Shown here piece after piece: positions 1-64,000 of a stretch of DNA of 64,000 nt. Under the pieces are notes generated by a model. The model worked only from the letters and a program-made list of their open reading frames with translations. It had not been told where the DNA came from and searched no databases. The position numbers and the translations under genes were made by a program. Source of the stretch: Azovibrio sp. (lineage in GTDB: Bacteria > Pseudomonadota > Gammaproteobacteria > Burkholderiales > Rhodocyclaceae); NCBI GenBank assembly GCA_026414665.1, contig JAOAIO010000001.1, positions 13,309 through 77,308 of the forward strand. The letters are read 5' to 3'. Within the stretch, counting starts at the first letter, position 1. Each line of letters begins with the position of its first letter.

Positions 1-1584
<1,584 letters not shown>

Positions 1585-1674
1585 AAGGTAAGATGGGCGG
1601 TAAATTGCCTCGGCTGTCCGCCCTCCTTACAATCGCCGACATTCTTGCCCTCGCCGAGCGGGCAAATAGGTCTC

Positions 1675-1753
1675 GGGCCGCTAGCTCATGCTTGGTTAGA
1701 GCAGCAGACTCATAATCTGTTGGTGCTGTGTTCGACTCACAGGCGGCCCACCA
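1675..1753 (+). tRNA. tRNA with CAT anticodon, probably tRNA-Ile2 (lysidine type), CCA encoded
   Basis: GGGCCGC/GCGGCCC 7-bp acceptor stem, D-arm GCTC..GAGC, anticodon loop CTCATAA, T-arm CTGTG-TTCGACT-CACAG, ACCA 3' end. CTCATAATCnnTTGGT resembles tRNA-Ile2, and rpoD linkage resembles E. coli ileX. Elongator Met is not excluded. Confidence 0.9.
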
Positions 1754-1762
1754 ACCCAAGTC

Positions 1763-1797
1763 CTGCCCCAAGGCATCGAGACGATGCCTTGGGGCAG
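1763..1797. terminator. Perfect 16-bp hairpin with AGA loop between tRNA and metW, possible bidirectional terminator
   Basis: CTGCCCCAAGGCATCG-AGA-CGATGCCTTGGGGCAG; arms are exact reverse complements; lies between convergent units; no T-tract on either side. Confidence 0.55.
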
Positions 1798-1828
1798 CGC
1801 CATTTGGGGCGATGAACGGGGCAGGTGC

Positions 1829-2440
1829 TTAGACGGCTGCGGGCGTGCCGTTGGCGCGGCCGAGGCGGTATAGGGCGACTTCGGCGTTCAAATTCGGATC
1901 GGTTTCGACGCGCTCGCCGTCGGCAAAGGCCAGCCGTTCGCGTATTTCGATGTCCTGTTCGTGGCACAGCGCATCGAAATCGGCGATGGTGAAAAAGCGC
2001 ACGTTGGGGGAGTCGTACCATTGGTACGGCAAGTGCCGGGAGACCGGCATCCGGCCGGCGGCAATGGCTTCCCGATGCGGCCGATAGCCGAAATTGGGGA
2101 AGGACACCACGGCCTCATGACCGACCCGCAGCATCTCCTTAAGTAGTGGCACGGTGTGGCGCACGGTTTGCAGTGAGAGCGACATGATGACATGGTCGAA
2201 GGAATCATCCTCGAAGCCTTGTAGTCCGCGCTCTAGGTCGAACTGCAACACATTGACGCCATTGCGGATGCAGGTCGTGACCTTGTCCGGATCGAGTTCC
2301 ACGCCGTAGCCCAGGATGCCTTTCTCGCGTTGCAGGAAGTCGAGCAAGGCGCCGTCACCGCAGCCAAGGTCGAGCACCCGCTCGCCGGGTCGGATCCAGC
2401 GCGCGATGTAGTCGAAGTCGAAGCGTCCGTACAAGGTCAT
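1829..2440 (-). CDS. metW: Methionine biosynthesis protein MetW
   Basis: 203 aa, [36 protein letters not shown] methyltransferase-like start; 4-nt overlap with metX. Confidence 0.95.
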
Positions 2441-3570
2441 GTGGCAATACCCCCGAGATAGGCGCCCAGCGCGGCGTGATAATGGGGCGCATCGAGCAGG
2501 AAGGAATCATGTCCGGCATCGCAGTCGATCTCGGCGTAGCTCACCTTGCGGCCGTTGTGCAGCAAGGCGTACACGATCTCGCGGCTGCGCGCCGGAGAAA
2601 AGCGCCAGTCGGTGGTGAAGGAGGCGACGAAGAAATCGGCCCGGGCTCGGGCCAGGGCGGCGCACAGGTCGCCCCCGTAGTCGAATGCCGGATCGAAATA
2701 ATCAAGCGCCTTGGTGGTGAGCAGATAGGTATTGGCATCGAAGAACTCGGCGAACTTGTTGCCCTGGTAGCGCAGGTAGGACTCGATCTCGAATTCCACG
2801 TCGTAGTGGAAGCGGTGCTTGCCGTGCCGGAGCTGGCGGCCGAATTTCTCCGCCATTTGGTCGTCCGAGAGATAGGTGATGTGACCTACCATGCGCGCCA
2901 GGCGCAGCCCGTTTTTGGGCACGACGCCGTGTTCGTAGTAGTGGCCGCCGTGAAAATCGGGGTCGGAGAGAATGGCTTGGCGCGCCACCTCGTTAAAGGC
3001 GATGTTCTGCGCCGAGAGCCGGGGGGCCGAGGCGATGACGATGCCGTGCCGTACCCGCTCGGGATAAGCGAGGGTCCACTGCAGGGCCTGCATTCCGCCC
3101 AGGGAGCCGCCGATGACCGCCGCCCAGGTCTCAATGCCGAGCCGGTCCGCCAGGCGAGCCTGGGCCTCGACCCAGTCCTCTACCGTGACCAGAGGAAAGT
3201 CAGCGCCGTAGGGCTTGCCGGTTTGCGGGTTGATGGAGCGGGGCCCGGTGGAGCCGTAGCAGCCGCCTAGGTTGTTGACCCCCACCACGAAGAACTTGCG
3301 GGTATCGAGGGGCTTGCCCGGGCCTACCAGATTGTCCCACCAGCCAAGCGTCTGCTTTTTCTGACGGGCATCGTAATAGCCGGCCACATGATGGCTGCCG
3401 GACAAGGCGTGACAGACCAGCACCGCGTTGCTGCGGGCAGCGTTGAGCTCGCCATAGGTCTCGTAGATGAGCTCGAAGCCGGGCAGGCGGGCGCCGCTCT
3501 TTAAGCGGATTTCCTGGTCGAAACGGGCCGTTTGGGGGACGACGAGGCCCACGGAATTGGGGTCGGTCAT
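2437..3570 (-). CDS. metX: Homoserine O-acyltransferase MetX
   Basis: [37 protein letters not shown]-terminal [12 protein letters not shown]. Start taken at [14 protein letters not shown] (3570); the ORF track's upstream extension runs through the leader RNA. Confidence 0.95.
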
Positions 3571-3584
3571 GGTGCTCCGAATGT

Positions 3585-3618
3585 AAAAAACCCAGCCGGC
3601 CAAAACGGGGACTGGGTT
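3585..3618 (-). terminator. Intrinsic terminator/attenuator in the metX leader
   Basis: On the minus strand: AACCCAG-(TCCCCGTTTTGGCCGG)-CTGGGTTTTTT, about 15 nt upstream of the metX ATG. Confidence 0.65.
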
Positions 3619-3632
3619 CGGGGTGCGCACAT

Positions 3633-3684
3633 GTCCTCGCTTTAGCTGTTTTTCACGCCCGCAAGCTGAGTTCAAAAAGGCGTT
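3633..3684 (-). ncRNA. SAM-II (SAM-alpha)-like riboswitch aptamer upstream of metX
   Basis: Minus strand AACGCCTTTTTGAACTCAGCTTGCGGGCGTGAAAAACAGCTAAAGCGAGGAC: P1 ACGCC/GGCGT, loop UUUUUGAAC..GCUUGC, conserved-looking GCUAAAGCG, pseudoknot CUC(a)GCUU with AAGCGAG. Confidence 0.75.
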
Positions 3685-3707
3685 CCCGACCAGCGTCGGA
3701 GTAGGCA

Positions 3708-3736
3708 ACAGTACCGGCGGCGCCGGCAAAAGTCAA
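3708..3736 (-). promoter_or_regulatory. Candidate sigma-70 promoter of metX leader
   Basis: Minus strand TTGACT-N17-TACTGT placed just upstream of the aptamer, with a small CCGAC-GCTG-GTCGG hairpin between. Confidence 0.55.
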
Positions 3737-3752
3737 TCGAGCCCAATCGGAT

Positions 3753-5501
3753 TCAGCTGGCTGCCACGGGCACGGGATTGTTGAGCTTTTCCACCGCTTC
3801 GCGGATCTTGCTCGTTTCTTCGAGCCGCAGGATGCGCCGCACTTGCGGCGCCAGCTCGCTCACATCGGCCTTCAGCACCCGGCTCTTGACCTCGAGAATC
3901 TGGGAGGGATGCATGGAGAAGGTACGTAGCCCCATGCCGAGCAAAAGGCGGGTGAACTTGGGCGCGCCCGCCATCTCGCCGCAGACCGAGACGGGAACGC
4001 CGGCTTTCTCGGCGCTGGCGATGGTGTGCGCCACGAGCATCAGCACTGCCGGGTGGAGCGGATCGTAGAGGCTGGCGACTTGTTCGTCGGTGCGGTCGAT
4101 GGCGAGGGTGTATTGGATCAGGTCGTTGGTGCCGATGGAAAGAAAGTCGAGGCGGCGCAGGAACATGCTCACGGCCAGGGCCGCGCCGGGAATTTCGATC
4201 ATGCCGCCCACCTCGATGTTCTCGTCGAACAGGATCTTCTCGCCGCGGAGACTGGACTTGGCCTGCTCCACCGCCGCTAGGGTGGCGTCGATCTGGTGGG
4301 CGTGCGAGAGCATGGGAATCAGCAGCTTCACCTTGCCGTAGCGGGAAGCGCGCAGGATGGCCCGGAGTTGCAGGTGGAACATCTTCGGCTCGGCGAGCGA
4401 CAGGCGGATGGCGCGCCGGCCTAGGGCCGGATTGGTTTGGGTGCGCTGCTGGTCGATGGCTTTGTCGGCGCCCAAATCGAAAGTGCGGATGGTCACGGGC
4501 CGGCCTTCCATGGCTTTGACCACCTTGCGATAGGCTTCGAATTGCTCGTCCTCCGAGGGCATGTCGCCGCGACCGAGGAACAGGAACTCGGTACGGAACA
4601 GGCCGATGCCGTCGGCGCCGGCTTCGAGGGCGTCCTTGGCGTCGGCCGGCAGCTCGATATTGGCTTGCAGGCTCACCGAGACCCCGTCCAGGGTTTCCGA
4701 GGGGGCCGACTTGAGGCGCTTGAGTTTGTTGCGTTCGAGCTCGATTTGCTCCTTACGGATCTGATATTCCTCGAGCACGCGCTCATCGGGATTGACGATC
4801 AGCACCCCCCGGGTGCCATCGACGATCAAAAGCTCCTCGTCGCGGATCATGGCGCGCGCATCGCCGAGACCGACGATGGCGGGAATCGCCATGCTGCGTG
4901 CCAGAATCGCGGTGTGCGAAGTAGCGCCGCCAACATCGGTGACGAAGGCGGCGAAGCGGTGTTCCTTGAAAGCGATGACATCGGCCGGCGACAGGTCGTG
5001 CGCGACGATGATCAGGTTTTCCTCAGTCACGCCCTTGCGCCGCTTTAATACCGGCCGGGCCGGATGGCCGAGGAGTTCCTTCACCACGCGCTCCACTACC
5101 TGCACCACATCGAAGCGGCGCTCCTTCAGGTAGGGGTCCTCGAACTGCTCGAACTGGGCGGCCAGATGCTCCATTTGCTGCACGAGGGCCCATTCTGCAT
5201 TGCAGCGCCGCTCGCGGATGATCTGCTTGGGCACTTCGACCAGCTCCGGGTCGTGCAGGAACATCACATGCAGGTCGATGAAGGCCGCCAGTTCCGCCGG
5301 CGCGTGCTCGGCGTTTTCCTTCATGGCCGCGAGTTCCTCGCGCACCGCCTGGAGCGCCTGCTCGAGCCGGCTGACTTCCTTGTCTACCAGGCGCGGGGCA
5401 ATGGTCAGGTGCGCCACCTCCAAGGTGGCGTGGGACATGAGCATGGCCCGGCCGATGGCGATGCCGCCGGATACGCCTAAGCCATGTAGGGTGAAGCTCA
5501 C
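3753..5501 (-). CDS. ptsI: PTS phosphoenolpyruvate-protein phosphotransferase (Enzyme I)
   Basis: FAAFVTDVGGATSHTAILARSMAIPAIVGLGDA (active His), GIGLFRTEFLFLGR, ..VSVCGEMAGAP. GTG start at 5501 overlaps the HPr stop. Confidence 0.95.
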   Translation of the reverse strand: MSFTLHGLGVSGGIAIGRAMLMSHATLEVAHLTIAPRLVDKEVSRLEQALQAVREELAAMKENAEHAPAELAAFIDLHVMFLHDPELVEVPKQIIRERRCNAEWALVQQMEHLAAQFEQFEDPYLKERRFDVVQVVERVVKELLGHPARPVLKRRKGVTEENLIIVAHDLSPADVIAFKEHRFAAFVTDVGGATSHTAILARSMAIPAIVGLGDARAMIRDEELLIVDGTRGVLIVNPDERVLEEYQIRKEQIELERNKLKRLKSAPSETLDGVSVSLQANIELPADAKDALEAGADGIGLFRTEFLFLGRGDMPSEDEQFEAYRKVVKAMEGRPVTIRTFDLGADKAIDQQRTQTNPALGRRAIRLSLAEPKMFHLQLRAILRASRYGKVKLLIPMLSHAHQIDATLAAVEQAKSSLRGEKILFDENIEVGGMIEIPGAALAVSMFLRRLDFLSIGTNDLIQYTLAIDRTDEQVASLYDPLHPAVLMLVAHTIASAEKAGVPVSVCGEMAGAPKFTRLLLGMGLRTFSMHPSQILEVKSRVLKADVSELAPQVRRILRLEETSKIREAVEKLNNPVPVAAS

Positions 5502-5767
5502 TCGCCTTCTCCGAAGCGGTCCGCGATTAAGGCCAGAATGGCCTGCATGGCCTCGGCCTCGTCGGGGCCGTCGGTCTCGATGGTGACGCTGCTGCCTTTC
5601 GCGGCGGCCAGCATCATCACGCCCATGATACTTTTCGCATTGATGCGGCGGCCGTTCTTTTCCATCCAGACTTCGCAAGCAAAGCGGCTGGCGGTTTGGG
5701 TGAGCTTGGCGGAGGCCCGCGCATGTAGCCCGAGCTTGTTGATGATTTCGGCTTCCCTACGCAACAT
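5498..5767 (-). CDS. ptsH: PTS phosphocarrier protein HPr
   Basis: MLRREAEIINKLGLHARASAKLTQTASRF.. with the GLHARASAKL active-site motif; NAKSIMGVMMLAAAKG. Confidence 0.95.
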   Translation of the reverse strand: MLRREAEIINKLGLHARASAKLTQTASRFACEVWMEKNGRRINAKSIMGVMMLAAAKGSSVTIETDGPDEAEAMQAILALIADRFGEGE

Positions 5768-6159
5768 CAGATGTCCTTGAGCATATTCAACACCCCGTCC
5801 CGCGCGCCGCTCACTGCCTTGGCTAGCATGGTTTCCATGCCTTTTTCCCGGTAGGTGAGGGCCCGCAGCAGCATGGGCAGACTGACTCCCGTGACAGCCT
5901 CGATGCGGCCGGGTTCCAAGAGCTTCAGGACCACATTGGCGGGAGTCGCGCCGTAGATGTCGGTCATGATCAGCACGCCTTCGCCGGCGTCCACCTGTTC
6001 TACCATGCGCCGCGCCAAGGGCAGGATGTCGAGCGGGTCGTCCTGCGCCGCGACGCCGAGTTGCATGAGCAGCGGCGGGCGTTTGTTGAGAACGTGGCAG
6101 ACATTCTGGAGCAAAGCTTCGCCCAAGGTGCCGTGCGTCACGAGCAAAATGCCGATCAT
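5767..6159 (-). CDS. PTS EIIA component, mannose/fructose family (regulatory)
   Basis: 130 aa, MIGILLVTHGTLGEALLQNVCHVLN.., VLIMTDIYGATPANVVLKLL; EIIA-Man fold signature. Confidence 0.9.
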   Translation of the reverse strand: MIGILLVTHGTLGEALLQNVCHVLNKRPPLLMQLGVAAQDDPLDILPLARRMVEQVDAGEGVLIMTDIYGATPANVVLKLLEPGRIEAVTGVSLPMLLRALTYREKGMETMLAKAVSGARDGVLNMLKDI

Positions 6160-6409
6160 GGTGCGGGAGGGGTCGAGACGAAAGAAGGGCTATTCTAACG
6201 AAACCATGACCAAAGTCAGAGAAACGTCGAATCCATCGCGGCATGGTCAGACCTGCACGGCGCGCCGGTTTACCGCAGGGTGCCGTGCATCCGCGCTGGC
6301 GCGGACGGGTGGCGGCATGGCGCCCCCGTGCTTGGCTATCCATCCTGTCGGCGAGGCCTTGCTCGCCGGTCGCGCATGACGGACGTGCGCCCTGGCCGGC
6401 CGATCCTGC

Positions 6410-7447
6410 TTACGGCACGACGCTAAGATGCGCAGGCTTGCCGAGAAAGGTGAGCCTGGCTTGCAGTGCCGCCGTGACCTCGATCCGCCCTTCCGGGTCG
6501 ATTCGCAGCACTTGCGTGGCGCCGACTTGCCGGGCCGCTTCTTGCCAGTGCGCGGGGCCGGCGATGAAGATGGGCTTGGAGAGCGCATCCGAAAGCGTGC
6601 CGGCCTTGGGCCCCGGGGGCATGAGCACCGTCACCGCTTGGGTATGCGTCACGGGTTCCGCCGTGGCGGGATCGAGCAAGTGGCTATAGCGCCGTCCGTT
6701 CAGCTCGAAATAGCGTTGATAGTCGCCGGAAGTGCCAATCGCCTCGCCATCGCGCAGCTCCAAGGTGGCAATCGCGCCGGGCTGGCGCGGGTGTTGAATG
6801 CCGACGCGCCAGGGCTTGCCGTGCTTGTCCCCCAACGCCATGACGTTGCCGCCGATGTTGATCAGGGCGTTACGCACCCCGGCGGCGCGCAGCCGGGCGG
6901 CTGCCAGATCGAGCGCCACACCCTTCAGGTAGCCGCCGAAATCGAGTGCCACCTTGGGGTTGCGGCTACTGATCCGATCGGCCTCGATGTCGATATCGGC
7001 GATCGAAGCTGGGTGCTGACGCCAAGCGTCAATGGCCGCGGCGTCGGGCAGCGCGGCCTTGAATTCGTCGGCATGAAAGCCCCAGAGCGCGATCAAGCGG
7101 CCAATGCCGGGGTCGAAGCGATAGCCGCTTAGCTGCGCCAATTCCTTTGCCTCGCGCACAAAAGCGAGCATTTCGGGCGTGGCTAAGTGCGTGCGTCCGG
7201 CTGCGAGCGCCGCGTTCAGTGCGCTTAGCTCTGAGGCCTGCCAGGCGTGGTAAGTGCGGTGTAGGCGGTCGAACTCGCGCAGCACGGCGCCGGCCGCCTC
7301 GCGGGCTTGAGGCTCGGGCAGGTCGGCCACGAGGATCTCCACGCGGGTGCCGAACACGTAGGATTCTTGTTGCACCAGGGGCGGCTGCCGGTCGCAGCCG
7401 GCGAGCAGCATCAGAAGGCCGAGGGCGAGGCAGAGGTGCTTGAACAC
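6410..7447 (-). CDS. apbE: FAD:protein FMN transferase (ApbE family lipoprotein)
   Basis: Lipobox LMLLAGCD, VFGTRVEIL, LDFGGYLKGVALD, NIGGNVMALG, TSGDYQRYFELNGRRYSHLLDPATAEPV. Start at 7447 inferred. Confidence 0.9.
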   Translation of the reverse strand: MFKHLCLALGLLMLLAGCDRQPPLVQQESYVFGTRVEILVADLPEPQAREAAGAVLREFDRLHRTYHAWQASELSALNAALAAGRTHLATPEMLAFVREAKELAQLSGYRFDPGIGRLIALWGFHADEFKAALPDAAAIDAWRQHPASIADIDIEADRISSRNPKVALDFGGYLKGVALDLAAARLRAAGVRNALINIGGNVMALGDKHGKPWRVGIQHPRQPGAIATLELRDGEAIGTSGDYQRYFELNGRRYSHLLDPATAEPVTHTQAVTVLMPPGPKAGTLSDALSKPIFIAGPAHWQEAARQVGATQVLRIDPEGRIEVTAALQARLTFLGKPAHLSVVP

Positions 7448-8442
7448 AGGCGCTCCAAAGCGGTGATGCAGGCTCCGGCGGCATCGAAGCCGGTCTGCTG
7501 ACGGATTTCCACCATGCAGGTGGGGCTGGTGACGTTGATTTCCGTGAGATAGTCCCCGATCACGTCGAGGCCGACGATGAAGAGGCCGCGCTGCCAGAGC
7601 ACGGGGCCGAGCCGCTCGGCAATTTCGCGGTCGCGGGGCGAGAGTTCTTGGGCTACCCCGGTGCCGCCGGCGGCGAGATTGCCCCGGTTCTCCCCCGCCT
7701 TGGGAATGCGCGCCAAGCACCAAGGCACGGGCTTGCCGGCAATCAGCAGGATGCGCTTGTCGCCCTGGGCGATGGCTTGCAGATACTGTTGCACCATGAT
7801 GGTCCGCGTGCCCATCCGCGTTAGGGTTTCCAGGATCACGTTGCGGTTCGAATCATTGCGGTGGATGCGAAAGACCTGGCTGCCGCCCATGCCGTCCAGT
7901 GGCTTGGCCACCACGTCGCGCTGCTCGTCGATGAAATGTTGAATCAGGTTTAAGTCGCGGCTCACCAGGGTGGGCGCGGTGAAACGGTCGAACTCGGCGA
8001 TGGCGAGCTTTTCCGAATGGTCGCGCAGCGCCCGGGGCTTGTTGTAAACCCGCGCCCCCTCGGCCTCGGCCCGCTCCAGCAGCCAGGTGGCGGTGACGTA
8101 TTCGCTGTCGAAGGGCGGATCCTTGCGCATCAGCACCGCATCGAACCGGCGTAAGGGCAGCCATGCACGTCCGGTTTCCCGGTACCAATCGTGGTTATTG
8201 AGACTTAAATTAAGACGCACGGCTTCCCCGTACACGCTGCCAGCGCTCGTGTTTTCTGGTCGTTGCCAACTCAGGCTGGCGGCTTCGATCGCATAGACTT
8301 CGTGGCCATGGGCTTGGGCTGCGCGCATCAGAGCCACCCCGGGATCGTTGAAAGCCTTGCGACTAGACAGAGGGTCTACGATGAAAGCCAACGACAGGCT
8401 GGCTTCCTTATCGGGAGTGCGCGTGGCGAAGCTTAACTGCAT
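7411..8442 (-). CDS. gshB: Glutathione synthetase
   Basis: LSLAFIVDPL.., VLMRKDPPFDSEYVTATWLLE, DGMGGSQVFRI, NVTSPTCMVEIRQQTGFDAA. Confidence 0.95.
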   Translation of the reverse strand: MQLSFATRTPDKEASLSLAFIVDPLSSRKAFNDPGVALMRAAQAHGHEVYAIEAASLSWQRPENTSAGSVYGEAVRLNLSLNNHDWYRETGRAWLPLRRFDAVLMRKDPPFDSEYVTATWLLERAEAEGARVYNKPRALRDHSEKLAIAEFDRFTAPTLVSRDLNLIQHFIDEQRDVVAKPLDGMGGSQVFRIHRNDSNRNVILETLTRMGTRTIMVQQYLQAIAQGDKRILLIAGKPVPWCLARIPKAGENRGNLAAGGTGVAQELSPRDREIAERLGPVLWQRGLFIVGLDVIGDYLTEINVTSPTCMVEIRQQTGFDAAGACITALERLCSSTSASPSAF

Positions 8443-8449
8443 GTTGGTT

Positions 8450-8980
8450 TCAGCAGGTGTTAGCGCGTTGCTCGCTATCGACGAAGTGGTAGTTGCCGGG
8501 CAGTAAAGGCGCAGTAGGGAGGGGTAATTCACTGAGGTATGCACGGGCGAACTCTGGCTCGAAGTGAGCTAGGCCAGCCCGGATCTTGTCCAGATACGCT
8601 GCCAGCACGGGTGGCAGGGGTGGGGACGGGCGCCTTTCATCCATGAAAGTATTGGCTGCGCAGGGGCGAGTATCGATACCCTGGCATTGCACTGGAATCA
8701 AAGAGTAGCCTTTTTCTCTGGCTTTTAGGCGATAGAGCTCTTCGTCATTGAGTTCCAGTAATGCTCCCAAGCATTGCCCGGTGGGATCGGGTCGAATGTT
8801 GAGGAAGGCGGCTAGCGTGGCATGGCCAAGGCTGTCTACATGAACGAGGTGCAGCGAGTCCCAACATAAGCGGTATCCGGGAAGACGCGCGGGTAGCAGA
8901 TCGGCTACGGTAATGGGGCGGCGCAAGGCTTGCTCGGCGCTGAACGGATTGAGCAGGGATCCATAGACGAAAAGCTTCAT
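8450..8980 (-). CDS. Gamma-glutamylcyclotransferase (AIG2-like) family protein
   Basis: 176 aa with MKLFVYGSLLNPFS (YGSL motif), ARLPGYRLCW, LELNDEELYRLKAREKGYSLIPV. Confidence 0.8.
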   Translation of the reverse strand: MKLFVYGSLLNPFSAEQALRRPITVADLLPARLPGYRLCWDSLHLVHVDSLGHATLAAFLNIRPDPTGQCLGALLELNDEELYRLKAREKGYSLIPVQCQGIDTRPCAANTFMDERRPSPPLPPVLAAYLDKIRAGLAHFEPEFARAYLSELPLPTAPLLPGNYHFVDSEQRANTC

Positions 8981-8986
8981 GAGCGG

Positions 8987-11320
8987 TCAATCCAGGATTT
9001 CCAGGTTTAGGACGGCTGCACAAAGTCGGGCAAAGCCCCCTTCTTCGGCATCCAGGCGGGCGAGACAAGCCAGTTCTCTTGGCGTGGCAGGCGCGCGCCG
9101 AGCGGCTTCGAAGGCAGAATGCCAGTCCTCGCCTAGCAGGCCGGAGGCCAGGGCGTTTTCCAGCAGCAGGGCAAAACGTTTTTTGTGCGAGCCCGTGCGC
9201 GCCAGCAGGGCCAGCCCTTCCTCAATGCATGCGCGGGCTTCCTGAATGGCCAGGCGATCGACTTGCGTGTGGGGCAGCAAGGCTTGGCACAAATGGGCTA
9301 GGGCTAGGTTGTGCAGAGCTACCGGCAGCTCATCAATATCAGCGATGCGTCGCTTCAGGTCGACTGCCAGGGCGGCATACTCCAGGGATTGGGCCAGCAA
9401 GGACTCGGCTTCGTCCTTGCGTTCTCGGTAGATGCGGAGGCCGTACTTGCGGTTTACATAGGCCAGGTTGGTCAGGGAGCCGCTGTACCACTTCAGTTGA
9501 ATGCCAGGGATGGCAAGGGCCATCCGGTTGGCCTCGATGGCTTCGGCCTGTTGCCCCAGGGCATCCAGATACAGGGCGCGGTAATTGTGCAGTCGCCAGC
9601 AGGACTCCACATCTGTCGGTGTGCGTTCCCATTCCCGTTCTGCCTCTTTCAACCACGCAAAGCCGGTTTCAATGAGGTTGCCATCGCCGATGGAATAGCA
9701 GAGCCAGGCCGCTTCTAGCAGGGCGGCGATACGGATGTCGGGACGTTGCGTCAGGCTTTCACCGGCTAGGATGGGTCGGATTGACCGAAGCCCTCCCTGG
9801 GCGTCTCCCCGGCGTTCCATTAGGCGGGCAAGCCGGATGCTGGCTAGCAGCGGATCCAAGTTCCGCAGTTTTTCCCAGATGGCAGTAGCGGCTGCGTAAT
9901 GGCCACCGATTTCCAGCAGCCGGGCGAGACGGACCAGAATATCCGGTAGAAAGGCGTTGAAGCGGGTCAGCTCAAGCACTTGGGCGGCAATCGGCGTATC
10001 TGGGGCTTCGTGGGCGATGACCCGGGGCAGACGCCGGGCGATCTCACCCATCCCCGCCCCCTCGGCGAACTCTTGGCGGGCGAGATGGGCAAACAGAGCG
10101 TAGTGCTCATCTCGATCCAGGCAGACAATGGTCTCGCTGACCAAATCGCGCAGCTGCTGCTTGAGGCGCTGCTGGAGTTGGGGTGTATCGGTCGCCTGAT
10201 CGTGGAGGATGGCAAGCCCGTTGATGGTATAGATTAAGGTGGTTGGATCGTCTTCATGCACGAAGCGACGGGCATCGCTTAAGAGCAGTTGGCGGGCCTG
10301 GATGGCTAACTGCTGCGCCTCGGCATCCAGTGCTGCCGTAAGCGGGGCGGACCAGCGTAGGATTTCGACCTGGTTGGGGTTGAGATAAAGGTAGGCATAG
10401 TCGCTGCGGCAACGTACCAGAAAACGGTACAGGAATTCTTGGGAATGACCGGCGGCAAAGTGGCGTGCTAGCTGCAAGAAAACTTTTTCGGAAAAGCAGA
10501 GCGGGCCGTTGTCTTGGCGGAAGGTGCAGGTCATCAATTGTTGCAGGGGGAAACTGGCGATGCGCAGCAGACGCAGCAGCTGGATTTCACCAGCCGACAA
10601 TACCTGCACAGGAGCGCCGGCGCCTGTCGATCCGCCAGGCGGATCGGTGATGGTCAGGACGATGCCGGTCATGTTTTTTAGGGCGCGGTGGACTGTTGCT
10701 ACTTCGTCATGGCGCACGTGCAGGCGAATCAGGCTCCCTGGTGTCAGATGCTCCCGGAACAGGGGTAGCAGGATGTCCCAGAAAATCTCCGCTTGTTCCA
10801 CGGTGGACGGCGGGCCAGGATTCCAGAGATCGATCCGGCTTACCCGCTCTAATTGTTGCAGACGCGCCCATGCTCTGGCTTGGCGCATGATTCGGGCTGG
10901 TCGCAGGTGAAAGCGGTGTGTGATATCCCGGAAGCTGTCGATCATGCCTCCCAGCTCTTGGGAAAGGATGGACAGGCGCTGGGAAGTCGCCGCTACGGCG
11001 GCCAAGATTACATAGATCAGCAGGGCAAATAGGACGATCTGGATCAGCCGGGTTGAGGGTTGCTCCTCCAGTAGCAGATCGTAGATGCCATTGCCTAGGA
11101 CGGCGAATAGGCTGATAGGGAGCAGCAACACCAGGACTGCCAGTGTCGTACCGGAGAGGGCTAGCAGCCTGGCGTTCGGAACCCGTGCGAGCTCTGCCAT
11201 GAAAAGTTGAGTGGCATTGGCTGCCGGCAAAGAGATCGTCCAGGTCTCGGGGGTCGTGGTGATGAAGGTTTCTGGCGGAGGATGTACTCGCCAATCTGCT
11301 GTGATCTCGATGCGGATCAT
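8987..11320 (-). CDS. Uncharacterised protein: two predicted TM helices plus long TPR-like helical C-terminal region
   Basis: 777 aa; hydrophobic LLALSGTTLAVLVLLLPISLFAVLG and LIQIVLFALLIYVILAAVAA, then amphipathic helical repeats (AIWEKLRNLDPLLASIRLARLMERRGDAQ..). No family recognised. Confidence 0.75.
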   Translation of the reverse strand: MIRIEITADWRVHPPPETFITTTPETWTISLPAANATQLFMAELARVPNARLLALSGTTLAVLVLLLPISLFAVLGNGIYDLLLEEQPSTRLIQIVLFALLIYVILAAVAATSQRLSILSQELGGMIDSFRDITHRFHLRPARIMRQARAWARLQQLERVSRIDLWNPGPPSTVEQAEIFWDILLPLFREHLTPGSLIRLHVRHDEVATVHRALKNMTGIVLTITDPPGGSTGAGAPVQVLSAGEIQLLRLLRIASFPLQQLMTCTFRQDNGPLCFSEKVFLQLARHFAAGHSQEFLYRFLVRCRSDYAYLYLNPNQVEILRWSAPLTAALDAEAQQLAIQARQLLLSDARRFVHEDDPTTLIYTINGLAILHDQATDTPQLQQRLKQQLRDLVSETIVCLDRDEHYALFAHLARQEFAEGAGMGEIARRLPRVIAHEAPDTPIAAQVLELTRFNAFLPDILVRLARLLEIGGHYAAATAIWEKLRNLDPLLASIRLARLMERRGDAQGGLRSIRPILAGESLTQRPDIRIAALLEAAWLCYSIGDGNLIETGFAWLKEAEREWERTPTDVESCWRLHNYRALYLDALGQQAEAIEANRMALAIPGIQLKWYSGSLTNLAYVNRKYGLRIYRERKDEAESLLAQSLEYAALAVDLKRRIADIDELPVALHNLALAHLCQALLPHTQVDRLAIQEARACIEEGLALLARTGSHKKRFALLLENALASGLLGEDWHSAFEAARRAPATPRELACLARLDAEEGGFARLCAAVLNLEILD

Positions 11321-12597
11321 GATTGCGGACGGGTGTGGTCTAACTCTACCGCAGCTGCCAGGCAGGCCAGCCGCCCCACGACGCCGTAAGCGTAGAAACG
11401 GTTGGGTGGCGCATCGGGATTCTCGCAGTGGTCGGGAAGGTTGCAGCCCGTTTCAAAGGCAAGCGGTTCGAATTCCATGCCCGGGGCGTTGAGGTTTTCG
11501 TCCTTGCCACGGGCCGTGTGCACCCGGTAGAAGCCGCCCACCACATAGCGATCGATCATGTAGATCACCGGCTCGGCCACCGCGTCGCGCACGGTCTCGA
11601 AGGTGTGTACGCCTTCTTGGATGATGACTTCGGAGACGGTTTGGCCTTCCTTGATGACGCTCATCTTGTTGCGCTGGCGCCGGTTGAGGCCAACCACCTC
11701 GCTGGCATCACGCACGGTCATCACCCCCATGCCGTAGGTGCCGGCATCGGCCTTGACCACGGCATAGGGGGTTTCGCAGATGTCGTATTCGCGGTATTTG
11801 TCGCGCACTCGGGCGAGCAGGGCGTCGACTTCGGCTGCGAGTTCCTCCTCGCCTTGGCGCGTGTGGAAATTCAGGTTGCGACAGCCGGTGAAATAAGGAT
11901 TGATGCGCCAGGGGTCGATGTCGATGAAAGCGGCGAATTCATTGGCCACTTGGGCGTAGGCGGCAAAGTGCTGGGTCTTGCGGCGGCTGGCCCAGCCGCC
12001 GTGCAGGGGCGGCAGAATGACCTGTTCGTTCAGGCCTTGGAGGATGGGCGGCACGCCAGCGGAGAGGTCATTGTTGAGTAGGATGGCGCACGGGTTGAAA
12101 TCGTGAAGGCCGAGGCGGTTGTCCTGGCGTACCAGGGGTTCTAGTAGCAGGGACTGACCGTAGGGCAGCTCGATGCGGGTTGGCGCGGTGACTTCCGGCA
12201 GCAGGCTGCCGATGCGTACTTCGAGCCCGGTACGGGTGAGGATGTGGGCGAGCTGGGCGAGATTTTGCAGGTAGAAGGTGTTGCGGGTGTGATTCTCGGG
12301 AATCAGCAAGAGCTTGCAGGCCGAGGGGCAGAACCTTTCCACGGCGCTCATGGCGGCCTGGACGCAGAGCGGCAGGAAAGCGGGGTTGAGGTTGTTGAAA
12401 CCGCCGGGAAACAAGTTGGTATCCACGGGCGCCAGCTTGAAGCCGGCGTTTCTGAGGTCGCAGGACGAATAAAAGGGGGGCGTGTGCTCTTGCCACTGGC
12501 TGCGGAACCATTGTTCGATGGGGGCGCTTTCGTCGAGGAAGCGACGTTCGAGCTCGAGTAGCGGCCCGGTCAGGGCCGTTATCAGATGCGGGACCAT
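11317..12597 (-). CDS. gshA: Glutamate-cysteine ligase (Acidithiobacillus/betaproteobacterial-type GshA)
   Basis: 426 aa, DTNLFPGGFNNLNPAFLPLCVQAAMSAVE, VVKADAGTYGMGVMTVRDASEV, YGVVGRLACLAAAVE; overlaps the next gene by 4 nt. Confidence 0.9.
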   Translation of the reverse strand: MVPHLITALTGPLLELERRFLDESAPIEQWFRSQWQEHTPPFYSSCDLRNAGFKLAPVDTNLFPGGFNNLNPAFLPLCVQAAMSAVERFCPSACKLLLIPENHTRNTFYLQNLAQLAHILTRTGLEVRIGSLLPEVTAPTRIELPYGQSLLLEPLVRQDNRLGLHDFNPCAILLNNDLSAGVPPILQGLNEQVILPPLHGGWASRRKTQHFAAYAQVANEFAAFIDIDPWRINPYFTGCRNLNFHTRQGEEELAAEVDALLARVRDKYREYDICETPYAVVKADAGTYGMGVMTVRDASEVVGLNRRQRNKMSVIKEGQTVSEVIIQEGVHTFETVRDAVAEPVIYMIDRYVVGGFYRVHTARGKDENLNAPGMEFEPLAFETGCNLPDHCENPDAPPNRFYAYGVVGRLACLAAAVELDHTRPQS

Positions 12598-12630
12598 GGT
12601 GCTCCTAGCGGGTTATCGTTTTTCTCCGGG

Positions 12631-13185
12631 CTATCTTACACTGGCCCGCCCGAGGCGGCGGCGCGCCCGCCAGGTGGCCAGCCCGCCCAGGTAGGCGGCC
12701 CAGAGGATCCAGCCGCCTAGCGCCATCAGCCCCAGGGCGGGCAAGGCCAAGACCTGCACCGACGGCCGGAGTTCCCGGTCGAGCAAGGCCGCCGCTGGAT
12801 TGCGCGGGTCGTACCAAGCTTTTACCCGCTGCCGGTAGAGCAGGTTGGCGTAGGCCGCCCTTTGGGCGTCGGCATCGTCCATCCAGGTATATAGGCCGAA
12901 ACGCTGGCCTTCGTACCAGTGCCCGGCAACCGCGTAGCGGTAGGTGACGAGCACTTTGGCGCCGCGATGGCCGCCACCGGGGCCGCCGCTGAGACGCACG
13001 TCGATGATTTGCGCCGAAACCGGTTGCCAGTCGCGGCTGCGCCAGGCATCCCAGAGCGGTTGCAGCGCGAAGCCATACACGCCGATGCCGCCGCCGCCCA
13101 GCGCGAGCAGGGCGAACAACACCAGCCCGGCGCGGGCCACGGCGCGGCCGGCAGGCGTGGAAACATCGGGCAGCAAGAGGCGCAT
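12631..13185 (-). CDS. DUF3592-like membrane protein
   Basis: Two hydrophobic segments flanking WQPVSAQIIDVRLSG..VLVTYRYAVAGHWYEGQRF..VKAWYDPRNPAAALLD. Start at 13185 inferred. Confidence 0.7.
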   Translation of the reverse strand: MRLLLPDVSTPAGRAVARAGLVLFALLALGGGGIGVYGFALQPLWDAWRSRDWQPVSAQIIDVRLSGGPGGGHRGAKVLVTYRYAVAGHWYEGQRFGLYTWMDDADAQRAAYANLLYRQRVKAWYDPRNPAAALLDRELRPSVQVLALPALGLMALGGWILWAAYLGGLATWRARRRLGRASVR

Positions 13186-13400
13186 GGAATCGGAAGCTGG
13201 CGGGAAGATGGCGCGGCTGGCGCCTTGGCATTGTAAGGCCAAACCTGGCGCTGCCGGGCAGCCGCGTCCAGGCTAGAATGCGTGCATCACTTTGCCGCGA
13301 GCGCCGCCATGGATTTTGCGTCTTGCCGTTGCCTTGCGCTTTTGGCCGCCCTGGGGCGTGTGCGCCATGCCGTCATGCCGGCCGGGCGCGGAGCGCGGCA

Positions 13401-15095
13401 ATGAGTCGCGCTACCCTCGCGGCCGCCCGGATCGCCGCGATTTATGCGCTTTGCAGCCTGCTCTGGATCATCTTTTCCGATCGCCTCTTGCCCGAGGTGC
13501 AAACCGAGAAGGGGGCGATTTTCGTCAGCCTCACCGCGCTACTCATCTTTGCGCTCGTGCGCGCGACCTTGCTGCGCCGCGAAGCCGCCGAGCGGCACTT
13601 GGCTTGGATCAGCCGCATCATCGATCGCTCGCCGGTCGTGACCATCGCTTGGGACAATGCGCCGGGCTGGCCGGTGCGTTTCGTCAATGACACGATCCGT
13701 CAGTGGGGCTACGCGCCCCAGGATTTGCTCACTGGCAAGCTACATTTCGCCGACCTCATGCACCCCGACGATCTCGAACGGATCAACGCGGAAGTGGCCC
13801 GGCATTTCGCGCATGGGCCGGATGAATATACCCAGGAATACCGCATCAAGACCGCGGCTGGTGCCTGGATCTGGCTAAGCGACCGGACCTGGCTCGAACG
13901 CGATGTGAGCGGCAAGGTGACGGGCATCTTCGGCATCTTGCAGGACATCAGCGATACCAAGGCAGCCCTGCTGGATTTGGCCGCCAGCCAGAGCCGGCTT
14001 GAAACATTGATCAATACCATTCCCGACTTGGTCTGGCTGAAGGACCCGCAAGGCGTGTTCGTGACGTGCAATGCGCAGGTCGAGCGCCTCTATGGCGCGC
14101 CCAAGGCAGCCATCATCGGCAAGACCGATTACGATTTCGTCGCGCCCGAACTGGCCGATGCCTTCCGCGCCAACGACCGCAAGGCGATTGCCTCCGGCGG
14201 GCCGTGCGTCAACGAAGAATGGCTCACCTTTGCCGATACCGGCTACCGCGGCCTGTTCGAGACGATCAAGACGCCGGTGCGCGATGCCCGGGGCGAGCTC
14301 CTGGGCGTGCTGGGCGTGGCGCGCGACATCACCCAGTTACGCGCGGCGCAAGAAGCGCTGCGCAGCCTCAACGTCGAGCTCGAGCAGCGGGTGCGCGAGC
14401 GCACGCAGGCGCTCGAGGCGCTCAACCGCGAGCTGGAATCCTTCTCCTATTCGGTGTCGCACGATCTCAAGGCGCCCTTGCGCAGCATCGACGGCTATAG
14501 CCAGTTGCTCGAGGAAGACTACAAGGACAAGCTCGCTGGCGACGGTCTATTGTTTCTCGCCAACATTCGCAAAGGCGTGGCGCAGATGCAGGAGCTGATC
14601 GAGGACTTGTTGGCCTACTCGCGCATGGAGCGGCGGCCGCTTGCCAACGCGCCCCTGTCCTTGCCCAAGGTGGTGGCTGAGGCGCTCGAATATCAAGCCG
14701 CGGCGCTCGCCCAAGCTGGGCTCGAAGTCGATGTGCGGGTGCCGGATCTCACCGTGCAGGCTGACCGCGACGGCTTGGCCTTGGTGTTGCGCAACCTGCT
14801 CGAGAATGCCATCAAATTCAGTCCGGCCGCCCAGCCGCCGCTGATCCATATCGAGGCCTGGCCAGCGCCGGGGCGGGTGGTGTTGGCGGTGCGCGATCAT
14901 GGTATCGGCTTCGACATGAAGTACCATGACCGCATCTTCAAGATTTTTCAGCGCCTGCACCGGGCCGAGGAGTATCCAGGTACCGGCATCGGTCTGGCCA
15001 TCGCGGCCCGAGCCATGCAGCGCATGGGGGGCTCGATCCGGGCGGAGAGCAGCCCCGGGGCCGGCGCCACTTTCTATCTGGAGTTGCCCGCATGA
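13401..15095 (+). CDS. PAS-domain sensor histidine kinase
   Basis: N-terminal TM, two PAS regions, SVSHDLKAPLRSIDGYSQLL H-box, NLLENAIKFS, DHGIGFD, GTGIGLAIAARAMQRMGG. Confidence 0.92.
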   Translation: MSRATLAAARIAAIYALCSLLWIIFSDRLLPEVQTEKGAIFVSLTALLIFALVRATLLRREAAERHLAWISRIIDRSPVVTIAWDNAPGWPVRFVNDTIRQWGYAPQDLLTGKLHFADLMHPDDLERINAEVARHFAHGPDEYTQEYRIKTAAGAWIWLSDRTWLERDVSGKVTGIFGILQDISDTKAALLDLAASQSRLETLINTIPDLVWLKDPQGVFVTCNAQVERLYGAPKAAIIGKTDYDFVAPELADAFRANDRKAIASGGPCVNEEWLTFADTGYRGLFETIKTPVRDARGELLGVLGVARDITQLRAAQEALRSLNVELEQRVRERTQALEALNRELESFSYSVSHDLKAPLRSIDGYSQLLEEDYKDKLAGDGLLFLANIRKGVAQMQELIEDLLAYSRMERRPLANAPLSLPKVVAEALEYQAAALAQAGLEVDVRVPDLTVQADRDGLALVLRNLLENAIKFSPAAQPPLIHIEAWPAPGRVVLAVRDHGIGFDMKYHDRIFKIFQRLHRAEEYPGTGIGLAIAARAMQRMGGSIRAESSPGAGATFYLELPA

Positions 15096-15517
15096 ATCCC
15101 ATCGCTCCGCCCATCTTACTGGTCGAAGACAACCCGATGGACCTCGACCTCGCCTTGCGCGCCTTCAAGCGCAAGCGCCTGACCAACCCCATCCAGGTCG
15201 CCCGGGATGGAGAAGAGGCGCTCGCCTGGCTGCCGCGCTGGGAAGCTGGTGAGCCGCTGCCGGCCTTGATTCTGCTCGACTTGAAGCTGCCCCGCGTCGA
15301 TGGCCTCGATGTGCTGCGCCAGTTGAAGCAGCACGCGCGGTTTCGCCACATTCCGGTGGTGGTGCTCACGTCCTCGGCCGAGGACCGTGACATCAGCACC
15401 GCTTACACCCTGGGCGTCAATTCTTACATCGTCAAGCCGGTGAGCTTCGAGCGCTTCATGGAAGTCGTCGAGCACATCGAGCTTTACTGGTGCGTCCTCA
15501 ACCGCATGCCCGAGTAA
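15092..15517 (+). CDS. Response regulator receiver protein (Rcp1-like single domain)
   Basis: ILLVEDNPMDLDLALRAF, LILLDLKLPRVDGLDVLRQLK, VVLTSS, SYIVKPVSFE; 4-nt overlap with the kinase. Confidence 0.93.
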   Translation: MNPIAPPILLVEDNPMDLDLALRAFKRKRLTNPIQVARDGEEALAWLPRWEAGEPLPALILLDLKLPRVDGLDVLRQLKQHARFRHIPVVVLTSSAEDRDISTAYTLGVNSYIVKPVSFERFMEVVEHIELYWCVLNRMPE

Positions 15518-15521
15518 TGCC

Positions 15522-18500
15522 GTGCGCGTCCTTTATGTCGAAGATTCCGCTGCCGATGCTGATCTGACCCGCCGAGTTCTGGCACGCAAGGCACCGCATA
15601 TCGAGCTGGAAGTCGTCGGCTCGCTCCAAGAAGCGCGGGCGCGCTTATCCGCCCGGCGCCTGGAGCGGCCCTTCGACCTGCTGCTCACCGATTTGAGCCT
15701 GCCGGACGGCAGCGGCCTCGAATTGCTCAGCGGCCTGCTGCTTGACGGTATCAAACTGCCGGTGGTGCTGATCACCGGTCAAGGCGACGAGCGTTCCGCC
15801 GTGGCCGCGCTCAAGGCCGGCGCTACCGGCTATCTGGTCAAGCGCGAGGGCTATCTGGAGAGCCTGGCCGAGACGCTCGCCGAGCTGCGCGCCCGCGCCG
15901 CCCGGCGCGCCGCCACGGCGCATCCGCTCGTCGTGCTTTATGCCGAGCCGCACGTCGCCGATGCCGACCTGACCCGTCTCCACCTGACGCAACATGCGCC
16001 GCACATTCAGCTCGATGTGGTGCCCGATGCCGAGCAGGTTTTGCGCCGCCTCCCCGCCGATGCCAGCACGCCGCCGGTCTACGACGTGCTATTACTCGAC
16101 TACCGGCTGCCGGGCATGGACGCGCTGGAACTGACCCGTGTCTTGCGCCGGGAGCGGCAGCTTGCCCTGCCCATCGTGCTGATCACCGGCCAGGGCAGCG
16201 AGGACAGCGCCGCCACCGCCTTGCAGCTCGAGATCGACGATTACCTGGTCAAGCGCGATGGTTATTTATATGCGCTGCCTGCCACGCTCGAAAAGGTGCA
16301 GCGCCAGGCCGAGCTTGCCCGCGAAAAAGCGGCCTTGCAGGAAATCAGCGAGCGGCTTAACCACATTCTCGCCGCCAGCGCCACAGTGCTGTTCAAGCTG
16401 CGCGTCGAAGCCGGACAGCTGCGCCCGAGCTGGGTGAGCAGCAACGTCGAGCAATTGCTGGGCTACCGCGCCGAAGAGGTCATGGCGCACGGCTGGTGGT
16501 GGGCGCATCTACACCCGCAAGACAGAGAATCGGTGTTGAGCGCCCAGGAGGGCTTTTTGCAGCGCGATGAGCTGCAACGCGAATATCGGCTGCGGCATCG
16601 GCAGGGTCACTACCTGTGGCTGCGCGACCGGCTGCGCCTTTTGCGCGATGACCGCGCCCGGCCGCTCGAAGTGGTCGGCACCTGGACCGACATCTCGCAC
16701 GAACAGGAGGCGGCGCGTCTGCGCAATGCGCGCATTGCCGTGCACAGCCTTATCTTCGACGGTGCGCCATTACAGCGGGTGCTCGCAGAGCTGATCCGCC
16801 AGCTGGAAGAGAGCTTTCCCGAATGGCAGGGCGCCGTGCTGTTTTTCGCGGGCCAGGAGTGCCCCTTGCGTGTGGGGAGCGCTCCGGCGCTGGCGGCGCT
16901 GCCCGGCGGCCTGGCGCCGGCTCTGCTGTGGCCTTATTCCGAAGCAGCCATCGCGGCGTTGCGCGCTCCCGGCGGGGACGATCTCGGCCAGGGGGTGTTC
17001 TGCCATGCGGGCGGCGCGGCCAGCGCACCGGCCGACATGCCGCCTGCGTGCGCTTTCCCCCTGCGGGGTAGCCAGGGGCGCTTGCTGGGCCTGCTCAACT
17101 GCTACGCCCGGCAATATCAGCCGCTCACCCCGGAACTACAGGCCCGGCTTGCCGAATTCGCCCAGATGGCGGCCTTGGCGGTAGAGCGGGTGCAAACCGA
17201 GCAGAACTTGCGCCAGGCCGCGGCAGTGCTCGCCAATACGCACGACGGCGTGGTGATTACGGACCTGAAGCCCGCCATCTTGTCGGTGAACAAAGCCTGG
17301 TGCGACATGACGGGCTACAGCGCGGAAGAAGCCTTGGGGCGCAACCCCTCCTTGCTCAAATCGAACCTGCAAGAGCCCGGTTTCTATGTCGCCATGTGGC
17401 AGGCGCTGCGCACGCACGGCGACTGGCAGGGCGAAATCTGGAACCGGCGCAAGAATGGCGAGACCTATCCGCAGTTTCTTAGCATCAGCACGGTGCGCGA
17501 CGGTAGCGGCACGCCCACCCACTACGTCGGCGTGATGACTGATCTCTCCCGCTTGAAACAAAGCGAGGAGGAGCGGGACCGGCTCACCCACTATGATCCG
17601 CTCACCCACCTACCCAACCGGCTGTTGGTCCTGTCGCGTCTTGAGCACGCGATCGAACAGGCCCGGCGTGATAATTTGCGCATCGGCGTCATCTACCTCG
17701 ATCTCGACCATTTCAAGACCATCAACGATAGTCTTGGCCATCCGGTCGGCGACCAGGTCCTACAGCTGTTGGCCCTGCGCCTCAAAGAGCGGCTGCGCGG
17801 CAAGGATACCCTGGCGCGGCTTGGCGGGGATGAATTCCTGGTCATTCTCGAGCGCCTCGAAAGCCCCGACGAGGCGGCGCGCGTCGGTCAGTGCATCCTC
17901 GATTTGCTGCACCAGCCGGTGCGCCTTGCCGATGGCCGCGACATCTATGTCGGCGGCAGCCTCGGCATCAGCCTCTACCCCGACGACGGCGGCTCGCCGC
18001 ACGAGCTCATCCAACATGCCGATACGGCGCTCTACGCCGCCAAGAAGCAAGGGCGCGACACCTTCTGCTTTTATACCGCCGAACTGTCGCAGCAAGTGCG
18101 GGCGCGGCTCAATCTGGAAATCCACATGCGCCGGGCGCTCGAGCGGGGCGAGTTCAGTCTGCACTACCAGCCCCAGGTGGATATCCGCAGTGGCCGGATC
18201 AACGGAGTCGAGGCCTTGATGCGCTGGGAAAGTCCAGAGCTGGGCCCCATTCCCCCCTCCCAATTCATCCCCGTGGCCGAGCAAAGCGGCCTCATCCTGC
18301 CCATGGGCGCCTGGGCCATCGGCGAGGCCTGCCGCCAGAACAAAGCCTGGCAGGACGCGGGACTGCCGGCGCTGGTGATGGCCGTGAATGTCTCGGTGCG
18401 CCAGTTCAAGTCCCAGGATCTGGTGAGTATCGTGCAACAGGCCCTGGCGCAGAGCGGCCTGGCGCCTTGCTATTTGGAAATCGAGCTGACCGAGAGCGCC

Positions 18501-18785
18501 TTCGTCGAGGATGCGGAAGTGGCGATTGCCACGAGCCACCGGCTGCACCAACTCGGCGTGAAGCTCTCGCTGGACGATTTCGGCACGGGGTATTCCTCGC
18601 TCGCGTATTTGTCGCGCTTTCCCTTCGACAAGATCAAGATCGACCAGTCCTTCGTGCGCGATATTGCCTCGAATCCTACCAATGCCGCCATCGCCAATGC
18701 CACCATCGCGCTCGCCGAGAGCCTGCACATGTCCGTGCTGGCGGAAGGGGTGGAAACAGAGAGCCAGCTTCGCTGCTTGTGGTAG
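15522..18785 (+). CDS. REC-REC-PAS-GAF-PAS-GGDEF-EAL c-di-GMP signalling protein, EAL domain interrupted by TAG (readable frame continues to 18899)
   Basis: Two REC domains, PAS/GAF, ARLGGDEFLVIL, NGVEALMRWESPELG, LDDFGTGYSSLAYLSRFPFDKIKID, then AEGVETESQLRCLW*RGCVLMQGFLFSPALAPDAFAELLR in the same frame. Confidence 0.92.
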   Translation: MRVLYVEDSAADADLTRRVLARKAPHIELEVVGSLQEARARLSARRLERPFDLLLTDLSLPDGSGLELLSGLLLDGIKLPVVLITGQGDERSAVAALKAGATGYLVKREGYLESLAETLAELRARAARRAATAHPLVVLYAEPHVADADLTRLHLTQHAPHIQLDVVPDAEQVLRRLPADASTPPVYDVLLLDYRLPGMDALELTRVLRRERQLALPIVLITGQGSEDSAATALQLEIDDYLVKRDGYLYALPATLEKVQRQAELAREKAALQEISERLNHILAASATVLFKLRVEAGQLRPSWVSSNVEQLLGYRAEEVMAHGWWWAHLHPQDRESVLSAQEGFLQRDELQREYRLRHRQGHYLWLRDRLRLLRDDRARPLEVVGTWTDISHEQEAARLRNARIAVHSLIFDGAPLQRVLAELIRQLEESFPEWQGAVLFFAGQECPLRVGSAPALAALPGGLAPALLWPYSEAAIAALRAPGGDDLGQGVFCHAGGAASAPADMPPACAFPLRGSQGRLLGLLNCYARQYQPLTPELQARLAEFAQMAALAVERVQTEQNLRQAAAVLANTHDGVVITDLKPAILSVNKAWCDMTGYSAEEALGRNPSLLKSNLQEPGFYVAMWQALRTHGDWQGEIWNRRKNGETYPQFLSISTVRDGSGTPTHYVGVMTDLSRLKQSEEERDRLTHYDPLTHLPNRLLVLSRLEHAIEQARRDNLRIGVIYLDLDHFKTINDSLGHPVGDQVLQLLALRLKERLRGKDTLARLGGDEFLVILERLESPDEAARVGQCILDLLHQPVRLADGRDIYVGGSLGISLYPDDGGSPHELIQHADTALYAAKKQGRDTFCFYTAELSQQVRARLNLEIHMRRALERGEFSLHYQPQVDIRSGRINGVEALMRWESPELGPIPPSQFIPVAEQSGLILPMGAWAIGEACRQNKAWQDAGLPALVMAVNVSVRQFKSQDLVSIVQQALAQSGLAPCYLEIELTESAFVEDAEVAIATSHRLHQLGVKLSLDDFGTGYSSLAYLSRFPFDKIKIDQSFVRDIASNPTNAAIANATIALAESLHMSVLAEGVETESQLRCLW

Positions 18786-18979
18786 CGTGGTTGCGTCTTA
18801 ATGCAAGGCTTTTTGTTTAGTCCCGCGCTTGCCCCCGATGCCTTCGCGGAGCTTTTGCGCACTTCCCCGCATGCGAATTTCCCGAGGCTGAAGCCGTAGC
18901 CGTCGCCTTGGAGCGCGCTGGATGTGCCGCTGTGCGCTAGAGCGGATGCGCCGTGCGCGAAAGCGAACGGGTTTGCGGT

Positions 18980-18985
18980 TATAAT
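18980..18985 (+). promoter_or_regulatory. Candidate -10 box (TATAAT) for the ahcY leader
   Basis: TATAAT about 10 nt upstream of the SAH aptamer; no good -35 seen. Confidence 0.5.
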
Positions 18986-18995
18986 CGGCGCCTTT

Positions 18996-19085
18996 CCGAG
19001 GAGCGCTGCGAGATCAGCACGATCCCAGGCTCGGAACCCGGCGCCCAGGTCTTGGCGCCGGCCACATGTGTGAACGGCGCTCACC
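18996..19085 (+). ncRNA. SAH (S-adenosylhomocysteine) riboswitch
   Basis: CCGAGGAGCGCTGCGA..CCCAGGCTCGG..(CCGGCGCC/GGCGCCGG hairpin)..GGCGCTCACC, matching the SAH riboswitch core; directly upstream of ahcY. Confidence 0.95.
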
Positions 19086-19167
19086 TTCCCAACCCTGTCG
19101 GGCGTAGGGGTCGAGGTGAGCCGCTGGGCGCACCCGCCCCGGCCGCTTTTGCCAAAGGAGCATAGCC

Positions 19168-20565
19168 GTGGCTTTTAACGATTACGTCATCACCGACCTT
19201 GCGCTGGCCGATTGGGGCCGCAAGGAAATCAAGATCGCCGAGACCGAAATGCCGGGTCTCATGGCCATCCGCGAGGAATACGCGGCGGCGCAGCCCTTGA
19301 AGGGGGCGCGCATCAGCGGGTCCTTGCACATGACGATCCAAACCGCGGTGCTGATCGAGACGCTGGTGGCGCTCGGCGCCGAAGTGCGCTGGGCGTCTTG
19401 CAACATCTTCTCGACGCAGGATCATGCCGCCGCCGCCATCGCCGCTGCCGGCATCCCGGTGTTCGCCAAGAAGGGCGAGACCTTGCGCGAGTATTGGGAC
19501 TATACGCACCGCATCTTCGAGTGGCCCGATGGCGGCTATTCCAACATGATTCTCGACGATGGCGGCGATGCGACCTTGCTCTTGCACTTGGGCGCCCGCG
19601 CCGAGCAGGACCTGTCCGTGCTGGCCAAGCCCGGCTCCGAAGAAGAGACCGTGCTGTTTGCCGCGATCCGCGCCAAGCTCGCGCAAGATCCGCGCTGGTA
19701 TTCGACGCGGCTGGCGCAAATCAAGGGCGTGACGGAAGAGACCACCACCGGCGTGCATCGTCTCTACCAGATGCACCAGCGCGGCGAGCTGAAGTTCCCG
19801 GCCATCAACGTAAACGACTCCGTCACCAAGTCCAAATTCGACAACCTCTATGGCTGCCGCGAGTCGCTCGTCGATGGCATCAAGCGCGCCACCGATGTGA
19901 TGGTGGCCGGCAAGATCGCCGTGGTGTGCGGCTATGGCGATGTCGGCAAGGGCTCGGCCCAGGCCTTGCGGGCGCTGTCGGCCCAGGTCTGGGTCACCGA
20001 GATCGACCCGATCTGCGCCCTGCAAGCGGCGATGGAGGGCTACCGCGTCGTGACCATGGACTATGCTTGCGACAAGGCCGACATCTTCGTGACCGCCACC
20101 GGCAATTACCATGTGATCACGCATGAGCACATGGTGAAGATGAAGCACAACGCCATCGTCTGCAACATCGGCCATTTCGACAACGAGATCGATGTCGCAG
20201 CCCTCGAGCAGTACCCGTGGGAAGAGATCAAGCCCCAGGTCGACCACGTCATCTTCCCGTCGGGCCGGCGCATCATCCTGCTCGCCAAGGGGCGGCTCGT
20301 GAATTTGGGCTGCGCTACCGGGCATCCCAGCTATGTCATGTCGTCCTCGTTCGCCAACCAGGTGCTGGCGCAGATCGAGCTGTTTACCAAGACTGCGGCC
20401 TATCCGATCGGCGTTTATACCCTGCCCAAGCATTTGGATGAAAAGGTGGCGCGCTTGCAGCTCAAGACACTGGGGGCGCAGCTCACCACCCTCACGCCCG
20501 AGCAGGCGGCTTATATCGGCGTGCCGATCGAAGGTCCGTACAAGGCCGAGCACTACCGCTATTGA
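19168..20565 (+). CDS. ahcY: Adenosylhomocysteinase
   Basis: GTG start; [67 protein letters not shown]-terminal [10 protein letters not shown]. Confidence 0.98.
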
Positions 20566-20604
20566 GACACACGGCGTGGCGCCGGCTGCTGGCAGGGGCA
20601 TGCG

Positions 20605-21432
20605 ATGTCGATGAATTCCTTTCATGGCCGCCAACCGCGTCCGGCGCCGTCGCTGCGGCACAAGGCGCGGCCCGGGCGGCAGGGGCTGCGGCTCGATCAA
20701 GTCCTGGTCGAGCAGGGCCTAGCCGCTTCGCGCAGCATCGCCCAGCGCCTGATAGCCGCTGGCCGGGTGCGCCATGCCGGCGAGGTGTTGCGCAAGCCGG
20801 CGCTGCTCGTGCCGGCCGATGCGTGCTTGGAAGTCGAGCCGGACGATGCGGATCGTTACGTCTCGCGCGGCGGGCTCAAGCTCGCCGGCGCGTTGCGTCA
20901 TAGCGGCATCGATGTGCGTGGTTGTGTCTGCCTCGATGTTGGTCAGTCCACTGGCGGCTTCAGCGACTGCCTACTACAGGCCGGCGCGGCGCGGGTGGTG
21001 GGCGTGGATGTCGGGCATGGCCAGCTGCATCCGCGCCTTGTGGCCGATCCGCGCGTTACCGCCTTGGCCGGCATCAACTGTCGTAGCCTGACAGCGGCCG
21101 ATCTGGGCGCTGCCCTGCCCGCCGCGGGGTTTGACCTGATCGTAGCGGATGTGAGCTTCATCTCGCTCACCCTGATCTTGCCGTGTCTGCCGGCGCTGCT
21201 CGCTGCCCATGGCCAGATGTTGCTCTTGGTCAAACCCCAGTTCGAGGTAGGGCCGGGCGGCATCGGCAAGGGCGGCATCGTGCGCGACCCGGCGCTGTAC
21301 CTTGAAGTGGAGCGCAAGCTACGCCAATGCTGCGCCGCGCTGCGGCTGGAGGTGCGGGACTGGTTCGACAGCCCGATCAGCGGTAGCGATGGCAACCGCG
21401 AATTTTTTATTTGGACCCGACATGCACACTGA
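20605..21432 (+). CDS. tlyA: TlyA family RNA methyltransferase (hemolysin A family)
   Basis: S4-like LRLDQVLVEQGLAASRSIAQRLIAAGRV, YVSRGGLKLAGAL, LDVGQSTGGFSDCLLQAGA, LVKPQFEVGP. Confidence 0.92.
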   Translation: MSMNSFHGRQPRPAPSLRHKARPGRQGLRLDQVLVEQGLAASRSIAQRLIAAGRVRHAGEVLRKPALLVPADACLEVEPDDADRYVSRGGLKLAGALRHSGIDVRGCVCLDVGQSTGGFSDCLLQAGAARVVGVDVGHGQLHPRLVADPRVTALAGINCRSLTAADLGAALPAAGFDLIVADVSFISLTLILPCLPALLAAHGQMLLLVKPQFEVGPGGIGKGGIVRDPALYLEVERKLRQCCAALRLEVRDWFDSPISGSDGNREFFIWTRHAH

Positions 21433-22261
21433 ACTGTCGATCGAATTCTTTCCTCCTCAAACCCCGGAGGGCGCCGCCAAGCTCAAGCTCGAGCGTGCCC
21501 AGCTCGCGGCCCTCAAGCCGGCGTTCTTCTCGGTTACTTACGGGGCGGGCGGCTCGACCCAGGCGCGCACCTTTGCCACCGTTCGGGAAATTGCCGCCGA
21601 GGGCCATCAGGCTGCGCCGCATCTTTCGTGCATCGGTTCGACCAAGGCTGGCATCCGCGACATCCTCGCCTATTTCAAGCAGGAAGGCATCCGGCGCATC
21701 GTCGCCTTGCGTGGCGATTTGCCATCCGGCATGGCCGACCCCGGCGAGCTGCGCTATGCCAATGAGCTTGTGGAGTTCATCCGTGCTGAAACCGGCGACT
21801 GGTTTCACATCGAGGTGGCGGCCTACCCGGAATGGCACCCCCAGGCCAGGAGTCCCCGTGACGACTTGCAGAATTTCGCCCGTAAGGTGAAAGCCGGCGC
21901 CGATTCGGCGATTACGCAGTACTTTTACAATGCCGATGCCTACTTCCACTTCGTCGATGAGGTGCGGGCCCTGGGAGTGGAGATACCCATCGTCCCTGGC
22001 ATCATGCCGATCGGCAGCTTCTCGAAGCTGGCGCGCTTTTCGGATGCCTGTGGCGCCGACCTGCCGCGTTGGATGCGCAAGAAATTCGAGAGCTATGGCG
22101 ATGATCTCGAATCGATCCGCGCCTTCGGCCTCGATGTCGTTACCGAATTGTGCGAGCGCCTGCTGGCTGGCGGCGCCCCGGGGCTGCACTTTTATTCCAT
22201 GAATCAAGCCGGGCTGACCTTGGCCATTTGGCAGCGTCTGACCGGGTGCGCCGCAGGCTGA
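21422..22261 (+). CDS. metF: 5,10-methylenetetrahydrofolate reductase
   Basis: MHTELSIEFFPPQTPEGAAKL, FSVTYGAGGSTQARTF, HLSCIGSTKAGI, PGIMPIGSFSKLARFSDACGADLPRW, LHFYSMNQA. Confidence 0.97.
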   Translation: MHTELSIEFFPPQTPEGAAKLKLERAQLAALKPAFFSVTYGAGGSTQARTFATVREIAAEGHQAAPHLSCIGSTKAGIRDILAYFKQEGIRRIVALRGDLPSGMADPGELRYANELVEFIRAETGDWFHIEVAAYPEWHPQARSPRDDLQNFARKVKAGADSAITQYFYNADAYFHFVDEVRALGVEIPIVPGIMPIGSFSKLARFSDACGADLPRWMRKKFESYGDDLESIRAFGLDVVTELCERLLAGGAPGLHFYSMNQAGLTLAIWQRLTGCAAG

Positions 22262-22278
22262 CGGCCGGCGGCGCGGCT

Positions 22279-23801
22279 TCAGCGCCGGCGCGTGCCGCCC
22301 CCCATGATGGAGCCCAGCACGCCGCGGATGATGGCGCGCCCGACTTGCGAGCCGATGGCGCGGGCGGCGGATTTGGCGAGCGTCTCGACCACGCCTTCGC
22401 GGCTATTGCCGCGTGGCCGCGAGGGCGTTGGGGCGCCGCCGCCGAACAGGTCGCCGAGACCATCGAGCATTCCGCCCGGGCGGTCCGGGTCGGCGGCGCG
22501 CTCGCTGGGCGCCGCGCTCGGCCGCGGCGTCTGGCCTTTGAGTTTTTCGTAGGCGGATTCGCGGTCGATGGCCTGTTCGTAATGACCGTAGAGCAACGAG
22601 CCCCGGATGGCGGCCTGGCGCTCGGCCGCGTCGAGCGGGCCGATGCGTGACGTGGGGGGAAGGATGAAGGCGCGCTCGACCATGTTCGGCCGACCCTTTT
22701 CATCCAGGAAGGAAACCAAGGCCTCGCCCACGCCCAACTCGGTGATGGCCGTAGCCGCGTCGAAATTCGGGTTGGCGCGCAAGGTCTCGGCAGCGACCTT
22801 GACTGCCTTTTGATCTCGCGGCGTGAAGGCGCGTAGCGCATGTTGCACACGGTTGCCGAGCTGGCCTAGCACCGTATCGGGCACGTCGAGCGGGTTCTGG
22901 CTGACGAAATAGACGCCGACACCCTTGGAGCGAATCAGGCGCACCACCTGCTCGATTTTTCCAAGAGCACCGCCGGCGCCTCGTTGAAGAGCAGGTGCGC
23001 TTCGTCGAAGAAGAACACGAGCTTGGGCTTTTCCAGGTCGCCGGCTTCGGGTAGTTGCTCGAACAGCTCGGCGAGCAGCCAGAGTAAGAAGGTCGAATAA
23101 AGCCGCGGGGCGTGCATCAGCTTTTCCGCGGCGAGCACGTTGATGACGCCGCGCCCGTGCGCGTCGGTCTGCATCAGGTCGTGGATGTCGAGCATGGGCT
23201 CGCCGAAGAACACATCGCCGCCTTGCTCCTCCAGGGTGAGCAGGTTGCGCTGAATGGCGCCGATCGAGGCGGCTGAAACGTTGCCGTACTCGGTCGTGAG
23301 GCGCTTGGCGTGTTCGCCGACGTATTGCACCATGGCGCGCAGATCTTTGAGATCGAGGAGCAAGAGGCCTTGATCGTCGGCGATCTTGAAGACGAGTTGC
23401 AGCACGCTGGCCTGCGTGTCGTTTAGATTGAGGAGCCGCGCCAGCAGAATGGGGCCCATGTCCGAGATCGTGGCCCGTACCGGGTGCCCGTTCGTGCCGA
23501 ACACATCCCAGAACACCGTGGTGTAGGCCTGGGGTTGCCAATCGTTTACCCCGAGGGATGCGAGTCGTGCCTCCAGCTTGGGGCTGCGCTGGCCAGGAGC
23601 GGCAAGGCCGGACAGGTCGCCTTTGACATCGGCCATGAACACCGGCACACCGATGCGGGCGAAGCGCTCGGCGAGCACCTGCAAGGTGATGGTCTTGCCA
23701 GTCCCGGTGGCGCCGGTGATCAGGCCATGGCGATTGGCGAGGGCGGGGAGCAGGGCGATGTCGCGGTCTTGATGCCGGGCGACGACGAGTGGTGCGGTCA
23801 T
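22279..23801 (-). pseudogene. HerA-like DUF853 (YjgR) ATPase, frameshifted by one missing A in an A-run at 22958-22962
   Basis: Frame [42 protein letters not shown]...[16 protein letters not shown]; frame [54 protein letters not shown]...[11 protein letters not shown]. Confidence 0.85.
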
Positions 23802-23868
23802 GGGCGGGCCTGTGCGTATGCTAGAATCTGCCGATTCTATCAACGCTTTCAGGCATTTGAGGTACACC

Positions 23869-24594
23869 ATGGCCGGACATTCCAAATGGGCCAACATCCA
23901 GCATCGCAAGGGGCGCCAGGACGAAAAGCGCGGCGCCACTTTCTCCAAGATTGCCAAGGAAATCACGGTCGCTGCCAAGCTTGGCGGCGGCGACCCGGGC
24001 TTCAACCCGCGCCTGCGCGTGGCCGTCGATAAGGCCAAAGCCAACAATATGCCCAAAGATAAGATCGAGACCGCCATCAAGAAGGGTACCGGCGAGCTCG
24101 AAGGCGTCGATTACATCGAGGTGCGCTACGAGGGCTATGGACCAGGCGGCGCCGCGGTGATGGTCGATTGCCTGACCGACAACAAGACCCGCACCGTGGC
24201 CGAAGTGCGGCACGCCTTCAACAAATACGGCGGCAACATGGGCACTGATGGCTGCGTTGCCTTCCAGTTCAAGCACTGCGGCCAGATGATCTTCGCGCCC
24301 GGCACCGACGAGGCCGCCCTGATGGAGGCTGCGATCGAGGCGGGCGCCGAGGACGTGGCGACGAATGACGATGGTTCGATCGAGGTGATTACGAGTCCGG
24401 CCGATTTCATCGCCGTCAAGGATGCCCTGGATGCCGCCGGCTTCAAGCCCGAATTCGCCGAGGTCACGATGAAGCCCGAGGCCGAAACCGAGCTTGCGGG
24501 CGAAGATGCGGTACGGATGCAAAAGCTGCTCGATGCGCTCGAGAGTCTCGACGACGTGCAGGAAATCTATACCACTGCCGTCATGGCCGCGTGA
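23869..24594 (+). CDS. yebC: YebC/PmpR family regulatory protein
   Basis: [50 protein letters not shown]. Confidence 0.97.
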
Positions 24595-24614
24595 TGCCTG
24601 GGATGCGGCCTCGC

Positions 24615-24644
24615 AAGGCGGCGCTTGGCGCCGCCTTCGTTTTT
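24615..24644 (+). terminator. Rho-independent terminator after yebC
   Basis: AAGGCGGCGC-TTG-GCGCCGCCTT-CGTTTTTG; perfect 10-bp stem. Confidence 0.75.
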
Positions 24645-24661
24645 GCGGGGGAGTTCGCTTG

Positions 24662-25513
24662 ATGCAGCCCCTGCTGCCGCCCTTGTTCGTCTTGCTCTGG
24701 AGCACCGGCTTCATCGGTGCCAAGTTCGGCCTGCCCTACGCCGAGCCTTTGACCTTCTTGCTCTGGCGCTATGCCCTCGTGGTGGCCTTGATGCTGCCGA
24801 TCGTGCGCCTGACCCGGGCGCCCTGGCCGAAATCGCCGTGCCAATGGCTGCACATTGGCGTGACCGGGGTGCTGCTCCACGGTTGCTACCTGGGAGGCGT
24901 GTTTACCGCCATCCATCAGGGCCTGCCGGCCGGGGTGACGGCCCTGGTGGTGGGCCTGCAGCCCCTGCTCACGGCCCTGGCCGCCGGCGGGCTGCTCGGC
25001 GAGCAGGTCTTGCCCCGCCAATGGCTGGGCCTGGCTCTGGGCTTCTTGGGCGTCGGCTTGGTGGTGTCCGACAAGCTAGCTGGCGGCGCGGCGGCCAGCA
25101 TGTTTCTGCCGGCCCTGGTGGCCCTGGCCGGCATCACCTTCGGCACCTTGTACCAGAAGCGTTTCTGCGCCCGCTTCGATCTGCGCACCGGCTCGGTGCT
25201 CCAGTTCGTGCCGGCGGCGCTGTGCACGCTGCCGCTGGCCTTGGCCACCGAAACCATGGCGGTGGACTGGCAAGCTGAGTTCATCTTCGCGCTCATGTGG
25301 CTGGTGCTAGTGCTGTCGATTGGCGCCATCACGCTCTTCAATCTGTTGATCCGCCAGGGTAGCGCCGTGCATGTGACGCGGCTCTTTTATCTGACGCCGC
25401 CGACCACGGCGCTCATCGCCTGGGGGCTGTTCGGCGAAACCTTGGCGCCTTTGGCCTTGGCCGGCATGGGCTTGGCGGCGCTGGGCGTCTATCTGGCAAG
25501 AGGCAAGGCATGA
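24662..25513 (+). CDS. EamA/DMT family transporter
   Basis: Multi-[42 protein letters not shown]. Confidence 0.88.
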
Positions 25514-26040
25514 CGAGGATTCTGGGCATCGACCCGGGCTTGCGGGTGACCGGCTTTGGCGTGATCGACAAGGACGGCAGCCAGCTCCGCTATGTGGCGA
25601 GCGGCTGCATTCGGACCTGCGACCGGGAAACCCTACCGCAGCGCATCGCTACCTTGTTCAACGGCATTGGCGAGGTGATGGCGACCTACCAGCCCGATGC
25701 GGCGGCGGTGGAAATCGTGTTCGTGAACGTCAATCCGCAATCGACCCTGCTCCTTGGCCAGGCCCGCGGCGCGGCGCTCTCGGCTTTGGCGCAGGGCGGG
25801 CTGCCGGTGGCGGAATACACGGCGCTGCAAGTAAAGCAGGCGGTGGTGGGGCACGGCAAGGCGGCCAAGGCGCAGGTGCAGCACATGGTGGTGCGGCTGC
25901 TCCAGCTCGCCGGCACGCCGGCGGCCGATGCGGCCGATGCGCTTGCCTGTGCCATCTGTCACGCGCACGGCGGGTTGGGCGGCATGGCGGCGCTAGGCGG
26001 CCGCGCGTATCGCGTCCGTAACGGCCGCCTGATAGGATGA
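25510..26040 (+). CDS. ruvC: Holliday junction endodeoxyribonuclease RuvC
   Basis: [20 protein letters not shown].., [27 protein letters not shown]. Confidence 0.97.
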
Positions 26041-26044
26041 TGCC

Positions 26045-26992
26045 ATGCAGCCTGCCGAACCGACCCTAAGCCGTTTTGCCAATCCTTTGGCCAAGTATCT
26101 GGCCGCTACTCGGCCGGCTTTTCTTGGCGTGACCTTGGTAGCCTGCTTGATCGGCTTTGCCTCGGCGCGCCTCAATGGTTTTGCCGTCCTACTCGATAAG
26201 GCATGGGTGACGCTGTGCTTTGCCCTCGTGGCGCACGCCGGGGTGAATGTCATCAACGATTACTACGACGCCTTGAATGGCTCGGATGCGGCCAATACCG
26301 GGCGCATCTTTCCCTTTACTGGCGGCAGCCGCTTCATCCAGAACGGGGTGTTGAGCCTACGCGCCACCGCCGGCTTCGGCTACGGTCTCTTGCTGGCCGT
26401 GATTCCCGCCGGCCTGTGGTTGATGCAGGTGTCGAGTCCCGACTTGTTCTGGATCGGCCTCGGCGGGCTCTTGGTCGGCTGGGCCTATTCGGCGCCGCCG
26501 TTGAAACTCATGGCCAGGGGCTTGGGCGAGTTGGCCATCGTGGCGGGCTGGCTGTTCGTGGTGGTCGGCGCCGACATGGTGCTGCGCGGTGGCTTTGCCT
26601 TGCAGCCATGGCTAGCGGGCCTACCCTATGCGCTGTTGGTGGCCAACATTCTCTTCATCAACCAGTTTCCCGATTGCGAGGCCGATGCGCTCGCCGGCAA
26701 GCGCACCTTGGTCGTGCGCTTAGGGCCGGGCGAGGCGCGCTGGGGCTATCTCGCCATCGCTGCTGGCGCCTATGGGCTGTTGCTCTTTTTCGTGGCGCGC
26801 AATCTGTTGCCGATCTATGCCGCGGCGGGAGCCTTGGCCTTGCCGCTCTCCTTCAAGGCGGCGCGTCAGTTGCTGACCCATGCCGCCGAGCCGGGGCGGC
26901 TGGCGCCGGCCATCAAGCTTTCCATCCTTGCCGCCCATGCGAGCGGGCTGCTGCTTGCGGCGGGGCTTTACTTTGCGGGGCAATTGCCATGA
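26045..26992 (+). CDS. UbiA-family prenyltransferase (MenA-like)
   Basis: Multi-TM with [18 protein letters not shown] and [22 protein letters not shown]. Confidence 0.85.
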
Positions 26993-27576
26993 TTGGACGT
27001 CTTTCGGGCCGCCTGGCCGAGAAAAACCCACCGCAGATCTTGATCGACGTAGGCGGCGTCGGCTATGAGCTGGATGTGCCGATGAGCACGTTCTACCACT
27101 TGCCGGCGCTGGGTGAGCCGGTGACGCTGCTCATCCATCATGCCGTACGCGAGGACGGGCATTTTCTTTATGGCTTTACCACGCCCGAGGAACGGGCCGC
27201 TTTCCGCCAGCTGCTGAAGATTTCCGGGGTGGGCGCCCGCATCGCCTTGGCGGTGCTCTCCGGCCTGTCAGTACAAGATCTGGCCAGCGCCGTGGCGCGC
27301 CAGGAGGCGGGCTGGCTCACCCGGATTCCGGGCATCGGCAAGAAGACCGCCGAGCGCCTGCTGCTCGAACTCAAGGGCAAGCTGCCCACGGCGCCGGGAG
27401 GGGCGGCCCCGGCTCCCGGGGCGCTGCCGGCCGGGGATGGGGAGGACGTGCTGCATGCCCTGCTCGCCTTGGGCTACCACGAGAAAGAAGCGCTCGCCGC
27501 CCTGAAAACCCTCCCGCCCGGCCTGACTACCGCCGAGGGCATTCGCCAGGCGCTCAAGATCCTGGGCAAATTCTGA
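26989..27576 (+). CDS. ruvA: Holliday junction DNA helicase RuvA
   Basis: [65 protein letters not shown]. Confidence 0.97.
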
Positions 27577-27586
27577 AGGCAAGTCC

Positions 27587-28636
27587 ATGCATTACGGTCC
27601 TAAGAACCTGGCGCGCATCAGCTTGATCGCGCTGCTCATCCTCGGCTGTCTCTATGTGCTTTATCCGTTCCTGGCCGCGGTCCTGTTCGCCGCCGTGGTG
27701 TGCGTCACGACCTGGCCGGCTTACACATGGCTGCACGTCCGCACCGGTCGGCGCGATGGGCTTGCTGCCACGCTCATGACGGTGGGCTTGCTGCTGGGCA
27801 TGGTGGTGCCCACTATCTTTCTTGCGGCGGGTCTTGGGGATGCCGTGAATCTGCTGGTAGACAAGGTCCGCCCCTGGCTGCATGACGGTATCGGCGAGCC
27901 GCCCGATTGGGTCGTGAGTCTGCCGCTGGTGGGGGAACAGATCGTCGAATATTGGCACCGGCTCGCCGAGAGCCGCGAGGAGGTGATGAAGCTCTTGCGT
28001 CAGGCCTACGAGCCGGCGCGCGGCATGGCGCTTGCGAGCATCGGCTTCGTTGGCAATGGCATTTTGCAACTGGTGCTGGTGATCTTCATCGGCTTCTTTT
28101 TCTATCGGGATGGCGAGCGTCTCGCCCATCGCTTGGGGGACGCGGCGCGGCGCCTGGGCGGCGAGCTGGGAAGCGAAATGCTGCAGCTGGCGCGTAGCAC
28201 CGTGACCGGGGTCATGGTCGGCATCGTCGGCACGGCTTTGGCGCAGGCCTTGGTGGCGCTCATCGGGTTTTGGGTGGCTGGGGTGCCGGGCGCCATCCTG
28301 CTGGCCGCCGCCACGTTTTTCTTGTCGATGATTCCGGTCGGTCCGCCGTTGATCTGGGGCGGCGCCGCCTTCTGGCTCTATGACCAGGGCGAGATGGGTT
28401 GGGCGCTCTTCATGGTGATTTACGGCGTCTTGGTGATCAGCAGCGTGGATAACCTGGTCAAGCCCATCCTCATTTCCCGCAGCGCCAGCCTGCCCATCCT
28501 GCTCATCGCCCTGGGGGTGTTCGGCGGCATCTTGGCTTTTGGCTTCATCGGCATCTTCCTTGGGCCGACCTTGCTGGCGCTCGCGCACGTGCTGTTCATG
28601 CGCTGGATGCACCGGCCCGACTTGGACGACAACTAA
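27587..28636 (+). CDS. AI-2E family transporter (PerM-like)
   Basis: Multi-[65 protein letters not shown]. Confidence 0.88.
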
Positions 28637-28643
28637 AACCGCC

Positions 28644-29720
28644 ATGATCGAAACCGACGACCTCGCTCCTTTGCCCGGCGCCGAGCGGCTCATCTCGGCC
28701 CAATCCCGCTCCGCCCAGGAAGAGGCGCTAGAGCGTGCCCTGCGCCCGAAGCGTCTGGCCGACTACACCGGCCAGCAGAAGATCCGCGAGCAGCTGGAAA
28801 TCTTCATCCAGGCGGCCAGGAACCGGGGCGAATGCCTCGACCACGTGCTGCTGTTCGGCCCGCCGGGCCTGGGTAAGACCACGCTCGCCCACATCCTCGC
28901 CCAGGAAATGGGAGGGAACCTGCGCCAGACCTCGGGCCCGGTGCTGGAACGGGCCGGCGACCTGGCGGCCCTGCTCACCAACCTGGAACCGCACGACATT
29001 CTGTTCATCGACGAAATCCACCGCCTCTCCCCGGTGGTGGAGGAAATCCTCTACCCGGCCATGGAGGATTATCAGATCGACATCATGATCGGCGAGGGCC
29101 CGGCGGCGCGCTCGGTGAAGCTCGATCTACCGCCCTTCACGCTGGTGGGCGCCACCACGCGTGCCGGGATGCTCACCAATCCCTTGCGCGACCGTTTCGG
29201 CATCGTGGCTCGCCTGGAGTTCTATACGCCGGCGGAATTGCAGCAGATCGTCAGCCGTTCGGCGCAGCTACTCAATGCCCCCGTAGACCCGGAAGGCGCG
29301 CTCGAAATCGCGCGTCGCTCGCGCGGCACGCCACGCATCGCCAATCGCTTGCTGCGCCGGGTGCGCGACTATGCTGAGGTGAAGGGCAACGGCCGCATCA
29401 CCCGGGCTACGGCGGATGCGGCGCTCGCCATGCTCGACGTGGACTCGGCCGGCCTTGATCTGATGGACAGAAAGCTCTTATCCGCCGTCATCGACAAATT
29501 CGGCGGCGGTCCGGTGGGAGTGGATAACCTGGCGGCGGCCATTGGCGAATCCCGCGACACCATCGAAGACGTGCTCGAACCCTATCTCATCCAGCAGGGC
29601 TACTTGCAGCGCACGCTGCGCGGCCGCATCGCTACGCCGGCCATCTACCGCCACCTTGGCCTCGCGGCGCCCGCCGTCTCGGGAGCCGCCGCCACGCCTG
29701 CGCTCTGGGACGAGCCTTGA
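28644..29720 (+). CDS. ruvB: Holliday junction DNA helicase RuvB
   Basis: [63 protein letters not shown]. Confidence 0.98.
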
Positions 29721-29746
29721 TGTGGCATAAGCGCCGGCCGCGCGGC

Positions 29747-31258
29747 TCAAGGCGCGGCGGCGAGATATTCGCGCGCGGCGATCAACTGCGCCCACGCCAG
29801 CGGGCTCCAGCTCGTTGCCGCGCCGATGCCGACGGCCAGGGTGGCCGCCGCGGTCACGAGCGGCGGTAGGAGCAAGAGCCAGGCGGTCTCGCGCCAGCCG
29901 CGCGCGGCGATGTGCTCGTCTGGCCAGGCGCTGCTTGCCCTGCCGAACCAGGCTTGCCAGAGGATGGGCAGGAAATACGCGGCATTGAGTAGGCTCGATG
30001 CCCACAACACCCAGACTGCCCAGTCGCTGCCGGCCGCCCTGGCCCCATCCATGAGCCATGCCTTGCTGACGGCCCCGGCCGTGAGCGGCGCGCCCATCAT
30101 GCCGAGCGCCGCGATCGAAAACGCTAGGGTGGTGAGCGGCATACGCCGGCCGGCGCCGCGCATCTGGCTCACTTTGTGAATGCCGAGCGTCTCGGCATAG
30201 TTGCCGGCGCAGAAGAACAGCGTGATCTTCATGATGCCCTGGTGTACGAGATGCACGAGGCCGCCTACGGTAGCCACCGGGCCGAACAAGGCGAGGCCGA
30301 GAGCGATGTAAGACACCTGGCTGACGGTCGAAAACGCCAGCCGTTTTTTCAGATCATCCTGAAACAAGGCGCGCACGCTGCCCCAGACGATGGTGGCAGC
30401 CGCCAGCCAAGCGAGTGGCTGTAGCAAGCCTTGGGATTGGGCGAACTCTACCCCATAGACCTCATAGATCACCCGGGCGATGCCGAAGGCTCCCGCCTTG
30501 ACCACGGCCACCGCGTGCAGCAAGGCCGAGACCGGGGCGGGCGCCACCATCGCCTGCGGCAGCCAGCCGTGCAGCGGCACCAGCGCCGCCTTGACCCCGA
30601 GGCCGGCGATCAGGAGGAAGAAGATGAGCCGCAGGGCGCCCGCCTGCTCGGCGCCTAAGCCGGCGACGATGCCGGCGTGGGCGAACTCGGTGTGGCCGAG
30701 CAGATGCTGGAGCCAGACGCTACCGGCCAAGAGCAAGGCGCCGCCCAGGAGGGTATAGCGCAGATACACCGTGCCGCCTTGCATGGCCTGGGCGGTGCCG
30801 CGGTGCACGACGAGCGGAAAGGTAGAGAGGGTCAGGAGTTCGTAGAAGACGAAGAAGGTAAACAGATTGCCGGCCATGGCGATGCCCATGGTCGCCGTGA
30901 CGCACAGGCTGAAGAAGCCGAAGAAACGGCTACGGTGCGGCGCGCCTTCGAGATAGCCGATGGCATAAAGCGTGGTGAGCAGCCAGAGGATGGCCGACAA
31001 GCTGATGAACAGCAGTCCTAGGGCATCCGCCTTCAAGGCGAGCTCCAGGCCGGGCAAGACCGCATGGCGGAAGGCGTAGGTCTCGCCGCGGTACACTCCG
31101 TCCAGAAGCACGGACACCAGCGCCAGCTTGGAGATGGCGCCGGCCAGATTGAGCGCGGTGCGAAGCGCCACCTGCCGCTCCGGCAAGAGGAAAATCACGA
31201 GGCCGGGCAGGAAGGACGAGGCGAGCACGGCCAAGAGCAGTGCGGCGTTGGCGCTCAT
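29747..31258 (-). CDS. MrpD/NuoL-M-N-like proton-translocating subunit (module 2, last gene)
   Basis: 503 aa multi-TM; FFVFYELLTLSTFPLVVH, LGVKAALVPLHGWLPQAMVAPAPVSALLHAVAVVKAGAFGIARV. Confidence 0.88.
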   Translation of the reverse strand: MSANAALLLAVLASSFLPGLVIFLLPERQVALRTALNLAGAISKLALVSVLLDGVYRGETYAFRHAVLPGLELALKADALGLLFISLSAILWLLTTLYAIGYLEGAPHRSRFFGFFSLCVTATMGIAMAGNLFTFFVFYELLTLSTFPLVVHRGTAQAMQGGTVYLRYTLLGGALLLAGSVWLQHLLGHTEFAHAGIVAGLGAEQAGALRLIFFLLIAGLGVKAALVPLHGWLPQAMVAPAPVSALLHAVAVVKAGAFGIARVIYEVYGVEFAQSQGLLQPLAWLAAATIVWGSVRALFQDDLKKRLAFSTVSQVSYIALGLALFGPVATVGGLVHLVHQGIMKITLFFCAGNYAETLGIHKVSQMRGAGRRMPLTTLAFSIAALGMMGAPLTAGAVSKAWLMDGARAAGSDWAVWVLWASSLLNAAYFLPILWQAWFGRASSAWPDEHIAARGWRETAWLLLLPPLVTAAATLAVGIGAATSWSPLAWAQLIAAREYLAAAP

Positions 31259-31289
31259 GCTGGCAACTCCGGTCGAGCGCTGCCGCGCT

Positions 31290-32741
31290 TCATTCCCATC
31301 CCCATACGGCGAGGAGCTCGACCAACTCCACGCCGCGTAGTCCGAGTAGGAGGCTCGCGCCGGCGAGCCCGAAAGCCGTCCATTCGAGCGTGCGCGGCAC
31401 CGGCGCTACGGTGGTCTTGCTCGAGGTGAGCAGAAAGGCTTGGCGCAGCACTCGGAACACATACACGGCGGCGAGGAGGCCGCCGGATAGCGTGATGAGG
31501 ACGATGCCCCAGTAGCCTTGGCCGAGCGCCGCATCGAGCAACTGCCACTTGGCGAGAAAGCCGGCCGATGGCGGCAGCCCCATCAAGGTCACGCCGGCGA
31601 GGCCGAAAGCGAACAGGGTCAAGGGCAATTGCTGGGCGGCCCCGGCCAATGCGGCGATACGGTCTTGGCCGGTTGCCTTGATGAGCACGCCGGCGGCGGT
31701 AAACATCGCCGCCTTCGCCAGACCGTGCGCAACCGCATGCAGGATGCCGGCCGCGCGTCCGCCGGGCGTGCCGAGCAAGGGAAAGATGAGGAACAAATAG
31801 CCGAGCTGGGCGACGGTCGAATAGGCGATCATCGTCTTCAGGCGCGGCGCCCGAATCGCCTGCCACGAGCCCCAGAGGATAGCGCCGGCGCCCAGCAAGG
31901 CGGGCAGCCAGGGCAAAAGCGGGTGCGAGGCCGTGAGGGGAGCCAGCGGTCCTAGCCAGAGGCGCAGGATCAGGTAGAAGGAAGCCTTCACCACCAGTGC
32001 CGAGAGCAGAGCCGAGACCGGCGCGGCGGCGCCGCCGTGCGCCGGAGGCAGCCAGTAGTGGCAGGGAAAGAGCGCGGTTTTCAGCAGTAGCCCGAGTAGC
32101 ATCAAGCCCGCCGCCAGGCCGACCAAGGTTGGCGCCTCGGCCGCCACGAGGGGCGTCAGGCTAGCGACTGCGACGCTGCCGTAAGCGCCGTAAATCAGCG
32201 CTACGCCGAGCAGATAGGCGCCCGAGCCGAGCAAGGTGGCGAACAGGTAGCGCAGCGCCGCAGCGATTTGCAGGGCGCCGCCGCCGATGCCCACGAGGCC
32301 GACGGCGGCAAGTCCCACCAATTCCAGGGTGACGTACAGATTGAATAGGTCGGTGGACACGAAAAGCGCGTTCAAGCCGGCCAAGAGTAGGCCAAACAGC
32401 GGCCAGAAATAGCGGACCTCGGCGCTGTCGGGGCGGAAGTAGGCGCGGGCATAAAGCGCAAGCGGCAGGGCGACGGCTTGGGTGAGCAACAGCATGGCCG
32501 CGGCCAGGCCGTCGGCCGTCAGGTCGATGCCGAGCGGCGCGCCCCAGCCGCCGATGCGATGCCGCGCGATGTCGCCGGCCAGCACCGAATCGGCGAGCTG
32601 CAAGGCGAAAAAGAGCGCCGCCGCCTGGCTGGCGATACATAGACCGGCGCCACGGCCGGGGCCGAGCAGAAAGGCGGCGGCGCCGCTGGCGAGGGGCAGC
32701 AGAATGAGGCCGACGAGCGCCGCCTGCTGCGCGTCAATCAT
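31290..32741 (-). CDS. MrpD/NuoN-like proton-translocating subunit (module 2)
   Basis: [63 protein letters not shown]. Start at 32741 inferred. Confidence 0.87.
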   Translation of the reverse strand: MIDAQQAALVGLILLPLASGAAAFLLGPGRGAGLCIASQAAALFFALQLADSVLAGDIARHRIGGWGAPLGIDLTADGLAAAMLLLTQAVALPLALYARAYFRPDSAEVRYFWPLFGLLLAGLNALFVSTDLFNLYVTLELVGLAAVGLVGIGGGALQIAAALRYLFATLLGSGAYLLGVALIYGAYGSVAVASLTPLVAAEAPTLVGLAAGLMLLGLLLKTALFPCHYWLPPAHGGAAAPVSALLSALVVKASFYLILRLWLGPLAPLTASHPLLPWLPALLGAGAILWGSWQAIRAPRLKTMIAYSTVAQLGYLFLIFPLLGTPGGRAAGILHAVAHGLAKAAMFTAAGVLIKATGQDRIAALAGAAQQLPLTLFAFGLAGVTLMGLPPSAGFLAKWQLLDAALGQGYWGIVLITLSGGLLAAVYVFRVLRQAFLLTSSKTTVAPVPRTLEWTAFGLAGASLLLGLRGVELVELLAVWGWE

Positions 32742-33036
32742 GCGCAGCCTCTGGTAGTTCGAGCCGGCCGGTGAGTGCGTGCAGGCGGCGGGTGAGCGCC
32801 AGCGCCAGGGCCGTGGCGGCAACTGCGACGACGATGCCGGTCAGCACCATGGCCTGTGGCACCGGGTCGGGCACGTCCTGGCGCTGGGCCAGGCCTACCA
32901 GCACCAGGAAAGCGCCGCTGCCCATCAGATTGAAGGCGAGGATGCGGCGCAGCAAATGGCGCTGCAACAACAGGCCGGCGGCGCCAAGGGGGAACAAGGC
33001 GGCGCCGACGAGCGCGAACAGCAAGCCGGTGCTCAT
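32734..33036 (-). CDS. MrpC/NuoK-like subunit (module 2)
   Basis: MSTGLLFALVGAALFPLGAAGLLLQRHLLRRILAFNLMGSGAFLVLVGLAQ..PVPQAMVLTGIVVAVAATALALAL. Confidence 0.85.
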   Translation of the reverse strand: MSTGLLFALVGAALFPLGAAGLLLQRHLLRRILAFNLMGSGAFLVLVGLAQRQDVPDPVPQAMVLTGIVVAVAATALALALTRRLHALTGRLELPEAAHD

Positions 33037-33689
33037 CGGCGCTCTCCCTCGGCTTGGCAGAGGAACAGGAATAGTCCGGCCAGGATCAAGCCGAGCGAGC
33101 CGGTGAGGCAGAATTCGATGAGTAGGATCAAACGCCCGGCCCAGGCTGGCGGGTATTGCAATAGGCTGCCCTCGATGAGCAGTGCGGCGGCAACGCCGAG
33201 AAACACCAGCAAGCCGGCAGCGAGGCCGCCGCGCAATAGCGCTCCGGGTGTCGGCCAACCCGGCAATTGGCCGGTCAAATGCAATAGGACGAGCGCCGCG
33301 GCGAGCACCGCGCCGGCCTGGAAAGCGCCACCGGGCCGGAACGCGCCCGCCCAGAGCAGATAGAAGCTGGCGACTAGCATCAAGGGCACGGCTAGCCGCG
33401 CCAGCATTTGCAAGAGCGGGTCGGCCGGCGCCGGGCGCCGCGCCGGGCCGGGCGGGGTGACGGCCAGGATGGCGAAGAGCGCGAGCAGCAGCACGGCGAC
33501 CTCGAGCAAGGTGTCGTAGCCGCGATAGTTGAGCAGCACCGCCGTGACCGGGTGGCGCACGCCGCTGTCAGCGAGATGCGCCGCCACGGCCGGGCGCAGA
33601 TCGAGCCGCGCGGGGCCGAGTTCGAGCATGGCGTAGCCGAGGGCGAGCGCCAAGAGCAGTGCCGCGCCGCCGATGCCGAAGCGTTTCAT
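33033..33689 (-). CDS. MrpB/MbhE-F-like subunit (module 2)
   Basis: TAVLLNYRGYDTLLEVAVLLLALFAILA..FRPGGAFQAGAVLAAALVLLHL, matching the MnhB-type GFDT and PGGGFQ motifs. Confidence 0.82.
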   Translation of the reverse strand: MKRFGIGGAALLLALALGYAMLELGPARLDLRPAVAAHLADSGVRHPVTAVLLNYRGYDTLLEVAVLLLALFAILAVTPPGPARRPAPADPLLQMLARLAVPLMLVASFYLLWAGAFRPGGAFQAGAVLAAALVLLHLTGQLPGWPTPGALLRGGLAAGLLVFLGVAAALLIEGSLLQYPPAWAGRLILLIEFCLTGSLGLILAGLFLFLCQAEGERR

Positions 33690-33949
33690 GGCGTCTCCTG
33701 CGGGTTGTGGCGCCGCCGCAAGGCGCCGTAGGCATCGAGCAGCATCGCGCCGGTGAGGCCGGCGCCAAGCGCGGCCTCGGCTAGACCGATGTCGGGCGCG
33801 GCGAGGCGGGCCCAGGCCAGAGCGAGCAGCAGTCCGAAGGCGATGAAGAGGATGATGGCGCGGTCCAGCCGTGGCGTGCTCAGGCTGCGCCAGGCGCTCC
33901 AGAGCAGGCCGGCGGCGAGCAGTAGATCGAAGGCGAGCGTGACGCTCAT
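33686..33949 (-). CDS. DUF4040/MbhD-like subunit (module 2)
   Basis: 87 aa; ALAWARLAAPDIGLAEAALGAGLTGAMLLDAYGAL resembles the MrpA C-terminal/MbhD segment APDLALTQI.. Confidence 0.8.
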   Translation of the reverse strand: MSVTLAFDLLLAAGLLWSAWRSLSTPRLDRAIILFIAFGLLLALAWARLAAPDIGLAEAALGAGLTGAMLLDAYGALRRRHNPQETP

Positions 33950-34248
33950 CGTGCCTCCTTTTGCCAGGGCGCGATGCCGAGCCGGTCGGCACGTCGGGCG
34001 ATGGCGTAGCTGACGCCGGCGCTCGCCGCGAGTGATAGGGGCCAGATGACAAGTAGCTTCAAGGCCACCGCCAGGCTATCGGCTTGCAGCGCCAGCCCGG
34101 CGAGGATGAAGCCCAAGCCGAGGTTGTCGGCCTTGGCCAGAGCGTGCAGGCGGCTGTAAATGTCGGGAAAGCGCAGTAGCCCAAGGGTGCCGGCAAAGTA
34201 GAAAAAGGCGCCGGCGCAAAGTAGCGCGCCGCTCATGGCTTCAATCAT
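33946..34248 (-). CDS. MrpG-like subunit (module 2)
   Basis: GAFFYFAGTLGLLRFPDIYSRLHALAKADNLGLGFILAGLAL; MnhG signature. Confidence 0.85.
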   Translation of the reverse strand: MIEAMSGALLCAGAFFYFAGTLGLLRFPDIYSRLHALAKADNLGLGFILAGLALQADSLAVALKLLVIWPLSLAASAGVSYAIARRADRLGIAPWQKEAR

Positions 34249-34513
34249 GGCTATCCTCCGGGCTATGCCAGGCGCGCCGGGCGAAGGCGAGGCCGCTGAT
34301 GGCGGCGAGCAGCGCGAGCACCAAAGCGACATCGATCAAGGCGGGGCCGCCGCCGCCATGCGCGAGCAGGACCAGGATGCCCACCCCGGTGCTGCCGAAC
34401 AGCAAGGCGACGAGCATCGGGTCGGCCCGGCCCGGGCGGCGCAGCGCCACGTGCAGCGCCGGCACCAGGTTGGCGAGCAGGAAGAGCGCAAGCGGGAATT
34501 CGAGGCCGGTCAT
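34241..34513 (-). CDS. MrpF-like subunit (module 2)
   Basis: Small 3-TM protein between the E- and G-like genes; ALRRPGRADPMLVALLFGSTGVGILVLLA..ALIDVALVLALLAAISGLAFARR. Confidence 0.78.
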   Translation of the reverse strand: MTGLEFPLALFLLANLVPALHVALRRPGRADPMLVALLFGSTGVGILVLLAHGGGGPALIDVALVLALLAAISGLAFARRAWHSPEDSHD

Positions 34514-34980
34514 GGCGCGCCGCCGAAGATTGGGCCGATGCGCGCCTCCAGGGCGCGGATGTCGCGCTCTATCGGCTGGCGCGCGTCGAGGCTATGCAGG
34601 CGTAGGCGCCGGCCTTGCAGGCGCACGCTAAGGGTGCCGGGCATGAGGCCGAGGGCATTGACGAGTAAAAGCGCCGGCGGGCCTTCTGGCAAGGTTAGCT
34701 CGACTTCGAGCATGGCCGGCCGTAACGCGGCCGGGCCGCGCAAGGCCAGGCCGGCGACTTGCAGGCCGCCGCGCACCGAGTTGGCGACGAAATAAAGGAG
34801 AAAGCGGATGCACGGACCAAGGCGCAGCGTTCGGCTGCCAGGGGGCAACAGGTAATGGCTCGCTGCCAGCGCGGCGGCAACCGCGACCGCGCCGAGGCCG
34901 GCGCTTTCCGGTAGGCCCTCGCTTAGCATCCACCACAGGAGCAGCAATGCCAGGGCGCGGCGCAATAGGCTTGAGCTCAT
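34510..34980 (-). CDS. MrpE-like subunit (module 2)
   Basis: LLLWWMLSEG.., YFVANSVRGGLQVAGLALRG, LLLVNALGLMPGTLSVRLQGRRLRLHSLDAR; MnhE pattern; 4-nt overlap with mrpG. Confidence 0.83.
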   Translation of the reverse strand: MSSSLLRRALALLLLWWMLSEGLPESAGLGAVAVAAALAASHYLLPPGSRTLRLGPCIRFLLYFVANSVRGGLQVAGLALRGPAALRPAMLEVELTLPEGPPALLLVNALGLMPGTLSVRLQGRRLRLHSLDARQPIERDIRALEARIGPIFGGAP

Positions 34981-35495
34981 GTGGCGCCGCCGCTCGCGGT
35001 GGGGGGCTGGGAAGCAGCGGCGGGCGCGCTCGCGTGGTCATCGACTTGCGAGGTTGCGGCCGTGCGCGGCGATGCCGCTGGCGAAGGGGGTTCGATGCGG
35101 GCTGCGGCGTGCCGCGCCGGGGCCTCCGCGGCGGTCTCGGGCGAGTTGGCGAAGGTGCTCCAGTGGCCTGTCTGGCCGGGCCTGGGCAGCTCCCGGTAGG
35201 GCTCCTGCAGGGTATGCATGTGCGCCTTGGCGAGAAAGTGCGCGGTGATCGGCGCGGTGAGAAAGAGGAATAAGGAGATCAGCAGTTCGTGGATCGAGAG
35301 CGTGCCGCGCAAGATGAGGAAATAGGTCATCGAGGCCATCAGCGCGCCACCGACCCCGAGCGTGGTAGCCTTGGTCGGCGCGTGCAGGCGGCTCATCAGA
35401 TCGGGCAGCTTCACCATGCCGAACGAGCCGACCAGGGCGAAGCTCGCCCCGACGACGATCAGGGCGGCGACCAAGAGTTCGTGCGCGAATTGCAT
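34977..35495 (-). CDS. mrpG: Na+/H+ antiporter subunit G (module 1), long Ala/Pro-rich tail
   Basis: GSFGMVKLPDLMSRLHAPTKATTLGVGGALM..LFLFLTAPITAHFLAKAHMH. Confidence 0.9.
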   Translation of the reverse strand: MQFAHELLVAALIVVGASFALVGSFGMVKLPDLMSRLHAPTKATTLGVGGALMASMTYFLILRGTLSIHELLISLFLFLTAPITAHFLAKAHMHTLQEPYRELPRPGQTGHWSTFANSPETAAEAPARHAAARIEPPSPAASPRTAATSQVDDHASAPAAASQPPTASGGAT

Positions 35496-35531
35496 CGTGA
35501 TTCCTTTCGTCCAGGTAAGTGCGCTGCCGGC

Positions 35532-35801
35532 TTATTCGATCACGTCGCCGCGTAGGATGAACTTACAGTAGGCCACGGTCGAGACGAAGCCGAACATGGC
35601 AAATAGCAAGGCGGCCTCGAAATAAATGGCGCTGCTTTCCTGAATGCCGTAGATGATGATGAGCGCGATGCTATTGATGACCATGGTATCGACCGCGAGG
35701 ATGCGATCGAGCGTCGAGGGGCCGGCGAGGAGACGCCAGAGATTGAACAAGAGCGCCAGGCACAGTGCGCCATAGGCGTAGAGAATGGCGTACTCGATCA
35801 T
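35532..35801 (-). CDS. mrpF: Na+/H+ antiporter subunit F (module 1)
   Basis: LLAGPSTLDRILAVDTMVINSIALIIIYGI..YFEAALLFAMFGFVSTVAYCKFILRGDVIE. Confidence 0.92.
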   Translation of the reverse strand: MIEYAILYAYGALCLALLFNLWRLLAGPSTLDRILAVDTMVINSIALIIIYGIQESSAIYFEAALLFAMFGFVSTVAYCKFILRGDVIE

Positions 35802-36328
35802 GCGAAGATCTCCAGGAGCCGGGCTTCGTAGCGCGTCTTCATGCTTTGGATGGCGGCGTCGAGGTCCGGCGCGTCGAGGCAGTGCACCAGCAGGCTCTTG
35901 CCGTCGGCGGCGAGATCGCAGCTCACCGTGCCCGGGGTCATGGTGATGGTGCCGGCGAAAATGGTGATGGCTTCGGGGTTGGTGAGCGCGAGTGGCACCA
36001 CGGCCCAGCGCGTCTTAAGGCTGGCGCTGGGGCGAAACAGGATGATGCGCGCGACTTGCAGGTTTGCCACGACGATGTCCCAGAGCACGAGCAGCACGTA
36101 CGCCAGCGCCTTGCCGTAGCGGCGGATGTCGGGGCGGTCGGGCCAGAAGTTGGCGGTCAGGCGGGCGATCACGAGACCCAGGATGAGGCCCAGGATGAAG
36201 CCGCCGGGATTGAAGCCGTTGATCAAGAGCATCCAGATGAGCGTGAGGACTAAAGTCAGGAGCGGATGTGGCACCCAGCGGCGCAGCAGGGTCGGTTGGG
36301 CGGAGGGGCGGGGCGCATCGGGCATCAT
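35798..36328 (-). CDS. mrpE: Na+/H+ antiporter subunit E (module 1)
   Basis: LWDIVVANLQVARIILFRPSASLKTRWAVVPLALTNPEAITIFAGTITMTPGTVSCDLAADGKSLLVHCLD. Confidence 0.92.
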   Translation of the reverse strand: MMPDAPRPSAQPTLLRRWVPHPLLTLVLTLIWMLLINGFNPGGFILGLILGLVIARLTANFWPDRPDIRRYGKALAYVLLVLWDIVVANLQVARIILFRPSASLKTRWAVVPLALTNPEAITIFAGTITMTPGTVSCDLAADGKSLLVHCLDAPDLDAAIQSMKTRYEARLLEIFA

Positions 36329-37860
36329 TCGGCATCTCCGGCGGTGAGGTTGGGACGAGGCGAGAGCACGGTGGCGATATAGCCCTCTGGGGCAAAGATC
36401 TGCGCTGCCGTGGCGTCGAGATAGCGGCTGATTGGCCCGGCGAACAGGGTGAGCGCTACCGGACCGGCCAGGATGAGGCCAGTGGCGACATAGGCGAGCG
36501 GCTGGCGGCCGCCGCGCGACGGAAAGCTGCCGGGCTCGCCCATGCTCTTCCAAAACAAGGTGCTGCCGGCGCGGCCAAAGCCGATGATGGCGAGCAGCGA
36601 GGTGGTGAGGACGAGCGCCCAAATCCAGACGGCTGCGTCATGCGCGCGGGCGGCGTCGAGAATCAGCAATTTGCCAATGAAGCCCGAGAGTGGCGGCATC
36701 CCGGTCATGGCGATGGCCGCGACGAAGAACAGCGGTGCCAGCAAGCCGATCTGGGCGAAGCGGGGGCCGACGGAGAGCGCGTCGGCGGCGCCCGGACGGC
36801 GCCGGGCGATGAGGTCGGCGATGAGGAACAGTGCCGCGCCGGCTAAGGTCGAGTGGAGCAGGTAATACAGCGCGGCTGCCAGGGCTTGGGGCGTAAATAG
36901 GGCAATCGCGGTCAGCAGCGTGCCCATCGAGCCGATCACGGCGAAGCTGGCGAGCTGGCCCAGACGCCGCGCCGCGAGCACGCCGACCATGCCCAGCGCC
37001 AGGGTGACGAGGGCCGCCGGCAGCAGCCAGGGCGCCGCCAACCAGGCCGACTCCCCGGCGCTGGCGCCGAAGGCGAGGATGTAGAGGCGGATGATGCAAT
37101 AGGCGCCTACCTTGGTCATGATGGCGAACAGCGCCGCTACCGGGGCCGAGGCATGGGCATAGGTGCCGGGCAGCCAGAAATGCACGGGCACGAGGGCGGC
37201 TTTGAGCGCGAACACCAAAAGTAAGAGCAAGGCGCCGGTGTGCAGCAGGGCCTGGTCGGCCGGCGCCACGGCGGGCACGCGCAGGGCCAGATCGGCCATG
37301 TTCAGAGTGCCGGTGACTGAGTAGATCATGGCCACGGCGATCAGAAACAAGGTCGAGCCCATCAGGTTGATCACGACATACTGCACCCCGGCCTTGATCC
37401 GTGCCGCGCCGCCGCCGTGCACCATGAGGCCATAGGAGGCGATCAGCAGCACTTCAAAGAATACGAACAGGTTGAAAAAGTCGCCGGTCAGGAAGGCGCC
37501 GTTGATGCCCATCAACTGAAATTGGAACAGGGCATGGAAGTGCCGGCCTTGGCGGTCGTGCCCGTCGATGGCGAACAACAGCACGGCGACGGCGAGAGCG
37601 GCGGTGAGCAGCAGCATCAGCGCGGCGAGCCGGTCGAGCACCAAGACGATGCCGAAAGGCGCGGGCCAATTGCCGAGTTGGTAGGTGAGCACCGTGCCCG
37701 TCGCAGCGGTATGCATGAGGCCGATGGCGAGCGCCAACGAGAGCAAGGTTCCGGCCATGGAAAAAACCCGGGCGAGCACGATGTCGTGGCGCGCCGCCAT
37801 CACGAGGATGGGCGCCAGCAAGGCCGGCAGCAGGATGGGGAAGATGATCCAGTGGTTCAT
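36325..37860 (-). CDS. mrpD: Na+/H+ antiporter subunit D (module 1)
   Basis: MNHWIIFPILLPALLAPIL.., FFNLFVFFEVLLIASYGLMVHGG, LKAALVPVHFWLPGTYAHASAPVAALFAIMTKVGAYCIIRL. Confidence 0.94.
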   Translation of the reverse strand: MNHWIIFPILLPALLAPILVMAARHDIVLARVFSMAGTLLSLALAIGLMHTAATGTVLTYQLGNWPAPFGIVLVLDRLAALMLLLTAALAVAVLLFAIDGHDRQGRHFHALFQFQLMGINGAFLTGDFFNLFVFFEVLLIASYGLMVHGGGAARIKAGVQYVVINLMGSTLFLIAVAMIYSVTGTLNMADLALRVPAVAPADQALLHTGALLLLLVFALKAALVPVHFWLPGTYAHASAPVAALFAIMTKVGAYCIIRLYILAFGASAGESAWLAAPWLLPAALVTLALGMVGVLAARRLGQLASFAVIGSMGTLLTAIALFTPQALAAALYYLLHSTLAGAALFLIADLIARRRPGAADALSVGPRFAQIGLLAPLFFVAAIAMTGMPPLSGFIGKLLILDAARAHDAAVWIWALVLTTSLLAIIGFGRAGSTLFWKSMGEPGSFPSRGGRQPLAYVATGLILAGPVALTLFAGPISRYLDATAAQIFAPEGYIATVLSPRPNLTAGDAE

Positions 37861-38237
37861 CGACGCGTCTCCCCGGCATCCGGCACCGATTCGAAATTCT
37901 CGTGCTCGATCGTCTCGGGGATGCCGTCTACGTGGTCGCTGCCGCTCTCTAGGTAGCTGCGCAGCGCCAGCACCACGATCACGGCAGTCATGCCGAAGGA
38001 AATGACGATGGCGGTGAGCACCAGGGCTTGGGGCAAGGGGTCGGTGTAGCCGGATGCGAGCTTGGAGATCACCGGTGGCATATTGACGGCGAGGCGGCCT
38101 GAGGCGAACAGGAAGACATTGGTGGCGTAGGTGAGCAACGACAGACCGAGCACCACGGCAAAAGTGCGGCCGCGCAAGACGAGATAAACGCCAGCTGCGG
38201 TCATGATCCCGACGGCGCTGGCAACGAGCCATTCCAT
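37857..38237 (-). CDS. mrpC: Na+/H+ antiporter subunit C (module 1)
   Basis: MEWLVASAVGIMTAAGVYLVLRGRTFAVVLGLSLLTYATNVFLFASGRL..DPLPQALVLTAIVISFGMTAV. Confidence 0.93.
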   Translation of the reverse strand: MEWLVASAVGIMTAAGVYLVLRGRTFAVVLGLSLLTYATNVFLFASGRLAVNMPPVISKLASGYTDPLPQALVLTAIVISFGMTAVIVVLALRSYLESGSDHVDGIPETIEHENFESVPDAGETRR

Positions 38238-38239
38238 CC

Positions 38240-41092
38240 TCAAGCCTCCTCTGCTTGGTTGGGGGTGGGTTGAAGCGGCGGCCTCCTCGGCGCCGCGCAG
38301 ACTGGCAGGCACTCGGCGCGGCGGCCGATGCGCGAGAGATTGGCGAGCGCCAGCATCACCGCGCCTACCACGGTGAGGAACACGCCGGTATCGAAGGCCA
38401 TGGCCGAGGCCAACTCGAACTCACCCACCAGAGGCAGGTGGAAGTGCCCGAAGGTGCTGGTCAGGAAAGGGTGATCGGCGAGCCAGGCGGCGATGCCGGT
38501 CGCGCCGGCCACGAGCACGCCGAGGCCGATCAGGGCGTGGTAATCGACCTTCATGCGCTGCGCCGCCCAGCCGAAGCCGCTTGCCATGTACTGCATGATC
38601 AAAGCGATGGCCACGACCAGCGCGGCGATGAAGCCGCCGCCGGGCACGTTGTGGCCGCGCAAGAAGATGTAGGCGCCCACCATCAGCGCCAAGGGCAACA
38701 TCACCCGGGTGGCGACCACGAGGAGCAGCGGATGGCGGTCGCCGGATCGCTTTTGATCGGGGACCCAGGCCGCCAGCTTACGGCCGACGGCGCCTTGCAG
38801 GGCGCCATCGAGCAAGGCGTAGATGGCGAGCGCGGCGATGCCGAGCACGATGATTTCGCCGAAAGTATCGAAGCCGCGAAAATCGACGAGGATCACGTTC
38901 ACCACATTCGTGCCGCCGCCGCCAGGCACCGACTTCTCCAAGTAGTAGCCGGACAAAGTGGCGGCGTCCCGCGTCAGCATCGCCCAGCAAGCGCCGCCCA
39001 CGCCCATGCCGGCGAGGCTGGCGAGGCCGGCGTCGCGCCACTTCCGCCCAAGGCTGCTTTCCGCTGGGGTTTCCTTGGGCAGCAGATTGAGGGCGAGGAG
39101 CAAGAGGATCACCGTCACCACTTCCACGGAGATTTGCGTGAGCGCCAGATCCGGGGCCGAGAAATAGATGAAGCCGAGACAGACGATCAAGCCGACGACC
39201 CCGACGGTGAGCAGCGCTACCAGACGCTGCCGATGCAAGCACACCACCGCAAGGCTCGCGGCTGCCAGCAGCAGCCAGGCGATCACGGCCACCGGATGCG
39301 CCGGTAGCAGGGCGCGGCTGCCGGGGCTGTGGCTCGCGCCGAAGAAAGCGGCGCCGCCCAGCAGCACGGCGGCGCCGAGCATGAAAGCGAGATGACGTTG
39401 CAAGGAAGCGTTGTGCAAGCCGTGCATGCCGCGCTGGGCCAGGGCCACGGCGCCGGCGATGCTGGCTTGGAACATGGTTTTCGCGTCCGGGTGCGGGCCA
39501 GCTTGCCAAGCGGCGCGCAGGGCCGGGTAGCGCCAGAGTAGGGCGAGGCCGAGTGCGATGGCGATGGCGCTCATGAACAGCGCCGGGGTGAAGCCGTGCC
39601 AGAGCGCCAAGTGGTAATCGGGCAGGGGGCCGCCGATCACGGCGCCGGCCACCGTGGCTACCAGAGGGCCGGCGATTGGGGCGGGGAACAGGCCGATCAA
39701 CACCACCAGCGCGACCAGCAGGGCAGGCGGTCCCCAGAGACCGAGGGGGGGATCGTGCGGGATGTGCGGATAGTCGTTCCGGGGCTTGCCGAAGAAGACA
39801 TGGACGATGTAGCGGAAGGAATAAGCCACCGAGCACACGGCGCCCAGGGTAGCAAGCAGTGGCACCGGCCAGTCCTGCCCGAGCCAGGCCGTGTGGGCTG
39901 CCGCTTCCAACATCATTTCCTTGGAAAGAAAGCCGTTGAGGAACGGCATTCCGGCCATCGAGGCGGCCGCCAGGAGCGCCAGGGTGCCGCTGATCGGCAT
40001 CAGCGCCATCAAGCCGCCCAAGCGCTTGATGTCGCGGGTGCCGGCCTCGTGGTCGACGATGCCGGCGTTCATGAACAGGGCGGCCTTGAAAGTGGCGTGG
40101 TTGAGGATGTGGAATACCGCCGCCACGGCGGCCATGGGCGAGCCTAGGCCGAGCAAGAAGGTGACGAGGCCCAAGTGGCTGACCGTGGAAAAGGCCAGCA
40201 GCCCCTTTAGATCATCCTTGAACAGCGCGATCCAGGCGCCGATGACCATGGTCACGAGGCCGGTCGTGGCGACCAGGTAGAACCAGGCATCGGTGCCGGC
40301 CAGTACCGGCCAGAGGCGGGCCAGCAAGAACAGCCCGGCCTTCACCATGGTGGCCGAGTGCAAGTAGGCGGACACCGGAGTGGGCGCCGCCATGGCGTGC
40401 GGCAACCAGAAGTGGAAGGGGAACTGGGCGCTCTTGGTGAAGCAGCCGCCCAAAATCAAGAGTAGGGCCGGCAGGTAGAGCGGCGAAGCCTGAATGGTCT
40501 CCTTGTGCTGCAGGATCACGCTCAAATCGTAGGAGCCGGCGATGTGCCCGAGCAGCAACATGCCGGCGATCATGGAGAGGCCGCCGGCGCCGGTGATGGT
40601 GAGCGCCATGCGCGCGCCCTGGCGGCCTTCCGGCAGGTGCCGCCAATAGCCGATGAGGAGGAAGGAGGAGAGGCTGGTCAGTTCCCAGAAGATGAGCAGT
40701 AAGAGAATGTTGTCGGACAGCACGATGCCCACCATGGCGCCCTGAAAGAGCAGCAGGTAGGTATAGAAGCTGCCCATGGGGTCGTCCTTGGCCAAGTAGA
40801 AGCGGGCGTAGGTGATGATCAGGAGGCCGATGCCGAGGATCAAGCCGGCGAAGAAGAAACCCAGGCCGTCCAGAAAGAAATTCACGTTAAGGCCGAGCTG
40901 GGGCAGCCATTCCCAGCCTGCCTGTACCACCTCGCCGCGAAACACGGCTGGGGCGTGCGTCAGCAGCAACAGGAAGGCCAGCAGGCTGACCGTGAAGGTA
41001 CTGGTGGCGCAGGCGTTGCGCCCGGCGCGCAGCATCAGCGCCGGCAACAAGGCCCCGAGAAAGGGCAGCATCACGATCAGGGCAAGGCTCAT
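38240..41092 (-). CDS. mrpA: Na+/H+ antiporter subunit A, fused A/B type (module 1)
   Basis: 950 aa; N-terminal NuoL-like FWELTSLSSFLLIGYW, KSAQFPFHFWLPHAMAAPTPVSAYLHSATMVKAG; C-terminal APDLALTQISVEVVTVILLLLALNLLP and NVILVDFRGFDTFGE..NVPGGGFIAALVVA. Confidence 0.95.
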   Translation of the reverse strand: MSLALIVMLPFLGALLPALMLRAGRNACATSTFTVSLLAFLLLLTHAPAVFRGEVVQAGWEWLPQLGLNVNFFLDGLGFFFAGLILGIGLLIITYARFYLAKDDPMGSFYTYLLLFQGAMVGIVLSDNILLLLIFWELTSLSSFLLIGYWRHLPEGRQGARMALTITGAGGLSMIAGMLLLGHIAGSYDLSVILQHKETIQASPLYLPALLLILGGCFTKSAQFPFHFWLPHAMAAPTPVSAYLHSATMVKAGLFLLARLWPVLAGTDAWFYLVATTGLVTMVIGAWIALFKDDLKGLLAFSTVSHLGLVTFLLGLGSPMAAVAAVFHILNHATFKAALFMNAGIVDHEAGTRDIKRLGGLMALMPISGTLALLAAASMAGMPFLNGFLSKEMMLEAAAHTAWLGQDWPVPLLATLGAVCSVAYSFRYIVHVFFGKPRNDYPHIPHDPPLGLWGPPALLVALVVLIGLFPAPIAGPLVATVAGAVIGGPLPDYHLALWHGFTPALFMSAIAIALGLALLWRYPALRAAWQAGPHPDAKTMFQASIAGAVALAQRGMHGLHNASLQRHLAFMLGAAVLLGGAAFFGASHSPGSRALLPAHPVAVIAWLLLAAASLAVVCLHRQRLVALLTVGVVGLIVCLGFIYFSAPDLALTQISVEVVTVILLLLALNLLPKETPAESSLGRKWRDAGLASLAGMGVGGACWAMLTRDAATLSGYYLEKSVPGGGGTNVVNVILVDFRGFDTFGEIIVLGIAALAIYALLDGALQGAVGRKLAAWVPDQKRSGDRHPLLLVVATRVMLPLALMVGAYIFLRGHNVPGGGFIAALVVAIALIMQYMASGFGWAAQRMKVDYHALIGLGVLVAGATGIAAWLADHPFLTSTFGHFHLPLVGEFELASAMAFDTGVFLTVVGAVMLALANLSRIGRRAECLPVCAAPRRPPLQPTPNQAEEA

Positions 41093-41148
41093 GGGCTATC
41101 CATCCGCAAAACACGACGTTCGGCTGCCTACCGCTCACGCTCAAGGCA

Positions 41149-41169
41149 AGCCCCGGTCAGGCCGGGGCT
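41149..41169 (-). other. 8-bp hairpin at the predicted 5' end of the mrpA transcript
   Basis: AGCCCCGG-TCAGG-CCGGGGCT (plus-strand reading), perfect stem just downstream of the candidate promoter. Confidence 0.5.
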
Positions 41170-41176
41170 GCGGGGC

Positions 41177-41206
41177 AGTATAAGATGGTTTCGCCGGCTT
41201 CTCCAA
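41177..41206 (-). promoter_or_regulatory. Candidate sigma-70 promoter of the Mrp array
   Basis: Minus strand TTGGAG-N18-TATACT, about 85 nt upstream of the mrpA ATG. Confidence 0.5.
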
Positions 41207-41334
41207 GGCCGGGGCTTGACATATAGCCAACAAATGCAATCCGAGCTGGCGCTCCGTGCGCCTGGCGGCGGCTTCTTGCGCCGCAACAAATCATTACATT
41301 CCGTCACTTGGGGGCTGGGTTAGAATCGCGGGCC

Positions 41335-41757
41335 ATGGAACAGGCACGCACAACCCACGCCTTCAGCATCCCCGTGCGGGTTTATTACGAGGATACGGAT
41401 GCCGGCGGCGTCGTCTATTACGCCAATTACCTGAAATTCTTCGAGCGCTGCCGCAGCGACTGGATGCGCGCGCTGGGCTACGACCAATCCCAACTGGCGC
41501 GCGAGCATGGCATCGTGTTCGTGGTCGGCGGCGTCAGCTTGCAGTATCTGAAGCCGGCGCGGCTCGACGATCTGCTAAGCGTCGGGTTGGAAGTGGAAAA
41601 ACTCGGGCGGGCCCAGGTGGTGCTGCGGCAATACGTGCGCCGCGATGCCACGGATCTGGCTGTCGGCAGCGTGCAGATCGTCTGTGTCGATCCTCTCAAG
41701 ATGAAATCCACGGCCATTCCCGCCTGGCTGCGGCAACAACTGGAGTCCCTCGCATGA
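41335..41757 (+). CDS. ybgC: Tol-Pal-associated acyl-CoA thioesterase YbgC
   Basis: [39 protein letters not shown]; first gene of the tol-pal operon. Confidence 0.96.
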
Positions 41758-42431
41758 ACGTCACCCAGGATATGTCCATCCTGCACCTGATTCTCGAAGC
41801 TTCCGCCGTGGTCCAGGCGGTGATGGCCATCCTCGTCGGGGTGTCCTTCATGTCCTGGTACTACATCTTCATGAAGTGGTTCGCGGTGCGCGACTCGCGG
41901 CAGAAGACGGAGGATTTCGAGCGCGATTTCTGGTCCGGCGGCGACCTGAACAGCCTCTACAACAGCGCGGTGAACGATCGCCATCACGCCGGCAGCATGG
42001 AGCGCATCTTCGAAGCCGGTTTCCGCGAATTCACCAAGCTGCGCGGCCAAAAAGGACTCGAACCCAGCGACGTGATCGACGGCGCCCGCCGCGCCATGCG
42101 CGCTACCTACCAGCGCGAGCTGGATGCGCTCGAAGCCCATCTGGCCTTCCTCGCCTCCGTCGGTTCCGTCTCTCCCTACATCGGCCTGTTCGGCACCGTC
42201 TGGGGCATCATGCACGCCTTCCGCGCTTTGGGCAACGTGGGCCAGGCTACGCTCGCTTCGGTGGCGCCGGGCATCGCCGAAGCTTTGGTGGCCACGGCGA
42301 TTGGCCTCTTTGCCGCGATTCCCGCGGTGCTCGCCTATAACCGCTTCTCGCATGACATCGACCGGCTCGCCACGCGTTACGAATCCTTCATGGAAGAGTT
42401 CTCCAACATCCTGCAACGTCAGATGAGATAA
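41754..42431 (+). CDS. tolQ: Tol-Pal system protein TolQ
   Basis: [46 protein letters not shown]. Confidence 0.96.
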
Positions 42432-42434
42432 GCC

Positions 42435-42839
42435 ATGCGCCGTGCCCGTCGTCTCAAGAACGAAATCAACGTCGTGCCTTACATCGACGTGATGCTGGTG
42501 CTCTTGGTCATCTTCATGGTCGCCACCCCGATGATGCAGACCGGCTCCGTCGATCTGCCCAGCGTCGGCCAGGCCAACACCCCGCCGGAAAACCCCTTGC
42601 GGGTCACCGTGGGCCCCACCGGGGAACTGGCGGTGCAGGACGGCAGCGGCAAGTCCCGCAGTGTCAGCCGCAGCGAACTGGCGCCCCTATTAGCCGCGGA
42701 ACTCGCCAAGAACCCCGAAGCCGCGGTACTCGTGGCCGGCGATAAGCAGGCCAGCTATGCATCCGTGCTGGCGGCCCTGAATGAAATCAAGGCCCTGGGC
42801 TTTAAGCGGGTCGGCTTGGAAACCACGCGCAGCAAATGA
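42435..42839 (+). CDS. tolR: Tol-Pal system protein TolR
   Basis: NEINVVPYIDVMLVLLVIFMVATPMMQTGSVDLP. Confidence 0.96.
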   Translation: MRRARRLKNEINVVPYIDVMLVLLVIFMVATPMMQTGSVDLPSVGQANTPPENPLRVTVGPTGELAVQDGSGKSRSVSRSELAPLLAAELAKNPEAAVLVAGDKQASYASVLAALNEIKALGFKRVGLETTRSK

Positions 42840-43648
42840 TTCCCAGCGCTCCCCAGGAACCCGGCAAGGGCAAGGCTCTGGCGCTCGCCATCGCGGTGCA
42901 CCTGTTGCTCGCGCTGGCGCTCTTTCTGGGGGTGCAATGGAAGACGGAAGAGACCGCGGTCGAGGTCGAGCTCTGGTCGCCGGTGCCGCGCCAGGCGACT
43001 TCGCCGCCGCCCCCCAGGGAGCAGCCGAAGCCGGAAGCCAAGCCCGAACCGAAGCCCGAGCCGCGGGTGGAGCCGGAGCCCGGCCCCGTGGCGAAGCCCG
43101 ACATCGCCGTGAAGAAGGAAGAGAAGCGCGCTGAGCCGAAAAAGCCGGAGCCCAAGCCCGAACCCAAGCCTGAGCCGAAGAAACCAGAACCTAAGCCCGA
43201 GTCGAAACCGGAGCCGAAAAAGCCGGAGCCGCCCAAAGACCCGTTCAAGGACCTGTTGGACCAGGAGCTAAAGCAGACCCAGCGCCACAGCCAAGCCCAG
43301 GCCCGCGCCAGCCAGGAAGATCGGCTCAAAGCGCTGGCCGCGGAGGAGCAGAAGGCCGCCGGCCGGCGCAGCGCCGAGGGCGGCTGGGTGGACAAGATTC
43401 GCGCCAAGATACGCGGCAACGTGATCCTGCCGCCCAATTTGCAGGGCAACCCCGAGGCCGAGTTCGAGGTCACGCAATTGCCGACCGGCGAGGTGATCGG
43501 CGTGCGCCTGCGCCGTTCGAGTGGCCATGCGGCGCTCGATGCGGCCATCGAGCGGGCCATCCTCAAATCCTCGCCTTTGCCCAAGCCTGACGATCCGGCC
43601 GTATTCCAGCGGGTCCTGAACATCAAATACCGTCCTTTCCCCGAATGA
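42836..43648 (+). CDS. tolA: Tol-Pal system protein TolA
   Basis: N-terminal TM, Pro/Glu/Lys-rich middle, C-terminal VTQLPTGEVIGVRLRRSSGHAALDAAIERAILKSSPLPKP. Confidence 0.93.
   Translation: MIPSAPQEPGKGKALALAIAVHLLLALALFLGVQWKTEETAVEVELWSPVPRQATSPPPPREQPKPEAKPEPKPEPRVEPEPGPVAKPDIAVKKEEKRAEPKKPEPKPEPKPEPKKPEPKPESKPEPKKPEPPKDPFKDLLDQELKQTQRHSQAQARASQEDRLKALAAEEQKAAGRRSAEGGWVDKIRAKIRGNVILPPNLQGNPEAEFEVTQLPTGEVIGVRLRRSSGHAALDAAIERAILKSSPLPKPDDPAVFQRVLNIKYRPFPE
43024..43233 (+). repeat. Low-complexity (K-P-E-P)n coding repeat in tolA
   Basis: Translation PKPEAKPEPKPEPRVEPEPG...PKKPEPKPEPKPEPKKPEPKPESKPEPKKPEP. Confidence 0.85.
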
Positions 43649-43691
43649 CTTGGCGCGCGAGGAACGGTCTGTATAATCGCCCGGAGACAAA

Positions 43692-44993
43692 ATGCCCTTG
43701 CAGAACATGAACTTGTCAAATTCTCGTCGTTTCGTCCTGGCGGGGATCGCCGCCTTCTTGCTAGGGGGCGCGGGTCTCGTTCAGGCGCAGCTCTCGATCC
43801 AGATCACCGGCGCGGGCGCCAACCAGATCCCTGTCGCCATTGCCGATTTCGGCGGCGATGTCGGCACGAGCCGGGCGCTGACCTCCGTGGTGCGCGCCGA
43901 TCTCGAGCGCAGCGGCTTGTTCCGGCTCGTGGATGCGAGCGGCGCCGCGCTCACCGAAGCCTCCCCAGTGGATTACATGGCCTGGAAGGCTCGGGGGGCT
44001 GACGCGCTGGCCGCGGGCAGCTTGGGGCCTAGCCCCGATGGCCGCCTGGAGGCCCGCTTCCGCCTCTATGACGTGAACCGCCAGAACAACCTGGGCGGCG
44101 CCGCCTACCTGACCACCGTGCCCCAGCTGCGGGCGGCCGGGCACCGGATCGCCGACTACATCTATGAGAAGCTCACCGGCGAGCGCGGCATCTTCTCCAC
44201 CCGCATCGCCTACGTGGTCAAGTCGGGCGGCCGCTACGAGCTGCAAATCGCCGACTCCGACGGCCAGAACGCCCAGACCGCCCTGGTTTCCCGGGAGCCC
44301 ATCATCTCCCCGGCCTGGTCGCCTGACGGCAGCCGCATCGCCTACGTCTCGTTCGAGAACAAGAAGCCCATCGTCTTCGTGCACTCCCTGGCTACCGGCA
44401 AGCGCCATGTGGTTGCCAATTTCAAGGGTTCGAACTCCGCGCCGGCCTGGTCGCCCGACGGCCAGCGCTTGGCCGTGGTGCTCACCAAGGATGGCAGCTC
44501 CCAGATCTATCTCATCAGCGCCAGCGGCGGTGCCGCGCAGCGCCTCACCAGCTCCGCCGGCATCGACACAGAGCCGCAGTTCTCCCCGGACGGCGCCTGG
44601 GTCTATTTCACCTCTGACCGGGGCGGCAGCCCGCAGATTTACCGGGTCTCGACGAGCGGCGGCGCGCCGGAGCGGGTCACGTTCGAGGGTAACTACAACG
44701 TCACGCCGCGCCCCTCGCCTGATGGCAAGAGCCTGGCTTTCATCGCCCGGCGCGAAGGCCGCTTTCAGCTCGCCATCATGGATTTGGCCAGCCGCCAGGT
44801 GCAGATCCTGTCGGATTCGCACAAGGACGAGTCGCCCAGTTTCGCCCCCAATAGCCGCATGATCCTTCTGGCCACGGAGATTGGTGGCCGCGGCGTGTTG
44901 TCCGCCGTGTCGGCGGATGGGCGCATCAAACAGCGCTTGTCGGTGGCGGCAGGCGATGTGCGGGAACCCGCCTGGGGTCCCTTCTTTCAGTAA
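43692..44993 (+). CDS. tolB: Tol-Pal system beta-propeller protein TolB
   Basis: Signal peptide, repeated SPDGxxIAYVSF/[29 protein letters not shown] propeller motifs. Start may be 43707. Confidence 0.96.
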
Positions 44994-45029
44994 TTGATCG
45001 AGCCAACAGACGAGATGGAGCTAAAAGCG

Positions 45030-45563
45030 ATGAAAACCAGCATGAAAGTTTCCCTGGCCTCTTTGGCCGTGGCCCTGGCCCTGGCCGGCTGCGGCAGTAC
45101 CGGTGACAAGGAGGGCGGCGCCCCGGTGGAGAGCCGCGACTCCAACGCCGGCGTGGCCCGGGTCGAAGCCGGCGGCGTGCAGAGCGGCAAGCTGCCGGCC
45201 GTGCTCACCGACCCCAACAGCATCCTGTCCAAGCGCAGCATCTACTTCGCGCTCGACCGCTACGATGTGTCCGAGCAGTACCGGGCGCTCGTCAATGCGC
45301 ACGCCAAGTTCCTGGTCGAGAATCGCCAATTCAAGATTCTGATCCAAGGCAACACGGATGAGCGCGGCAGCCGCGAATACAACCTCTCCCTCGGCCAGAA
45401 GCGCGCCGACGCGGTGAAGCGGATGATGGTGCTCCTCGGCGTGCGTGAGGACCAGATCGAATCGGTCAGCCTCGGCGAAGAGAAGCCGCGCGCCGAAGGC
45501 CACAACGAAGAGGCCTGGGCCGAGAACCGTCGCGCCGACATCCTCTACGCCGGCGAGTATTGA
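45030..45563 (+). CDS. pal: Peptidoglycan-associated lipoprotein Pal
   Basis: Lipobox LALAGCGS; IYFALDRYDVSEQY, IQGNTDERGSREYNLSLGQKRADAVKR. Confidence 0.96.
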   Translation: MKTSMKVSLASLAVALALAGCGSTGDKEGGAPVESRDSNAGVARVEAGGVQSGKLPAVLTDPNSILSKRSIYFALDRYDVSEQYRALVNAHAKFLVENRQFKILIQGNTDERGSREYNLSLGQKRADAVKRMMVLLGVREDQIESVSLGEEKPRAEGHNEEAWAENRRADILYAGEY

Positions 45564-45565
45564 TC

Positions 45566-46330
45566 ATGCCGCGCCGTCCGGTACTGCCCGCAGTCCTGCT
45601 GTGCGCCCTGCTGGCCGCGCCGGCGGCCCAGGCGGGCCTCTTCGACGACAAGGAGGCCCGCCAGCAGATCGCCGATCTGAAGGCCCAAGCCGAACAACGC
45701 TTCGATACCCAGGCCAAGGGCCAGCTCGAACTGGCGAGCCAGATCATCGCCTTGCGCGAGGAGCTCGCGCGGCTGCACGGCCAGGTCGAAACCTTGAGCT
45801 ACGAGAACGAGCAGCTCAAGAAACGCCAGCAAGACCTATATCTCGATCTCGATGCGCGCTTGCGTAAGCTCGAACCCAGCCCGCCGACCGCCGCTGCCGC
45901 GCCAGCCGCCGAAGGCGGGAGCAGCGATACCGCCACCAGCGCCCGGGGTGGCGACCCGATGGCCGAGTCCAAGGCTTATGAGGCCGCCCTCAATTTGTTC
46001 AAGAATGCCAAGTACAAGGAAGCCGCCCAGGCTTTCGAGCGTTTCGTCAAGGATTACCCGCATAGCGACCTCGCGCCGAATGCCCAGTTCTGGCTGGGCA
46101 ACGCCTGGTATGCGCAAAAGGAGTGCAAGAAGGCCATCGACGCCCAGCTCGTGGTCACGAGCCGTTGGCCCGATTCGCTCCGGGCGCCCGACGCCATGCT
46201 CGCCATCGCCGATTGCCAGCGCGACTGGGGTAACGTCCAGGCAGCGCGGCGCACGCTAACTAGCCTGGTGGCCAAATATCCCGATTCCAAGGCGGCGGCC
46301 CAGGCCCGGCAACGGCTAGGGCAGAAATAA
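45566..46330 (+). CDS. cpoB: Cell division coordinator CpoB (YbgF), TPR
   Basis: Signal peptide, coiled coil, then YEAALNLFKNAKYKEAAQAFERFVKDYPHSDLAPNAQFWLGNAWY; follows pal. Confidence 0.94.
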   Translation: MPRRPVLPAVLLCALLAAPAAQAGLFDDKEARQQIADLKAQAEQRFDTQAKGQLELASQIIALREELARLHGQVETLSYENEQLKKRQQDLYLDLDARLRKLEPSPPTAAAAPAAEGGSSDTATSARGGDPMAESKAYEAALNLFKNAKYKEAAQAFERFVKDYPHSDLAPNAQFWLGNAWYAQKECKKAIDAQLVVTSRWPDSLRAPDAMLAIADCQRDWGNVQAARRTLTSLVAKYPDSKAAAQARQRLGQK

Positions 46331-46987
46331 GTGGCGCCGGATACGCCCCGTTCGCTGCGCGTCAGCGAGATTTTCTTTTCCCTGCAAGGCGAGGGCTCGC
46401 GGGTCGGCTTGCCGACCGTGTTCGTGCGTCTGACGGGCTGCCCTTTGCGCTGCACCTGGTGCGATACCTCCCATGCCTTTAGCGGTGGCCAAAGCATGAG
46501 CCTGGCGGCCATTTTGGCGCGCGTGGCGGAGTTCCCTACCCGCCAGGTCTGCGTCACCGGTGGCGAGCCCTTGGCGCAGAAAGCCTGTCTCGACCTGCTC
46601 ACGGCGCTGTGCGACCGGGGCTACGATGTCGCGCTGGAAACTTCCGGGGCGCTCGATGTGAGCCTGGTGGATCCGCGCGTGTCGCGCATCATGGATTTGA
46701 AGGCGCCGGGCTCCGGCGAGGCTAAGCGCAATCGTTGGGAAAATCTCGCCTATCTTCGCCCGCACGACGAGCTCAAGATCATCATCGCTTGCCGCGCCGA
46801 CTATGAGTGGGCCAAGGCTCAGCTTGCGAAGTACGATCTCGCCCGGCGCTGCCCGGTGCTCCTATCGCCGGCCCAGGGGCTGATCGAGCCGCGCGAGTTG
46901 GCGGAATGGATCTTGGCCGATGGCCTGCCGGTGCGTTTCCAGTTGCAGCTGCACAAGTGCCTCTGGGGTAACATTCCGGGCAGGTGA
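46331..46987 (+). CDS. queE: 7-carboxy-7-deazaguanine synthase QueE
   Basis: VSEIFFSLQGEGSRVGLPTVFVRLTGCPLRCTWCDTSHAF; radical-SAM Cys motif. Confidence 0.96.
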   Translation: MAPDTPRSLRVSEIFFSLQGEGSRVGLPTVFVRLTGCPLRCTWCDTSHAFSGGQSMSLAAILARVAEFPTRQVCVTGGEPLAQKACLDLLTALCDRGYDVALETSGALDVSLVDPRVSRIMDLKAPGSGEAKRNRWENLAYLRPHDELKIIIACRADYEWAKAQLAKYDLARRCPVLLSPAQGLIEPRELAEWILADGLPVRFQLQLHKCLWGNIPGR

Positions 46988-47009
46988 AAGCCCGCAAGAA
47001 AGGCCTGTC

Positions 47010-47372
47010 ATGGACACGAACCGCCGCCAGTTTTCGCGCATCCACTTTAGCGCCGAGGGCCGGCTTTTCTTCCCGGGTGGGGAGGCGCCGGTCGAGGTCG
47101 TCGATCTTTCCCTCAAAGGCGTTTTGCTGCGCTTAGCGCGTCCGGTCGCGCTACAGCCTGGGCAGCGCGCTACCTTGCGCGTGGCGCTGGCCGCAAGTGG
47201 CGAGGGCATCCGCATGGAGACTACGGTGGCGCATAGCGAAGGCCAGAATGTCGGCTTGCGTTGCATCGAAATCGATCTGGACAGCATCACGCACTTGCGC
47301 CGCTTGGTGGAACTCAACCTCGGCGATGAAGCCCTCTTGCATCGGGAGTTGGAATCGCTCGTGCGATCCTGA
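47010..47372 (+). CDS. PilZ domain protein
   Basis: 120 aa; NRRQFSRIHFSAEGRLFF (RxxxR-like), VEVVDLSLKGVLLR (DxSxxG-like). Confidence 0.85.
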   Translation: MDTNRRQFSRIHFSAEGRLFFPGGEAPVEVVDLSLKGVLLRLARPVALQPGQRATLRVALAASGEGIRMETTVAHSEGQNVGLRCIEIDLDSITHLRRLVELNLGDEALLHRELESLVRS

Positions 47373-47436
47373 GCCGCCGTGCCTATCGGGCTGCGGTTTT
47401 CGCGGTGCAGCAAACGCGGTATAGTCCGCACCCATC

Positions 47437-48114
47437 ATGCAGCCCAAAGCCGTCGTTCTTCTCTCGGGCGGACTCGATTCCGCCACTTGCCTTGCCGAAG
47501 CCAGACACTGCGGTTTTGCCGCCTATTGCCTGTCGTTCGATTACGGCCAGCGGCACCGGGCCGAGCTCGACGCGGCCGCGCGGGTCGCCCAGGCTCTGGG
47601 GGCGGTCGAGCATCGGGTCTTGCAGCTGGATCTGCGCCAGTTCGGCGGTTCCGCCCTCACGGATACGAAACTGGACGTGCCCGTGGACGGCTTGCATCCG
47701 GGCATTCCCATCACCTATGTGCCGGCCCGCAACACCATCATGCTTTCCCTCGCCCTGGCCTGGGCCGAGGTGCTCGACAGCCGTGACCTGTTCGTCGGGG
47801 TGAATGCCGTCGATTATTCCGGCTACCCGGATTGTCGTCCCGAATACATCGCTGCGTTCGAGGCTATGGCGAACTTGGCTACCCGGGCCGGGGTCGAAGG
47901 CCACAAGCTGACCGTGCATACGCCGCTCATGCGCTTGTCCAAAGCGGACATCATCTTGCTCGGGCAGCGGCTTGGCGTCGATTACAGCCTGACCGTCTCC
48001 TGCTATCAGGCCGACGTGCAGGGGCGCGCCTGCGGGGTCTGCGACTCCTGCCGCTTGCGCCGCGCCGGCTTTGCCGCCGCTGGGGTGGTGGACCCTACTC
48101 GCTATCGGGATTGA
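47437..48114 (+). CDS. queC: 7-cyano-7-deazaguanine synthase QueC
   Basis: [54 protein letters not shown]. Confidence 0.97.
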
Positions 48115-48119
48115 AAATC

Positions 48120-49235
48120 ATGGAAGCTGTCTCCAGCGTTTCGACCTCAACCCTTCTCTGGCTCGTCTTTGCCGCCGCCTTCGCCTTCGGTCTGATTGGG
48201 CAGCGCACCCATTTTTGCACCATGGGCGCGATTTCCGACATCGTGAATATGGAGGACTGGACGCGGATGCGCCAGTGGCTCCTGGCCATCGCCGTCGCCG
48301 TGCTGGGCAGCGCCGCGCTGCATGGGGCCGGGCTCATCGATCTCGATAAGAGCATCTACCGCGGCGCCAACTTCACATGGCTGGCCTATCTCATCGGCGG
48401 CTTCACCTTCGGCATCGGCATGGTGCTGGCCTCCGGTTGCGGCTCTAAGACCTTGATCCGTGTCGGCGGCGGCAATCTCAAGTCGCTCGTGGTCATGCTC
48501 GTGCTCGCCGTGTCGGCCTACATCACCATGCGCGGCATTCTTGGGGTGTTGCGTGCCAATGTGCTCGAGCCCGTCGCGTTCACGCTCGAAGGCGGGCAAG
48601 ACATCCCCAACCTGCTCGAAACCGGGCTGGGCATCGCTCCGGGCACGGCGCTTGCCGTAAGCGCTTTGGCGGTCGGTGGGGCGCTCTTGTTCTTCGTATT
48701 CCGGCAGCGCGATTTCCTCGCCTTCGACAACCTGCTCGCCGGCATCGGCACCGGTCTCGTCATCGTCGCTTGCTGGTATATCAGCGGCCACCTCGGCTAC
48801 TTGCCGGAAGACCCAGAAACGCTGGAAGAAGCTTTCCGCGCCACCAACTCCGGGCGCATGGAGTCGCTTACCTTCGTGGCGCCCCAGGCCTATACGCTGG
48901 AGCTGCTCATGTTTTGGTCCGACGCCAGCCGCAAGGTCACGCTCGCCATTGCCTCGGTGCTGGGCGTTATTTGTGGTTCCTGTGCCTATGCCGTGGCGAC
49001 CCGCAGCTTTCGCTGGGAAGGCTTTCGGGATGTGGAAGACACGGCCAATCACCTGATTGGCGGCGTGCTCATGGGCTTTGGCGGGGTCACGGCGATGGGC
49101 TGCTCGGTGGGGCAGGGCATTACCGGCTTTTCTACCTTGGCGTTGGGCTCCATCGTCACCTTCGCCGCCATCGTCGCCGGGGCATGGGCGGCGCTCAAGT
49201 ACCAATACTGGCGGGCGATGCGCGCCGATGCCTAA
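48120..49235 (+). CDS. YeeE/YedE family (DUF395) transporter
   Basis: RTHFCTMGAISDIVNM, GFTFGIGMVLASGCGSKTLIRVGGGNLKSL, GGVLMGFGGVTAMGCSVGQGITGFSTL. Confidence 0.92.
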   Translation: MEAVSSVSTSTLLWLVFAAAFAFGLIGQRTHFCTMGAISDIVNMEDWTRMRQWLLAIAVAVLGSAALHGAGLIDLDKSIYRGANFTWLAYLIGGFTFGIGMVLASGCGSKTLIRVGGGNLKSLVVMLVLAVSAYITMRGILGVLRANVLEPVAFTLEGGQDIPNLLETGLGIAPGTALAVSALAVGGALLFFVFRQRDFLAFDNLLAGIGTGLVIVACWYISGHLGYLPEDPETLEEAFRATNSGRMESLTFVAPQAYTLELLMFWSDASRKVTLAIASVLGVICGSCAYAVATRSFRWEGFRDVEDTANHLIGGVLMGFGGVTAMGCSVGQGITGFSTLALGSIVTFAAIVAGAWAALKYQYWRAMRADA

Positions 49236-49256
49236 GGCGCGTCGGCCGCCTTTGGC

Positions 49257-49721
49257 TCATTGTGGCGTGCCTTGGCTGAGCAAGAGGCGGATGACGCGCA
49301 CGGTTTCCAGGTCGGAAGCGTGATAGGCCGACTTGACGTATTCGAGATAGGCGCCATCCGGCCCTTCTTGCGCCAGCGTGGTTTGGTAAGTAAAGCGCAG
49401 ATACAAGGCGCCGGGCTGCGGTTCTTCGAGGCGGATCACGAGTGAGCCGCCGGCATGATCGGGGCCGGCTTCGATATCGAAGCGAAGCCATTCTTCCGCC
49501 ACGAAGCTGACCTGATCGCGGATGCGCGTCGCGCCGAAATCGAGCTCGCGCGCGCAGCCTGATTCGCTGCGCGCGAGCATGGTGCAGGCCACGAGCCCGG
49601 GTAAAAAGAGCATAGGGTTTTCCACCCGCTGCCATAAGCCCCGCCAGAGCTGCGCCCGGGTCAAGGGCGCGAGCATGGGTTGGGCGGGGTCGTTGATTGC
49701 CACGAGATGTTCAAAGTACAT
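49257..49721 (-). CDS. DUF1857/AtaL-like SRPBCC-type protein
   Basis: 154 aa MYFEHLVAINDPAQPMLAPLTRAQLWRGLWQRVENPMLFLPGL..FTYQTTL; family call by resemblance only. Confidence 0.65.
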   Translation of the reverse strand: MYFEHLVAINDPAQPMLAPLTRAQLWRGLWQRVENPMLFLPGLVACTMLARSESGCARELDFGATRIRDQVSFVAEEWLRFDIEAGPDHAGGSLVIRLEEPQPGALYLRFTYQTTLAQEGPDGAYLEYVKSAYHASDLETVRVIRLLLSQGTPQ

Positions 49722-49784
49722 GGGGCGCATTTTGCCTGGCTGTGTTCTACCTGTCACGGCGGCTGCCCGTGGTAGCATCGGCCC

Positions 49785-50492
49785 ATGCAGATCGAACGCC
49801 TCCTTCAGCAGCAAGGCTTCGGCACGCGCAAGGCGTGCCGCAGCCTCGTGCGCCGCGGTCGCTTCGCCGTCGCCGGGCAAGTCATCGACGACCCTTTCCG
49901 CGATATCGACCCGGCTGGCCTCGTGTTCACGGTCGATGGCCAGGACTGGCCCTACCGCGACAAGGCCGTCATCCTCTTGCACAAGCCGGCAGGGTATGAA
50001 TGCTCGACACGGCCGCGGCACCATCCGGGCGTGCACACCCTGCTGCCGCCCCAGTTCCTGGCGCGCAACGTGCAGTGCATCGGCCGCCTCGATGCCGATA
50101 CTACGGGGTTGTTGTTGCTCACCGACGATGGCCCGCTCATCCATGCGCTCTCGTCGCCTAAGCGCAAGGTGCCCAAGGTGTACCGCGTCACGCTGCGCCA
50201 TCCGCTCGAGGAGGCTCAGCGCCAGGTCCTGCTGGCCGGGGTCGTGCTCAACGACGACCCGGAGCCGGCCTGCGCCGTGGCCGCCGAGCTGGTCGATCCG
50301 CACACGCTCATGCTGACGCTCACCGAAGGCCGCTATCACCAAGTCAAGCGTATGCTCGCTGCGGTCGGCAACCGTGTCGAAGCGCTCTGCCGCGTTGCCG
50401 TCGGGGGCTTGGCCTTGCCCGCCGATCTGCCGCCAGGGACGTGGCGCTGGCTCGATGCCGCTGATCTGGAGCGGCTCTGGAGCAAGACATGA
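49785..50492 (+). CDS. rsuA: 16S rRNA pseudouridine synthase RsuA-like
   Basis: S4 region; ILLHKPAGYECSTRPRHHPGV, IGRLDADTTGLLLLTDDGPLIHAL, TEGRYHQVKRMLAAVGNRV. Confidence 0.92.
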   Translation: MQIERLLQQQGFGTRKACRSLVRRGRFAVAGQVIDDPFRDIDPAGLVFTVDGQDWPYRDKAVILLHKPAGYECSTRPRHHPGVHTLLPPQFLARNVQCIGRLDADTTGLLLLTDDGPLIHALSSPKRKVPKVYRVTLRHPLEEAQRQVLLAGVVLNDDPEPACAVAAELVDPHTLMLTLTEGRYHQVKRMLAAVGNRVEALCRVAVGGLALPADLPPGTWRWLDAADLERLWSKT

Positions 50493-51403
50493 CCTTGACG
50501 GAACTGCGTTACATCGTCGCGCTCGCCCGCGAACGCCATTTCGGCCGAGCTGCCGAGCGTTGCCATGTCAGCCAGCCGACCTTGTCGGTGGCGGTGAAAA
50601 AGCTCGAGGAGCGGCTGGAGGTACTCTTGTTCGAGCGCACGCCCGGCGATATCCGTCTCACCCCCGTGGGTGAGCGGGTGTGCGCTCAAGCCGAGAAAGT
50701 CCTGGCCGAGGCGGCGCGGGTCGAGGAACTGGCGCAACTGGGCAAGGATCCGCTCGTGGGGCCCTTGCGATTGGGCGTCATCTATACCATCGCGCCCTAT
50801 TTGCTGCCGCGCTTGATTCCTGCGCTGCATCGCCTGGCACCGCGTATGCCGCTCTATCTACAGGAGAATTTCACGCACCGCCTGGCCGAGGCACTCAAGA
50901 GCGGCGAGCTCGACGCCGCCATCGTCGCCGCGCCGTTCGAGGAGCCGGGCATCGTCACGCGGGCGCTTTACGATGAGCCGTTCGAGGTTGCCTTGCCGGC
51001 GCAGCACCCGCTTGCTGGGCGCGAGGCGATTGCCAAGGAGGAGATCGATCCAAGCCAGCTACTCATCCTCGGACAGGGCAATTGCTTTCGTGACCAGGTG
51101 GTTTCGGCCTGCCCGCAGCTTACCGCGCCAGGCAAGATCGAGCAGGCCGTCGAGGGTAGCTCGCTCGAAACCATGCGACACATGGTGGCAAGTGGCGCCG
51201 GCATCGCCGTGGTGCCGGCTTCGGCTTCTGCCACTTGGCCGAAGGACGATCCCTTGTTCGTGATTCGGCCTTTCCAGTCGCCCGCGCCGAGCCGGCGCGT
51301 GGTGCTGGCGTGGCGCGTCACCTTTCCTCGGCCGCAAGCCATGGATGTGCTCTACCAGGCAGTTTGCCAGGCACCGCCGACGGGCACGCGCTTCTTGAAA
51401 TAG
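50489..51403 (+). CDS. oxyR: LysR family hydrogen peroxide-responsive regulator OxyR
   Basis: MTLTELRYIVALARERHFGRAAERCHVSQPTLSVAVKKLEE; GNCFRDQVVSACPQL with two Cys in the OxyR redox spacing. Confidence 0.9.
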   Translation: MTLTELRYIVALARERHFGRAAERCHVSQPTLSVAVKKLEERLEVLLFERTPGDIRLTPVGERVCAQAEKVLAEAARVEELAQLGKDPLVGPLRLGVIYTIAPYLLPRLIPALHRLAPRMPLYLQENFTHRLAEALKSGELDAAIVAAPFEEPGIVTRALYDEPFEVALPAQHPLAGREAIAKEEIDPSQLLILGQGNCFRDQVVSACPQLTAPGKIEQAVEGSSLETMRHMVASGAGIAVVPASASATWPKDDPLFVIRPFQSPAPSRRVVLAWRVTFPRPQAMDVLYQAVCQAPPTGTRFLK

Positions 51404-51427
51404 GCTGGCGTTGCCGCGTCTTCGGCT

Positions 51428-53971
51428 TTACGCCGCTTCGGTCGCCGTCTTCTTGGCCGGCGCTTTTTTCGGCGTGGCCTTGGGTTCGCGCTTTTCGAAC
51501 TCGAAGCCGACTTTGCCGTCCTTGCCGACGACCAAGAAGGCTGAGAACTTGCGCCGGGTGCGGGCCGAGACGAAGTCCTTGAGGAGATCGGTGCGCCCGT
51601 TTTGTAGCAGCTTTTGCATTTGCGCGCGTTCGATCGGTTGCAGCAGGATCACCTTGCCGGAGCGAAAATCGCAGCGCTTCTCGGCGCCGACCGCCTTGGC
51701 GCAGACGTAGGCGTTGCCGTGCTCATAGACCGGGCTGCCGCACTTGGGACAGTTGCCCAGGGCTTCTTGCGTCGAGAAGTCCACGGTTTCGGCATCGCCT
51801 TCCTCGTCCGCGGCCCCCTGGCCAAAGTCGAATTCGGTCTCGCATTGATCGTTCAGCTTGATGCTGGCGGCAAAGGGGCGGCCCATTTTGTTGCGAAAGC
51901 CGGTGAGCGGACCGATGCTGCGCTGGGTGAGCAGCGTCTCGATTTCCTCGGGCTCGAACTGGCGTCCGGCCACGATCTTCCAGAGCGCGAAGTCGCAGCT
52001 GCCGCACTGAAATTTTTTGTAGGTTTCACGCACTTGGCCGCCGCATTTGGGACAAGGCGCGCGCAGCACGCCGAAATCGCCGGGGATGGTGTCCGAGTCG
52101 TAGGACTTGGCGCGCTCGACGATGAGGCGCGTCATCTCGGCGATTTCCTGCATGAACGCCTGGCGCGACATTTCCCCTTTCTCGATGCGGGCGAGCTTCC
52201 ATTCCCACTCGCCGGTCAATTCCGGCGCGGTGAGCTCGTGGATGCCGAGGCCGTTCAGCAGCGTGAGCAAGGAGAAAGCCTTGGCGGTCGGGATTAGCTC
52301 GCGGCCTTCGCGCAGGATGTATTGCTCGGCGATCAGGTTCTCGATGATCTGGGCCCGCGTCGCCGGGGTTCCCAGACCTCGCCCGGCCATCGCGGCCTTG
52401 AGCTCTTCGTCCTCGACCATCTTGCCCGCGCCTTCCATGGCGGAGAGCAAGGTGGCTTCGGAATAGCGCGGCGGCGGTCGGGTTTCGGCACGCTTGAGTA
52501 CGACTTCCGTGGCGCGGACTTTTTCTTGGGCTTCGACGCGCGCCAGATTGCCGGCTTCGCCCTCCTGGCCTTCCTTGCCATAGACCGCGAGCCAGCCTGG
52601 ATTGACCAGGACCTTGCCTTCGGTCTTGAAGGGATGGCCGGCGACCCGGGTGATGCGGGTCGTCACTTGGTATTCGGCGGCCGGGAAGAATACTGCCAAG
52701 AAACGCTTGACCACGAGGTCATAGAGCTTTTGCTCAGGCTCGGATAGGTTCTTGGGCGCTTGCGTGGTGGGGATGATGGCGAAGTGGTCGCTTACCTTGG
52801 CATTGTTGAAGATGCGCTTGTTGGGCAGTACCCAATTGCGCGCCAGCACCTGATGGGCGAACGGCGCGTAGCGTGCCAGGAGCACCTCGTCGTGGCCTTT
52901 GCCGGCGCCCTCGCCAGTGAGCATGGCGAGCGTGGCCTTGACCGTGCCCAGGTAATCTTCGGGCAGGTGGCGCGAGTCGGTACGCGGATAGGTGAGGACC
53001 TTGTGCTTTTCGTAGAGCGCCTGGGCCAGTCCCAGGGTGTTCTTGGCAGAAAAGCCGAAGCGGGCGTTGGCTTCGCGCTGTAGGCTGGTGAGGTCGAAGA
53101 GCAGCGGCGAGAGGCGCGTTTCCGGCTTCGATTCCTCGCTTACCTCGCCGATCTGGCCGCTACAGGCGGCGCGGATGGCGGCGGCCTTGGCCTCGTCCCA
53201 GATGCGCTCGGCGCGGGCGTGCTCATCGGCGTCGTCCTTGCCCTTGAAGTGTTCGTCGAACCATTTGCCCGTGTATTCGCCGGCCAGGGCGCTGAAGCAG
53301 GCTTCGACTTCCCAGTAGGGGCGAGGTTGAAAGGCACGAATCTTTTTTTCGCGCTCGACGACGATGGCGAGGGTGGGGGTCTGAACCCGGCCGACGGTGG
53401 TCAGGTGAAAGCCGCCGGTCTTGGAGTTGAAGGCGGTCATTGCCCGCGTGCCGTTGATGCCCACCAGCCAGTCGGATTCGGAGCGGCACACGGCGGCATC
53501 GGCGAGGCCTTGCATCTCGGCGCCCGAGCGCAAGTGGGCAAAGCCGTCGCGGATGGCTTGCGGGGTCATGGATTGCAGCCACAGCCGTAATACCGGCTTG
53601 TTCGTCTTGCTGTGCTGGACGATGTAATTGAAGATCAGCTCGCCTTCGCGGCCCGCATCGCAGGCGTTGATCAGCGCGTCTATGTCCTTGCGCTTGATTA
53701 GCTTGGTGAGCAGCTTCAAGCGTGCCTCGGTTTTTTCGATCGGCTTGAGCGTGAAATGGGGCGGAATCACCGGCAGGTGGGCGAACGACCATTTGCCGCG
53801 CTTGACTTCGTATTCTTCCGGGCAAGCCAGTTCGAGCAGGTGGCCGATGGCCGACGAGATCACGTACTCGTCGTTCTCGAAATAATCGTCGTGCTTGGTG
53901 AAACCGCCGAGTGCCTTGGCGATGTCGGCGGCGACGGAGGGTTTTTCGGCAATGATCAGCTTTTTGCCCAT
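51428..53971 (-). CDS. topB: DNA topoisomerase III
   Basis: 847 aa; MGKKLIIAEKPSVAADIAKALGG, ACDAGREGELIFNYI, TYPRTDSRHLPEDY, C-terminal Cys-rich zinc region CPKCGG.. Confidence 0.95.
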   Translation of the reverse strand: MGKKLIIAEKPSVAADIAKALGGFTKHDDYFENDEYVISSAIGHLLELACPEEYEVKRGKWSFAHLPVIPPHFTLKPIEKTEARLKLLTKLIKRKDIDALINACDAGREGELIFNYIVQHSKTNKPVLRLWLQSMTPQAIRDGFAHLRSGAEMQGLADAAVCRSESDWLVGINGTRAMTAFNSKTGGFHLTTVGRVQTPTLAIVVEREKKIRAFQPRPYWEVEACFSALAGEYTGKWFDEHFKGKDDADEHARAERIWDEAKAAAIRAACSGQIGEVSEESKPETRLSPLLFDLTSLQREANARFGFSAKNTLGLAQALYEKHKVLTYPRTDSRHLPEDYLGTVKATLAMLTGEGAGKGHDEVLLARYAPFAHQVLARNWVLPNKRIFNNAKVSDHFAIIPTTQAPKNLSEPEQKLYDLVVKRFLAVFFPAAEYQVTTRITRVAGHPFKTEGKVLVNPGWLAVYGKEGQEGEAGNLARVEAQEKVRATEVVLKRAETRPPPRYSEATLLSAMEGAGKMVEDEELKAAMAGRGLGTPATRAQIIENLIAEQYILREGRELIPTAKAFSLLTLLNGLGIHELTAPELTGEWEWKLARIEKGEMSRQAFMQEIAEMTRLIVERAKSYDSDTIPGDFGVLRAPCPKCGGQVRETYKKFQCGSCDFALWKIVAGRQFEPEEIETLLTQRSIGPLTGFRNKMGRPFAASIKLNDQCETEFDFGQGAADEEGDAETVDFSTQEALGNCPKCGSPVYEHGNAYVCAKAVGAEKRCDFRSGKVILLQPIERAQMQKLLQNGRTDLLKDFVSARTRRKFSAFLVVGKDGKVGFEFEKREPKATPKKAPAKKTATEAA

Positions 53972-54067
53972 GACTGGTTCGGCGCGTGGCCGCCCTGGAA
54001 AAAGTGCGGTGGATGATAAGGGGGCGGGAGGCGGCGTGCAAGCCAGGCCGCCGCTGCCGTGGCGGCG

Positions 54068-54514
54068 CTAATGGTAGGCAGAATCGGCGGCGCCATCGGC
54101 GAGCAGCTCCTCGACGATGAGCGGATCGAGGTCGCGGGTTTGCCACCACAAGACCATGAGCACGATGATCTTGAAACGTTCCAGGGCGATGGGCGGCTCG
54201 GGTAGATCGGCGGCGCGGTCGAGGATCAGCTCCCGCGTCGGCGCGTCGATGACCCCGGCACGTTCGAGGAAAATGAGGAAATCGAGACAGCCAGGCTCGA
54301 AGCGTTCGAGCTCGGCGGCGGTAAACACGCGCAGGCCGTGGCTGGTGAAATGAAGCGGCGCGCTTTGCCGCAGCGCCGCGAGCCAATCGAGCGCGGCGCT
54401 GATGTCGAGCTCGTCGAAGCCGAGCGCCGAAAGCTTGCGGGCCAAGGCTTCCCCCTCGGGATGGGCGGAAAAATCGGAGTAATTTTCGAAAAGGTAGACG
54501 AGGATGTCGATCAT
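54068..54514 (-). CDS. smg: Smg family protein (DUF494)
   Basis: MIDILVYLFENYSDFSAHPEGEALARKLSALGFDELDI; placed next to dprA. Confidence 0.93.
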   Translation of the reverse strand: MIDILVYLFENYSDFSAHPEGEALARKLSALGFDELDISAALDWLAALRQSAPLHFTSHGLRVFTAAELERFEPGCLDFLIFLERAGVIDAPTRELILDRAADLPEPPIALERFKIIVLMVLWWQTRDLDPLIVEELLADGAADSAYH

Positions 54515-55650
54515 GGCCGGGCTTGGGGAGGAAGGCGCTGGTAACGGTTGCCGGGCAAGGGGGCGATATGGCCGTCCAGTTCCAGCCCCATCAGGATGGC
54601 GAGAAGCGCATCCGCCGTCAAGCCGCAGCGTTGGCTTAGCACGTCGAGCGGGCAGGGGTCGTGTCCCAGGGCCGCGAGCACTTGCTGCGCTACGGTCGAG
54701 TCGGCTTCTGCCGGCGGACAGGGGGGCGGATCGGTCTCGACCAGCGCGGCGGGCGTGGCCCCGGGCAGCTCTTCGAGCACGTCGGCGACGGTCTCGACCA
54801 GCTTGGCGCCTTCGCGGATGAGGCGGTGGCAGCCGCGCGTGAGTGGCGAGTGGATGGAGCCGGGAATGGCGAATACCTCGCGGCCTTGCTCGCCCGCTAG
54901 GCGAGCCGTGATGAGGGAGCCGCTCTCGAGTGCGGCTTCGACGACGAGCACCCCTTGCGCCAGGCCCGCGATGATGCGGTTGCGCCGCGGGAAATGCGCG
55001 GCGCGGGCCGGCGTGCCCAGCGGGAATTCCGAAACGATAGCGCCCTGCGCCAGGATTGCTGCCGCCAGCTCGGCATTGCGCGCCGGATAAAGGCGGTCGG
55101 CGCCGGTGCCGATCACGGCGATCGTGCCGCCTCCGGCCGCGAGCGCGCCGCGGTGCGCGGCAGCATCGATGCCGAGCGCCAGGCCGCTGATGATGACCAG
55201 CCCAGCCTGGGAGAGCGCGGCTGCGAAGGCTTCTGCCGTATGGCTGCCCTGTGGCGAGGCGTTGCGGCTGCCGACCACGGCGATGCCAGGCCGGGCGAGT
55301 AAGCCGACATCCCCGCGCACGTAGAGGAGCACGGGCGGGTCGGCGATTTCCAGGAGCGGCGCCGGGTAGCGCGGGTCGGCCAGGGTGAGGATGTGCTGTC
55401 CCGGTTGCGCCGCCCAAGCTAGGGCCGCTTCTATGGCCGGCTCGAGTTCGCTCTGCGTGGCGGCGGCGTACAGCGCCTCGGCCTTGGCGCCAATGGTGGC
55501 CTGCCAGGTGGCGGCGGGGGCGGCGAAGACGGCCTCGGGCGAGCCGCAGGCAAGTAGGAGCCGGCGCTGTGAGCGCGGCCCGAGGCCGGGGATCAGCGTG
55601 AGCCGCAGCCAGGCGCGCAGCGCGGCCAGATCAGGGGTTGCGAACGGCAT
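54511..55650 (-). CDS. dprA: DNA processing protein DprA
   Basis: GIAVVGSRNASPQGSHTAEAFAAALSQAGLVIISGLALGIDAAAHRGALAAGGGTIAVIGTGADRLYPARN. Confidence 0.95.
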   Translation of the reverse strand: MPFATPDLAALRAWLRLTLIPGLGPRSQRRLLLACGSPEAVFAAPAATWQATIGAKAEALYAAATQSELEPAIEAALAWAAQPGQHILTLADPRYPAPLLEIADPPVLLYVRGDVGLLARPGIAVVGSRNASPQGSHTAEAFAAALSQAGLVIISGLALGIDAAAHRGALAAGGGTIAVIGTGADRLYPARNAELAAAILAQGAIVSEFPLGTPARAAHFPRRNRIIAGLAQGVLVVEAALESGSLITARLAGEQGREVFAIPGSIHSPLTRGCHRLIREGAKLVETVADVLEELPGATPAALVETDPPPCPPAEADSTVAQQVLAALGHDPCPLDVLSQRCGLTADALLAILMGLELDGHIAPLPGNRYQRLPPQARP

Positions 55651-56650
55651 CCCCGACGGCGAGGGGGCGCGAGGCTTCCATGACCAAGCCGTAGGCGACG
55701 CGCTCGAAGGTGCGGAAGACGAAGACGAGGCCGTAGCGCTCTTCAGGCAGGGCCATGACCTGGTTGCGGCCTTCGGCATCGCGGTACATCGCGGCGCGCT
55801 TGCTGAATAGGCCGAGCACATGGCCGACCTCGACGCCATCGCGGCTGCCGCGGTTGAGCGTGATCACCGAGTTGCGCCCGCCAGCGCTGACGCCGCCATA
55901 GACCGACATGACGAGGCCGGAGATGTCTTGTTCGGCCCGGCGCGGCACATAGGATTTGAGATCGGGGAAATCGGCCGGTACGAGCAGGTCGCCTTTGAGG
56001 ATTTCTTCCTTGCTGGCGAGCACTTCGAGGATGCTCACTTCGCCGGGCTGCTTGAGCTGGGCGGTGCCGAGGAAGAAAGCCTCGAAACCCAGCACTTCCT
56101 GGGTGGCGGGGTCCTTGAGCGGTACCCCGGGGCGGTAGATGTGCCAGCGGGGATGCTCTTCGTTGAGCCCCAGGACGAAGATTTCGTCACCGTTACCGGC
56201 AATGACGCGCGATTCGTTGGTGGCGATGATGCGGGGCGCATCCTTCAATGCGTCGGCCTCGACCACCAGGGGCTGGGAAATATAGGGTTCGATGGCTTCG
56301 CGCGGGATGGCCGGAATCTCTTGGCCGAGTCGTTCCTCATGCACCTTGGGCGAGAGCTTGCTGGCCACCGGCTTACCTAGGCGCAGGCGCGGCTTGCCAT
56401 CGACGTAATCGAGATAGACGATGTCGCCTGGATAGATCAGGTGTGGATTGCGAATCTGCTCGCGGTTCAAATTCCAGATTTCCGGCCAGCGCCAGGGCTC
56501 TTTGAGGAATTTGCCGGCAATGCCCCAGAGGGTGTCGCCCTTCACTACGACGTGTCGATCCGGAACGTTTTCCGCGAGTTGCAGGGAGTCGCCGGCGTAG
56601 GCGGCGGCTGCGGTCACAGCCAGAAGCAGGGCAGATATAATGCGGGACAT
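55631..56650 (-). CDS. LysM domain protein, secreted
   Basis: Signal peptide; HVVVKGDTLWGIAGKFLKEPWRWPEIWNLNREQIRNPHLIYPGDIVYLDY. Confidence 0.92.
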   Translation of the reverse strand: MSRIISALLLAVTAAAAYAGDSLQLAENVPDRHVVVKGDTLWGIAGKFLKEPWRWPEIWNLNREQIRNPHLIYPGDIVYLDYVDGKPRLRLGKPVASKLSPKVHEERLGQEIPAIPREAIEPYISQPLVVEADALKDAPRIIATNESRVIAGNGDEIFVLGLNEEHPRWHIYRPGVPLKDPATQEVLGFEAFFLGTAQLKQPGEVSILEVLASKEEILKGDLLVPADFPDLKSYVPRRAEQDISGLVMSVYGGVSAGGRNSVITLNRGSRDGVEVGHVLGLFSKRAAMYRDAEGRNQVMALPEERYGLVFVFRTFERVAYGLVMEASRPLAVGDAVRNP

Positions 56651-56791
56651 GGATTTTCCTCGTGGACGGGTGGAACACGCCGGGCCCGGATCTGTCTGAA
56701 CGAGCACGGTTTGAACCACGGCTCATGCCATTCCAATTTTCGGAAGCGCTTGAGATTCTGCACGCAATGACCTAACTGAGCAAGCTTTGCC

Positions 56792-57295
56792 ATGGCCCTA
56801 CTTCCCATTTTGCGCTTTCCTGATGCGCGTTTGAAGAAAATTGCCGCGCCGGTCGAAAAAATCGACGATGGCATTCGCCGCTTGGTGGCCGACATGGCCG
56901 AAACCATGTACGAGGCGCCGGGCATCGGTCTTGCGGCGACGCAGGTCGATGTGCATCGCCAGGTGGTGGTCATCGATGTCTCGGAAGAGAGGAATCAGCT
57001 GCTCGTGCTCATCAATCCGCGCATCACGCACCGCGATGGCGTCCAAGTCTATGAAGAAGGCTGTCTTTCCGTGCCGGGCATCTACGACAAGGTGGAACGC
57101 GCGGCCCAGGTCAGCGTGGAATACCTCGACTTGGAGGGCGAGCGCCGCACCTTGACGGCCGACGGGCTGCTGGCGGTGTGCATTCAGCACGAGCTCGATC
57201 ACTTGCAAGGCAAGGTCTTCGTCGAGCATTTGTCGCAGCTCAAGCAGATGCGCATCAAAACCAAGCTGGCCAAGCAGGCCCGTATCACCGCATGA
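56792..57295 (+). CDS. def: Peptide deformylase
   Basis: [48 protein letters not shown]. Confidence 0.97.
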
Positions 57296-58218
57296 AGCTC
57301 ATTTTCGCCGGCACGCCGGAATTCGCCGCCGTCGCGCTTGCCACCCTGATCGAAGCCGGGCACGACTTGGCGCTGGTCTTGACCCAGCCGGACCGGCCGG
57401 CCGGGCGAGGGATGCAGCTCAAAGCCTCGCCCGTCAAGCAGCTGGCGCTGCGGCATGGCATCGAGGTTTGCCAGCCGCTGTCCTTGCACAAGGATGCCGC
57501 GGCGCGGCAAAAAATCGCGGACATCGGCGCCGATGCCATGATCGTCGCCGCTTACGGCCTGATTCTGCCGCAAGCGGTGCTCGACATGCCGCGCTTTGGC
57601 TGTCTCAACATCCATGCTTCGCTCTTGCCGCGTTGGCGCGGCGCGGCGCCGATTCAGCGCGCCATCTTGGCTGGCGATGCACAAACTGGCGTCTGCATCA
57701 TGCAGATGGAGGCCGGGCTCGACACCGGCCCGGTGCTGGCCCGCGTCAGCACCCCGATTGCCCCGGACGACACGGCCGCCAGCCTGCACGACCGGCTGGC
57801 GCAACTGGGCGCGCGGCTGCTGGCCGACACGTTGCCGCGCCTGCCGCTCCCTGCCGAGCCGCAGCCACAAGCGGGGGTGAGCTATGCCGCCAAGATCGAT
57901 AAGGCCGAAGCGCAGATCGACTGGCGGTGCAGTGCTGTCGAGCTGGATCGGCGCATCCGTGCCTTCAACCCTTTCCCGGTGGCGCAGACATCCTTACACG
58001 GCACGCCGATCAAAATTTGGGCGGCCTACCCGGTTGCCGGGCAAGGCGCGCCCGGTACCGTGCTGGCCGTGGATAAGGCCGGCATCCATGTCGCTTGCGG
58101 TGCTGGCGCCTTGTGTCTCACCGAGCTGCAAAAAGCCGGTGGCAAACGCTTGCCGGCGGCGCAATTTCTCGCTGGGCATTCGATAAAAGTGAATGAACGT
58201 TTCGGCAGCCTCGCTTGA
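57292..58218 (+). CDS. fmt: Methionyl-tRNA formyltransferase
   Basis: [70 protein letters not shown]. Confidence 0.97.
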
Positions 58219-58242
58219 ATGCGAAGCTTGCGTGCCTATCTA
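58214..58242 (+). promoter_or_regulatory. Candidate sigma-32-like promoter of htpX
   Basis: CTTGAA-N15-CCTATCTA about 37 nt upstream of the htpX ATG; the -35 matches, the -10 only partly. Confidence 0.35.
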
Positions 58243-58278
58243 ATAAACCGATACCACTTTAGCCTCGAGGAGGTTTCC

Positions 58279-59127
58279 ATGTTCAACTGGTTCAAGACAG
58301 CCCTGCTGATGGCGGGCATCATGGCCTTGTTCGGGGCCATCGGCGCCTATGTCGGCGGCGCCCAAGGCATGGTGCTGGCGCTGGTGCTAGGCGGCGCGAT
58401 GAATTTCTTCTCCTACTGGTTCTCGGACAAGATGGTGTTGAAGATGTACAACGCCCGAGAAGTGGATGAATTCTCCGCGCCCCAGTTCTACAACATGGTG
58501 CGGGAACTGGCGCACCGGGCCCAGATGCCCATGCCCCGGGTGTACATCATCGACGAAGCCCAACCCAACGCCTTCGCTACCGGCCGCAATCCGGAAAATG
58601 CGGCCGTGGCGGCCACGACGGGCATCCTGCGCTTGCTCTCGGCGCGAGAGATCCGCGGTGTCATGGCGCATGAGCTAGCGCATGTGAAGAACCGTGACAT
58701 CCTGATTTCTACCATTTCCGCCACCATGGCCGGCGCCATTTCCATGCTCGCCAACTTCGCCATGTTCTTCGGCGGCCGCGATTCGGAAGGGCGTCCGGCC
58801 AACCCGGTGGTGGGAATGCTGGTGATGATCCTTGCGCCGCTTGCGGCGACGGTGATCCAGATGGCTATTTCCCGGGCCCGCGAATACGAAGCCGACCGTG
58901 GTGGAGCCGAGATCTGTGGCGACCCCCATGCCCTGGCCGATGCGCTGGAAAAGATCAATGCCTACGCTCGCGGCATTCCCATGGCCACTGCCGAGGCACA
59001 CCCCGAAACGGCGCAGATGATGATCATGAACCCGCTCTCGGGCGGCGGCCTGCGCGGCCTTTTTTCTACCCACCCGCCTACCGAGGAGCGAGTGGCGCGA
59101 CTCCGGGCCATGGCCCGGGCGTACTAA
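58279..59127 (+). CDS. htpX: Zinc metalloprotease HtpX
   Basis: [41 protein letters not shown] (HExxH), [15 protein letters not shown]. Confidence 0.97.
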
Positions 59128-59138
59128 GCTCCATCCCC

Positions 59139-59162
59139 AGGCCGGCTTCGCCGGCCTTTTTT
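59139..59162 (+). terminator. Rho-independent terminator after htpX
   Basis: GGCCGGC-TTC-GCCGGCC-TTTTTT. Confidence 0.85.
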
Positions 59163-59277
59163 GTTGCAGGGGGTGCTAAGTGGCGGGGAATGTCACAAAT
59201 TTGGCGTGCCCTGGCATTCAATCTGCATCGAGATCAAAGCATAGTGTGCTTGTGTTGATTGGCGACAGGATCACTGT

Positions 59278-60135
59278 ATGAATTTCTCGCAGGCGCTTTC
59301 ATCATTTGTCGGCGAATGCCAACCGAGCCTAATGAGCCGTTTCCTGGCGGTTGAGGATGGCCGTATCGCGTATGACGATACTGGGGGGCCAGGCCCTGTC
59401 GTACTTGCCATCCCGGGCATGGGCGATTTGCGCTCCGAATATCGTGCTGTGCGTCCCTTGCTCCAACGTGCTGGCTATCGTTTCGTGAGCATGGATGTAC
59501 GGGGTCACGGCGAAACTTCCGTGCAATGGCCGGATTATTCCGCGCGCGCGGTAGGTCAGGATGCCGTGGCGTTGCTAAAGCATTTGGATGCAGGGCCGGC
59601 TGTGATTTTGGGCAATTCGTTTGCTGCTGGTTCTGCGTTGTGGGCGGCTCGGGATGCGCCCGACCGTGTTGCGGGCGTGGTGCTGCTTGGCCCCGTGGTG
59701 CGGGATATCCCGTCTCCCTGGTGGGTGAAGGTGGTGTTGCGCCTTGGTTTTGCTGGACCTTGGCGAGTGGCTTTTTGGTTGGCCTTTTGGGATAGCTTGT
59801 TTCCCGGGTGTAAGCCGATTGACCATGCCGAGGCTAGGGCGGCTTTGGCGGCTAGCTTACGTGAACCGGGGCGTATGGCGGTGTTGCGCCATATGGTGAG
59901 TTTGTCGAAAGCCGATACGGCTGCCATGTTGACGCAAAGTAGTGTGCCCGCGCTGGTGGTCATGGGGAGTCGTGACCCTGATTTTCCCGACCCACCCGCC
60001 GAAGCGCGTTGGCTGGCGGATGTGTTGGGTGCGGAGTGCTTGATCGTCGAGAGCACGGGTCACTATCCGCATTTGGAAATGCCAAGGCGGGTCGAACCTG
60101 CCCTTTTGGCATTTTTGGCGCGTGTCGTGGGGTGA
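59278..60135 (+). CDS. Alpha/beta hydrolase
   Basis: VVLAIPGMGDLRSEYRAVRPLL, VSMDVRGHGET, VILGNSFAAGSALWAA (nucleophile elbow GNSFAAG), STGHYPHLEMP. Confidence 0.9.
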   Translation: MNFSQALSSFVGECQPSLMSRFLAVEDGRIAYDDTGGPGPVVLAIPGMGDLRSEYRAVRPLLQRAGYRFVSMDVRGHGETSVQWPDYSARAVGQDAVALLKHLDAGPAVILGNSFAAGSALWAARDAPDRVAGVVLLGPVVRDIPSPWWVKVVLRLGFAGPWRVAFWLAFWDSLFPGCKPIDHAEARAALAASLREPGRMAVLRHMVSLSKADTAAMLTQSSVPALVVMGSRDPDFPDPPAEARWLADVLGAECLIVESTGHYPHLEMPRRVEPALLAFLARVVG

Positions 60136-60182
60136 CGATGCAAAAACGAATTCAGGCTTCCCCCGCCAAATCTGCCAAATTC

Positions 60183-61205
60183 TCAGTGGTTTCTTTGTCG
60201 CGCTGCGGTCGGGGTGATGCCGGTCCAGCGCTTGAAGGCACGCTGGAAAGCGCTGGGCTCGGCGTAACCCAGCAGATAGGCCACCTCGCCCAGCGCCAGC
60301 CGTGGGTCGGCCATGTAGCGCATGGCAAGTTCGCGCCGGACGGCATCCAGCAGGTCCGCAAAGCGCGCTCCCTCCTCCTGCAGCCGGCGTTGCAGGCTGC
60401 GCTCGCTCATGTGGAGGGCCCGGGCCACGGCCTGGAGCGTCATCGGCCTATCGGCCAGGCCTTCGAGCAGGTGCCGACGGACCCGCAGGACGGTGTTTGC
60501 CCGGTGCGGCGTGTAGGCCGCGAGCAGGTGTTCGGCATGGTCGGTGATGATCCGGGACAAGCCCGGATCGGCCGCCGGGACGGGGCGGTCCAGGACTGCG
60601 GCAGGCAATGCCAGAAAGGAGACGGGGGCGTTGAAGGCGGGGGTGACACCGAAGACCTGCCGGAAATCTGCCGCATCGCCAGCGGCGGGGTGCGGCAATC
60701 CGACCGCCAGGGCCTGCACCGCTTCTCCCGCGATCTGGGTTGCCATCACCACCAGGGAGGCCAGGGTGAACTCCGTCGCGTGCCGGCACGGCCGCGCCGC
60801 GCTGCCCTGGAAACGGTGCTCGATGCGCACCACATCGCCTGCCGGAATGACATCGAACGTCGCCAGGTCATGCACCAGGCGGTTGTAGCGGACCAGACGT
60901 TGCAGGGCGGTGCCCAGATCCGGCGCTGTGCGCACCGCATAGTCGAGCACGCCGAAGGCTCCGGGCTGGATCAGGGCGGCCGCGTGCAGACCGAACAAGG
61001 GGTCGCCGGTCAGCGCCGCCGCCTGTTCCCACAACCGCTGTTCGACTTCCAGCGGAATCCGCGCATCGGCCGCGTCGGATCCGGCCGGCGTGAACCCGGC
61101 CGCCTGGGTCAGGCGTGTGGCATTCGCTCCCATGGCGGCTGCCATCTGGACAATCATGGCGCCGGTACGGGCGGAAACCTGGGGGACTGGGAGACGGGAG
61201 GACAT
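60183..61205 (-). CDS. AraC family transcriptional regulator with arabinose-binding-like N-terminus
   Basis: C-terminal MTLQAVARALHMSERSLQRRLQEEGARFADLLDAVRRELAMRYMADPRLALGEVAYLLGYAEPSAFQRAFKRWTGITP. Confidence 0.92.
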   Translation of the reverse strand: MSSRLPVPQVSARTGAMIVQMAAAMGANATRLTQAAGFTPAGSDAADARIPLEVEQRLWEQAAALTGDPLFGLHAAALIQPGAFGVLDYAVRTAPDLGTALQRLVRYNRLVHDLATFDVIPAGDVVRIEHRFQGSAARPCRHATEFTLASLVVMATQIAGEAVQALAVGLPHPAAGDAADFRQVFGVTPAFNAPVSFLALPAAVLDRPVPAADPGLSRIITDHAEHLLAAYTPHRANTVLRVRRHLLEGLADRPMTLQAVARALHMSERSLQRRLQEEGARFADLLDAVRRELAMRYMADPRLALGEVAYLLGYAEPSAFQRAFKRWTGITPTAARQRNH

Positions 61206-61348
61206 GGTCGGCTGGGCGTTGCGGCTGATCGGCATGGAATGGCTGCATTTTCCTTCTTTTCCTGTCGGAAACCCAGAATGGCTGCTTCTGCGCGGGGCTT
61301 CCCCACGGGAGTCCACGGGGCCACCCCGGGCATCGCGTCCCTTGTCCG

Positions 61349-62044
61349 GTGCCGGTGATGCCGATGGCTGATGCAGTGATCATGACACCTGCCAGCGGGG
61401 CCTGTGCGGGGGATTTCCTGGCCTGGTTGGATGCCATCCTGGCCTCTTTTTCCTCCGGGCAGGGGGCTGTGGTGCCCTGTGGCGATTGTCGGGCCTGCTG
61501 CCGGGCCGGATATTTCATTCCAGTTCGTCATCACGAATGGGCAACCCTAGCCGTCATTCCCCGGGGGCTGCTGGTGCACCCTCCGGGCACCTCCGGGGAG
61601 GGCGATTATCTGATCGGTACGACGCGACGCGGTGACTGCGCCATGCTGCGCCCCCAGGGCTGCCCGATCTACGCCCGGCGCCCCCAGGCCTGCCGCAATT
61701 ACGATTGCCGGATCTTCACGGCGGCGGGAATTCCGTCCGGCCATGACGCCATTGACCGGCAGGCCGGACGCTGGCGTTTCCAGTACGGTAGCGACCATGG
61801 CTGGCTCGTCCATGCGGCGGTCAAGCAGGCGGCGCGCTTCGTGATCGACCACGCCCGGGCGTTTCCCGGCGGGCGCGTCCCTGAGCAGGCCGCCGACATT
61901 GCCCTGGTGGCGCTGAAAGCTCATCCGGTCTTTCTCGGCCCCATGGACGGATACGCGACGGACGCGGCTGTGGCCCGGGCAGTCGTGCGCGCCTGCCGGG
62001 TTTTCGATGCGACGGGCCGTCTTGTGTCCGGCGGAGCGCCCTGA
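61349..62044 (+). CDS. YkgJ family cysteine cluster protein
   Basis: VPCGDCRACCRAGYFIPV..RGDCAMLRPQGCPIYARRPQACRNYDCRIF. Confidence 0.88.
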   Translation: MPVMPMADAVIMTPASGACAGDFLAWLDAILASFSSGQGAVVPCGDCRACCRAGYFIPVRHHEWATLAVIPRGLLVHPPGTSGEGDYLIGTTRRGDCAMLRPQGCPIYARRPQACRNYDCRIFTAAGIPSGHDAIDRQAGRWRFQYGSDHGWLVHAAVKQAARFVIDHARAFPGGRVPEQAADIALVALKAHPVFLGPMDGYATDAAVARAVVRACRVFDATGRLVSGGAP

Positions 62045-62724
62045 TGCCGAAACAGCCTGAAACCCGCCCCTGGCCGGCAGGGGAAAGAAGAAGCTGCGAA
62101 CTGGTGATTTTTGACCTGGACGGCACCCTTGTGGACTCCTTCGGCCTCTTCATCAGCATCTACAACTCCCTGGCCGGCCGGTACCGCCTGAAGCCGCTCA
62201 GCCTGGATGAGGCCGAGCGGCTGCGGCAGTCATCACCCCGCGAAATCATGGCCCGGGTCGGCTTGCCGTATCGGAAGCTGCCCTGGATAGCCCGGGACTT
62301 CATGAGCCTGATGGGGCAGCGGCGGCATGAGACGGCCTTGTTCGGCGGCATCGGGCGGGTTCTTCACGAACTGCATGGGCGGGGACTCCGGCTTGCCGTC
62401 GTCAGCGCCAACTCCCTCGAAAACTGCCGGCGCATGCTCGGGGACGATATCGGCGGCCTCATGGATTGCATCGAGGGGGGCGCTTCCCTCTTCGGCAAAC
62501 ACCGCCGGATCCGTCGCGTGCTCGCAATCCTGGGGGTTCAACCGGGCCGGGCCATCTACGTGGGAGATCAGTTGCCGGATGCCGACGCGGCCCGGGCGGC
62601 GGGGGTCGCCTTCGGCGCGGTGAGCTGGGGATATGGCGCACCAGAGGCCCTGGCCCGCCAGCGTCCGGACATCACGTTTGCACGCGTCGAAGACCTGGGC
62701 TTGCTGGCCCCCCGCGGCCCATGA
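62044..62724 (+). CDS. HAD-superfamily hydrolase, phosphoglycolate phosphatase-like
   Basis: LVIFDLDGTLVDSFGLFISIYN, VVSANSLENC, IYVGDQLPDADAARAAGVAFGAVSWGYG. Confidence 0.9.
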   Translation: MPKQPETRPWPAGERRSCELVIFDLDGTLVDSFGLFISIYNSLAGRYRLKPLSLDEAERLRQSSPREIMARVGLPYRKLPWIARDFMSLMGQRRHETALFGGIGRVLHELHGRGLRLAVVSANSLENCRRMLGDDIGGLMDCIEGGASLFGKHRRIRRVLAILGVQPGRAIYVGDQLPDADAARAAGVAFGAVSWGYGAPEALARQRPDITFARVEDLGLLAPRGP

Positions 62725-62793
62725 GCTCCGGGCCCGTTCATCCGGAGTGGGCATGCCCGGGTAGCTGGCGGTTCTTGCCCCGATAGGCGTTCC

Positions 62794-63657
62794 ATGTCGT
62801 CCGACCTCTTGGCTGCCATCCTGCTCGGCTTGATCGAGGGATTCACCGAGTTCCTGCCGGTTTCCAGCACCGCCCACCTGCTGGTGGCCCAGCACTGGCT
62901 GGGCCACCGGAGCGAGTTCTTCAACATCGCGGTGCAGGCCGGCGCCATCCTCGCCGTGGTTTTCGTGTACAGGAGCCGTCTCGGGGTGCTTGCCGCCGCC
63001 GTCTTCGTGCCTGCCGCCGCGGCGCCTGCGGCGACGGACCGGGCCCAGCCTCCCCGCGCCTACCTCACGCGCCTTGCCCTGGCTTTCAGCGTGACCGCCG
63101 TGCTGGGCCTGGCCGTGAAGGCGCTGGGGTGGGAGCTGTCCCATGCGGTCACTCCAATCGCATGGGCCCTGATCCTGGGGGCTTTCTGGATGCTGGCGGC
63201 AGAACACGCAACGGCGGGCCGGCCGGGGCAGTCTCCCGACGAGGCCTCGATCACCTGGGCGGGGGCGGTTCTGGTAGGTGTCGCCCAGGTCGTGGCGGGG
63301 GTGTTCCCGGGAACGTCAAGGTCGGCGGCGGCAATTTTCGTCTTGCTGCTGCTGGGCGTGCGGAATCGGGGCGCCGCCGCCGAATTCGTGTTCCTGGTCG
63401 GCATTCCCACCATACTGGCCGCTACCGCCTATGCGCTGTTCGATTCCCTGGCGCATCGGCCGTTCGGGGACATGCCCTGGGCGGACATCGGCGCCGGCTT
63501 CGTGGCCGCGTTCCTGGCGGCAAGCTGCGCGGTACGCTGGTTGCTGCATTTCATCCGGGTGCACCGGTTCACGGGTTTCGCGCTCTACCGGCTGATCCTG
63601 GGCCTGGTTCTCTTGGTTTGGGGGGAGGCGAGCGCGCCGATGTCAATGACGGGATAA
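62794..63657 (+). CDS. uppP: Undecaprenyl-diphosphatase (UppP/BacA)
   Basis: LGLIEGFTEFLPVSSTAHLLVAQHWLG, IAVQAGAILAVVFVYRSRL, PGTSRSAAAIF. Confidence 0.93.
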   Translation: MSSDLLAAILLGLIEGFTEFLPVSSTAHLLVAQHWLGHRSEFFNIAVQAGAILAVVFVYRSRLGVLAAAVFVPAAAAPAATDRAQPPRAYLTRLALAFSVTAVLGLAVKALGWELSHAVTPIAWALILGAFWMLAAEHATAGRPGQSPDEASITWAGAVLVGVAQVVAGVFPGTSRSAAAIFVLLLLGVRNRGAAAEFVFLVGIPTILAATAYALFDSLAHRPFGDMPWADIGAGFVAAFLAASCAVRWLLHFIRVHRFTGFALYRLILGLVLLVWGEASAPMSMTG

Positions 63658-63750
63658 AACGCATGCAGTCAGGAGCAGGAGGGTGAATCATGCACTTGTC
63701 TAGCCGTTGCCCGTTATGCTTGCGACTCGCCATGAATCGAGGTCTATCGC

Positions 63751-64000
63751 ATGAAGAAACACATCGACGAGCTGTTGCTGCGCATTCAGGCGCTGCAAGA
63801 AGAGTTGGAAGAGGAGTACCGCAAGCGGCGCGAGGAATTAGAGCAGCGCCGCCTGCAATTGGCCGAGGAATTCTTGCGCACGCAGCGGCGTTACAAGATC
63901 GGCCTGTTCCGCTTTTTGATCCGCAGCCGTTTGCTGGTGGTGTTGACGGCGCCGGTGATCTATGCCGGCTGGATTCCTTTTTTGCTGATGGACTTGTTCG
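63751..64000 (+). CDS. Membrane protein with N-terminal coiled coil, truncated by the window end
   Basis: ATG and open frame to the edge: MKKHIDELLLRIQALQEELEEEYRKRREELEQRRLQLAEEFLRTQRRYKIGLFRFLIRSRLLVVLTAPVIYAGWIPFLLMDLF. Absent from the ORF track because no stop is in the window. Confidence 0.75.
   Translation, partial: MKKHIDELLLRIQALQEELEEEYRKRREELEQRRLQLAEEFLRTQRRYKIGLFRFLIRSRLLVVLTAPVIYAGWIPFLLMDLF

Follow-up and report, generated by a model that had tools for sequence, protein, structure and literature searches.

Layout of the metX leader

The window, that is, the whole 64-kb stretch of DNA analysed, carries on its minus strand a gene for homoserine O-acyltransferase, metX (2437-3570, with its ATG at 3570), which is assigned by homology and gene order and regarded here as the regulated gene; 285 relatives of MetX were found in public genomes. 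It overlaps a second minus-strand gene (1829-2440), which we take to be metW, again from homology and gene order. Upstream of metX, the minus strand from 3736 to 3585 reads as a promoter, a small hairpin, an aptamer (3683-3636) and a terminator (3618-3585), and sequence inspection found every block quoted in the preliminary description of this leader on that strand and in its proper place. The Shine-Dalgarno GGAG of metX (3575-3578) lies past the terminator.

The -35 hexamer TTGACT (3731-3736) and the -10-like hexamer TACTGT (3708-3713) are spaced by 17 nt, and transcription would start near 3701. Of 61 related metX leaders, 56 have a TTGAC[TA] box 5' of the first aptamer helix, P1, usually 29-33 nt away. 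A strict promoter and terminator scan of the window picked up neither the promoter nor the terminator of the leader, because TACTGT is a poor match to TATAAT and the loop limit of the scan (8) excludes the terminator hairpin. The small hairpin CCGAC-GCTG-GTCGG (3686-3699), located between promoter and aptamer, is not conserved in relatives and falls outside the conserved aptamer.

Within the aptamer, P1 is formed by ACGCC (3679-3683) and GGCGU (3655-3659). The loop L1 contains UUU (3674-3676), which is expected, from its conservation and its equivalence to U8-U10 of SAM-V, to be the third strand of the SAM-binding triplex (PMC6061858). The pseudoknot helix P2 pairs UUGC (3661-3664) with the GCUAA of GCUAAA (3641-3646), a motif that also supplies SAM contacts and is found in all 40 leaders aligned, and its extension P2a pairs CUC (3668-3670) with GAG (3636-3638). 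The block GCTAAAGCGAGG, also given as GCUAAAGCGAGG, occupies 3646-3635. L3, GAAAAACA (3647-3654), measures 8 nt, compared with about 12 nt in most relatives. Among 40 leaders including that of the window, the nucleotides of the SAM contacts (UUU, UUGC and GCUAAA) are invariant or nearly so, T10 and T11 of L1 being invariant and T9 nearly so. In the closely similar structures of SAM-V and SAM-II, SAM is contacted by a U strand, UUG and U-A-A-A; with U47 and A50 of SAM-V taken as equivalents, U3644 would be expected to contact the adenine of SAM and A3641 its amino-acyl end (PMC6061858). When the aptamer strand is folded alone, its minimum free energy (MFE) structure differs from P1 plus P2, a result that counts neither way because the pseudoknot is not representable in that energy folding.

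Assignment to the SAM-II class

The preliminary description had called this leader SAM-II-like and had looked to the Rfam model of SAM-II, RF00521, for confirmation. That match is absent, so that for this copy the refuting outcome named there did, read literally, occur: at the gathering threshold only one tRNA and one SAH riboswitch were matched in the 64-kb window, and permissive scans of 3400-3900 returned no match to the window copy with RF00521, even at E<=1, and none with the SAM-V model, RF01826. The short L3 and weak 3-bp P2a probably explain why RF00521 misses the window copy. Among 80 metX loci fetched from related Betaproteobacteria, the closest of which (L002, a betaproteobacterial MAG) shows 96% MetX identity, approximately 60 share a leader motif with the consensus GCGCCGAUUUGAAC..UCAGCUUGCGGGCGCUcAAUAAAUACGGCUAAAGCGaGG. 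When nine related leaders bearing this motif were scanned with Rfam, that of L018 exceeded the RF00521 cut-off (37.7 versus 36 bits), those of L050, L006, L020, L077 and L060 scored 28-31 bits at the same position and that of L041 scored 24 bits. RF00521 matches 68 of 150 Burkholderiales genomes, 26 of them over the cut-off, and none of 14 control genomes. A clade model built from the leaders (R1) matches 117 of the same 150 genomes, weak matches included; its score on the window is discounted since the window is in its training set.

A covariance model made from 81 elements of other lineages (R2), with the window and its nearest relatives left out, gives the window copy 48.4 bits, with E 9.9e-11 when 64 kb is searched; the runner-up in the window has an E value of 0.25. 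A different element of the window's own genome, the metK copy, did belong to the training set of R2. Applied to 200 genomes of the phylum, R2 finds again 36 of the 43 RF00521 loci that exceed the cut-off and lie outside the class. Because R2 and RF00521 match each other's loci, the betaproteobacterial set and canonical SAM-II can be said to recognise each other. A search of 369 genomes of the class with the rigid pattern TTGC-N-AAACAGCTAAAGCG matched nothing but the window, and the pattern was set aside as too strict.

The secondary structure is supported by the variation among 80 distinct sequences, in which 93.3% of the cells of P1, P2 and P2a taken together hold standard pairs (85.4% when shuffled) and the covariation score is 0.172, a value reached in 0 of 500 shuffles (0.057 for shuffled alignments) and approached by no slid register (<=0.055). 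P1 is paired in 94.8% of cells, with two-sided changes at three pairs and exchanges among GC, CG, AU and UA; the window and L002 themselves carry a compensatory A-U in place of G-C. In P2a, the pair adjoining the invariant C:G occurs as AU, UA, UG, GU and CG, and this same pair, the second of the helix, is found when counted in the fixed register in 79% of 85 sequences as against 50% expected (0 of 500 shuffles); a test of P2a with free register gave no signal, so that only the fixed register, which covaries over 80-85 sequences, yielded one. The UUGC:GCUAA pairing of P2 holds in 99.7% of cells and, being invariant, provides no covariation signal. Covariation, the absence of which the preliminary description had named as a refutation, is present in P1 and P2a. 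The pseudoknot drawn in that description fared differently in its two halves. Its outer part, CUC:GAG, is retained as P2a; the inner helix GCUU:AAGC proved less consistent than UUGC:GCUAA, the canonical SAM-II register, because 8 of 80 sequences lose the C23:G59 pair of the former and show no compensating change.

Set beside RF00521, the element has the same succession of parts (P1, UUU of L1, UUGC, GCUAAA and P2a) with matching spacing, P2 being separated from P2a by 3 nt : 3 nt, and a shared association with methionine genes and a downstream terminator, in addition to the reciprocal model matches. The best RF00521 copies read CGUGG-UGAUUUG-AGCCGGCC-GGC-UUGC-AGCCACG-UUAAAUAAGUC-GCUAAA-CAG-GCCGG, with the parts ordered as in the betaproteobacterial set. 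The window copy differs from them in its 8-nt L3, in a P2a of 3 bp, against a longer helix rich in C and G in the top-scoring copies of other classes, in a P1 of ACGCC/GGCGU rather than CGUGG/CCACG, and in lying under detection, although the RF00521 gathering score is the detection threshold of one model and no structural property of SAM-II. Thus, homologs, covariation, conserved contact positions and reciprocal recognition by RF00521 uphold the SAM-II identity originally suggested, and the window element is a somewhat divergent, short-loop copy that belongs to an established class of riboswitches and does not define a new one. The short L3 is unlikely to be the sign of a broken copy, since five other genomes have a comparably short L3 in the copy before metN. 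SAM-V (RF01826), which also occurs in SAM-II/SAM-V tandems, shares the binding core and pseudoknot fold (PMC6061858), but the window copy has neither the P3 hairpin in L3 nor the occlusion of the Shine-Dalgarno sequence.

The placement in the metX leader given in the preliminary description is supported. SAM-II with terminators extends beyond the alphaproteobacterial leaders from which that description called it best known: SAM-II in beta-proteobacteria, mostly with terminators, had been reported in 2007 (PMC2258182). A different classification could be drawn from Leyn et al. 2014, who confined SAM_alpha to Rhizobiales and Rhodobacterales and described in 35 beta-proteobacterial genomes a 'novel' metXZ RNA element, with a pseudoknot and a terminator in metXW and metZ leaders, for which no ligand was named (PMC4239095). 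The leader set examined here is likewise a conserved pseudoknot RNA followed by a terminator before metXW or metZ in beta-proteobacteria, and it shares with the metXZ element its genes, clade, architecture and high conservation (PMC4239095). If the latter were an RNA unrelated to SAM-II, sensing methionine, homoserine or SAH, the failure of RF00521 on the window copy would be readily accounted for. Such a reading is highly improbable, however, given that RF00521 and the betaproteobacterial model each pick out loci of the other and that a side-by-side alignment shows an identical core with the SAM contacts kept, the difference being one of label only. What Leyn et al. called metXZ is very likely the SAM-II riboswitch, even though those authors drew no link to SAM-II (PMC4239095).

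Terminator, candidate antiterminator and probable mode of control

The intrinsic terminator, AACCCAG-N16-CTGGGTTTTTT (also AACCCAG...CUGGGUUUUUU; 3585-3618, minus strand), has a folding energy of -14.1 kcal/mol (z -2.6), and under a permissive criterion a hairpin with a U-run lies downstream of the aptamer in 63 of 64 metX leaders. These conserved terminators, together with the homologs, support the earlier proposal that the metX leader acts by attenuation through an intrinsic terminator. A candidate antiterminator pairs a 5' arm, UAAAGCGaGGAC (3633-3644), which overlaps the 3' strands of P2 and P2a, with a 3' arm, GUCCcCGUUUUGG (3600-3612), which overlaps the terminator; both lie on the minus strand. 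In the window these arms form a duplex of -13.6 kcal/mol and a local hairpin of -12.0 kcal/mol (z -1.9). In transcripts folded to the terminator loop, the P2/P2a 3' strand (UAAAGCGaGG..) pairs with the 5' side of the terminator (..UCCxCGCUUU). The antiterminator and the terminator are mutually exclusive.

Across leaders, the antiterminator duplex averages -11.3 kcal/mol, versus -9.6 +/- 0.3 when the letters of the arms are shuffled. With arms swapped from one leader to another the value is -11.1 +/- 0.24, not significantly different from -11.3, and no covariation was detected in the antiterminator; as the exchange makes little difference, the relationship is one of conserved complementarity rather than covariation. 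Two other antiterminators were considered and rejected. Pairing of the P1 3' strand GCGGGC with GUCCGC of the terminator amounts to about 0.4 expected pairs on average, and the upstream CUGGUCGGG takes part in the MFE structure of the window, but relatives seldom show such upstream pairing (a mean of about 0.6 expected pairs). Leyn et al. had offered an antiterminator guess involving their regions 3 and 4, which differs from, or is not stated as, a pairing of the P2 3' strand (PMC4239095).

These features are brought together in the following proposed mechanism. With SAM scarce, the pseudoknot 3' strand UAAAGCGaGGAC would pair with GUCCcCGUUUU inside the terminator to make the antiterminator, and metX-metW would be transcribed. 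With SAM abundant, the ligand would bind the P2 triplex (UUU of L1, UUGC and GCUAAA) and lock P2/P2a, withdrawing UAAAGCGaG from the antiterminator; the AACCCAG/CUGGGUU terminator could then form and transcription would stop before metX. Since terminator and antiterminator exclude each other and SAM binding would take the strand that the antiterminator shares with the aptamer, the leader has the logic of a transcriptional OFF switch. We infer from the aptamer class and this arrangement that SAM is the ligand, that the direction is OFF and that switching takes place. A SAM-II riboswitch of a form distributed throughout the Burkholderiales most probably controls metX-metW by transcription attenuation.

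Alternatively, the same aptamer might act on translation by occluding the Shine-Dalgarno sequence instead of on termination. Some SAM-II copies are known to be translational (PMC6061858), and in the second, metK-linked copy of this genome GCUCC lies opposite GGAGC of its own Shine-Dalgarno sequence, a complementarity that suggests translational control of that gene. For metX there is only a slight chance of such an output: no aptamer pairing with the Shine-Dalgarno sequence was seen, the latter (3575-3578) stands past a strong terminator some 55 nt 3' of the aptamer, and terminators are kept in nearly all metX leaders. It is scarcely credible that the leader instead encodes on its plus strand an antisense sRNA belonging to the Bp2_287 family (RF02424), which has been recorded among the expressed sRNAs of Burkholderia (PMC10987360), because the plus-strand match is weak (20.2 bits versus a cut-off of 70), the U-run of the terminator would become a 5' A-run, and conserved core, promoter and terminator are all oriented toward metX.

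Elsewhere too, RF02424 matches fall on the strand opposite SAM-II-type elements, and the sole match over the cut-off (L195:1531-1608) lies opposite a metZ leader behind purF, the gene names being taken from translated sequence. The reverse complement of Bp2_287 holds the same aptamer core and terminator, whereas the family is defined on the other strand and labelled an sRNA whose function is unknown. In all probability, RF02424 is a betaproteobacterial SAM-II riboswitch with its terminator, in the purF-metZ gap, taken in reverse orientation.

Distribution and significance in the Burkholderiales

Of the 84 loci that were assigned, 27 have metX as the closest gene on the 3' side, 26 metZ, 10 the gene of an orphan MYDC protein, 8 metH, 8 metK and 5 metN; most loci thus stand before a methionine or SAM gene. 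The functions concerned are homoserine acylation (metX), sulfhydrylation (metZ), methylation (metH), SAM synthesis (metK) and methionine uptake (metN). The second SAM-II-type copy in the window's genome (G000:C88:11027-11083; L133:2528-2584, minus) precedes metK. Copies linked to metK form a subtype with mostly AGUU for AUUU and CAACUUGC for CAGCUUGC; the metK copy of the window's genome has this AGUU and CAACUUGC combination, and the same subtype stands before metK in several other families.

Tandem SAM-II-type elements were observed in L102, L103, L115, L116, L130, L137, L138, L156 and L170, with one tandem element seen by pattern in L174; the first element has a terminator in the case read (L134), and the second is of the CAACUUGC subtype. 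The tandems precede the orphan protein, which is approximately 99-111 residues long, starts with M(Y/F)DC and has no Pfam or NCBIfam match. For its core (residues 38-101) AlphaFold predicts, at high pLDDT, a beta-alpha-beta-beta-alpha-beta fold, for which a search of the PDB gave no match better than E 0.027. Tandem SAM-II pairs are known from 44 examples, some with mixed outputs (PMC9481103).

Several variants of the element were also noted. Aptamers with a very short L3 (GGGCGU-AAAACA-GCUAAA and similar) occur before metN in L173, L175, L181, L191 and L192, and an extra L3 insert, in several cases hairpin-like and reminiscent of SAM-V P3, is present in L152, L165, L179, L184, L185 and L186. 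In Candidatus Accumulibacter meliphilus (L027), an aptamer at most about 230 nt 5' of metX is interrupted by extra sequence inserted within GCTAAA (GGCTAA...AAAGCGCGG). The metX leaders of some relatives, for example L033, L037 and L051, are missing a SAM-II-type element. The SAH riboswitch of the window (18992-19089, plus strand; RF01057, 52.7 bits against a cut-off of 37) lies upstream of ahcY (19168-20565), so that the window holds both a SAM switch and a SAH switch.

The chances are roughly even that these loci constitute a Burkholderiales-wide SAM-II regulon comprising metX, metZ, metH, metK, metN and the tandem-linked M(Y/F)DC protein of about 105 residues, with a distinct metK subtype possibly differing in affinity, ligand preference or output (translation).

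Many copies of the element are missed by RF00521, as the counts of 68 and 117 genomes, weak matches included, among the same 150 indicate, and the strand assigned to RF02424 is probably the wrong one. A specific candidate antiterminator is now defined and open to mutation. With the assignment to SAM-II, SAM becomes the very likely ligand of the metXZ element, which had been left unassigned in beta-proteobacteria. Leyn et al. listed metK and metNIQ without known regulators in beta-proteobacteria (PMC4239095), and for metK and metN the elements described here likely supply one. For this clade, the switch in the metX leader is an ordinary regulator.
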